From a virus: DNA of 34,791 nt. The notes beneath the pieces are model-generated. The model ran no database searches. It was given only the letters and a program-made list of their open reading frames with translations, and had not been told where the DNA came from. The translations under genes and the position numbers were made by a program. The stretch is from positions 1-34,791 of IMG/VR virus record IMGVR_UViG_3300034072_000829. One strand, given 5' to 3'. This document shows positions 1 to 34,791 of the stretch, piece after piece; within the stretch, counting starts at the first letter, position 1; each line of letters opens with the position of its first letter.

Positions 1-2
1 AC

Positions 3-125
3 TCGGATCTGGCGAACACCATCGCGAACGGTCTTCTCACGGCTTCCGGCGTCATCGGTCTCGGGCTGACTGCTTGGGGCCTCTACGGCTGGTGGAAGAG
101 CAAGCAGACGGTGGAACAGGCATGA
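3..125 (+). CDS. C-terminal end of a lysis-cassette membrane protein (holin or membrane-anchored endolysin), partial
   Basis: The frame is open from the left edge and stops with TGA at 123-125, so only 40 C-terminal residues are visible. They contain one hydrophobic segment (GLLTASGVIGLGLTAWGLYG) followed by WWKSKQ, as expected for a membrane span with a charged cytoplasmic tail. The stop overlaps the start of the next gene by four bases (ATGA), so the two are translationally coupled. Because the next genes are a spanin pair, the likely role is in lysis, as a holin or as an endolysin with a C-terminal membrane anchor. The missing N-terminus would decide between these. Confidence 0.55.
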   Translation, partial: SDLANTIANGLLTASGVIGLGLTAWGLYGWWKSKQTVEQA

Positions 126-379
126 TCTGGGCTCTCATCCCCAACTGGCTCAAGATCGCCGCTGGTGGGCTTCTCTGCGCCGTTCTGTTGGCCTCGGGCT
201 CCTACTGGCTGGGAAAGCGCGAAGGTCGCTCACAGACCAAGATTGAGGCCGCCAAGGAAGCCGTCAACCGCATCAATCAACTGGAGAAGAACAATGCGTC
301 TTTCCGCAATCTTACGGATCGCGGCCGTTGCCTCGTGTTCATGCGCGATAGCGGCTTGCCAGACAGCGCCTGCGACTAA
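122..379 (+). CDS. Rz-like inner-membrane spanin subunit (i-spanin)
   Basis: This 85-residue protein has a hydrophobic segment at about residues 9-31, then a charged region that reads as a coiled coil (about 33-60, with KIEAAKEAVNRINQLEKNN), and a short Cys-containing tail. This is the layout of Rz-type i-spanins, which span the inner membrane and reach across the periplasm to an outer-membrane lipoprotein partner to fuse the two membranes at lysis. The assignment is strengthened by a small lipoprotein gene nested in another frame of its 3' half, the classic Rz/Rz1 arrangement. An upstream in-frame ATG at 74 would add residues without a signal, so the ATG at 122, coupled to the preceding stop, was chosen. 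Confidence 0.75.
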   Translation: MIWALIPNWLKIAAGGLLCAVLLASGSYWLGKREGRSQTKIEAAKEAVNRINQLEKNNASFRNLTDRGRCLVFMRDSGLPDSACD

Positions 380-512
380 TGGGGCTGGTTACAGCTTCGT
401 CAAGTTCTCGGACCCACAGGCGGCTCGGCTGGCGTCGCAAGATGAAACAGCCGGTCCGGCAATCAACTCGAACAACAGGCAATGCGCGGCTGACGCTGCG
501 TGCCGCAAGTGA
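294..512 (+). CDS. Rz1-like outer-membrane lipoprotein spanin (o-spanin)
   Basis: This 72-residue ORF starts inside the i-spanin gene in another frame and extends past its stop. The N-terminus (MRLSAILRIAAVASCSCAIAAC) is a lipoprotein signal peptide with lipobox I-A-A-C, placing the lipidated Cys at residue 22; a mature chain of about 50 residues follows. Rz1 proteins are small lipoproteins of this kind that sit in the inner leaflet of the outer membrane and bind the C-terminus of the i-spanin. A longer open frame begins at 165, but its extra residues hide the signal peptide, so the ATG at 294 is preferred. The mature part is not unusually proline-rich, unlike lambda Rz1. Confidence 0.75.
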   Translation: MRLSAILRIAAVASCSCAIAACQTAPATNGAGYSFVKFSDPQAARLASQDETAGPAINSNNRQCAADAACRK

Positions 513-571
513 TGGCATAAAGATTTAAGGCTGGGGTAATGGCAGGAAACCAAGAGATGAGCAGCAATGGC

Positions 572-1282
572 TTATATCATCCAACCCCACCTGTCGCCTT
601 TCCAAACAGCATACACCAACGATGAGCTGATTGCGTACTGATCAGCTAACTCGACGGCACGAACTTTCCCTCTGGATTCCCTTATCCGACGCACGTCGGC
701 CTCCTTGAGTTTTGAAGCTGGGTTCTTTTCGCCTCGACCATCTGTGCCATGAATAAGTCGATCTGCTTGGTTCTCTTTCGGTGTTTTCCACGAGACGTGC
801 CGTTTATTTACGCAGGCTAAAAAGCCAGCGCCGCAGACATGAGCCGCTTGATGTCGATCGGACGGAGGTGCGCCGTTGACGCGCTCACAGACAATTCGAT
901 GAACCTGTCTCAGTTCGCCGTCTAGTGAAACGATGCCGTATCCTTGTTCAGAGCGAAGATATGGCCACGGCAGACAATCATTGCCTTCAAATTGCAGAAC
1001 GACATCGTTCAGAAACGCCATTGCCTCGCCTGGCGAAGAGTTCCCCATCAAAGGGGAGCCGTGGCGGTGGTTTCTCCAATAGTGCGCGCTGCACATTCCT
1101 TGAGACAGGATGGCGTCATCGCAGCCCTCAACGGAGCATGGTCCTAATCTGCTCGTAGGCGAAGCCCTGCCAGCGATCGGGTCGCCGTTCCGCCTCAAAC
1201 GCAAATAGTGAGATTCGCAGAAGCCTTTCCCGAAGTGCTTCTTGCCGCAACTCTCTATTGAGCATATCCGTATCTTAGCCAT
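572..1282 (-). CDS. HNH homing-type endonuclease with two N-terminal zinc-binding repeats and a C-terminal HTH
   Basis: The protein has 236 residues. Two copies of C-x4-C-x9-C-x2-H (C7, C12, C22, H25 and C49, C54, C64, H67) look like tandem zinc-binding DNA-recognition modules. The middle has an HNH-like core: VHRIVCERVNG around residue 128, AAHVCG around 148, and NKRHVSW around 160. The tail from about 188 (SKLKEADVRRIRES through YAISSSLVYAVWKG) reads as a helix-turn-helix like those ending many phage homing endonucleases. The start is an ATG preceded by GAGAGG at good spacing. It is transcribed against the surrounding rightward genes, typical of a freestanding mobile endonuclease inserted between phage genes. 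Cleavage activity and target are unknown. Confidence 0.75.
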   Translation of the reverse strand: MAKIRICSIESCGKKHFGKGFCESHYLRLRRNGDPIAGRASPTSRLGPCSVEGCDDAILSQGMCSAHYWRNHRHGSPLMGNSSPGEAMAFLNDVVLQFEGNDCLPWPYLRSEQGYGIVSLDGELRQVHRIVCERVNGAPPSDRHQAAHVCGAGFLACVNKRHVSWKTPKENQADRLIHGTDGRGEKNPASKLKEADVRRIRESRGKVRAVELADQYAISSSLVYAVWKGDRWGWMI

Positions 1283-1314
1283 TTCGACCTCTCAACAGGT
1301 TGGCTTGGTTAGAG

Positions 1315-1344
1315 CGCGCCGTGATGTGTCCAGCATCCGGCGCG
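1315..1344. other. Hairpin between divergent genes
   Basis: CGCGCC at 1315-1320 pairs perfectly with GGCGCG at 1339-1344 across an 18-nt loop. It lies in the 106-bp gap between the leftward HNH gene and the rightward coiled-coil gene. There is no T tract, so it is not a clear terminator; it may be part of the divergent control region. Confidence 0.3.
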
Positions 1345-1388
1345 TTCGTCATTTATAGCATATGAAACACGAGAAGGTGACCCGTTTA

Positions 1389-2021
1389 ATGGCTAATGGG
1401 AACGGTGAAATGCAAAATCCATTCGACCCACTAGCGTCGTATGCCCGGTTGTCCGAAAGGGTCGAGAACCAGGGCAAAGACATAATCGACCTCCGGTCGA
1501 ACATGAACACCGGGTTCCAGACGATCAACACCAGCATTTCTCAACTGTCGAATGAGCTTCGCAATTCGAGCAAAACGCAGTGGCCGGTTATCTGGGCAGC
1601 GGCTGGCGTGTGCTTTACCGTTCTCGCGACCGGCGGCGCCTTCTTCTATAACAGCCTCAGCAAGGGGCAGGATCGCCTTGACCTGATCGTCGCGAAGAAT
1701 GCGGAGACATCACAGTCCGCTATCACTGCCGTGGTCGACAAGATGGTGACGCAGAAGGAAATGGAGTGGCGCACTGCCCGAGGCGCAGAGGATCGAGCCC
1801 GGATGGAATCGTCCGTCAAAGAGGTGCGTGAGGCTCAGGTGCCGCGCGCCGAACTCGAAAGGGTGTGGACCAGCCAAGCGAATACCGATTCCGACCAGCA
1901 GCGCCAGATAGATGAGCTAAAGCAGGCCCAGACGAGCGTGTATGGCGCCAGAGACGTGATCCTAGACCTTCGCCAGCGGGTAGACCGAATGGAGCGCGAG
2001 AAGGCTTCACCGGGCAGCTGA
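1389..2021 (+). CDS. Coiled-coil protein with one transmembrane segment, function unknown
   Basis: This 210-residue protein has a polar N-terminal half with heptad-like content (residues about 15-60, including LSERVENQGKDIIDLRSN), one membrane span at about 68-90 (WPVIWAAAGVCFTVLATGGAFFY), and a long charged C-terminal half rich in Glu, Arg and Gln that also reads as coiled coil. I do not recognise the family. Small phage proteins of this build often act at the envelope, but no enzymatic motif is visible. An ATG at 1362 is in frame, but the ATG at 1389 has GAGAAGG about ten bases upstream and is a better start. It follows the lysis genes and precedes the ligase gene, separated by 59 bp. Confidence 0.6.
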   Translation: MANGNGEMQNPFDPLASYARLSERVENQGKDIIDLRSNMNTGFQTINTSISQLSNELRNSSKTQWPVIWAAAGVCFTVLATGGAFFYNSLSKGQDRLDLIVAKNAETSQSAITAVVDKMVTQKEMEWRTARGAEDRARMESSVKEVREAQVPRAELERVWTSQANTDSDQQRQIDELKQAQTSVYGARDVILDLRQRVDRMEREKASPGS

Positions 2022-2080
2022 GGCGACAGGCAATATCGGCACCCAACATTTTGTAAACGGTTCGCCTGTAGGCTTCGCTT

Positions 2081-3136
2081 ATGAAGAAGCCCAGAACACC
2101 CAAGCCTCTTCTGAGGCACGAAGAACCTCTCCGCTCTCGGCCACGGCGTCGTCGGGACCCGGCTCAGCCGGCGTTGCCGCTGGAGCCAATGCCGGCTCGT
2201 GTTGAGCCTGCCCTTGCGCTGCTAAAGCAAAAGCCTCCCTCAGGCGACAAATGGGGATGGGAAATCAAATGGGATGGCTACCGGCTCGCGGTCCACGCCG
2301 ACGCGAGCGGCGTCAGGATATTGACGCGCGGCGGTTATGATTGGGCCGCTCGGTTTCCGGCTATCGAGCAAGCGGCGCGAGATCTCGGCCCCGCGTCATT
2401 CATCATCGACGGCGAAGCGGTTGTCCTGGACGAGCAGGGACGCTCGGATTTCAACGCGCTTCAAAACAGCTTGGGTGCTGTTGGCGCGAGGAGCGGCAAG
2501 AAGGTAGCAGGAAACGCCATCCTCTATGCGTTCGACCTCCTTTATCACGACGGCCACGATATGCGTGAGCTTCCGTACAGAAGCCGTCGGCACCTCTTAG
2601 AGGAAATGCTGACAGGGTTCGAAGGTGCTATCAGGATTTCAGAAGAGGTTGAAACCGACAATCCCGCCTTGATGCTCGAACATGCGTGCCGTCTCGGGCT
2701 GGAAGGTATCGTCGGCAAAGATCGAAATAGCCCATACCGGAGTGGTAGAACTGGCGACTGGATCAAAGTAAAATGCGTCCAGTCCGAACCCTTCATGATC
2801 GTGGGGTATGAACCCTCTATGTCGGCCAGCGGTGGATTCGCATCGCTGTTGCTGGCCGCCTATGACGGCGATGACTTGCGCTATGTTGGCAGCGTCGGCA
2901 CGGGATTTAAGGAACGCGCCGCAATCGAGCTGCGCCGGATGTTGGATAAACTGTCTTGGCGGAAGAAAAAGGCGCCCGTGGCCTATTCCGGCCGGCGTGA
3001 GGTCGTTTGGGTGCAGCCTACGCTGATTGCAGAGATTGAGTTCCGCCAGATGACGCCGGATCGCAAGCTCCGTCACGCGGCTTACAAGGGGCTGAGAGAG
3101 CGACAGGATAACGCGGACGTGTATCGGTTTGAATAA
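2081..3136 (+). CDS. ATP-dependent DNA ligase, LigD ligase-domain type
   Basis: The 351-residue protein has the nucleotidyltransferase motifs of ATP-dependent ligases: motif I EIKWDGYR with catalytic Lys63, motif III FIIDGEAVV (about 107-115), motif IV LEGIVGK (207-213) and motif V WIKVK (227-231). A C-terminal OB-fold follows, with the LigD-like LRYVGSVGTGF near 266. Only the ligase module is present: there is no polymerase/primase domain and no 3'-phosphoesterase domain, and no Ku gene is seen nearby. The protein would seal DNA nicks or ends via an AMP-lysine intermediate. The basic, proline-rich N-terminal 36 residues resemble the linker before the ligase module of rhizobial LigD proteins; a second ATG at 2189 has GGAG close upstream. 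It could be a captured host NHEJ ligase or a cargo gene. Confidence 0.88.
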   Translation: MKKPRTPKPLLRHEEPLRSRPRRRRDPAQPALPLEPMPARVEPALALLKQKPPSGDKWGWEIKWDGYRLAVHADASGVRILTRGGYDWAARFPAIEQAARDLGPASFIIDGEAVVLDEQGRSDFNALQNSLGAVGARSGKKVAGNAILYAFDLLYHDGHDMRELPYRSRRHLLEEMLTGFEGAIRISEEVETDNPALMLEHACRLGLEGIVGKDRNSPYRSGRTGDWIKVKCVQSEPFMIVGYEPSMSASGGFASLLLAAYDGDDLRYVGSVGTGFKERAAIELRRMLDKLSWRKKKAPVAYSGRREVVWVQPTLIAEIEFRQMTPDRKLRHAAYKGLRERQDNADVYRFE

Positions 3137-3166
3137 ACCTCGGGGCATTTCCTGTATGGTGTCCCT

Positions 3167-3433
3167 ATGAGCGAATTCAAGATTGAACCGGTTACGATCC
3201 TTTGGGGTGATTTCGAAACCCTCGAAACTGTCACGGACCTTGCCCAGGTTCTCCTCCACAAATGGCCCGGTGGCGCAGACGCTCAAGCTTATATCACTGC
3301 CCTGATGGTCTGCTCTGCCGTTCTCGAAAACGGTTTGGACGATCGACCGGAAGATGCACGCGCGGCATTTGTCGATGCGGTGCACGAGGCCGGGTTGTCA
3401 GTCTCCCCGGATGATGATGCGCTCGATCTATGA
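3167..3433 (+). CDS. DUF982-like small protein
   Basis: This 88-residue acidic protein has the layout I associate with DUF982, a family of 75-90 residue proteins expanded in Rhizobiales: a central WPGG turn, then YITALMVCSAVLENGL and a helix with EDARAAFVDAVHEAG. No catalytic motif or membrane segment is visible and the family's function is unknown. It starts 30 bp after the ligase stop in the same direction, so the two may be co-transcribed, although the ribosome site is weak. The family's abundance in rhizobial genomes suggests this accessory block came from a host replicon. Confidence 0.7.
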   Translation: MSEFKIEPVTILWGDFETLETVTDLAQVLLHKWPGGADAQAYITALMVCSAVLENGLDDRPEDARAAFVDAVHEAGLSVSPDDDALDL

Positions 3434-3456
3434 ATGACGGCCGCGTCAGATAAGAA

Positions 3457-3489
3457 AACCCGCCAGCAGCCTCGTACTGTCAGCGGGTT
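3457..3489. terminator. Hairpin after the DUF982-like gene, possible terminator
   Basis: AACCCGC at 3457-3463 pairs with GCGGGTT at 3483-3489 over a 19-nt loop. It lies 23 bp past the stop of the rightward DUF982-like gene and before the converging nuclease gene. The stem ends in As and Ts on both sides, which suits a weak terminator in either direction, but the T tract is short. Confidence 0.35.
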
Positions 3490-3493
3490 CTCA

Positions 3494-3531
3494 ACGTTCG
3501 GAATTTCCGAACGTGGGGAATTTCCCCACGT
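3494..3531. repeat. Two overlapping perfect palindromes
   Basis: ACGTTCGGAA at 3494-3503 is followed by one T and its exact complement at 3505-3514. That right arm ends in ACGT, which begins a second palindrome: ACGTGGGGAA at 3511-3520, one T, and its complement at 3522-3531. Each is a 10-bp arm with a single-base centre, and they share the ACGT at 3511-3514. Both have AATTT centres between C/G-rich arms. They lie between converging genes, so they may act as a two-sided transcription barrier or as tandem protein-binding sites. Confidence 0.7.
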
Positions 3532-3551
3532 CTCCGTAAAGGAGATGCAGA

Positions 3552-4007
3552 TCAATTGCACCAATCAATGCGGTGCTTTGCGCGCCATTCTCGCGCCAAC
3601 CCTTCCCCCATAAGAACCTGCCCAGCTTCCCGGCCATCGGGAAGATAGATATTCACGAGCGGTCGCCGGGTTTGCGTCCGGTCTCTCGCGCCGCTGTCCT
3701 CGATGCGAGGCACGCCGTCCAGCAGCAGTTCTTTCAGCCTGGCTTTCGCCTTCAGCGCCAGATCCCGCTCAAACTCGCATTTGGCACGGCTCCCCATTTC
3801 AGGCGCGTCCACGCCCGACTTGAACGGCACCCCGCCGCCCAGCAGACGCATGTTCTGGCCTTCGCATTTGATGGTGTCGCCGTCGATCACCACCAGCGAG
3901 GCGCAAGCTATCCCTTGGCCAGAATGGGCCGGTGGCGGCAACAGAAGCCCCAACATCACCACGCTGCCGATAGTCATTTTCATCATCTGAATTGCCCGAT
4001 TTTTCAT
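3552..4007 (-). CDS. Secreted staphylococcal-nuclease-like (thermonuclease-type) protein
   Basis: The 151-residue protein begins with a signal peptide (hydrophobic VVMLGLLLPPPAHS, cleavage likely near residue 30). It then shows the thermonuclease core: VIDGDTIK (about 40-47), RLLG (54-57), VDAPE (66-70), and RRPLVNIYLPDGREAGQVLM with a likely catalytic Arg near 115. The family cleaves DNA and RNA with calcium. One oddity is an insertion of about eight residues (GGVPFKSG) between RLLG and VDAPE, which are usually nearly adjacent (RLxGIDAPE). If active, it would act in the periplasm or outside the cell. It converges with the DUF982-like gene and ends 75 bp before the attP core. Confidence 0.75.
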   Translation of the reverse strand: MKNRAIQMMKMTIGSVVMLGLLLPPPAHSGQGIACASLVVIDGDTIKCEGQNMRLLGGGVPFKSGVDAPEMGSRAKCEFERDLALKAKARLKELLLDGVPRIEDSGARDRTQTRRPLVNIYLPDGREAGQVLMGEGLAREWRAKHRIDWCN

Positions 4008-4030
4008 TGAAACGCGTGTCTCTCGTTACC

Positions 4031-4062
4031 TGACACGAGGTAAACGAAATGACACGTCGCAT
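4031..4062. repeat. Left arm-type repeats of attP
   Basis: TGACACG occurs at 4031-4037 and again at 4050-4056 in the same orientation. The second copy begins a 13-bp sequence (4050-4062) whose exact reverse complement lies at 4153-4165 on the other side of the tRNA-like core, at nearly equal distance (22 bp and 21 bp). This layout is that of arm-type sites bound by the N-terminal domain of a tyrosine integrase. Confidence 0.65.
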
Positions 4063-4084
4063 TGATTTTCCTTGCTGTTCTCGA

Positions 4085-4131
4085 AGCTTCCCAAGCTGAT
4101 GATGGGGTTTCGATTACCCTCACCCGCTCCA
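4085..4131 (+). other. attP core: 3' half of a tRNA-Gly(CCC) gene
   Basis: This stretch reads as the 3' part of a tRNA: anticodon stem and loop AGC-TTCCCAA-GCT (anticodon CCC), a 4-nt variable loop, a T arm with GGGGT paired to ACCCT around the canonical loop TTCGATT, then acceptor strand CACCCGC, discriminator T and CCA. CACCCGC fits the GCGGGTG acceptor typical of alphaproteobacterial tRNA-Gly. The 5' half of the tRNA is absent upstream, so this is not a working tRNA gene. Temperate phages that integrate into a tRNA carry such a 3' fragment so the gene is rebuilt on integration. It lies 50 bp from the integrase stop and is flanked by inverted repeats, as expected for attP. Confidence 0.82.
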
Positions 4132-4152
4132 GTCTTTTCAATAACTTAGAGG

Positions 4153-4184
4153 ATGCGACGTGTCACCCGTGTCACGTCATGTCA
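4153..4184. repeat. Right arm-type repeats of attP
   Basis: CGTGTCA occurs at 4159-4165 and 4168-4174, with a one-mismatch copy CATGTCA at 4178-4184 that includes the integrase stop codon. They are in inverted orientation to the TGACACG copies on the left of the core, and their spacing of about ten bases puts them on one face of the helix. ATGCGACGTGTCA at 4153-4165 is the exact complement of the left 13-mer. Confidence 0.65.
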
Positions 4185-5324
4185 CTTTCGCTTTTCAGCG
4201 CGCATTTCCGCGATTCGTCTGCTCGACTGCAAACCGTCGCCGCGGCTATACCTTTTTGTCATTTTCGGCGTGCTGTGTGTCGCCAGTTCTTGAGCGGCTT
4301 CAAGCGACCCGGTTGCTTCAACGGTCTCTGAAACGGCACCCGCGCGCGAATCCATCGACCACACATAATCAGGCACGCCGGCCGCTTTCCGCACTTTACT
4401 GAACTTGGTCGTATAGTGGTTATCCCGGTATGGCTTGCCTGTGTCCTCATCAATCACGACTGGCCCGATTTCGGGTATCGTGTACGCCTTCAGCGCTTCC
4501 GTCACCAGCGGCATAACGTTTAGGTCACGAGAGGCGAGGGCGCCCGTCTTGCTCGTCTTGATGGACAGGATCATATCTTTCGAGATATCCCCAGCCGTCA
4601 GGCCGCGCCAGCGGAACGGTCCACCTTCAGGCGGCGGCGACCACTCCCCGATAACATCGATGCGGCGCAAGGCCGTTTCGAATTTCAGCGCCTCGACAAA
4701 CCCGATAGACGGGCATTTCATTTCGGCGCTTTTCTTCACGATGGCCTCGCATTGCGCATAGGTCATTGCGACGGTTCGGCCGCCTGGCTGTTCGAACTGC
4801 ATATCCGACAGGATAGAACGCGCTTGAGCGCAGCCGTGCAAGCGTTCTCCCGCGCCATAGGACAAGATAACCCGCAAGAGCTTGATTGCTCCAGCGGCTC
4901 GCCTGTGCCCCTTCTTGCGCCATTCCCCGAACCACTTCTTAAAGTCCGAAGCTTTCAGCACGTCGATCCGGCGCGAGCCGATATTCTTTTCCAGCACGCG
5001 CAAGCTCGGCTCATAGTCCCTGATGCGCGTCGAGTGTTTGACGCTATGGAGGGAACTGGTGGTGTCGAACTTGTATGCGTCGATCAGCGCTTTGATAGTT
5101 CCGTCGAAGGTCGGCGGAGCGCCAAGCGCTGAAAGTTCGCTGCGCAGCTGGTCGGTCAGACGCCGGCATTCGGCGGCGATCTGGTCTTCCGTTAAATCGT
5201 CATCAAGACGAATGGCCGAAAGCGCCGCGGGCGAACCCTTCACGGCGCGTTTCGGATCCCAATAATGGACACTCGATCCATCTTTGTTGTCCCGGTATTT
5301 ATAACCGGGCCTGTCAGTCCTCAT
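4182..5324 (-). CDS. int: Tyrosine-family site-specific integrase
   Basis: The 380-residue protein has the build of phage tyrosine recombinases: an N-terminal DNA-binding region, a core-binding domain at about 75-175, and a C-terminal catalytic domain. Visible catalytic residues are Arg220 (ETALRRIDVI), a Lys in IKTSKT (257 or 259), Arg327 (SMDSRAG, where the usual His is replaced by Asp), His350 (ATHSTPK) and nucleophile Tyr359 (KRYSRG). It catalyses integration and excision between attP and attB. The open frame extends upstream to 5453, but those residues have no domain features and overlap the preceding gene; ATG at 5324 gives MRTDRPGYKY and an 11-bp overlap. It is the last gene of the leftward operon, so its expression should follow the repressor-controlled promoter near 9563. 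Confidence 0.92.
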   Translation of the reverse strand: MRTDRPGYKYRDNKDGSSVHYWDPKRAVKGSPAALSAIRLDDDLTEDQIAAECRRLTDQLRSELSALGAPPTFDGTIKALIDAYKFDTTSSLHSVKHSTRIRDYEPSLRVLEKNIGSRRIDVLKASDFKKWFGEWRKKGHRRAAGAIKLLRVILSYGAGERLHGCAQARSILSDMQFEQPGGRTVAMTYAQCEAIVKKSAEMKCPSIGFVEALKFETALRRIDVIGEWSPPPEGGPFRWRGLTAGDISKDMILSIKTSKTGALASRDLNVMPLVTEALKAYTIPEIGPVVIDEDTGKPYRDNHYTTKFSKVRKAAGVPDYVWSMDSRAGAVSETVEATGSLEAAQELATHSTPKMTKRYSRGDGLQSSRRIAEMRAEKRK

Positions 5325-5532
5325 CAAAATTGTCCTTTCCGTCTGGGGCAAGAGTGCCCAGAGGCAGGATGCGGGTGTTGGCGACACGCTCGTCAAGGCC
5401 GTCCTGCCTGTGGATAGTGGGAATAACGGTAACAACCAGCGTCCGTAGATCAACTTGGACCGCCGCGCCTTCGCTGCGAGCGGCCCTGATGATCCTTTCC
5501 ATGTCAGCCTGTCTGAAGGCGCCGTGGCTCAA
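5314..5532 (-). CDS. Small phage protein upstream of integrase, TTG start
   Basis: The chosen start is TTG at 5532, preceded by GGAGGCG at good spacing and overlapping the stop of the upstream gene, giving 72 residues beginning with SHGAFRQADMERIIRAAR. An internal ATG gives a 62-residue form with a poorer ribosome site. The N-terminal half is a charged helix and the second half a beta-like stretch (VQVDLRTLVVTVIPTI). I do not recognise a family with confidence. It overlaps the integrase start by 11 bp. Such small proteins beside int can be excisionases (directionality factors), but no winged-helix motif is clear. Confidence 0.5.
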   Translation of the reverse strand: MSHGAFRQADMERIIRAARSEGAAVQVDLRTLVVTVIPTIHRQDGLDERVANTRILPLGTLAPDGKDNFDED

Positions 5533-5936
5533 TCGTTCGCCTCCCCGCCTTCTTGGATGCGCATGACGAAGGCAGCCAGGTCGCCTGCCTTCATGTCCTC
5601 GCATTCGGCTTCGTACTGAACGAGCAGACACATGCGAATATGCGCCTCGTCGTCATCTTTGGGCTTCCGGTGGTTCAGCGTCTCGATCAGCCTCGTCCTC
5701 TCGGAGTGCATGAACTCCAACATAGTGCTGAGATATTCGCCTGCGGGCTTGTGGCCTCTGTCGGTCTTGCTTCTGGGCTGGTTCATGACGCCGGAAAGCC
5801 CGGTTATGGCGAGCGAGAGCGCTTCGTACACAGCATTGAACTGACGGCCCTCGAATGCCGTCATATCCAACTCGTTGAGCCAATCCTGCTCTGGGCGAAG
5901 GAATTGAGCAGGGATACCGTTAATCGCCGTAATCAT
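5529..5936 (-). CDS. Hypothetical protein of the leftward early operon
   Basis: This 135-residue acidic protein has no recognisable motif. It looks mostly helical, with EALSLAITGLSGVMNQ in the middle and STMLEFMHSERTRLIETLNH later, and has no signal peptide or membrane span. Its start overlaps the upstream gene's stop by four bases (ATGA) and its stop overlaps the TTG start of the next gene, so it is embedded in a coupled operon. The gene order in the operon suggests a role in early phage growth or in the lysis-lysogeny choice, which is inference. Confidence 0.7.
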   Translation of the reverse strand: MITAINGIPAQFLRPEQDWLNELDMTAFEGRQFNAVYEALSLAITGLSGVMNQPRSKTDRGHKPAGEYLSTMLEFMHSERTRLIETLNHRKPKDDDEAHIRMCLLVQYEAECEDMKAGDLAAFVMRIQEGGEAND

Positions 5937-6601
5937 GCTTCTTCTCCCGCGGTGATGAGGGTTGCGAGGAAGATGGCCTGATCCTGGCCGCTCATCGACG
6001 AGCCGTAGACCCTCTTAATGTGCGCTGCTTTCATGCGCGCGTCTTCCAGCGTCTTGATCGGATGCGCGATGATTGCTTCGTTCAGATCGTTTTCCAGACC
6101 GGAAAGGCGATCCTGCTCTTTGCCGAGATCATGGAACCCGCTTGATGTGGCCCATGCCTGATAGCGCGCTTCGCGGGCGTCGAACATCGCGAGATAACGC
6201 TCACGATCAGCTTCGATCCTGGCAAAGTGAGGCGCGAAGTTCTGCGCGTTTCCGCAGAAATCTGCGTTCATCTTGAAAGCCCGCGCCTCACAGTCGAAGA
6301 GGTGATTCACAGCATCGCGCGACATTACGAACTGTTGCTTCAGCATGTGCCAGCGGTAACTGTGTGTCAGTTCGGCTTTCTCGATCTTCGCCACAGGCGG
6401 GCGCTCGGGACTTTCCCAAAGAGCCTCCGACAAACCGTCGATGCGATTGGCTTCCGCCGCGACTTCGTTATAAGCGGCGATCAACTCCACCAGCGCCGAC
6501 GGCTCGGTCTGGGCGGTTGTTACGCCCTCGCAGGCCGTGGCGGCTACAGGGAGAGCGGCAGCAGCTACGCCGCCGAGAAAGGTGCGACGGGTCGTTTTCA
6601 T
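5933..6601 (-). CDS. Exported protein with a twin-arginine signal, possibly a lipoprotein
   Basis: The 222-residue protein begins MKTTRRTFLGGVAAAALPVA, a clear twin-arginine signal (TRRTFLG) with a hydrophobic core, followed by ATAC that could serve as a lipobox with Cys24. The mature part is helical and charged, with no catalytic motif I recognise. The signal predicts export in folded form across the inner membrane. An exported protein within the repressor-controlled early operon is unusual; such genes can alter the host envelope, for instance by excluding other phages. It is coupled to both neighbours by four-base overlaps. An upstream in-frame ATG near 6650 would bury the signal and was rejected. 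Confidence 0.72.
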   Translation of the reverse strand: MKTTRRTFLGGVAAAALPVAATACEGVTTAQTEPSALVELIAAYNEVAAEANRIDGLSEALWESPERPPVAKIEKAELTHSYRWHMLKQQFVMSRDAVNHLFDCEARAFKMNADFCGNAQNFAPHFARIEADRERYLAMFDAREARYQAWATSSGFHDLGKEQDRLSGLENDLNEAIIAHPIKTLEDARMKAAHIKRVYGSSMSGQDQAIFLATLITAGEEA

Positions 6602-7050
6602 GCTGAATGCTCCTCAGTAACCGGAATTTTGATGAGGGTGTGGACGCCATCGTGATTGATGGTGATGCGATCGATCGCCAAATCGGGATTATCGCGGATG
6701 ATCTGACCCGCCTGCTGCAGGAGATCGGAAAGCCGTTCCTTCGCCGTCTGGCCTTCGAGGTAAGCGAGCGCGCCCTTCACGAGCGTGGCGCTGACCACGG
6801 AACAGTCGAAGTCCTCGTTCTCCTTGTCAGCAAGACGAAGCGCTGCCATCAAGCCGTCAAAGGATGTAAGCCGGGCCGAGCTCTCGAAAAACGCATTCAT
6901 TGCAGAATGCATCTCGATTTCCTCGGGGCTGTCTTCCAGAGGGCCGTTACGGTTGTTTGCTGCTTCGATCGCTGCGTTGTGGCGCGCAATCATCGCTTCA
7001 AGGGTAACTTCGGGCATGGCTTCGCCAGCGGCCGGAATGGTGTTCGGCAT
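6598..7050 (-). CDS. Hypothetical protein of the leftward early operon
   Basis: This 150-residue acidic protein has a helical first half (LEAMIARHNAAIEAANN, then EMHSAMNAFFESSARL) and a more beta-like end (IDRITINHDGVHTLIKIPV). No family is recognised and no membrane or export signal is seen. GGAGACACC lies shortly upstream of the start on the coding strand. It is separated from the upstream gene by 75 bp holding a perfect 9-bp hairpin and overlaps the next gene by four bases. Confidence 0.7.
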   Translation of the reverse strand: MPNTIPAAGEAMPEVTLEAMIARHNAAIEAANNRNGPLEDSPEEIEMHSAMNAFFESSARLTSFDGLMAALRLADKENEDFDCSVVSATLVKGALAYLEGQTAKERLSDLLQQAGQIIRDNPDLAIDRITINHDGVHTLIKIPVTEEHSA

Positions 7051-7087
7051 GATGGTGTCTCCAAATTGTCAGGTGAATTGGGTGGTC

Positions 7088-7114
7088 GACAGCATCCCCG
7101 AAAGAGATGCTGTC
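7088..7114 (-). other. Intercistronic 9-bp perfect hairpin
   Basis: GACAGCATC at 7088-7096 pairs exactly with GATGCTGTC at 7106-7114 around a 9-nt loop. It lies within the leftward operon, 12 bp past the stop of the 7126-7605 gene. There is no T tract on the coding strand, so partial attenuation, mRNA end protection or processing is more likely than full termination. Confidence 0.6.
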
Positions 7115-7125
7115 CGTATCAGTCG

Positions 7126-7605
7126 TTAAGCTGCTGTCGGCGTGGTGGCGTCCTTGGCGGCCTGCTCAAGGCACTGGCCGAATGTCCAATCTGGATGCTG
7201 ATCCCAATACGGGGCCGCGACCTTTTCAGCCGTTTCCATTTCGAATGCCACTTCACCGATCGCATGTTCCTTTTTGCGCCGGCTCTCGACGGCCTTGCGG
7301 AATTCGAAGCGAGACAGTGAAAGGGTGAGCTTGATCTTCGTGCCCTCGTCATCGACCGACACAGCGCCAGGCAACAAAAGGAAATTGAAGCCGAGCTGCT
7401 TTTCGTCGCGAGCCTTCAGCGCAACCTTGGCAAGGGCATTGGCAGCCTCGCGCAGATCCTTGGTGATCGTGGCCATGCTGGTACGCTTGCGGTCGTCACG
7501 ACTGATCTTGCCGTAAACCGTCGGCGCCAGCGTGCGGGCGTTGAAACCTTCGCCAGACATGGCGGCCTCAACCGTCTTGTTGATGATGTTGGAATATGCG
7601 GTCAT
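7126..7605 (-). CDS. Hypothetical protein of the leftward early operon
   Basis: The start was set at ATG 7605 because AAGGAG lies seven bases upstream and the ATG overlaps the stop of the ParB-like gene (ATGA); an ATG at 7629 is inside that gene and lacks a site. The product has 159 residues. A beta-rich middle (FNFLLLPGAVSVDDEGTKIK) is followed by a long basic helix (EFRKAVESRRKKEHAIGEVA). The first 45 residues, with TAYSNIINKTVEAAMSGEG and YGKISRDDRKRTS, could bind nucleic acid. I do not recognise the family. Confidence 0.72.
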   Translation of the reverse strand: MTAYSNIINKTVEAAMSGEGFNARTLAPTVYGKISRDDRKRTSMATITKDLREAANALAKVALKARDEKQLGFNFLLLPGAVSVDDEGTKIKLTLSLSRFEFRKAVESRRKKEHAIGEVAFEMETAEKVAAPYWDQHPDWTFGQCLEQAAKDATTPTAA

Positions 7606-8633
7606 GCGGATGCTCCTTTGCGCTCCCATGCGCGTGCGAAGTTTTCAAACCATTGTGAGACTGCGAGAAGGGCCAGCACGTCGACGGCGTGGTCGAGTGC
7701 GCGCGGAACGGACGTGGCCATTACGGCCGGATCTGGTAGAGCCTTGACGAGTTCAGTTGCCCGGATGACCTGCATGATGTTTGCGCGGTCCTGCTGAGTA
7801 CCGAAGGCTTTCTGCAGGCTTGCGGCATGCTCAGCCGTAACCGGTTCAGCTGCTGGCATCGCCTGCACTTCGTCGTAAAGTGCCTTGGCGCTGTTGAGCG
7901 CTTCCACGGCCTTCTGAAAGCCGGGATCGTTGGCAAGGTCTTCTTCGGTGATATCGTCATCCGATGTCGGGACGAAATTCGCGCCAACCAAATCGTCCGG
8001 AACATCGGACGAAATCCGTACGATGGCGGACGAATCCGCAACTACCGGGATATCGGCAGTTTCAAAACCTGACTGATGGGCAGGTTTACCTATAGCCGCC
8101 GTGTTCTGCTGATAAGTGGTGCCGTTTCGCTCTACGGTGCGGACAGTCTCTATCTGGCGGAAACCGCCAGATACATCGGCTCGCAACTTGCCGACCATCT
8201 CGTGATGGACGCCAGCCCGCCTGGCAATTTCGCGGTCGCTCCACTTGGACCACTCTGCATCCTGCAAAAGGGTCGACACAGCGCGGCGCTTGTCTTCATT
8301 GGTGCGGCGCAGGCCGTGCGAGGCATTGGCGCCAACACTGAACAGGATTGCATCCCGGCGTGTACCCTGTCGCACATCAGCGATGACGCGCTGCGCGCCG
8401 GTTGCCTTGAGCGCGTGATAGCGGTGAAAGCCATCGGCCAGCCAGTATGCCTTACCATCGTGGAAAAGCACGATTGGGGGGAATACAGCGCCGTTACGCA
8501 TCGCGTCCGCATAATCGGCAACTACAGCTTGATCAACGCTGGCGCGGGACTGTGTGCCGCCGTCTATGCTGATCGAGGCCAGTGCGATGTTGTTCGCTGG
8601 CAGTTTGTCGTTGGGGGCGAACTCGATGACCAT
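7602..8633 (-). CDS. ParB/Srx-fold protein with HTH, possible phage partition or DNA-binding factor
   Basis: The 343-residue protein carries a ParB N-terminal-type domain at about 15-105, with the conserved box LADGFHRYHALKATG (GxHR-like, near 65-80). A helix-turn-helix follows at about 115-152 (KWSDREIARRAGVHHEMVGKLR). The C-terminal half is acidic and low in motifs, unlike the dimer domain of canonical ParB. No ParA-like ATPase gene is in the window. Stand-alone ParB-like proteins occur in phages and plasmids as regulators or CTP-dependent clamps. ATG at 8633 was preferred over GTG at 8636 because GGGAG lies seven bases upstream. Its function here is inference. Confidence 0.8.
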   Translation of the reverse strand: MVIEFAPNDKLPANNIALASISIDGGTQSRASVDQAVVADYADAMRNGAVFPPIVLFHDGKAYWLADGFHRYHALKATGAQRVIADVRQGTRRDAILFSVGANASHGLRRTNEDKRRAVSTLLQDAEWSKWSDREIARRAGVHHEMVGKLRADVSGGFRQIETVRTVERNGTTYQQNTAAIGKPAHQSGFETADIPVVADSSAIVRISSDVPDDLVGANFVPTSDDDITEEDLANDPGFQKAVEALNSAKALYDEVQAMPAAEPVTAEHAASLQKAFGTQQDRANIMQVIRATELVKALPDPAVMATSVPRALDHAVDVLALLAVSQWFENFARAWERKGASA

Positions 8634-9505
8634 CACTTCGCTCCCATAGCCTTGAGAGCGTTGATCACGTTGTCAGCAATCGACTTCGCGTTGAGCGCGA
8701 CCGCCGAGACAGCAAAGCCGTCAGAGCCGCCGATGCCATCGCCAACCTTGTCCAGCGCGTGCAGCAGGTCGTGGATTTCTTCGACTTGCTCAAGGAGTTC
8801 GGCCAGCTTCGGAATGTTCTCTGGGTGAACATTTATCCCGTGGGGAAGATCGATCCGCAGATGCTCCGAGAGCTTCAAGAGGTTGATGCCAGACGGCATA
8901 TTCTCGTTGCGCTCCCACTGGCTGACAGCCTGAACTGTCACTCCCATGAAATCAGCAAGCTCAGCTTGGCCCATATTGAGGGACTTGCGGGCCTGCCTGA
9001 TCTTATTGCCAATCGTCGTTGCTTTCGCTTCGGACACGTCGGCGCATTCGGTCTGTTGGTCAGGCGTTTTCAAACCCAAAAGCAGCCACGCGACACTTGA
9101 CCCGAAGGTATCAGCGTAAATGCGCGCTGATTGTTCGTTGTATTCACGCGTGCCATTTTCATGGTGAATGTAGGTTGATACCGAAACGCCGGCAGCACGA
9201 GCTGCTTCAGATGCGGACGCGAATTCCGCAGCGTTGCGAAGATCGAAAAGCCTCTGTGCTTTCTGCGAGCGCACAAAGCCGGCGTCGGGTTCCCCCACCT
9301 CATCGCTCTCACCAATGAGGTAGGAGACAGAGCAGCCTAAGACTTCAGCGATAGCTGCCAATCCGTCTACGGAAGGTGACTTCGATTTTCCAACAAGGAT
9401 GTCACGGATGTACTGACGACCAAAACCCGTGGCGATTGATGCTCTGCTGACGTTTGTGTTGCAGGCTCCAAGGCGTTCCTGAATGCGTTGAATGAGGACT
9501 GACAA
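8633..9505 (-). CDS. Transcription regulator with three XRE-like HTH modules
   Basis: From a TTG start with GGAG eight bases upstream, the product has 290 residues. Three stretches read as XRE-type domains: about 5-65 (SRASIATGFGRQYIRDILVG through LGCSVSYLIGES), 83-144 (ASEAARAAGVSVSTYIHHENG through FGSSVAWLLLG), and 165-222 (GNKIRQARKSLNMGQAELADFMGVTVQAVSQWE). The tail is helical. An ATG at 9544 is in frame, but it lies inside the operator and would have no ribosome site, so the TTG start is favoured. It is the first gene after the leftward promoter, so it probably acts in the lytic switch or early-gene control. A single chain with three such modules is unusual. Confidence 0.78.
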   Translation of the reverse strand: MSVLIQRIQERLGACNTNVSRASIATGFGRQYIRDILVGKSKSPSVDGLAAIAEVLGCSVSYLIGESDEVGEPDAGFVRSQKAQRLFDLRNAAEFASASEAARAAGVSVSTYIHHENGTREYNEQSARIYADTFGSSVAWLLLGLKTPDQQTECADVSEAKATTIGNKIRQARKSLNMGQAELADFMGVTVQAVSQWERNENMPSGINLLKLSEHLRIDLPHGINVHPENIPKLAELLEQVEEIHDLLHALDKVGDGIGGSDGFAVSAVALNAKSIADNVINALKAMGAK

Positions 9506-9530
9506 TTGACCGCTCCATCGAGTTGATGGA

Positions 9531-9563
9531 GTTATAGTTAACATCAGCGTGTGTTATCGTCAA
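9531..9563 (-). promoter_or_regulatory. Leftward lytic promoter with repressor operator between -35 and -10
   Basis: Read leftward, TTGACG (9563-9558) is followed after 17 bp by TAACTA (9540-9535); TATAAC at 9536-9531 is an alternative -10. Between them lies TAACA-N8-TGTTA (9539-9556), the same inverted repeat as in the rightward control region. A second short repeat, GTGTT/AACAC, overlaps the -35. A repressor bound here would block RNA polymerase directly. The first gene served is the three-HTH regulator. Confidence 0.65.
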
Positions 9564-9575
9564 CACATTGAATTG

Positions 9576-10310
9576 TTATTTTTTAGGCATAGGTAATTTC
9601 GCGACCACGGCACCCATAGCAGGCCATGTGAGCCACCGAAGTAAAATGACCTCTGGTGGATTAAAAGTTCTCACTCGAACGTGTTGCTCGGCGCCCCCTC
9701 GTTCCTCTTTGCTTTTATAGTGCTCGTACCCGACCCAGTTACGAAGAATGCCTGCTGTTCGACCGTCTGAAAGACCGTGAATAAGAAAGACTTCACCCGC
9801 GTAGTCTGCTGAAGCATCGGGGTCCACAATTGCAATCTCTCCCTTACGAAGAGCCGGCGCCATCAGATCGTCTGGCACTATGATGCCGTAAGCCCCTAAA
9901 GCCTCCGCTACCGGATAAGTTCGAGGCAGGAAAAGCGTTGGATTGCTGTCAACGACCCACAGCCCATCCTCGTCAATCATCGAGAAAACGGGGATTTTCT
10001 CGGCATCCCGATAATCTTCCGCGATGTGAGCGCGCACGCCATACCCACCGTTGTATTTGCCCGAAAACCTGATCAAACTCTCTTCTGCTTCTTGAAAGGG
10101 AGACAAGCCGAGCGCTTCACGGATCTCTGGCATATATTTTGATTGCCTCGTTAAACCTCTCTCAAGTCGGTCAATTGTCTGTTGGTTCGTGCCGGCCCTG
10201 GACGCCAGTTCTGCTTGAGAAAGGCCAAGCTTCTCACGAGCAGCCCTGATCTCATCGCCCTTAGCGGACATCATCCGGTCAATTCTGGTTTCTTTCTTTT
10301 CGTCGGTCAT
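9576..10310 (-). CDS. CI-like phage repressor: XRE HTH plus LexA/S24-like domain lacking the Ser/Lys dyad
   Basis: The 244-residue protein has an N-terminal XRE HTH at about 18-75 (GDEIRAAREKLGLSQAELAS, then TNQQTIDRLERG) and a C-terminal S24-like region at about 107-244. The region corresponding to the family's GDSMxP nucleophile motif reads VPDDLMAPALRKGEIAIVD (145-163), with Leu149 in place of Ser. The later lysine position is also not Lys (GRTAGILRNW). The fold seems kept while RecA-stimulated self-cleavage is probably lost. It sits between two divergent lytic promoters with matching operators, so it is the best candidate for the lysogeny repressor. ATG at 10310 is preferred (GGTGGGG upstream); a GTG at 10349 is possible. 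Confidence 0.85.
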   Translation of the reverse strand: MTDEKKETRIDRMMSAKGDEIRAAREKLGLSQAELASRAGTNQQTIDRLERGLTRQSKYMPEIREALGLSPFQEAEESLIRFSGKYNGGYGVRAHIAEDYRDAEKIPVFSMIDEDGLWVVDSNPTLFLPRTYPVAEALGAYGIIVPDDLMAPALRKGEIAIVDPDASADYAGEVFLIHGLSDGRTAGILRNWVGYEHYKSKEERGGAEQHVRVRTFNPPEVILLRWLTWPAMGAVVAKLPMPKK

Positions 10311-10361
10311 TTGCCCCACCATCTTTTGATGGCCCTTAATGACACACACAAATTCATTTGT

Positions 10362-10381
10362 ATAACATCCGAATGTGTTAT
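10362..10381. promoter_or_regulatory. Repressor operator O1
   Basis: ATAACA at 10362-10367 and TGTTAT at 10376-10381 form a perfect inverted repeat with an 8-bp spacer (TCCGAATG). It lies just upstream of the repressor gene on its coding strand, overlapping a possible leftward -10 (TATACA). The spacer shares TCCGA with the neighbouring operator, so this is likely the autoregulation site for the repressor's own promoter. Confidence 0.65.
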
Positions 10382-10386
10382 TTCTC

Positions 10387-10415
10387 TTGAAGGTTAACAG
10401 TCCGACGTGTTAACT
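10387..10415 (+). promoter_or_regulatory. Rightward lytic promoter with operator between -35 and -10
   Basis: TTGAAG (10387-10392) and TTAACT (10410-10415) are 17 bp apart. Between and across them lies GTTAACA-N8-TGTTAAC (10393-10414), a perfect 7-bp inverted repeat. The layout matches the leftward promoter near 9563. Transcription would begin near 10422, only a few bases before the ATG at 10426, so the first gene may be read from a nearly leaderless mRNA. Confidence 0.68.
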
Positions 10416-10425
10416 GTGTCGGGCC

Positions 10426-10662
10426 ATGATAAACACACCCAATCCAAAAGAGATCACGCGGTTGTTAGAAGCCGCAATTTCCATCGCTGGGTCTGAAGCC
10501 AAGCTCGGAAAGCTTGTCGGAAAATCCCAAAACGCTATCTGGGCCGCGAAACGTAAGGGTCGCGTCTCTGCAGAATTGGCAATTTCCATTGATCGAGTGA
10601 CGAAGGGTTTCATCAAGAAGAGTCAGCTTCGCCCTGACCTTTTTGAGGAGGCATTGCCATGA
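10426..10662 (+). CDS. Cro/YdaS-like HTH regulator, first gene of the rightward operon
   Basis: The 78-residue protein contains one HTH: AGSEAKLGKLVGKSQNAIWAA followed by a basic turn (KRKGRVSAELAISIDRVTKG), as in Cro and YdaS-type proteins. It is divergent from the repressor gene and comes directly after the operator-bearing promoter, so it likely turns down the repressor promoter during lytic growth. The leader is very short and no ribosome site is visible, consistent with leaderless translation. Its stop overlaps the next start by four bases. Confidence 0.82.
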   Translation: MINTPNPKEITRLLEAAISIAGSEAKLGKLVGKSQNAIWAAKRKGRVSAELAISIDRVTKGFIKKSQLRPDLFEEALP

Positions 10663-10832
10663 CGGCAACACCTTCGATCACCTCTGCCGCCATTTGGCTT
10701 TCGAACCTCCCCACATGGCCACCGGAACCCGCCCAGGAGTTGGCGACACGGTTCGGCCTTTCCATGCCTCAGGCTCGTGCAGCCGTTGAGGAAGCCCGCA
10801 ATATGAAGATGCTGCGGAGAGCTTTCGGCTGA
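10659..10832 (+). CDS. 57-residue protein of the rightward early operon
   Basis: This short ORF encodes MTATPSITSAAIWLSNLP followed by WPPEPAQELATRFGL and a basic helix (AVEEARNMKMLRRAFG). GAGGAG lies seven bases upstream of the ATG. Its ATG overlaps the previous stop (ATGA) and its TGA overlaps the next ATG by one base, so it fills the gap exactly and is very likely a real gene. The middle (QELATRFGLSMPQARAAVEEAR) reads as a small helix-turn-helix. Function unknown. Confidence 0.72.
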   Translation: MTATPSITSAAIWLSNLPTWPPEPAQELATRFGLSMPQARAAVEEARNMKMLRRAFG

Positions 10833-11689
10833 TGAGCACGACCGCAACAACATGGCTCAAACGGCAGGTCATTCCCGACAGGACGCTTATGGCGATCCTG
10901 AAGGTGCTGTCGCGTTGCGCTGATGATGTTGGCGCCTGCGGCATCACCAGAGAAGAACTTGCCGATCGGCTTGATGTTGCGGAGCGCACAGCCAGACGCG
11001 GGATCACCGCTTTGGAAACTCTCGGCCTCGTGTCCCGAAGCCGCCGGCAGGCGTCAGAACGACGCGGTCGCGCTGCTGATCTCATCAGCCTGAAACTGGA
11101 TCACGACTTCACCCTGACCAAGGAGCAAATCATGGGTGCCAAGCGTATGGGACCAACCGGACAAAATGTCCTGTTAAACATTGGGGACCAACCGGACATT
11201 TTGACCGCTGGTCCCAAAGAAAAAAAATCGCCTGCCCTATATAAAGAACGCGCGCGCAGCGTAATGGTAGAATCTTCACCGTTACATTCTCCATCTTCTC
11301 TCATCGTTTCAAATCACGTTCGGTTTGATCGCGGTCGCTTAAAATGGCGCGCAACGATCACGGCCATGGGCGTCACCATGGACTTGGGCAGGTTCGACAC
11401 GGAAGACGAAGCAAAGGCATATGCGGATCAATCCGAGGCCGATGTTCGCCGCACATCCACCATGAAAGCCGGCACACCGTCGTTTCCGGTTTTCGACCCC
11501 TCAAAAGCAAAACTGGACGCTCCTGCAATCGGTGCGTGGCTGTTTGGCGATGACGACGAGGAAAACGGTGGAAACGGCGCTGGCGAAGCCAGTGCTTTGG
11601 GTCAAGGGACGAAGTTCCTTGCGGGTTTGGGCGGAGCCCATGAACCAACTGAGTATGACGCTGCGCGCGCGGGCGAGGTTCGGCAATGA
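10832..11689 (+). CDS. Winged-helix protein with an AP2-like segment, candidate replication initiator
   Basis: The 285-residue protein has an N-terminal winged helix at about 16-75 (GITREELADRLDVAERTARRGITALETLGLVSR), as in phage O-like replication proteins and DnaD-like initiators. A second module at 163-203 (VRFDRGRLKWRATITA, then DLGRFDTEDEAKAYAD) has the spacing of AP2 DNA-binding domains (basic strand, WRA, LGxFxTxEEA). The middle linker is encoded by DNA carrying direct and inverted repeats next to an A-rich tract, a layout like the lambda origin inside the O gene. Its role as initiator is inference from position, wHTH and these repeats. A transcription regulator is the main alternative. 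Confidence 0.68.
   Translation: MSTTATTWLKRQVIPDRTLMAILKVLSRCADDVGACGITREELADRLDVAERTARRGITALETLGLVSRSRRQASERRGRAADLISLKLDHDFTLTKEQIMGAKRMGPTGQNVLLNIGDQPDILTAGPKEKKSPALYKERARSVMVESSPLHSPSSLIVSNHVRFDRGRLKWRATITAMGVTMDLGRFDTEDEAKAYADQSEADVRRTSTMKAGTPSFPVFDPSKAKLDAPAIGAWLFGDDDEENGGNGAGEASALGQGTKFLAGLGGAHEPTEYDAARAGEVRQ
11149..11250 (+). other. Candidate phage replication origin inside the winged-helix gene
   Basis: GGGACCAACCGGACA occurs at 11149-11163 and again at 11184-11198. The copies are in different reading frames, so the repeat cannot be explained by repeated protein sequence. AAAATGTCC (11163-11171) and GGACATTTT (11194-11202) form a perfect inverted pair. An A-rich tract and CCTATATAAAG follow within about 50 bp. 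Iterons plus an AT-rich stretch within an initiator gene is the lambda-type origin layout. Confidence 0.5.
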
Positions 11690-12165
11690 TCGCTCTCGCC
11701 ACGATCGACAAGCTCGGCAAACTTTTCCCGCGTCTTGCGAGTGACCATGACGGCGAAGTCGTCGCCACAGCACGAGCAATCATTCGCATCCTCGAAAAAT
11801 CCGGCGCCTCACTGCACGACCTTGCCGGCGAGATGCAGCCGAAGGTGAGGGTCGTTGACCGTGTGGTTTACCGAGATCGGCCTGAGCCAAAGAAGCCGAA
11901 GGCGAGGAAGAAGGCTGAACCGCCGCCACCGCCGATGCCCGACCGCGTCAAAGTGGATTGGGAAGTCGTGACGAACTGGGCCCCCCACCTGATCAGCGAA
12001 TGCGACCTCAACGAAAAAGAAACGTCGTTCATCACCCAGGTGCTGGCTTGGGCGAAGCTCTACAAAAACAAGCTCACGCTGACGCCGAGACAGGCGGACT
12101 GGTGGGCGCGAATCCTCATCGAAAATGAAGTCGATGTTGGCGCTCCGGCGGGAGGCGATGAATGA
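11686..12165 (+). CDS. Hypothetical early protein with a basic proline-rich linker
   Basis: The 159-residue protein has an N-terminal helical part (LATIDKLGKLFPRL, ATARAIIRILEKSGASLHDLA), then a basic and proline-rich linker (EPKKPKARKKAEPPPPP, about 67-83), and a C-terminal helical domain rich in Trp (VDWEVVTNWAPHL, WAKLYKNKLTLTPRQADWWARI). The second helix resembles the N-terminal pattern of DUF2786-like proteins, as in the next gene. The Trp-rich end might bind a protein partner or DNA. It overlaps both neighbours by four bases. Confidence 0.7.
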   Translation: MIALATIDKLGKLFPRLASDHDGEVVATARAIIRILEKSGASLHDLAGEMQPKVRVVDRVVYRDRPEPKKPKARKKAEPPPPPMPDRVKVDWEVVTNWAPHLISECDLNEKETSFITQVLAWAKLYKNKLTLTPRQADWWARILIENEVDVGAPAGGDE

Positions 12166-13208
12166 CGTCTTCCGCGTCCACCTTGGACATCGAAAAATTC
12201 CGCAAGGTTCACGTCCTGATGACCGCGGGCGCGACTGATGGCGAGCGCTCGGCGGCCAAAGCCCGCGCTGAGGCCATGGCGAAGAAGGCGGGAATGACGC
12301 TCTCGCAAGCCGCGTCCAGTTTGGACGGCATTGCACCATCCAAGCCGGCCAACTTATTTGAAGGCTTCGATGACTGGATGGAGGAGAAGGAGCCTGGATA
12401 CAAAGCACGCTGCGCTGCCAAGAGGGCAGAGAAAGACGCAGCCGATGCCATCCGCCGCAGAGAGGTGCTTTCAAAGTACGGGACAGAGCAATCCTTGTTC
12501 GCACGCACCAAGCGAGAGCGCCAACTGGCGGCTGCCGTGCACGATATTGCGGAATGGCGTGATTGGACCGATGAGGACGGGACAGTTCACACCTATGCCG
12601 ACAGGATCGACGGCAAGATGGACTTCTGGAATCGTGAAGCACTTACCGACAGGGTTTATGCCGCTGTAGTTGGCGCTTACCCCGTACCATCAGAACTACG
12701 AGCCGTGCTCAGCGAATACGAGGATTGGAGAGAGCTGGAAATCGAGCGCGCTTTGTTCTGCGAAGGGGAATGGAACCACCATCGAGAGGTTGAAGCGCGG
12801 ATTGCAGTTCTGAAGGATGAACTTGATAATCGGCCCGCCTCTTCCTGGGATGACACAGCTGCCCGGATGGATTGGTGGGAAGAAAACCTGTCTTGGGATT
12901 TTACCCCGAGCCTCGATGAAGAGCGACTGCGCAAGGAACGGATAGCTGCCGATCTCCTGTTTCTTCGTCACGCTGCCAAAAATGGACAGGGGTTAAAAGA
13001 ACCCACCACCGCGCAGCCTGCCCAAAATGGACGCCGCACCAATGCCGATAAAGCGGCCGACGTAAAGTCTCTGCTGCAGTCCAATCCCGAACTATCCGAC
13101 CGCGAGATTTCCCGCCGCGTGGGCGTCAGCCCTCAGACGGTTGGCAACTGGCGCGCGCGTCTGGCCCAAACCGAAATGTTTCAACCCGAACAAGGATCAT
13201 CCAAATGA
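12162..13208 (+). CDS. DUF2786-like protein with a C-terminal HTH
   Basis: The 348-residue protein starts with a segment resembling DUF2786 (FRKVHVLMTAGATDGERSAA, then RAEAMAKKAGMTLSQA). A long charged middle with many Trp residues follows (IAEWRDWTDEDG, MDWWEENLSWDF). The C-terminus (about 290-335) is a clear helix-turn-helix: ADVKSLLQSNPELSDREISR then VGVSPQTVGNWRARL. It probably binds DNA. No ATPase or nuclease motif was found, so I do not call it a helicase loader, although its place in the replication region makes a replication role plausible. Confidence 0.7.
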   Translation: MTSSASTLDIEKFRKVHVLMTAGATDGERSAAKARAEAMAKKAGMTLSQAASSLDGIAPSKPANLFEGFDDWMEEKEPGYKARCAAKRAEKDAADAIRRREVLSKYGTEQSLFARTKRERQLAAAVHDIAEWRDWTDEDGTVHTYADRIDGKMDFWNREALTDRVYAAVVGAYPVPSELRAVLSEYEDWRELEIERALFCEGEWNHHREVEARIAVLKDELDNRPASSWDDTAARMDWWEENLSWDFTPSLDEERLRKERIAADLLFLRHAAKNGQGLKEPTTAQPAQNGRRTNADKAADVKSLLQSNPELSDREISRRVGVSPQTVGNWRARLAQTEMFQPEQGSSK

Positions 13209-13522
13209 GCTACAATCGCAGAACAAAAGCTTATCAATCTCGGGTCAAGAAGCTCGCGAAAGCTTTCGAGTACCCGCCTCGCACGCCGACGCCGGACGGC
13301 AAGTCTCGGCACATGACCTTTGATGAGATCATTGCTTCGCAGCCGGACGGCACACCTCGATACCTGATTGAAGACGCATTGGCGTTGCTTGCTCGGGAAA
13401 GTCTCGCACTGAAGCGCTACGCCGAGAAGGACGCGGTGCGTTACCAGGCGGTGGCGGATAAGGCCAGCAGCAAGCTCATCGAAGTCAAGAAGCCAAAGCT
13501 CAGAATCGTGGGGGACGCATAA
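13205..13522 (+). CDS. Hypothetical basic early protein
   Basis: This 105-residue protein begins MSYNRRTKAYQSRVKKLAKAF, a basic helix, with a later helical stretch (LIEDALALLARESLALKRYAEKDAVRYQ). No family is recognised. It overlaps the previous gene by four bases, and its TAA overlaps the next ATG by one base, so it belongs to the operon. The basic character suggests contact with nucleic acid. Confidence 0.65.
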   Translation: MSYNRRTKAYQSRVKKLAKAFEYPPRTPTPDGKSRHMTFDEIIASQPDGTPRYLIEDALALLARESLALKRYAEKDAVRYQAVADKASSKLIEVKKPKLRIVGDA

Positions 13523-13743
13523 TGATCCTGCTCGAAATCATCAAGCTTCGCCTGGCGATGCCTTCGACGGCTAGGTTCTTCGCGGGCGCCGGTATCTTGA
13601 TCGCATGCGTCGGCGTGATGCTCTTCCTCTTCTGGCGGCCAGCACCTGACCTGATGGTTCTCAACTGTGCCGGTCTCGTCACTTGGCGCTTGGCACAGTG
13701 GCGTCTGAAGCAGATAGGCAAAAACGGGAGGATCGGCCGATGA
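13522..13743 (+). CDS. Small membrane protein
   Basis: This 73-residue protein has a strong hydrophobic segment (FFAGAGILIACVGVMLFLFW, about 19-38), a weaker one (LMVLNCAGLVTWRLA), and a basic end (RLKQIGKNGRIGR). It therefore probably sits in the inner membrane with a positive cytoplasmic tail. Function is unknown. Both of its ends overlap neighbouring genes, supporting it as a coupled gene of the early operon. Confidence 0.65.
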   Translation: MILLEIIKLRLAMPSTARFFAGAGILIACVGVMLFLFWRPAPDLMVLNCAGLVTWRLAQWRLKQIGKNGRIGR

Positions 13744-14630
13744 CATACACATTCCCGCCATCGCTGTACCCGCTGCGCGACTATCTCAAAGGCCAAGGCG
13801 CAGACACCCGCGCTTTCGTCTCCGCTCGTCAGGCTGCTTTCATGGCGCAGCAGCTGCTCGGTACGCGCGTCAAGTTTCCCGACAAGGGTGCCGACATGAC
13901 ATCGACGCTCTTTCTCATTCAGAAAGCGGTTACGGAAAAAGGTATGGTCATCATGACCACACCCAAACCGGAAGACCGAACGAAGGGTAAGAAGCCCAAG
14001 GCAAAGTCGGCGTATGCGAACCTGAAAAGGGATAAGCCCGATTTCAGTCCGCAGGTTTTTTCCGAAGGCGTTCACATCTTCTGCGACGGCGCCTCCATAC
14101 CTAATCCGGGCGTCGGTGGCTGGGGATACGTCGTTTACGAAAATGGCGCCGAGGTCGATGCCTTCTGTGGTGGCTCGGCGGAAACCACGAATAACCAGAT
14201 GGAGCTCGTCGGGCTGCTGAACGCGATAGAGAAAGCCAAGGCACTCTTAGGCAAGTACGGTGATCCCGTGACTATCTGGTGCGACAGCCAATATTGCGTT
14301 GAAGGCGTCAACGTCTGGATGAAGACATGGAAGTCGCGCGGATGGAGCAAGCGCAAATTGAACAGCCCGAAACGGGAAGATGGGGGAATCGCTAACCTCG
14401 ATTTGTGGAAGGCAATAGACGAAGCACTGAAGGACGTCCCGAGTTACGGCTGCGATCTGCATATCAAGTGGGTCAAGGGTCACGACGGCATAGCAGGCAA
14501 TGAACGCGCCGATGAGTTGGCAGAGCAAGGCAGGCAGCAGATACTGGAACGCCAGTCTGTTGAGCTTGGACTTCTTGACGACGTGAACGAGCTCGATGCC
14601 CGGTTTCGCCAGATCATGGGGGCAGCGTGA
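13740..14630 (+). CDS. rnhA: Ribonuclease HI with an N-terminal extension
   Basis: The C-terminal part (about 108-265) is a full RNase HI domain: FCDGASIPNPG with Asp116, NNQMELVGLLNA with Glu155, WCDSQYCVEGV with Asp182, and KGHDGIAGNERADELA with His248 and Asp258. All four acidic metal-binding residues are present. It cuts RNA in RNA-DNA hybrids and may remove primers or R-loops during phage replication. The first 75 residues (LYPLRDYLKGQGADTRAFVS and onward) form a separate, unrecognised domain, followed by a basic Lys-rich linker (80-98). The start at 13740 overlaps the upstream stop (ATGA). Typical RNase HI is about 155 residues; this is 296. Confidence 0.92.
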   Translation: MTYTFPPSLYPLRDYLKGQGADTRAFVSARQAAFMAQQLLGTRVKFPDKGADMTSTLFLIQKAVTEKGMVIMTTPKPEDRTKGKKPKAKSAYANLKRDKPDFSPQVFSEGVHIFCDGASIPNPGVGGWGYVVYENGAEVDAFCGGSAETTNNQMELVGLLNAIEKAKALLGKYGDPVTIWCDSQYCVEGVNVWMKTWKSRGWSKRKLNSPKREDGGIANLDLWKAIDEALKDVPSYGCDLHIKWVKGHDGIAGNERADELAEQGRQQILERQSVELGLLDDVNELDARFRQIMGAA

Positions 14631-15067
14631 ACCTGCCGGCTCGATCAGCAAACGGAAATAACTTCCACCGGTGGCTGGAAGGATACGGCGTGCGTGTTCG
14701 CCCCTTTAGCGAGGGTCGACCATTCCCGTCGCGCCCGACCAACATCATTTACGGGGGAAGGACCATGAAGCGGCTCTGGTCGAATGACGCCGAGCGCGCA
14801 TCCGTGGTAATACGGTGCATCCAGAGAAGCGATGCCAGATGCTTTGATGATTACACCATTCTGGCGGTCTGGCATTTCCTTGGCGCGCATTTCTCCCACA
14901 GCGTTCACTCGGACGCGATTGAGGCATTCGGACGCATCGACATAGCGAAAATTACGAAACGCGCTCACAGGCTCGCCAAGGGCCGATATGGGCGCATGGG
15001 AAAGGTGGCCGAAAAGATCGGCAGCCTGATCGCAGACGCAATCATTCCAGAGGAAGATGCAGCATGA
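14627..15067 (+). CDS. Hypothetical early protein, GTG start
   Basis: This 146-residue basic protein starts with GTG overlapping the RNase H stop and preceded by GGGGGC. It shows no known motif. Helical segments such as SVHSDAIEAFGRIDIAKI and a very basic stretch (ITKRAHRLAKGRYGRMGK) suggest nucleic-acid binding. ATG at 14765 (MKRLWSNDAERASVVIRC) is an alternative start that also has a GGGG-rich site upstream. Its stop overlaps the next gene by four bases. Confidence 0.62.
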   Translation: MNLPARSANGNNFHRWLEGYGVRVRPFSEGRPFPSRPTNIIYGGRTMKRLWSNDAERASVVIRCIQRSDARCFDDYTILAVWHFLGAHFSHSVHSDAIEAFGRIDIAKITKRAHRLAKGRYGRMGKVAEKIGSLIADAIIPEEDAA

Positions 15068-15885
15068 AGATTTCGGTGAACAACGAATACATGGACGTCG
15101 CCGGCCGAAAGGTGTTGATTGTGGCGATCGAGAAGAACCGGGCCGGGACGAAGCTGTTCCTCGGGTACCAGATCGACCGAGACAAGAACCGGATCGGCCC
15201 GGAGCTGTGGTTCAAGTCCGATGGGCGGTCCTTCCTCGGCGGCATGGAAGACAATCTTTGTCGCGAGGCTGATAGCGGCATGGCCTTGAGCGACATGCAG
15301 GCGGTCATCCTTGAGCGGATCATCGAAGCGATTGACACAGACATGGCGATGCCTGGTGCCACCGGCCCGCGGATGTATGGAAGCGCGATGCCGGACTACA
15401 TCCACGATGCAGCGGAACTTAACACGCTGGAGTTCGTGGACGAGCATCTGACCGGCGGCATGCATACCCGGCACAGAAACGCGGCAATCGATGCCGTGAC
15501 CGAACGTCGGGCGAAATGCAGCAAGGTGCGCATAGGGCGCATGGAGGAAGCGCTGGCTTGGGTGCCTATGTTCGTCTGGGACCACGAAATGCGCGTCGTT
15601 CTGTTCGATTATGCTAGGGTCAAAGCCAACGGATGGGACTGGTCGAGGTTCATTTCAGCCCGAAACCGTCGCAACCCGCAAAAAAAGGCTTGGGTTAAAC
15701 GAACGCTGTATCGCTGGATTGAGAAATCACTTCAACAAATTGAATGCGGCATCATCAACAAATCAATCTTGTTGATGGATACGGCGGGTTTACAGGTGGC
15801 ACACGGGGAGGCAAAACACGAGGGCAAATCAATAAGATCGGGTTTGCGTTCGTGGACAGCCTCCGAAGATAAGCCCGCTGCATAG
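15064..15885 (+). CDS. Hypothetical protein, last gene of the early operon
   Basis: This 273-residue protein has an N-terminal beta-like half (ISVNNEYMDVAGRKVLIVAI) and a C-terminal half with RIGRMEEALAWVPMFVWDHE, VVLFDYARVKANGWDWSRF and a basic helix (RNPQKKAWVKRTLYRWIEKS). The latter resembles the DUF6362 pattern seen in phages, which may bind DNA; this match is from memory and tentative. The last 45 residues are low in structure and may be an extension. It is followed by the long gene-poor region, so it probably ends the early transcript. Confidence 0.68.
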   Translation: MKISVNNEYMDVAGRKVLIVAIEKNRAGTKLFLGYQIDRDKNRIGPELWFKSDGRSFLGGMEDNLCREADSGMALSDMQAVILERIIEAIDTDMAMPGATGPRMYGSAMPDYIHDAAELNTLEFVDEHLTGGMHTRHRNAAIDAVTERRAKCSKVRIGRMEEALAWVPMFVWDHEMRVVLFDYARVKANGWDWSRFISARNRRNPQKKAWVKRTLYRWIEKSLQQIECGIINKSILLMDTAGLQVAHGEAKHEGKSIRSGLRSWTASEDKPAA

Positions 15886-16047
15886 CGGATGTAGAGCCGG
15901 GGTCCACAAGTCAGGTTTGAGCGGTCGCGCTTGGGTGCGATCTGCTCCTTAGGAGAGTCGCGCCCGGCGCCCTTCACGGGACTAAGCCGGGTTAAAGCCA
16001 CAGCCTGGGACACATGGACGCCCGGGGAAACAGCGGCAAAATTGGGG
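15886..16047 (+). other. Non-coding structured segment after the early operon
   Basis: No convincing rightward ORF is present. Two strong hairpins are seen. GAGC-GGTCGC at 15919-15928 pairs with GCGATC-T-GCTC at 15937-15947. CCCGGC at 15963-15968 pairs perfectly with GCCGGG at 15986-15991, enclosing CCC/GGG around TTCAC. They may terminate the early operon, be a processing signal, or be the start of the larger structured RNA that resumes at 16213. Confidence 0.5.
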
Positions 16048-16212
16048 TTATCCGGTCCACCCCAGCATACGGCAATGCTGTTCTCCTGCTTTGATGGCAG
16101 AGGCGTGATCCGGAAACTTGTTTTTGATCTGGTACCGCTTGCCTTTGTAGAAAATAACAAGAAGCCCTCCGGCTTCATCGTATGAGATGCTCATTCCTTG
16201 TTCGTATGCCAT
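16048..16212 (-). CDS. Small leftward ORF, 54 residues
   Basis: The ORF encodes MAYEQGMSISYDEAGGLLVI, then FYKGKRYQIKNKFPDHASA and IKAGEQHCRMLGWTG. The alternation of beta-like strands, basic turn, helix and a CRxLGW end resembles small phage proteins of 45-60 residues, and codon use is reasonable. GGAG lies ten bases before the start at 16212; a second ATG at 16194 is also in frame. It is opposite to the surrounding early and late genes and sits between two structured, non-coding blocks. Function unknown. It could instead be chance coding inside a large RNA gene. Confidence 0.5.
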   Translation of the reverse strand: MAYEQGMSISYDEAGGLLVIFYKGKRYQIKNKFPDHASAIKAGEQHCRMLGWTG

Positions 16213-16414
16213 TTGTCGATGTCTCCGAGGAATCAGAACAGAACATCAATAGCGTGGCAGATCGAGAGAATACGTCAAACGGATTCCCAAACACTCGGGA
16301 GCGCGTATGCGTGTGAGGCTTCGGCCTCCGCGGTGTCCATCCCGTGGGGGGACGCGACTGCCAAGAGTAGTGTTGTAGCCGCAAGGTGGCCTTCGGGCCT
16401 TGTCCTCACGGGAC

Positions 16415-16435
16415 CAATTCGCCCGATGGGCAACG
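16415..16435 (+). repeat. ATTCGCCC-loop-GGGCAACG hairpin repeat, copy 1
   Basis: The copy has GCCC at 16421-16424 and GGGC at 16428-16431 with loop GAT, flanked by CAATTC and AACG. Two further copies (16483-16505, 16647-16668) share the flanks and stem but have loop AACA. The conserved flanks outside the stem suggest a shared tertiary or protein contact. Confidence 0.65.
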
Positions 16436-16482
16436 ACAACAGAATCCCCGCCGCCTATCCTTGGAAGCGCACCGTTGGGGGT

Positions 16483-16505
16483 CATATTCGCCCAACAGGG
16501 CAACG
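16483..16505 (+). repeat. ATTCGCCC-loop-GGGCAACG hairpin repeat, copy 2
   Basis: GCCC at 16490-16493 and GGGC at 16498-16501 enclose AACA; ATTC precedes and AACG follows. It lies just before the likely pseudoknot at 16508-16543. Confidence 0.65.
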
Positions 16506-16507
16506 AA

Positions 16508-16543
16508 GCGTGGGTTCCAACACGCCCCTCAGACCATTGGAAC
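16508..16543 (+). other. Likely H-type pseudoknot in the structured RNA
   Basis: GCGTG (16508-16512) pairs with CACGC (16521-16525). The intervening loop contains GTTCCAA (16514-16520), which pairs perfectly with TTGGAAC (16537-16543) downstream of the first stem. Stem 1 of 5 bp and stem 2 of 7 bp interleave as in a classical H-type pseudoknot, with a one-base first loop and no gap between the stems on the shared strand. Such a nested arrangement is unlikely in unstructured DNA. Confidence 0.6.
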
Positions 16544-16646
16544 ATCTGGCCCGGCACTAACGCCTGATGAAGCGAAAGCAGAAACGGTAAACCCGTCGCG
16601 TGGAGTCTCCCCAGCCGGGGAATAACTGGAGACCTAGGAGGGGCAC

Positions 16647-16668
16647 CAATTCGCCCAACAGGGCAACG
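16647..16668 (+). repeat. ATTCGCCC-loop-GGGCAACG hairpin repeat, copy 3
   Basis: GCCC at 16653-16656 and GGGC at 16661-16664 enclose AACA, with CAATTC before and AACG after, as in copies 1 and 2. It follows the hairpin in which GTCT-CCCC (16605-16612) pairs with GGGG (16617-16620) and AGAC (16630-16633). Confidence 0.65.
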
Positions 16669-17050
16669 GAATGCGAGGCGGCGCTGAAAGCAGAAGCGCC
16701 TAAAAGCGTGCTAGGATCCGTATCAATACTTGTACCCGCCGCTGGGAGATTGAAGACCCGGGATGGTACGGATAGCCACGGTAGCGTGTGGCCCTCGCAG
16801 CAAATCAGGAAGGCGGGCATAGCTCGTGAAGGTTGGGGTTCGTGCCTGGCCGTTCCTTCCTGACCAATTCAAGGATCGTCAGTGATAGCCGAGAAGGCGA
16901 AGCGACGAGATCGGGACCGGGGATTGCGGTTTGCAGTCAACGCCGGATAGTTGAAACGATGATGAAAGGTTGGGACGCCAGCCTTCCCGATACATTCCAC
17001 CAGCCCCGCCCGTAACAAGGTGGGGCTGAATTACGTTTCAGGAGATGAGC

Positions 17051-17338
17051 ATGCGCTGGAAGCCGCTCGAAGGCCGGAAGATGCCAAAGTGGGTTGAATA
17101 CCTGGCGCTGGTTATCTTCATTCCGCTGATCGCGCCGTTGATCGCCATCCTATTGCTTGAGCAGCAGAAGCGTAAGCTGATTGGCCCTCGCGCTGAATGG
17201 TCTACTTGGTTCGCCTGGTATCCAGTTCGATCAGATCGCGGCTTTGGTAACGCCGTCTGGCTTGAATGGGTAGAGCGCCGTGTTTGGTACGGTCAGGTCG
17301 AGCACCGCACTATCGAAGAAGCCAAGGCCTCCGCCTAA
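17051..17338 (+). CDS. Small membrane protein, start of the late region
   Basis: The ATG at 17051 was chosen because GGAG lies six bases upstream; the ATG at 17045 directly abuts it. The 95-residue product has one membrane span (YLALVIFIPLIAPLIAILLL, about 15-34), then a basic and aromatic domain (WSTWFAWYPV, WLEWVERRVWYGQVEHRTIEEA). The C-terminal pattern resembles short proteins common in rhizobial phages, but the function is unknown. It begins right after the putative structured RNA. Confidence 0.66.
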   Translation: MRWKPLEGRKMPKWVEYLALVIFIPLIAPLIAILLLEQQKRKLIGPRAEWSTWFAWYPVRSDRGFGNAVWLEWVERRVWYGQVEHRTIEEAKASA

Positions 17339-17368
17339 CCCCATTCACCCGCCCACATGGAGAGAGCG

Positions 17369-17584
17369 ATGACCTTCACATTCGAGGCTGGTTGGTGGTT
17401 AATCCCGTTTTCTATCACGGCGGCTAGTATCCTATATCTCGTCTTCTGGAAGGGGTTCCTTGCCGACGCTGGTAGCGACATCGGAGCCCGCGCCGTTTCA
17501 GGGCTGCTTGATCTCATTGTTATCGGCGTGCTGACCATCCTCTGCCTCATAGCTTGGCTCATCTGGGCGTTGGCTGCCCCATGA
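17369..17584 (+). CDS. Small two-span membrane protein
   Basis: GGAGAG lies five bases before the ATG at 17369, which was preferred over the ATG at 17357. The 71-residue product has two strongly hydrophobic spans (WWLIPFSITAASILYLVFW and LLDLIVIGVLTILCLIAWLI) with a short charged link (KGFLADAGSDIGAR). This size and layout is like small phage membrane proteins including some holins and pinholins, but the place far from the spanins does not support a lysis role. Its stop overlaps the next gene by four bases. Confidence 0.66.
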   Translation: MTFTFEAGWWLIPFSITAASILYLVFWKGFLADAGSDIGARAVSGLLDLIVIGVLTILCLIAWLIWALAAP

Positions 17585-17739
17585 CCACCACCGAGCAAGA
17601 GCGGGAGAGGCGCGTCATCTGTGCCCATTGTGCAGGCACCGGGTTTGCGGACAAAGTCAACAGAGGATTCTTTGCTCCAGGAACTTGTGAGCCTTGCCTC
17701 GGATCAGGTTGGGTGGACCCAAAAACTGGCAAGCGGTAG
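17581..17739 (+). CDS. Small zinc-ribbon protein
   Basis: The 52-residue product contains two CxxC knuckles of the DnaJ zinc-finger type: CAHCAGTGF (about 14-22) and CEPCLGSGW (about 36-44), followed by a basic end. It probably binds one zinc ion and may bind nucleic acid or a protein partner. The ATG at 17581 overlaps the stop of the membrane protein (ATGA), which supports it as a real coupled gene. Confidence 0.72.
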   Translation: MTTTEQERERRVICAHCAGTGFADKVNRGFFAPGTCEPCLGSGWVDPKTGKR

Positions 17740-17756
17740 AAAACCATTATCGCGAA

Positions 17757-18164
17757 ATGCCAACCGCCCAGCGGCCGGAAGGAATGATTTTGCGCAAAGC
17801 TAAGTTATCGACCATCAAGCCCCAGATCGCCACCATCAAGCCACTGATAGGCAGAGCGACAGGGGACGAGAAGGCAAGGCTAAGGCAGCGTGACCAAGAG
17901 ATAGAGTGGCGCGCCTGGTACGGGACCGAACGATGGAAGCAGATGCGCAAACGTATCTGGGCCAGAGACAACTACACCTGCCAAGTGACCGGCACCATCT
18001 GCATAGGGCGATACCCCGCGGGGAACAGCCCTGTAGCTGACCACAAGATACCGCACCGTGGCGATCCTGCCTTGTTCTGGGATGAGACCAACATCCACAC
18101 AGTGAGTAAGGGATACCACGACAGCCAGAAGCAACGAGAGGAGCGCGCACAGGCGCGTTGGTAG
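17757..18164 (+). CDS. HNH endonuclease adjacent to the terminase
   Basis: From ATG 17757 the protein has 135 residues. A basic region (WYGTERWKQMRKRIWARDN) leads into the HNH core: YTCQVTG, then VADHKIPHRGDPALFWDETN and a final His in KGYHDSQKQ. Small HNH proteins placed directly before the small terminase gene are common in HK97-like phages, where they assist the terminase in cutting at the cos site. The start is not certain: TTG at 17694 and ATG at 17784 are in frame. The gene runs right after the zinc-ribbon gene. Confidence 0.82.
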   Translation: MPTAQRPEGMILRKAKLSTIKPQIATIKPLIGRATGDEKARLRQRDQEIEWRAWYGTERWKQMRKRIWARDNYTCQVTGTICIGRYPAGNSPVADHKIPHRGDPALFWDETNIHTVSKGYHDSQKQREERAQARW

Positions 18165-18166
18165 GC

Positions 18167-18448
18167 ATGGCCCGCACAAGCGATGAGATCACCATCAACG
18201 GCTCTGACCTTCTCTGCAGCCTCCGTATAGGCATCAAGATGCCTCGTATGTTCGGCCCTCGAATGACTGTAGCCACATGGCTCTTTCGGTTGGCTGGTGT
18301 GGTGAGCGGTACGAACGTTGTGGTCGAGGTAGATGACCATTTGGTGGATGAGCCATTGCCGGAAGTTATTCCTGATTGCAGCAACCCATATGGTGAAGGC
18401 ATCAGAACAACCGGATCAGGCGGCAGGCCACCCAAGCCAAGAAGGTAG
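18167..18448 (+). CDS. Hypothetical protein between HNH and terminase
   Basis: This 93-residue protein starts two bases after the HNH stop. It has a mixed sequence with a somewhat hydrophobic middle (MTVATWLFRLAGVVSGTNVV), an acidic region (VDDHLVDEPLPEVIPD) and a Gly, Pro and Lys-rich end (SGGRPPKPRR). I do not recognise it. The ribosome site is weak. The next 93 bp (18449-18541) contain a G run, a GAAAAG/CTTTTC hairpin (18468-18484) and a T run, and could hold the packaging site, but I cannot identify cos. Confidence 0.5.
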   Translation: MARTSDEITINGSDLLCSLRIGIKMPRMFGPRMTVATWLFRLAGVVSGTNVVVEVDDHLVDEPLPEVIPDCSNPYGEGIRTTGSGGRPPKPRR

Positions 18449-18541
18449 GGGGGGTAGTCAAAAGTCTGAAAAGGCTGGCTTTTCCCCACCCGCGACCCAC
18501 TCACGCGCACAATTTTTTTACCGAAGCGAGAATTTGGAGCC

Positions 18542-18946
18542 ATGGCAGGTAACAAAAACAGCGGTCGGCTGCCTTTTGCGCCTTCTGACGATGATCGCAA
18601 CAAAGTCCGAGTTCTTCGGGCAAGCGGCATGTCTCAGGAGGCAATTGCAGAGGCGATCGGCATTTCGGTGAAGACGTTGGTGGTGCATTTTTCTGCTGAC
18701 ATGGAAATCGCAAGCGCAAAGGTGACAGCTGATATACTGATGGCGCGCTATTCCGAAGCCATGAAGGGCAATGTGACCGCTCAGAACAAGATGCTGGAGC
18801 AGGTTGGCGCCGTGAAAGCGCAGGAGAAGCGCGCCCCGAAGCCGGAGAAGATGGGCAAGAAGCAGGAGCAGAAGCTGGCCGCTCATAGCGTCGGTGGTCG
18901 CTTTGCAACGCCGTCTGCGCCCAAGCTGATCGTGAGCAATGATTGA
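18542..18946 (+). CDS. terS: Terminase small subunit-like HTH protein
   Basis: This 134-residue basic protein has an HTH near the N-terminus ([36 protein letters not shown], about 22-58), a helical middle and a Lys-rich tail with [11 protein letters not shown]. Small terminases recognise the packaging site by such an HTH and form rings through their helical part. Its position just before the large terminase with a one-base overlap of stop and start supports the call. GGAG lies before the ATG. Confidence 0.78.
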
Positions 18947-20622
18947 TGTGGGACACAAGCTGTCAGGATTGGGAACGGCGTATCGTCGCCGGTGAATCGC
19001 TCATCCCGTTCGATCCCCTGTTCCCTGAGGAAGCAGACGCAGCGCTTGACGTCTTCAAGTCTCTCAAGATCGTGGATGCTCCTGGCAGCCCGACTTTTGG
19101 GGAGGCTTGCGAGGAGTGGGTGTTCGATTTCGTCAGGGCCATCTTCGGCGCTTATGACCATGAGACTGCCAAACGGAATATCCGCGAGTTCTTCCTGCTG
19201 ATCTCGAAGAAGAACTCGAAGTCGACCATCGCCGCCGGCATTATGCTGACGGCTCTGATCCGCAATTGGCGACACTCGGCAGAGCTTCTGATCCTGGCGC
19301 CGACGATCGAGATCGCGAACAACTCATATGGACCGGCCGCGGACATGGTGCGCGCCGATCCAGACCTGACGGACCTTCTGCATATTCAGGACAACTTCCG
19401 TACGATCACTCACCGGGTGACCGGAGCGAAGCTGAAGGTGGTAGCGGCCGACACTGATACGGTTGGCGGCAAGAAGGCTGCTTTCGTCCTCGTGGACGAG
19501 CTTTGGATCTTCGGCAAGCGCAACAACGCGGATGCCATGCTCAGGGAGGCCACAGGCGGCCTTGTGTCGCGTCCAGAGGGATTTGTGATCTATCTGTCGA
19601 CGCAGAGCGATGCGCCGCCAGCGGGCGTCTTTAAGGCAAAGCTCGATTACTTCCGAGACGTGCGGGACGGCAAGATTGCAGATCGTAAGAGCCTTGGGGT
19701 GATCTATGAGTTCCCGAAGGCGATGATAGAGGCGGAATCGTATCTCGACCCGAAGAACTTCTACATCACAAACCCGAACCTCGGCCGCTCAGTTAGCGCC
19801 GAGTGGATCGAGGAGGAGCTGGTCAAGGAAGTCGCGAAGGACAGCGAGACGCGCAACACGTTCTTGGCCAAACACCTGAACGTCGAGATCGGGATGAACC
19901 TCCGGTCCAACCGCTGGGCCGGTGCGGACTTCTGGGCCGACAAGGCGGACGCAGGGATCGATCTGGAGAGCATTCTGGAGAGGTCGGAGGTTGTCGTGGT
20001 CGGTATCGACGGCGGCGGCCTCGATGACCTTTTCGGTCTGACGGTGCTGGGACGTGAACGCGGCTCCCGTGATTGGCTGTCCTGGTCCCATGCATGGTGC
20101 CACAAGGGCGTACTGGAGCGTCGCAAGTCGATCGCCTCGAAGCTCAATGACTTCAAGCGCGACGGGCTGCTGACCATCGTTGATGACGAGCTGAAGGATA
20201 TCTCCGAAATCGTGGAGATTATCTCCGACATCAAGGCCCGCGGGCTGCTGGCCTCGGTCGCCGTGGACCCGGCTGGCCTTGGTGAGATGATCGAAGCTTT
20301 GGCCGAGATCGAAGTTACGCAAGAGGCGGGTAATCTCGTCGGCGCCCCACAAGGCTACGCGATGATGAACGCCATCAAGACCGCCGAGCGCAAGCTTGCA
20401 AATGGTACTTTGAGGCACGCCCCGTCTGCTCTCATGGACTGGTGTGTCTCGAACCTCAAGATTGAGCCCACGGCTACGGCCATTCGGGCGACGAAACAGA
20501 ATGCGGGCGATGCAAAGATTGACCCTGTCATGGCGCTCTTTGACGCCGTCACGGTCATGAGCAGAAACCCTGAAGCCCCAACGGTTTTTGACGCCGATTC
20601 CTGGATTGCGAGCTATGCATGA
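18946..20622 (+). CDS. terL: Terminase large subunit (ATPase-nuclease)
   Basis: The 558-residue protein has the packaging ATPase in its N-terminal half: Walker A SKKNSKST (87-94), Walker B VLVDEL (181-186) and a likely coupling motif YLSTQSD (216-222). The C-terminal RNase H-fold nuclease shows the expected acidic residues: Asp355 in VGIDGGG, Asp441 in VDPAGLG, and an Asp in [12 protein letters not shown] (526 or 533). It moves DNA into the prohead and cuts it. The size is normal for HK97-type terminases. It overlaps the small subunit gene by one base and the portal gene by four. Confidence 0.95.
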
Positions 20623-21884
20623 ACTGGTTCACAAGATTTCTACGCCTTGATGGCGCTAAAGACATCGAGTCATGGCGCGGTGGATCTGTGTCAACGGAGA
20701 ACGCTGACAATTTCACAACAAACCAGGTGACAGTTGCGGAGTACCGCGACTATAGGGCCACCAACAGCGGTGTGGGCCTGTCGGCAACGTGGGCGTGCGT
20801 GCAATTGATCGCCGGCACGATCGCGTCACTGCCTCTGATGGTATACCGCACCGGACCGGACGGTATTCGAACGGTCGCGAAGGACCACCCGCTTTATTTT
20901 GTGCTGCATGACAGTCCCAATTTCGACCAGACAGCGGTTGACTTTTGGGAGGTTATGGCGGCGAGCATTGAACTTTATGGCAACGCCTACGCTCTCATGT
21001 CGCGTCGATCGTCTGACGGCGCTCTGACCTCTCTATACCCGATCCGGCCCGACTTAGTGAAGGTTCGTCGGAATGCAGACGGAAATCTGCAGTACGAGTG
21101 GACAGACAACGGCAAGCGCGTGGTCAAGGCTGGAAAAGATGTCTTGCATATTCGCGGATCGTTCGGAGACGCGCTTGGCGGCGCATCAACCCTCTCCATT
21201 TGCCGCAATGTATTCGATGATGCGATGGCGGCGGAGCAAGCTGCCGGCGCAATGTTCGATAATGGCGTCAATCCGAGTGGGATACTCAAAACCAAGGACG
21301 ACGTGCGGCTGACGCCAGAGCAACGCGAAGAGTTGGAACGCCTTCTCCAGCAAAAGTATCAGGGGTCGGTCCGCCAAGGCCGTCCGATGCTCCTCGACAA
21401 CGGCCTCGACTGGAAGCAATTGTCAATCAACCCCGCAGACGCGCAGATGCTGGAAAGTCGGAAATTCAGCGGAGAGCAAATCTGCCGAGTTTTCGGCGTT
21501 CCTCCGGCAATGGTCGGTTTCGGTGACAAAGCATCGAACTGGGGAACCGGAAAAGAAGTAGACGTCCTCGGGTTTCAGAAATTCGCGCTTCGCAAGCGTC
21601 TAAAGCGCATCGAGCAGTCTCTTTTGAAGCAGCTTGTCCCTCTTTCTGAGCGCCGCGCGCAAGGAATTACCATCGAATTTAACCTTGACGGTCTGCTTCG
21701 AGGCGACACGGCCAGCCGGTACGACGCCTATGAAAAGGCCATTCGCATGGGACTGAAGACGCGAAACGAGTGTCGGGCCCTTGAAAACGACCCACCAGTT
21801 GAGGGCGGAGACGTAATCACGGTGCAAATGCAGGACATTCCGCTAGCGAATGCCATCAATGGAGGCCGAAATGACGAATCCTAA
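20619..21884 (+). CDS. Portal protein, HK97 family
   Basis: This 421-residue protein matches HK97-like portals: [25 protein letters not shown] near residue 52, [21 protein letters not shown] around 107, a long helical stem region with [19 protein letters not shown], and [21 protein letters not shown] near 285. A portal forms a 12-subunit ring at one head vertex through which DNA enters. The start overlaps the terminase stop by four bases. The 3' end overlaps the protease gene by 14 bases. Confidence 0.93.
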
Positions 21885-22539
21885 GACGGCTCCGGTTCTT
21901 GAGATCAAGTCTCTCAAAGAAAACGGTGAGTTTGAGGGCTACGGCTCGACCTTTGGCGGCGAACCGGATGCCTATGGCGATGTGATCGCCCCAGGCGCCT
22001 ATACCGAGAGCCTTGCCAGGCACAAAGCTAAGGGCACGATGCCAAAGCTCTTCTGGCAGCACAACTCTGATGAGCCGATCGGCAAGTGGTTGGATGCTAA
22101 CGAAGATAACCACGGCCTGCTGATGCAGGGGAAACTGAACATGGACGTCCAGCGGGGCCGGGAAGCTTATGCTCTTCTCAAGGCTGGCGACATTGACGGT
22201 TTGTCGATCGGCTATCGGATCAAGGAATACAGCGTCGATACCGAAAGTGGTGTCTGGACACTGGAGAAGCTGGATCTTGTGGAGGTCAGCATCGTGTCCG
22301 TAGGCGCCAACGAGAATGCGGTCGTGCAAAGCGTGAAGGCGGCTAAGGCCGCTCACGACCTCACGGAGAAGCTGAAGGCCGGGGACCGGCTGACAGAGCG
22401 AGAATTTGAAGTCTGGCTCAAGGGGCTTGGCTTTTCAAATTCGCAGGCGGAGCGCGCCGCGCGTCTCCATCTGAAAGGGCAGGGGGAACCTGCCTATGCG
22501 GCTGACGGCGTCGCGTTCTTGCGCGCCTTGATGGGCTGA
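21871..22539 (+). CDS. Prohead maturation protease, HK97 (U35) type
   Basis: The 222-residue protein has the S78/U35 prohead protease pattern: FEGYGSTFGGEPDAYGDVI, WQHNSDEPIGKW with His64, GLSIGYRI with Ser112, and LDLVEVSIVSVGAN with Glu138. The enzyme cuts the capsid N-terminal delta domain after assembly. ATG at 21871 has GGAGG six bases upstream and was preferred over ATGs at 21850 and 21859 inside the portal gene. The C-terminal region (TEREFEVWLKGLGFSNSQA) is a helical tail seen in related proteases. Confidence 0.93.
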   Translation: MTNPKTAPVLEIKSLKENGEFEGYGSTFGGEPDAYGDVIAPGAYTESLARHKAKGTMPKLFWQHNSDEPIGKWLDANEDNHGLLMQGKLNMDVQRGREAYALLKAGDIDGLSIGYRIKEYSVDTESGVWTLEKLDLVEVSIVSVGANENAVVQSVKAAKAAHDLTEKLKAGDRLTEREFEVWLKGLGFSNSQAERAARLHLKGQGEPAYAADGVAFLRALMG

Positions 22540-22571
22540 CAGCCCAAAATCAACCCCAACAGGAGGTTCCC

Positions 22572-23765
22572 ATGTCGGAACAGAAGACTGCGGCCGAGCT
22601 TGCCGCAGAGGTCAAACGCGACTTCGAAACCAAGCATGACAAGGTCAAGGAAATTGCTGAAAAGGCACTGGCAGAGGCCGAAAAGGGTCTGCCGATGGCT
22701 GAGACTGCCAAGCAGTTGGCCGATCAGGCGATCACCAGCATGAACGAGGCGAAAGCACGTCTTGACGAGGTGGAGCAGAAGCTTGCCAGCCGCGGCGAAC
22801 AGACCCACGGTGAACGCACCGCCGGTGAACGGTTTGTGGAAGACGAGGGTTTCAAGTCCTTCGCCGGCCAGACCCGCCCTCGCGGCCGTCACATCGTGGA
22901 AGTGAAGGATATCTCGTCCCTCACGACCGACGCCGCCGGTTCCGTCGGCACGATGGTTCAGCCCCAGCGCGTTGCTGGTACCGAACTGCCGCAGCGCCGC
23001 ATGACGATCCGCGCCCTTCTGGCGCAGGGCAACACCAACTCCAACTCGATCGAGTACGACAAGGAGAAGGGCTTCACCAACAACGCGGCTCCGGTCGCTG
23101 AAGGCGCGCTGAAGCCTCAGTCCGAAATCCAGTACGAAGAGGCGACCGCTCCGGTTCGCACCATCGCTCATTGGATGAGAGCATCGGTACAGATCCTGGC
23201 AGACGCGCCCGGCCTTCGTTCGATCATCGACAACCGCCTTCGTTATGGCCTCTCCTATGTCGAAGAAGCCCAGCTTCTCAACGGCAGTGGCAGCGGTCAG
23301 AACCTCGAAGGTCTGGTGACGGCAGCAACTGCCTTTGCCGCCCCTGGAGGCCTTGTTGCTGGCCAGATGATCGATACGGTTCGTCTGGGGATGTTGCAGG
23401 TTGCTCTGGCCGAGTACCCGCCGAATGGCGTTGTCCTTAACCCGATCGACTGGGCATATATCGAAATGCTCAAGGATGGCGAGGGCCGCTATCTGATCGG
23501 CAATCCGCAGGGTACGCTCAGCCCCAGCCTTTGGGGCCTGCCAGTCGTCGCAACTCAGGCGATGGGTGTTGACAAGTTCCTTGTCGGGGCTTTCGACCTC
23601 GCGGCGCAGATCTTCGATCGTCAGGATGCGACGGTGGAAGTCTCCACGGAAGACCAGGACAACTTCGTCAAGAACAAGGTCACGATCCGCGCAGAAGAAC
23701 GCCTCGCGCTCGCGATCTACCGCGAAGAAGCGCTGGTGTATGGCGATCTCGGCCGCGTGACTTGA
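22572..23765 (+). CDS. Major capsid protein, HK97 gp5 family
   Basis: The 397-residue protein begins with a long charged coiled coil (about 5-77), which acts as the delta or scaffold domain and is removed by the protease, probably near residue 100. The HK97-fold shell follows, with SLTTDAAGSVGTMVQPQ, the E-loop region around 155 (IEYDKEKGFTNNAAPVAEG), and the P-domain with NGVVLNPIDWAYIEMLKD and GLPVVATQAM. AGGAGG is well spaced before the ATG. Size and domain order are normal for the family. Confidence 0.95.
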   Translation: MSEQKTAAELAAEVKRDFETKHDKVKEIAEKALAEAEKGLPMAETAKQLADQAITSMNEAKARLDEVEQKLASRGEQTHGERTAGERFVEDEGFKSFAGQTRPRGRHIVEVKDISSLTTDAAGSVGTMVQPQRVAGTELPQRRMTIRALLAQGNTNSNSIEYDKEKGFTNNAAPVAEGALKPQSEIQYEEATAPVRTIAHWMRASVQILADAPGLRSIIDNRLRYGLSYVEEAQLLNGSGSGQNLEGLVTAATAFAAPGGLVAGQMIDTVRLGMLQVALAEYPPNGVVLNPIDWAYIEMLKDGEGRYLIGNPQGTLSPSLWGLPVVATQAMGVDKFLVGAFDLAAQIFDRQDATVEVSTEDQDNFVKNKVTIRAEERLALAIYREEALVYGDLGRVT

Positions 23766-23830
23766 TCGGGTTCGGCTCATCAAGGGGGGCAGCTTCGGTT
23801 GCCCTCTCTATGAACCGAAGGAGAAGTGAA

Positions 23831-24016
23831 ATGATCAAAGCAATCCTCACCAAACCTCTGGATGGTCAGCCGGAAGGCACGGAGCGGGAGTTTAGCCAGG
23901 CGGACTTCGACCGGCTGAGCGCAAAAGGTGCAGTTCGGGCGGTTTCTGCCGCGACAGCTGCGTCAAAACCTGCCAACAAAAAGGCGCCAGCCGTCGAGAA
24001 CAAGGCATCAATTTGA
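23831..24016 (+). CDS. Small head-associated protein
   Basis: The 61-residue product follows the capsid gene and has AGGAG before the ATG. It begins with beta-like sequence (IKAILTKPLDGQPEGTEREF) and ends in an Ala and Lys-rich tail (AATAASKPANKKAPAVENK). This is the size and place of small head decoration or packaging accessory proteins in HK97-like phages, but no family is clear. The TGA overlaps the next ATG by one base. Confidence 0.62.
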   Translation: MIKAILTKPLDGQPEGTEREFSQADFDRLSAKGAVRAVSAATAASKPANKKAPAVENKASI

Positions 24017-24597
24017 TGTTTCGCCCAGTGCGCATTACGCCGCCGGCTGTTCTTCCGGTCTCCGTAGAATACGTGAAGAAAGCGCTTCGCATCGACAGCA
24101 ATGACGATGATGACGCTATTGACCGTCTTGTCCATGCAGCAGTCGATTTTTACGAAGGCTGGACCGGCATTCTAGGCATTTGCCTAGTGGAACAGACCTG
24201 GAGCCAGAGCTTCGACAGGTTCGATCGCTCTCTTTGCCTCCCGCTTGGGCCGGTTATCGAAGTTTTGTCTGTCTCGTGGCGCGATGCAGATGGCAACCCA
24301 GCTACGGTTCCTGCGTCAAACTATGCGCTCGAGACGAACTCCGGTGGTCAGTCCCACGTCCGGTTCCGAAATGCGTTCTCGCTGCCTTCGGGCCTATATG
24401 AGCGAGGCGCCGTGGCTGTCCAATACAAGGCGGGCTGGCCAGTGATCGAAGGCAAGCCAACCGTCCCAAAAGATATTTGCACGGCCATCATCGCGCGGGT
24501 GCAGATCGGCTACGAGCAAAGCGCGTCCGAAGCTGGTGCGATGCTTTCTGTCATTGAAAATGCGCTGATTTCGAAGTGGCGCAGATTTGCAGTTTAA
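24016..24597 (+). CDS. Head-tail connector (gp6-like) protein
   Basis: This 193-residue protein has the pattern of phage head-tail connectors of the gp6/YqbG type: PVSVEYVKKALRIDSNDDDD, IDRLVHAAVDFYEGWTGI, then a beta region (CLPLGPVIEVLSVSWRDADG) and a C-terminal helical part. The family forms a ring under the portal. It is coupled to the previous gene (TGATG), so ATG 24016 was preferred to TTG 24013. Confidence 0.85.
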   Translation: MFRPVRITPPAVLPVSVEYVKKALRIDSNDDDDAIDRLVHAAVDFYEGWTGILGICLVEQTWSQSFDRFDRSLCLPLGPVIEVLSVSWRDADGNPATVPASNYALETNSGGQSHVRFRNAFSLPSGLYERGAVAVQYKAGWPVIEGKPTVPKDICTAIIARVQIGYEQSASEAGAMLSVIENALISKWRRFAV

Positions 24598-24607
24598 GGA
24601 GGCCCAG

Positions 24608-24799
24608 ATGGCCCGTGTACGCTTCAAGCAGGACTTCGACTACAAACCCACACCCCAGAGCACAATCGCCTACAAGGCGGGCTGGGAGGGCACTGTAAGG
24701 CGCGAATGCGCGGAAGAAGCCGTTGCCGCCGGTAAGGCAGAATGGGCCGGTAAAGACGCGGAGGCAAAGCAAGATGGCGAGGCCGAGATCAGCCGGTGA
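24608..24799 (+). CDS. Small structural-region protein
   Basis: The 63-residue product has AAGGAGG five bases before the ATG. It begins with a beta-rich stretch (ARVRFKQDFDYKPTPQSTIA, then YKAGWEGTVRRE) and ends with an Ala and Lys-rich helix. Such short proteins lie between connectors in many rhizobial and GTA-like gene clusters. No function is assigned. It overlaps the head-closure gene by 26 bases. Confidence 0.66.
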   Translation: MARVRFKQDFDYKPTPQSTIAYKAGWEGTVRRECAEEAVAAGKAEWAGKDAEAKQDGEAEISR

Positions 24800-25124
24800 T
24801 CTGTTCCACCGTGTCGCATTCGACAAGCGCGAAGAAATAGACCGGGGAGATGGTGTCTTTGTTGGTCAGTGGGTCGAGCAGTTTCAGGTTCGGGCAGGCT
24901 TTGCGCATTTGCGCGGCGGCGAAAGCGTCATGGCTGACCGCCTTCAAGGTCAGCACACACAGGTCATATTCGTTCGTTCGTCTTCGCAGACACGGGCAGT
25001 GGATACGGACTGGCGGGTGAGGGATGCTCGAACCGGAACCGAGTTCAACATCCGCGACGTGACGCCCACCGATGACCGACAGTGGCTTGATTTCCTCTGT
25101 CAGAGCGGTGTGGCAAGCGGATGA
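24774..25124 (+). CDS. Head closure / head-tail adaptor protein
   Basis: The 116-residue product begins with ARPRSAGDLFHRVAFDKREE, like head-tail joining proteins (gpFII / Phage_H_T_join pattern), with WVEQFQVRAGFAHLRGGESV and a C-terminal WRVRDARTGTEFNIRDV. These proteins plug the connector after packaging and receive the tail. GGAGG lies nine bases upstream of ATG 24774. The next gene overlaps by four bases. Confidence 0.82.
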   Translation: MARPRSAGDLFHRVAFDKREEIDRGDGVFVGQWVEQFQVRAGFAHLRGGESVMADRLQGQHTQVIFVRSSSQTRAVDTDWRVRDARTGTEFNIRDVTPTDDRQWLDFLCQSGVASG

Positions 25125-25585
25125 CGAAAATTCAAGGTCTCGATCGCCTCAACAAGAAGCTGGCGAAGTTGCCCGCGGTCGCAAAGCAGATGATCCGGCA
25201 GGCGATGGAAGCCAAGGCGAATGAAATCGTCGCCATGATGAAAAACCTTGTCCCGGTCGATGACGGAACGCTGCGCGACAGCATCGGCTGGACGTGGGGC
25301 AAGGCCCCGAAGGGATCGCTTACTATCGCGTCTGTCCAGGCGACTGGCGACAGCGATATGACGCTGACGATCTACGCCGGCAATAAGGAAGCCTATTATT
25401 CTAGGTTCGTAGAGTTCGGTACGGCGCGGCATGAGAACGGCGGCTTGTTCGCCGGCTCCATCCATCCTGGCACGACAGCGCAGCCGTTTTTTTTCGTGAG
25501 CTACAGAGCAAACAAGCGGCGCACGGTTCGGGCGGTTCGGAAAGCATCGCGTGACGCAGCAAAGAAGGTGGCGGCAGGATCATGA
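25121..25585 (+). CDS. HK97 gp10-like tail completion protein
   Basis: This 154-residue basic protein resembles the HK97-gp10 family: GLDRLNKKLAKLPAVAKQMI, then VPVDDGTLRDSIGW, YYSRFVEFGTARH and a GTTAQPFFF end followed by a Lys/Arg-rich tail. The family takes part in the neck or tail completion. An 8-T run at 25487-25494 encodes the FFF; the frame is intact. Overlaps both neighbours by four bases. Confidence 0.87.
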   Translation: MTKIQGLDRLNKKLAKLPAVAKQMIRQAMEAKANEIVAMMKNLVPVDDGTLRDSIGWTWGKAPKGSLTIASVQATGDSDMTLTIYAGNKEAYYSRFVEFGTARHENGGLFAGSIHPGTTAQPFFFVSYRANKRRTVRAVRKASRDAAKKVAAGS

Positions 25586-26004
25586 AAAACGACGCTGCGC
25601 ACGAATTACAGGTCGCGATCATCAACGCGCTGAAAGCCAGCACCGATGTCGTCGCCCTGGTCAGCAATCGTATCTATGACCGCGTGCCGACGACTGACGG
25701 CAAGATCACCGCGACCTTTCCTTACATCTCGTTTGGGCCGGTGCAGGACTTGCCGGAGGACGCTGACTGCATCGAAGCATCCGAGCTGGTCATCCAGTTG
25801 GACGCGTGGTCCCGCGATCCCGGCTTCATGGAAGGCCGAAAGATAGCCAAGGCCATCAAGAAGGCTCTGGACGAACAAAGCCTGCACTTGGCCGATAACG
25901 CCCTTGTCTATTTCGAGTTTGACGGCCGCCGCGATCTGCGCGCGCCGGATGGCTTGACAACCCAGATCGTCAGCACGTTCCGCGCTGGCGTCGAGCATCA
26001 CTGA
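25582..26004 (+). CDS. DUF3168-like tail completion protein
   Basis: The 140-residue protein has the DUF3168 pattern: AAHELQVAIINALKASTDV, NRIYDRVP, FPYISFGPVQDLPEDADC, and IQLDAWSRDPGFMEGRKIA. The family is a tail terminator that caps the tail tube near the head and stands between gp10-like and tail tube genes. The position here matches. Confidence 0.87.
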   Translation: MKNDAAHELQVAIINALKASTDVVALVSNRIYDRVPTTDGKITATFPYISFGPVQDLPEDADCIEASELVIQLDAWSRDPGFMEGRKIAKAIKKALDEQSLHLADNALVYFEFDGRRDLRAPDGLTTQIVSTFRAGVEHH

Positions 26005-26027
26005 AAACGCCAACACAGGAGGCCGTA

Positions 26028-26477
26028 ATGGCTCAAGCAACCACCATCAAGGGGGGCCGCATCCGCGTGCTCCTCGGCAACGACGCTGATCCTATCGTGT
26101 ACGCTGCACCTTGCGGCTTTACTCAGCGGTCCATCACGCTGAACAAGGGCCTCGAAGAGGTCAACATTCCCGATTGCGACGATCCCGATAAGGTCGATTG
26201 GGTTGGCCGCGACGCGACATCGCTTTCCATGGGCATCTCTGGCGAAGGCGTGCTTGCATCCGAGAGCGTCGACACCTGGATTGAAGGCTTCGAAAGCATC
26301 GAGAGCATCCCGGTCAAGGTCGAATGGGAGTTTCCCGCAAAGACGATCACCTGGACCGGCCGCATGCACATCGAAAGCATGGAAGTAGGCGCCAACAACG
26401 GCCAGCGCGCAACCAACAACGTTTCGCTCCAGAGTGATGGCGAAATGGTTCGCGTCACTACGCCGGTCACACCGTAA
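26028..26477 (+). CDS. Major tail tube protein
   Basis: The 149-residue beta-rich protein lies between the tail terminator and the tail chaperones, the usual tail tube position. Features include FTQRSITLNKGLEEVNIPDC, VGRDATSLSMGISGEGVLAS and TWTGRMHIESMEVGANN, patterns common to phage tail tube proteins in alphaproteobacteria. A ring of six such subunits would stack to form the non-contractile tail. GGAGG precedes the start. Confidence 0.85.
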   Translation: MAQATTIKGGRIRVLLGNDADPIVYAAPCGFTQRSITLNKGLEEVNIPDCDDPDKVDWVGRDATSLSMGISGEGVLASESVDTWIEGFESIESIPVKVEWEFPAKTITWTGRMHIESMEVGANNGQRATNNVSLQSDGEMVRVTTPVTP

Positions 26478-26752
26478 TGTCAGCGGCGCCAAACGTAAGG
26501 TTCGGCTTGCCTGAAAGCGATCAGGCAAGTTTCAAAGCCGAAGCAATGGCCATCGGCAGGCTTCCAGAAGAAGAACGCGCGGCGTACTCGATCACAAAAG
26601 AGATGTTCGATACAGGCGAAGGCTGGGCATACCACGAGGGAGGGGCCATGCGCATCGACAAGGGCGGCATAGTGCTTTGTTGGCGGCGCATTGATACCGG
26701 ATCGGCTCCGTATCTGGGAGACGACTGGAGAGATGGAGTGCACAATGCGTGA
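26477..26752 (+). CDS. Hypothetical protein between tail tube and chaperone
   Basis: This 91-residue acidic protein starts at the tail tube stop (TAATG). Segments include FKAEAMAIGRLPEEERAAYS and a beta-rich end (MRIDKGGIVLCWRRIDT). I do not recognise a family. It overlaps the chaperone gene by eight bases. Its place suggests an accessory role in tail assembly, but it might be unrelated to structure. Confidence 0.6.
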   Translation: MSAAPNVRFGLPESDQASFKAEAMAIGRLPEEERAAYSITKEMFDTGEGWAYHEGGAMRIDKGGIVLCWRRIDTGSAPYLGDDWRDGVHNA

Positions 26753-27125
26753 CGCAACTGTCACATTCGACTGGGCAGACGGGACTTACTCGTTCCGTCT
26801 TGCCTGGGGTCAACTGGCCGAGCTTCAGGAGAAGTGCGATGCTGGTCCGTATGTGGTGCTCCAGCGCCTTCACAGCGGCGAGTGGCGCATTGAAGACGTC
26901 AGCAACATCATCAGGCTCGGCCTGATCGGTGGCGGCATGGAGCCAGCGCCGGCGCTCAAGCTAACGCGCGCATACGTCGAGGCTCGTCCACCGATGGAGA
27001 ACATCATTCCAGCGCAGGTCATTCTGTCTGCGGCGCTCACGGGCGCGCCGGAGGAGAAGGTGGGGGAGGGCGACGCAGCAAATCAAAAGACAGACAGCTT
27101 GACGAACTCCCAAACGGAAAGCTGA
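26745..27125 (+). CDS. Tail assembly chaperone, GTA gp10-like
   Basis: The 126-residue product begins with MRDATVTFDWADGTYSFRLA and WGQLAELQEKCDAGPYVV, then LQRLHSGEWRIEDVSNIIRL and GLIGGGM, the pattern of the GTA gp10-like tail chaperone family. GGAG lies seven bases upstream of ATG 26745. These proteins bind the tape measure during tail assembly. The acidic tail (KVGEGDAANQKTDSLTNS) is unstructured. Confidence 0.83.
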   Translation: MRDATVTFDWADGTYSFRLAWGQLAELQEKCDAGPYVVLQRLHSGEWRIEDVSNIIRLGLIGGGMEPAPALKLTRAYVEARPPMENIIPAQVILSAALTGAPEEKVGEGDAANQKTDSLTNSQTES

Positions 27126-27157
27126 GATTTGCTGCGATCTACGGGACCGGCGCTGTG

Positions 27158-27298
27158 ATGGGTTTCACGCCACAGCAGGTAAACGACATGACGGTGTGGC
27201 AGTTCATGGCGGCGGTAGACGGTTACGTCGATGCCAACTCACCAGATGACGGCGGGCTGACGGCGAAGGAAGTCGATGAGCTATGGGATTGGCTTTGA
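27158..27298 (+). CDS. Second tail assembly chaperone (rcc01693-like), short
   Basis: The 46-residue product is MGFTPQQVNDMTVWQFMAAV then DGYVDANSPDDGGLTAKEVD and ELWDWL. The xFTPxxVxxMTVWQF pattern is that of the short chaperone that follows gp10 in GTA-like tail clusters. There is no ribosome site, but the same frame is open upstream, in the -1 phase relative to the first chaperone, through and past its stop at 27125. Translation may therefore come from coupling, a GTG at 27155, or a -1 frameshift, although no canonical slippery heptamer is visible. Confidence 0.72.
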   Translation: MGFTPQQVNDMTVWQFMAAVDGYVDANSPDDGGLTAKEVDELWDWL

Positions 27299-27310
27299 TG
27301 CCGATTCCCT

Positions 27311-27589
27311 TCATCGCCACATGCCGTTATCCTTGGGCTGCTCTATCCCCTCGTATTCGCGACCCATGATCATCATCGGAATTGATGCCAAGAAGGCCAA
27401 GACCCCGATCGTGATGAGTATGTGAAAGATCGTGACGTCTGGAATTTCTGAGGCGTTTCGGATGTTCCCGCGCAACGACGTGAGCATATGTTTGAGCCAC
27501 TCTCTCGTGCCAATCGCAATGCATGGGCCAAGGATAAAAAGGGCCAGTCCCCATTTCCCTAGGCGCGTGAACCTTTGCTTTAACTTCAA
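27311..27589 (-). CDS. Leftward two-span membrane protein, candidate moron
   Basis: The 92-residue product has two membrane segments (KWGLALFILGPCIAIGTREW at about 12-31, and FHILITIGVLAFLASIPMMI at about 55-74) and a basic N-terminus (KLKQRFTRLGK). The start is TTG, with GGGAGG six bases upstream, and a promoter-like pair lies just before it. It points against the tail operon and fits exactly between the chaperone and tape-measure genes. This makes it a candidate moron, a gene expressed from the prophage that alters the host, for example by superinfection exclusion. Function is inference. Confidence 0.66.
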   Translation of the reverse strand: MKLKQRFTRLGKWGLALFILGPCIAIGTREWLKHMLTSLRGNIRNASEIPDVTIFHILITIGVLAFLASIPMMIMGREYEGIEQPKDNGMWR

Positions 27590-27613
27590 TGCGGCCTCCC
27601 TCAGGTTGCCCCA

Positions 27614-27641
27614 AACATATCAGGACAACACTTAATGGCAA
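27614..27641 (-). promoter_or_regulatory. Promoter for the leftward membrane-protein gene
   Basis: Read leftward, TTGCCA (27641-27636) and TATGTT (27619-27614) are 16 bp apart and precede the TTG start by about 25 bp. The element overlaps the start of the tape-measure gene. No repressor operator is present, so expression may be independent of the phage switch. Confidence 0.5.
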
Positions 27642-30088
27642 CCGATCTAGAGCGTCTGGTCGTTCAGCTCTCCGCCGATGTGAAGGGATATCAGAACGCC
27701 CTAAATCGTGCGCAGGGGATTACGAACCGGCAGGCTCGGGCCATTGAGAGCCGTTTTGCGAGGATGAATAGCAACATCAACGCGTCTTTCCGTGGTATGT
27801 TGGCAGGTTCAGTCGCTGGCGTTGGCGGAATATTGGGAACTAGAGAGATAGTCCAATATGCCGATGCATGGACCGAGGCCGGAAACAAAATCCGCGCCGC
27901 GGCGACATCGGCAGGCGTTCAGGTGCGGTCGCTAACTCAACTGAAAGATGGCGCCAATGAAGCGCGGACTTCATTCGGTGACTACGTCGACCTTTACGCG
28001 CGCCTGATAAGATCGGCTTCTGGAGTCGCGAAATCCGAACAGGAGATTGCGACGGCAACAGACATCGTCTCAAAGGCATTCAAAGCAGGTGGCGCGTCTG
28101 CACAGGAGCAAGCCGCGGGCATCTTGCAGCTTGGCCAGGCTCTTGGATCAGGTGTTCTCCAGGGTGACGAGCTTCGCTCCCTGCGCGAAAACGCTCCCAT
28201 CCTTGCTCAGGCTATCGCGGCAGAATTTGAAACGACGATTGCGGGTCTAAAGGACCTCGGCGCAGAGGGTAAGCTAACTTCTGATCGGGTTTTCAAAGCT
28301 ATTCTGAACGCCCAAAAGCCGATCGAGGCGCAATTCAAGGCGACAAACGCGACCATCGCCGACAGCTTCACGCGGCTGAACAATGAGTTCACCGCGTATA
28401 TTGGGCTCGCCGACAATTCCAACGGCGCGAGCGCAAAGCTTGTCGAGGCGCTAAATCTCCTGGCGTCTAACTTTTCAGAGACTGCAGACGCAGTGGTGGC
28501 GTTTTCTGCGGTCCTGATTGGGGCCTTCACTGGTCGGGCTGTAGCTGGAGCTGTTGTTGGGCTCGGGCAGGCGGTGGCTGCTCTCGGGGCATTTTTGGCT
28601 GCGCTCCGTGCAGGAACAGTCACAGCCGCCGCTTTCAGCTCTGCACTTGGTCCAGTCGGGTTGCTTGCAGGTGCTGCGGCTACCGCAATATTCCTAATGT
28701 ATGACGCCAATTCTGACGCAGAGCGTGCAGCGAAGGCTCACGGGGAGGCGGTCAACGAACTGAAATTCCAGATCGAGAATCTGGATTACGCCAATAGCGC
28801 GGCCGTCGCATCCACCAGAACAAAAATTGCTTCTGATGTTGAGGCGGCAAAGGCTGCACTAGAAAGAGCCAAGGCCGAACAGGCCCTAGCGGCGTCGCTG
28901 GTGCGTGAGGAAGTCAACCCATCAATGTCGTTGTATCCCTCACCGGGTGCGACTGACGTCGAGAACACCATTAGCCAGAACCCGATCGTTAAAGAGCGGC
29001 AGCAACTTATCGACCAGTTGGACAAGCAGCTAAAGGACCTTGAGGGCATCAATGCTCAGTTTGAGAGCTATGCCTCGGGAAAGGCGAAGCCAACGAGAGA
29101 CACTACCGGCTTTGGAGCAGGAGTGGGAGCTGGAGGTTCTGGATCCGGAAAATCGGCTTCAGGTCGCACCCGTGCCGACGAGTACGCTCGAGAGGTCGAG
29201 CAGATCACGAAGCGAACGGCCGCCTTGAAGGCTGAAACCGAAGCGCAGGCAGGCCTTAACCCGCTGATCAATGACTATGGCTATGCGGTTGAATTCGCCA
29301 GAGCAAAACAAGACCTTCTTACAGCCGCGCAAGAGGCAGGCGTCAAGATCACGCCCGAGCTGACAAAGTCGATCGAAGGGCTCGCCGCCGGTTACGCGAA
29401 CGCTGTTGTCGCATCGGAGCAATTGGCCGAAAAGCAAGATGAGATCCGCCAACGTGCCGAGGAAGCCATGGCTACTGCCAAGGATGTCACGCGAGGCATT
29501 ATCGATGGATTCGTTGAGGGCGCCAGTGCGGCAGACATCTTGGCCGACAGCCTCAAGAAGATCGGCAATGCGCTGATCGATGACGTGTTGAACAGTATCT
29601 TTAAGGTCAACAACGCTGCTGGCGGCGGTGGTGGGTTCTTGAGCGGCCTGTTCAGTCTGTTTGGCGGCGGCAAGAGCAGCTTCCCTTCAGCACCCGGCGG
29701 ACTTTTCTCTGAGGGCGGGTACACCGGCGACGGCGGCAAATATCAGCCCGCAGGCGTCGTGCACAAAGGCGAGTACGTGTTCGATCAAGCAGCCGTCAAA
29801 GCTGCCGGCGGTCCTGCGGCCATGGAGGCCATGCGGCGGAATCTCAAAGGCTATGCCAACGGCGGACCGGTCGGGATCTCGGTTCCGAGTGTTCCGAGCT
29901 TGAGGCCAATGTCCCCGCAATCCGCCGGTGTCGTCGTCAACTTCAATCCAGTCATCGACAATCGCGGCGCATCTGTTGAAGCCGTCGCGAGGCAGGAAAA
30001 GGCGCTGGCCAAGATGCAGGGCGAGCTCCAAAGCCGCGTTGAGGCCGCCGTTCGGTCTGCTCAGAAACGAAACGTGAAGTTGGGGTAA
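27635..30088 (+). CDS. Tape measure protein
   Basis: The 817-residue protein has the tape-measure N-terminal domain (about 60-210; QYADAWTEAGNKIRAAATSA, ASAQEQAAGILQLGQALGSG, QGDELRSLRENAPILAQAIA). Hydrophobic stretches at about 285-350 are typical for the part that enters the membrane at DNA ejection, and coiled-coil helices fill much of the rest. The Gly-rich end has GGYTGDGGKYQPAGVVHKGE and VFDQAAVKAAGG. The length of this family sets the tail length; 817 residues would predict a moderate tail. Confidence 0.93.
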   Translation: MATDLERLVVQLSADVKGYQNALNRAQGITNRQARAIESRFARMNSNINASFRGMLAGSVAGVGGILGTREIVQYADAWTEAGNKIRAAATSAGVQVRSLTQLKDGANEARTSFGDYVDLYARLIRSASGVAKSEQEIATATDIVSKAFKAGGASAQEQAAGILQLGQALGSGVLQGDELRSLRENAPILAQAIAAEFETTIAGLKDLGAEGKLTSDRVFKAILNAQKPIEAQFKATNATIADSFTRLNNEFTAYIGLADNSNGASAKLVEALNLLASNFSETADAVVAFSAVLIGAFTGRAVAGAVVGLGQAVAALGAFLAALRAGTVTAAAFSSALGPVGLLAGAAATAIFLMYDANSDAERAAKAHGEAVNELKFQIENLDYANSAAVASTRTKIASDVEAAKAALERAKAEQALAASLVREEVNPSMSLYPSPGATDVENTISQNPIVKERQQLIDQLDKQLKDLEGINAQFESYASGKAKPTRDTTGFGAGVGAGGSGSGKSASGRTRADEYAREVEQITKRTAALKAETEAQAGLNPLINDYGYAVEFARAKQDLLTAAQEAGVKITPELTKSIEGLAAGYANAVVASEQLAEKQDEIRQRAEEAMATAKDVTRGIIDGFVEGASAADILADSLKKIGNALIDDVLNSIFKVNNAAGGGGGFLSGLFSLFGGGKSSFPSAPGGLFSEGGYTGDGGKYQPAGVVHKGEYVFDQAAVKAAGGPAAMEAMRRNLKGYANGGPVGISVPSVPSLRPMSPQSAGVVVNFNPVIDNRGASVEAVARQEKALAKMQGELQSRVEAAVRSAQKRNVKLG

Positions 30089-30092
30089 GGCA

Positions 30093-30653
30093 ATGACCAA
30101 AGTCGTGAACAGCAGCGAATACAGCAACAACTCTATTTTCGTCGGCTGCAGTGTCAACGAGGATGGCGAGCCGCTTGTCGAGGTCAACGGAAAGGCTATC
30201 GGCACGGTCGCTGGCTTGCTCGATTTCCTCGGCAAGTATGAAGGCCAGCAGAAGGCAACGGTCAACGTCAAGTGGGCGGTAAGCGCGGTGCCTGATGGTT
30301 TCCTCGGCCCGAGGGATTACAAGATTGCACCGGCATATCGGACGGCGGCTCTTCTGATGGATGTCCCCGCCAGCACGGAAGCAACTCCGATCGTATTGAA
30401 GGCGAGCGAGCTCTACGCTGGAGGCGCGAAGGTTAAGACTCTAGATGAGTTATCCAGTCATCTCGCCAACGTCGACATCAAAGATGCCCACATAGGCCCG
30501 CTCTCAGCTGGCGCTACCAACATCGAAGGCGCCGACAGAGACGCGGTGGCCAGACTACAGCGTGAGCTTGATGACCTGAAAGCCTCCCTGCCGAGACGTG
30601 TTGAGGAGGCCATCAAGTCTGCCAGCATACGAAACGTCAGGCACCATCTATGA
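30093..30653 (+). CDS. Hypothetical tail-region protein
   Basis: The 186-residue product lies four bases after the tape measure stop. It has a beta-like N-terminal part (IFVGCSVNEDGEPLVEVNGK), a middle with YKIAPAYRTAALLMDVPAST, and a helical C-terminal end (VARLQRELDDLKASLPRRVEEAIKSA). No family is recognised. A tail-tip or adaptor role is suggested only by position. Confidence 0.65.
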   Translation: MTKVVNSSEYSNNSIFVGCSVNEDGEPLVEVNGKAIGTVAGLLDFLGKYEGQQKATVNVKWAVSAVPDGFLGPRDYKIAPAYRTAALLMDVPASTEATPIVLKASELYAGGAKVKTLDELSSHLANVDIKDAHIGPLSAGATNIEGADRDAVARLQRELDDLKASLPRRVEEAIKSASIRNVRHHL

Positions 30654-31294
30654 CAATCACATACCCGCTCCCAACTTCGTTCTTCGATGAGTTCCCTGGC
30701 TGGTCGACCGAGTTCAACCTGCTCTGGCGGCAGGAGCAGTCGCGCACGGCCGGCGGCCGAACGGTCGTCAAGGACATGGGCTCGCCACTCTGGCAGATGA
30801 CGGCGCAATCGCGCTCGATGAAGCCAAACGAGCTGGACTACTGGCGTGCGCGGCTGACGAGCTTGGAAAACGGGCTCAAGACGTTCCGCGCATTTCCGAA
30901 ATCCCGCTGTTTCCCGGTGGCGTATCCGAACGGCAGTTGGCCGACCGGCGGCGCATTCTCCGGAGTGGGGCAGGTGGCAACGATTGCGAGTAACCGCAAG
31001 GCTGTCTCGCTCTCCGGCCTTCCCGCTGGCTACAAGGTCACGGTGGGCGACTTCATCCAGATTGGCGACAAAGACCTGCATATGGTGATGGAGCCTATGA
31101 CGGCCAGCGCAGGCGGTGTGACAACGCAGTTTGAGGTTCGTCCGCATCTATGGCCCGGTGTCACGGCGCCTGTGGCGGCGACGCTGGTAAAGCCTTCCTG
31201 CATCATGGCGATCGTGCCCGGCTCGATCTCGACAACAGCCGACATGGCCACCGGCCGCGGCACGGTCACGTTTCAGGCGATTGAGACAAGATGA
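30650..31294 (+). CDS. Distal tail-like protein
   Basis: The 214-residue protein begins TITYPLPTSFFDEFPGWSTE, with a beta-rich course (GGRTVVKDMGSPLWQMTAQS), and a later segment with GLPAGYKVTVGDFIQIGDKD. The size and place after the tape measure match GTA gp12-type distal tail proteins, which form the ring at the tail end, but the match is by layout only. It overlaps the previous gene by four bases. Confidence 0.68.
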   Translation: MTITYPLPTSFFDEFPGWSTEFNLLWRQEQSRTAGGRTVVKDMGSPLWQMTAQSRSMKPNELDYWRARLTSLENGLKTFRAFPKSRCFPVAYPNGSWPTGGAFSGVGQVATIASNRKAVSLSGLPAGYKVTVGDFIQIGDKDLHMVMEPMTASAGGVTTQFEVRPHLWPGVTAPVAATLVKPSCIMAIVPGSISTTADMATGRGTVTFQAIETR

Positions 31295-31322
31295 TTCAAC
31301 GGGCGACGCAAAGGGCATAGCG

Positions 31323-31541
31323 ATGACAGAGACAATTATAGACCGGGTAGCAAAGGTTATTAAGGCGGAGACAGACAAGTTCGATGCGCCGGTCAATCTT
31401 TACATCGAACCCGAAGCCGGCAAGCGCTTCGAGCGAGATAATCCCGGCAAGGATAGCATCTGTGATGCCGGTTATGACGAGCTGGAAAGCTATCGGATCA
31501 TCGCGCGTGCAGTCATCGAAGCGATGTTTGGCCGAGAATAA
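31323..31541 (+). CDS. Small hypothetical protein in tail-tip region
   Basis: The 72-residue acidic product has AAGGG about eight bases before the ATG at 31323. It has one helical start (ETIIDRVAKVIKAETDKFD), a middle with KRFERDNPGKDSIC, and a helical end (ELESYRIIARAVIEAMFG). It resembles short proteins of unknown role common in phage genomes. The upstream ATG at 31281 lacks a site. Confidence 0.62.
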   Translation: MTETIIDRVAKVIKAETDKFDAPVNLYIEPEAGKRFERDNPGKDSICDAGYDELESYRIIARAVIEAMFGRE

Positions 31542-31586
31542 TTGGCGCCGCACTGGGCAAATAACCCGACACCCCCGTAGGTCAAA

Positions 31587-32252
31587 ATGAGAAACATCTC
31601 AGCAGAAAACCTTGCTGCGCTTGAGGCGCGGCAGCTGGTGGCGCGCGACTTCCTCTGGTTCGTTGCGCGCGATCGAGCAACTGGTGCGCCGGTCACTGAC
31701 GGCATGTGGTCGGACGTCGGCAACGTGTCTGCGGCCATCGTGCATCCGGATACAGGCTTGCCTGTCACGCGTGACTGGTACGGCTCCGGCACGCTGGTGC
31801 AGATCGATGACATTCCGCTCGTCGCCAACCTCTCGGTGCAGAACGTCAATATCCGCCTGTCGCAGGTGAGCGAGCACGTGCAGACGCTGGTGCGGCAGTA
31901 TGATTGCCGCCAGGCCCGCGTCGAGATTTACCGAGGCCTGTTCGATCCGGACAGCCGCCAGATGGTGGCGCCAGCTGAATGCCGCTTTGTTGGCTTCGTC
32001 GATACCATCACAATCAACACGCCTTCCGAGAACGAAGAGGGCAGCGTGACGATGGTGTGCGCCAGCCATACGCAGGAAATGACCCGGTCTAACCCGTCGA
32101 CGCGCAGTCATGCCACGCAGGTACTGCGACAGGCCGGCGATGCATTCTACACCGACGCTGACACCTCGTCCGAGTGGGAATTCTTCTGGGGATCCGAAAA
32201 GGGCAAGGTTGCCACGCAAAAGAAACGCAAGAAGCTGTTCGGGATATTCTGA
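31587..32252 (+). CDS. Tail-tip / hub-like protein, DUF2163-like position
   Basis: The 221-residue product begins with MRNISAENLAALEARQLVAR and contains beta-rich parts (LVQIDDIPLVANLSVQNVNI, RQARVEIYRGLFDPDSRQMV, AECRFVGFVDTITINTPSEN). In the GTA-like order this is the place of gp13 (DUF2163), a tail-tip component, and the build is compatible, but the assignment is by order. The C-terminus is basic (KKRKKLFGIF). Its stop overlaps the GNAT start by one base. Confidence 0.65.
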   Translation: MRNISAENLAALEARQLVARDFLWFVARDRATGAPVTDGMWSDVGNVSAAIVHPDTGLPVTRDWYGSGTLVQIDDIPLVANLSVQNVNIRLSQVSEHVQTLVRQYDCRQARVEIYRGLFDPDSRQMVAPAECRFVGFVDTITINTPSENEEGSVTMVCASHTQEMTRSNPSTRSHATQVLRQAGDAFYTDADTSSEWEFFWGSEKGKVATQKKRKKLFGIF

Positions 32253-32680
32253 TGGATATCCGGTTCGCAAATCGCGAGGACCGTGATCGCGTTGTGGCAC
32301 TTCTTCGGGAAAGCCACGAGGCCGCAGGGTTCACCTTCCCGTTCCGAGCAGCTTACGCCGATCAACTATTTCAGCAGCATCTGGCGTCGGACAAGGCCTG
32401 CGTTCTTGTCGCGGGCGATCCCGCGCAAGGTGTGTTGATGGCCTGTGCTTTCGAGCACCCATTCGGCGCTGGTCGCATTGCCAAGGAAACGGTCTGGTTC
32501 GTGACGCCAGAAGCGCGAGGCCGAGGAGCGATCAAGATGCTTGATGCTTACGAAACGTGGGCACGGTCTGTCGGCTGTGTCTCTGCTGGCATGGCATCAT
32601 TGGCTACCAATGACGTTTCCAGCCTCTACGAGCGGCGCGGCTACAGCGCTGTCGAAACACACTTCATGAAGTCGCTCTAG
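32252..32680 (+). CDS. GNAT-family N-acetyltransferase in the tail operon
   Basis: The 142-residue protein has the GNAT pattern: an N-terminal beta-helix start (DIRFANREDRDRVVALLRES), a central strand (ETVWFVTPEARGRGAIKMLD) carrying the acetyl-CoA loop ARGRGA, and a C-terminal YERRGYSAVETHFMKS. It transfers an acetyl group to an unknown amine. The gene lies where many related phages and GTAs carry an NlpC/P60 cell-wall peptidase. It overlaps the previous gene by one base. Confidence 0.85.
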   Translation: MDIRFANREDRDRVVALLRESHEAAGFTFPFRAAYADQLFQQHLASDKACVLVAGDPAQGVLMACAFEHPFGAGRIAKETVWFVTPEARGRGAIKMLDAYETWARSVGCVSAGMASLATNDVSSLYERRGYSAVETHFMKSL

Positions 32681-32707
32681 CGGCCGCACGCATCCCAAGG
32701 AAAATCG

Positions 32708-34791
32708 ATGGCAATCTTTTCACTCGCCACCGCGATCATCGGTGGGATATCGAGTTTTATTGGCGGCCTTGGTGCAGTCGGCGCGTTCCTGTTGAAAACT
32801 GCGGTTGGCCTCGGTGCCAGCCTTCTTGCGCAATCGCTCGCTGGCCAGCCCAAAGACCCGACGTTCTCCATAAACGGCACACTGCAGGGCGGCGGCGATG
32901 TTGCTCGCTCGTTCATTCTGGGTCGCACGGCTACCGCTGGTTCGCTCGTGTTCGTCAATACCTGGGGGCAGGACGGCGATACGCCGAACGCCTATCTGAC
33001 GCAGGTTATCGCTCTGTCGGATTTGCCCGTGCGTGGCCTTGCCGAGGTCTGGGTTAATGGCGAGTTGGTGACGCTCGGCGGGCTGACGGATCGCGGCTAT
33101 GCGGTCAACCAGTATCCGGACAGCCTCTGGGTCAAGTTTTACGACGGCACGCAGACGACGGCCGATAGCTTCCTGTTTACGTCCGTATCGAACGGCAACA
33201 GGTGGTGGAACCCGGATCGGATCGGGCGCGGCGTTGCTTATGCGATCGTAACGGCTCGCGTCTCGAAGAACATGTTTTCGGGCGTGCCGTCCTTCAAGTT
33301 CGTGCTCGAAGGTCTGCGGCTCTACGATATCTCGCGCGACAGCACGCAAGGTGGCGTCGGTCCGCAGCGTTTTGCCGATCCGGCGACGTGGGGCGGCGAT
33401 GGTGACTTCCTGCCAGCAGTCCAGATCTACAATCTGCTGCGCGGCATCACCTATAACGGCCAGTGGTTCTATGGTCTCCAGAACCTGTCCTCGTCCCGTC
33501 TGCCTGCCGCAGCGTGGATTGCGCAGATCGAGAAGCATCGCGCCGGCACACTGGAGTCGACCGGATGGGTTAACACATACCGGAGCGGCGGAGAAATTCA
33601 GGTTGATGCGCCTCTGACCTCCGCAGTTGAAGCATTACTGACGGCTTGTCAGGGCAGGATTTCGGAAGTCGGCGGCGTCTACTATCTTCATTCTGGCGCG
33701 CCGGATGCTCCGGTTATAGCCTTCACCGACGATGATATTCTGTCGACGGAAGAGCAGGAGTTTACGCCGTTCCTCGGGCTGGCCGACACCATCAACGGCG
33801 TTTCTGCTAACTATCCTTCGCCGGCAGATGGCTGGGTCGCCAAGACCGCACCGCCGCTCTATCGGACGGACCTTGAAGCGATCGACGGCAACCGCCGCCT
33901 GATGGCTGACGTCGACCTGAACTTCGTTCCTTATCCGGAACAGGTTCAGCGTTTGATGAAGTCGGCGCTTGAGGAGGCTCGACGCTTCCGCAGGCACACG
34001 ATTGTTCTGCCTCCGAAATTCTGGGCCTATGCGACACCAGGTACGGTGTTTTCGTGGACGTCAGAGCGTAACGGTTACATCGCGAAACTGATGCGCCTCG
34101 ACGGCGTGGCGGATCGCGCCAACCTCGATGTCATGGTCGACATCACTGAGGTTGATCCAGCCGATTATGACTGGAGCACGGATACCGAGTTCCAGCCTCC
34201 TGTTGATGGCCAGCTTGGCGTCATTCGTCCGACGCCGCAGCCAATCGTGGACTGGTTTGCAGAACCGGCCACCATCAAGGACGCGGCTGGTGATGATCGC
34301 AGACCGGCGATCCGGCTGACTTGGGACAATACTGATGGGCGCCTCGATGACGTGATTGGCATCGAATACGAGGTCAGATTACAGGCGTCGCTTGAAAAGA
34401 TCTCGGAGGGTCGCACGGACCAACCGCAGGTCGGCTCAATGCTCATCTCGCAGGGGCTGCTGCCGAATGAGAGCTACGTCGTTCGTGGCCGCTACATTCC
34501 CGGTGGCGATAGGCCTGTGCTGTGGTCTGGTTCCATTCCAGTCACGACACCGAACATCCTGCTCTCCGACAAGGATGTGTTTGTCGATGTCGACCTGACT
34601 GGCGTCGAAGAGGCGCTTGGCTGGCTGCGCAACAGCACAAGAACCGCGCAGGATGCCATCGACGGCATCCTCGCTGGCATGATGGAGCTTTCGGTTGTTG
34701 CCTACAAGGACACCCGCAATCTCGCCAGAGAGATGTCTGTCGAGCTTGGCGCGGCGCGTGCTGAATATCGCGAGGAGATCCAGCTTGCCGT
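32708..34791 (+). CDS. Central tail tip / host-specificity protein (J-like), 3' end outside window
   Basis: The frame opens at ATG 32708, with AAGGA six bases upstream, and continues to the right edge (about 694 codons). The start has a Gly-rich hydrophobic helix (FIGGLGAVGAFLLKTAVGLG), then features of J-like tail tips: SFILGRTATAGSLVFVNTWG, LTQVIALSDLPVRGLAEVWV, and later beta domains with SYVVRGRYIPGGDRPVLWSG that read as fibronectin-like. Such proteins contact the receptor and close the tail end. The last visible part is helical. The C-terminus, which usually carries host specificity, is beyond the window. Confidence 0.87.
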   Translation, partial: MAIFSLATAIIGGISSFIGGLGAVGAFLLKTAVGLGASLLAQSLAGQPKDPTFSINGTLQGGGDVARSFILGRTATAGSLVFVNTWGQDGDTPNAYLTQVIALSDLPVRGLAEVWVNGELVTLGGLTDRGYAVNQYPDSLWVKFYDGTQTTADSFLFTSVSNGNRWWNPDRIGRGVAYAIVTARVSKNMFSGVPSFKFVLEGLRLYDISRDSTQGGVGPQRFADPATWGGDGDFLPAVQIYNLLRGITYNGQWFYGLQNLSSSRLPAAAWIAQIEKHRAGTLESTGWVNTYRSGGEIQVDAPLTSAVEALLTACQGRISEVGGVYYLHSGAPDAPVIAFTDDDILSTEEQEFTPFLGLADTINGVSANYPSPADGWVAKTAPPLYRTDLEAIDGNRRLMADVDLNFVPYPEQVQRLMKSALEEARRFRRHTIVLPPKFWAYATPGTVFSWTSERNGYIAKLMRLDGVADRANLDVMVDITEVDPADYDWSTDTEFQPPVDGQLGVIRPTPQPIVDWFAEPATIKDAAGDDRRPAIRLTWDNTDGRLDDVIGIEYEVRLQASLEKISEGRTDQPQVGSMLISQGLLPNESYVVRGRYIPGGDRPVLWSGSIPVTTPNILLSDKDVFVDVDLTGVEEALGWLRNSTRTAQDAIDGILAGMMELSVVAYKDTRNLAREMSVELGAARAEYREEIQLA

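Follow-up and report, generated by a model that had tools for sequence, protein, structure and literature searches.

What is encoded in a gap of approximately 1.16 kb (15886-17044) within an otherwise recognisable phage genome is the question raised by this locus. The window, the whole 34,791-nucleotide stretch of viral DNA analysed here, is a tailed-phage genome with terminase, portal, major head and tape measure genes on the plus strand, and the gap is bordered by a 273-amino-acid ORF that ends at 15885 and by the next ORF, which begins at 17045. A preliminary description of the sequence had assigned positions 16213-17040, between the early and late genes, to one plus-sense structured RNA of about 830 nt resembling the giant phage RNAs GOLLD and ROOL. 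That this block lacks convincing genes was borne out, as it lies inside the gap, and the RNA described below does sit between the DNA-metabolism genes and the terminase and head genes. It is a far smaller RNA than the one proposed, and it hosts a ribozyme.

The conserved RNA and its fold

Sequence comparison singled out one strongly conserved element, located at 16507-16645 on the plus strand. A blastn search of 50,697 phage records gave matches limited to about 16509-16647, in Arthrobacter phages, Mycobacterium phage Gaia and an Enterobacter phage, and in near relatives of the window the element forms a single 97-98% piece with otherwise different flanks. Homologues were collected by scanning IMG/VR and GTDB genomes for two short boxes and from named phages, plasmids and E. 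coli genomes. At least 93 distinct copies from the box scans and named records pass a pairing parser, which demanded at least 5/6 pairs in helix D and at least 4/6 in helix C. They are carried by phages, prophages and plasmids of very diverse hosts, including Actinobacteria, Proteobacteria (with E. coli prophages among them), Clostridia and Microcystis. When the window and its close relatives were left out of a covariance model (R2), cmsearch with that model still recovered the whole unit at 118.1 bits (E 4.4e-25), as the only copy in the window. Some 590 bacterial genomes from around two positive genomes gave no further match, as would be expected if phages carry the element. The E. coli prophage copy occurs in 15 of 5,426 genomes.

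The helices follow the order A B A' C [loop] D C' D' B', in which A crosses B and C crosses D, and the aligned homologues securely predict two interlocked pseudoknots with conserved single-stranded linkers between them. Across 46 class-1 members 96.0% of cells are paired, against 34-42% in slid controls, and both sides have changed at 27 of 36 pairs. The covariation score is 0.668 compared to 0.170 for shuffled and at most 0.110 for slid alignments, and 402 cells are changed on both sides compared to 117 after shuffling. Among the 93 listed homologues helix B occurs in 62 distinct versions, with 5.98 of 6 positions paired versus 3.01 when partners are swapped; the corresponding values for helix D are 5.99 and 4.19. 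The changes on both sides of the pairs favour an RNA over conserved reading frames, the alternative named in the preliminary description, and the pseudoknot suspected there is real. The structured RNA and its pseudoknot were recognised from the outset, whereas the second interlocked pseudoknot, the hammerhead, the hairpin spacers and the link to tRNAs were missed.

In the window, a conserved single-stranded GUGGG (16510-16514; nearly all homologues listed have CGUGGG or a similar sequence) precedes helix A, in which UUCCAA (16515-16520) pairs with UUGGAA (16537-16542), with both-side changes at 5/5 pairs and 99.6% pairing. Helix B, which interlocks with A, joins GCCCCUC (16524-16530) to GAGGGGC (16638-16644) and shows both-side changes at 6/7 pairs. 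A conserved box, CAUCUGG (16543-16549), follows helix A; its CATCT is found in 91/93 listed members and is partly a search pattern, hence partly ascertained. Helix C pairs CCCGGC (16550-16555) with GCCGGG (16614-16619), is 100% paired and has three both-side-changing pairs. Beyond the C-D loop lies a conserved GUGGA (16600-16604), which overlaps the 3' strand of hammerhead stem I and reads GTGGA in 51 and GCGGA in 42 of the 93 listed members, the motif being required by the parser. It leads into helix D, formed by GUCUCC (16605-16610) and GGAGAC (16628-16633), which interlocks with C, is 100% paired and has changed on both sides at 5/6 pairs. Between C' and D' is the conserved linker GAAUAACU (16620-16627), a search-pattern box that appears as GAATAACT in 81/93, GAATAAAT in 11/93 and AAATAACT in 1/93 listed members, and D' is joined to B' by a CUAG linker (16634-16637) in class 1 and by CAG in class 2 members.

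Because the search patterns used the CAUCUGGCCC and GGGGAAUAA boxes, the invariance of both is partly ascertained, and the fixed CCC/GGG of helix C and the GAAUAA box are likewise partly an ascertainment effect. The pattern of one box scan contained no letters of helices A, B or D or of the hammerhead, so the covariation in these parts was not ascertained by that pattern.

Six members are circularly permuted: those of Enterobacter phage locus L004, loci L054, L107 and L126, Pectobacterium phage locus L263 and Acinetobacter plasmid locus L267. In the permuted layout, which the E. coli prophage copies share, the hammerhead stands at the start, a hairpin closes the B'-A side and the RNA ends at C. 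The same fold with its ends placed elsewhere argues for a compact tertiary structure. The diverged permuted copy on Acinetobacter plasmids of approximately 100-159 kb (L267, L268) lies beside an IS3 transposase gene and a tatABC cluster.

The family is absent from Rfam 15 and no description of it was found in open-access papers (PMC); judged by these two sources the RNA family is new, and its hammerhead adds a member to a ribozyme class already known. The HDV-like theta ribozymes of gut phages (PMC10879173) are likewise small, pseudoknotted phage RNAs that lie beside tRNA genes and have a proposed processing role, but the helix order here is different, the self-cleaving part is a hammerhead and the RNA also occurs away from tRNAs. 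An HDV-like or theta fold (P1-P2-P3-P1'-P4-P2') was rejected, since A and B interlock as P1 and P2 would but a P3 between B and A' is absent and Rfam gives no match. By inspection, a group I or HDV-like core has a partly similar helix order, but P8 or P3 is absent.

The hammerhead in the C-D loop

In most members the C-D loop holds a hammerhead ribozyme, which occupies 16560-16601 on the plus strand of the window. Stem I (16560-16563/16598-16601) encloses the core CUGAUGA (16564-16570), stem II (16571-16580), GAAA (16581-16584), stem III (16584-16587/16593-16596) and C17 (16597), and the predicted cut is 16597^16598. All core letters (C3 U4 G5 A6 N7 G8 A9, G12 A13 A14, A15.1-U16.1 and H17) are present at 16564-16597, and the core can be read on the plus strand only, in agreement with the sense first proposed from loop types. 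The three stems around the core covary (helices 4-6 of the 46-member alignment).

Strict hammerhead rules are passed by 59 of the 93 listed members, 58 of which have CUGANGA and one a U3/A8 variant. C, A or U precedes the cut, as the strict parser required, and no G was seen there in near-strict members. Most other long inserts are hammerhead-like by eye; those of L032, L060 and L252 are not. Sixteen listed members have a linker of 4-18 nt in place of the hammerhead, which makes the ribozyme an optional insert. One of these RNAs (L239) is 92% identical to that of an Arthrobacter phage outside the ribozyme, which forms a single clean insertion in the latter; the hammerhead is accordingly a modular insert.

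The ribozyme shares with the hammerhead clan (CL00010; RF00163, RF00008) the core CUGANGA...GAAA...UH, three stems and phage or prophage settings. Hammerheads are known in phages (PMC3088659), and both the U10.1-U11.1 mismatch and the C3-G8 to U3-A8 change reported there occur here (the former in L102 and L039, the latter in Gaia L003). PaP3 and Bcep176, whose hammerheads were assayed in 2011, do not carry the RNA and are not family members. A difference is that the hammerheads described here are optional inserts, placed in a loop that belongs to a larger double pseudoknot, itself conserved; many have A.A at 10.1/11.1, and in the members scanned their Rfam scores fall below gathering. Hammerhead cores combined with pseudoknots, and permutation, are also features of the re-ordered (non-circularly permuted) type SGC, or HRIMA-1 (PMC10085705); there the re-ordering affects the hammerhead itself, whereas here the hammerhead is an ordinary one and circular permutation affects the host fold. 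A type-SGC assignment was rejected, as the block order is C-G-S, that of type I, and not S-G-C.

Genomic setting and proposed function

A tRNA gene lies within 1 kb at 25 of the 93 listed loci, on the same strand in 25/25; random positions in the same loci gave 41/261, a control inflated by the same tRNA clusters. Some units fit exactly between tRNA genes, with lengths of 98 nt (L050, flanked by tRNA-Gly and tRNA-Lys), 111 nt (L035) and 148 nt (L121), and from such members the minimal unit is set at 98 nt. In both L121 and mycobacteriophage phiGD24-3 the unit is located between tRNA-Ser and tRNA-Trp. Among the 93 listed loci, 7 of the 11 with tRNAs on both sides are hammerhead-less compared to 9/82 otherwise (Fisher p 0.0003, a post hoc comparison), a surplus that is weaker when any tRNA within 100 nt is counted (p 0.09). 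The seven loci are L035, L050, L095, L133, L134, L135 and L264. In an E. coli prophage (L266) the element, at 6001-6206, lies in the late leader between an antitermination gene and a holin gene; the same prophage contains an int-alpA RNA at 8735-8797 (RF02996, above the gathering score). A riboswitch for a fixed downstream gene was ruled out by the variable neighbours.

We consider it probable that 16507-16645 belongs to an undescribed family of phage RNAs that are co-transcribed with tRNA arrays or late operons, cut internally by the hammerhead and have a core that acts in trans. The structure is secure; its function, we infer, is that of a small RNA processed from tRNA or late transcripts of the phage. 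Its ends would be set by tRNA processing enzymes or by flanking hairpins. Where a hammerhead is present, stem I grows out of the C-D loop, and cleavage would occur inside that loop (in the window between C16597 and G16598) to leave a 2',3'-cyclic phosphate and a 5'-OH. Helices B and C would keep the two halves clamped in members of standard layout, while in the permuted layout the cut would trim the 5' end and leave the core intact. The core would most likely be a stable small RNA that works in trans while infection proceeds, since its unpaired nucleotides have been kept in hosts and settings unrelated to each other, a conservation for which a simple spacer would have no need. The small proportion of listed loci with a detected tRNA within 1 kb (25/93) counts against this explanation, and a cis role in transcript processing suits many of the contexts as well. 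More tentatively, and with a little under even confidence, the family may be a new class of phage RNA gene, in which a double-pseudoknot core with a conserved trans-acting or catalytic function matures in tRNA arrays or late leaders, and the hammerhead in most lineages co-transcriptionally makes a two-piece or, if permuted, 5'-trimmed RNA that the pseudoknots hold together.

The most durable competitor, though an unlikely one, is a purely cis-acting device without any trans role: the hammerhead would cut a long phage transcript and the core would tuck the new ends away, so that upstream and downstream messages are separated and stabilised, as with the late messages of the window and of E. coli prophages. 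The late-leader position in L266, between the antitermination gene and holin, and the location of the window element upstream of the terminase and head genes fit such a role, and a structured leader with a 5'-OH is expected to slow decay. The enrichment of hammerhead-less members between tRNAs could also be read in this way, as if tRNA enzymes had replaced the cut, but those members are exact tRNA-like genes between tRNAs, the downstream genes vary, and the conservation of unpaired nucleotides exceeds what a clamp needs.

The ribozyme of the window itself may cleave slowly, as its stem II is mismatched and short, starting with an A.A mismatch next to the core and continuing with two further pairs only. 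The pair adjoining the core is non-canonical in 31 of the 46 aligned members, and in the 59 strict members it is G-C in 22, A.A (the window's type) in 21 and U.U in 12; A.A or U.U beside the core is a family-wide feature of stem II. In the members scanned the Rfam gathering score for hammerheads is missed, with a best score of 28.7 bits against 34 in L004 and L006; sub-gathering matches to Hammerhead_1 and Hammerhead_3 were seen among them, and the window had none. Perreault et al. 2011 (PMC3088659) rejected hits mispaired next to the core unless activity was measurable, but described the U10.1-U11.1 mismatch as tolerated. The A.A at 10.1/11.1, the 2-bp stem II and the 16 members that live without a hammerhead would suit a vestigial passenger, dead or purely structural, beside a working core. 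This too is improbable, since the catalytic letters are kept in the 59 strict members while the stems drift, and the frequency of A.A and U.U marks a family trait and not decay.

The remainder of the gap

The RNA is flanked by spacer hairpins, one directly upstream (UUCGCCCAACAGGGCAACG, 16487-16505) and one directly downstream (16650-16668), with a third copy at 16418-16435, all on the plus strand; these are the three-copy hairpin motif seen earlier (starting at 16418, 16487 and 16650). A hairpin of this type, UUCGCCC-N-GGGCAACG (TTCGCCC-N-GGGCAACG in DNA), lies on both sides of the RNA in the window, L010, L019, L130 and L109, and looks like an RNA-array spacer or processing hairpin. UUCGCCC-N(3-4)-GGGCAACG recurs in L288, L289, L293, L298, L327, L336, L345, L354, L356 and L375, with and without the RNA and at some loci near tRNAs, in L375 directly 3' of tRNA-Cys.

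Downstream lies a separate RNA-like module (16669-16816, plus strand) with a closing helix, GCGAGG (16673-16678)/CCUCGC (16793-16798), which becomes GCAAG/CUUGC in L354. It is possibly a tRNA-like element not called by ARAGORN. In L373, L019, L130, L354, L356 and L289 the module (16648-16864) comes after the hairpin, then GCAGCAAAUC. L373, from another phage, matches 16648-16864 at 92% and has the module without the conserved hammerhead RNA. A terminator-like hairpin ahead of the next gene (17001-17028, plus strand) is conserved in L010, L019 and L130. No tRNA or tmRNA was found in the window by ARAGORN or Rfam. Upstream of the RNA in L130 (4480-4780) and L019 (1960-2290) are divergent tRNA-like sequences with CAU-type anticodon loops, which suggest that the gap is a degenerate tRNA array.

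The two UUCG hairpins and GNRA-type loops noted previously are present in the block. For the UUCG hairpin at 16313-16332, a search of viral contigs with 20 nt gave no match. The 828-nt block shows no excess folding stability over shuffles (z -0.48 on the plus and -0.72 on the minus strand). The conserved 139 nt is also shuffle-like (z -0.08), so that counts of perfect stems are not evidence at such GC content, and minimum free energy folding of block and element was dropped as evidence. Close relatives share only separate pieces, 16486-16691 (97-98%), 15963-16041 and about 16992-17043. The block is thus a mosaic, an array of small RNA-like modules that can occur separately, among them approximately 139 nt of strongly conserved RNA. 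Rfam 15 gave nothing for the window at gathering and, at E up to 5, only three irrelevant microRNA models; the models of GOLLD, ROOL, HEARO and OLE gave no match at either level, in line with the earlier failure to place the block in a family. GOLLD and ROOL are also phage-associated structured RNAs, but are far larger and belong to other families, and the analogy in size proved wrong, the conserved unit measuring approximately 95-150 nt, with poorly conserved sequence or other small modules accounting for the remainder of the block. One ornate RNA of approximately 830 nt is thus very improbable in spite of the gap size, the position ahead of the late genes and the tRNA neighbourhood in relatives, given the shuffle-like fold, the separable pieces and the lack of an Rfam match even at E 5. 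A site acting as DNA, for instance in recombination, packaging or replication, with inverted repeats that only look like RNA helices, might be suggested by mosaic spread among unrelated phages and by the tRNA-array position of some copies. It is hardly tenable, because the pairing is interlocked and its linkers are conserved, a hammerhead core is embedded, and nearby tRNAs are strictly on the same strand, all of which are features of RNA.

The locus adds a strongly supported RNA family found across phages of several bacterial phyla. It also exemplifies how one structured RNA can accommodate a self-cleaving ribozyme in a loop, as an insert that is optional, and the host fold occurs in nature in circularly permuted forms. 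Natural phage hammerheads gain a defined context, so that their role can be tested in tractable systems such as E. coli prophages, mycobacteriophage phiGD24-3 and Arthrobacter phages. Phage tRNA arrays are places in which to seek more small RNA genes.
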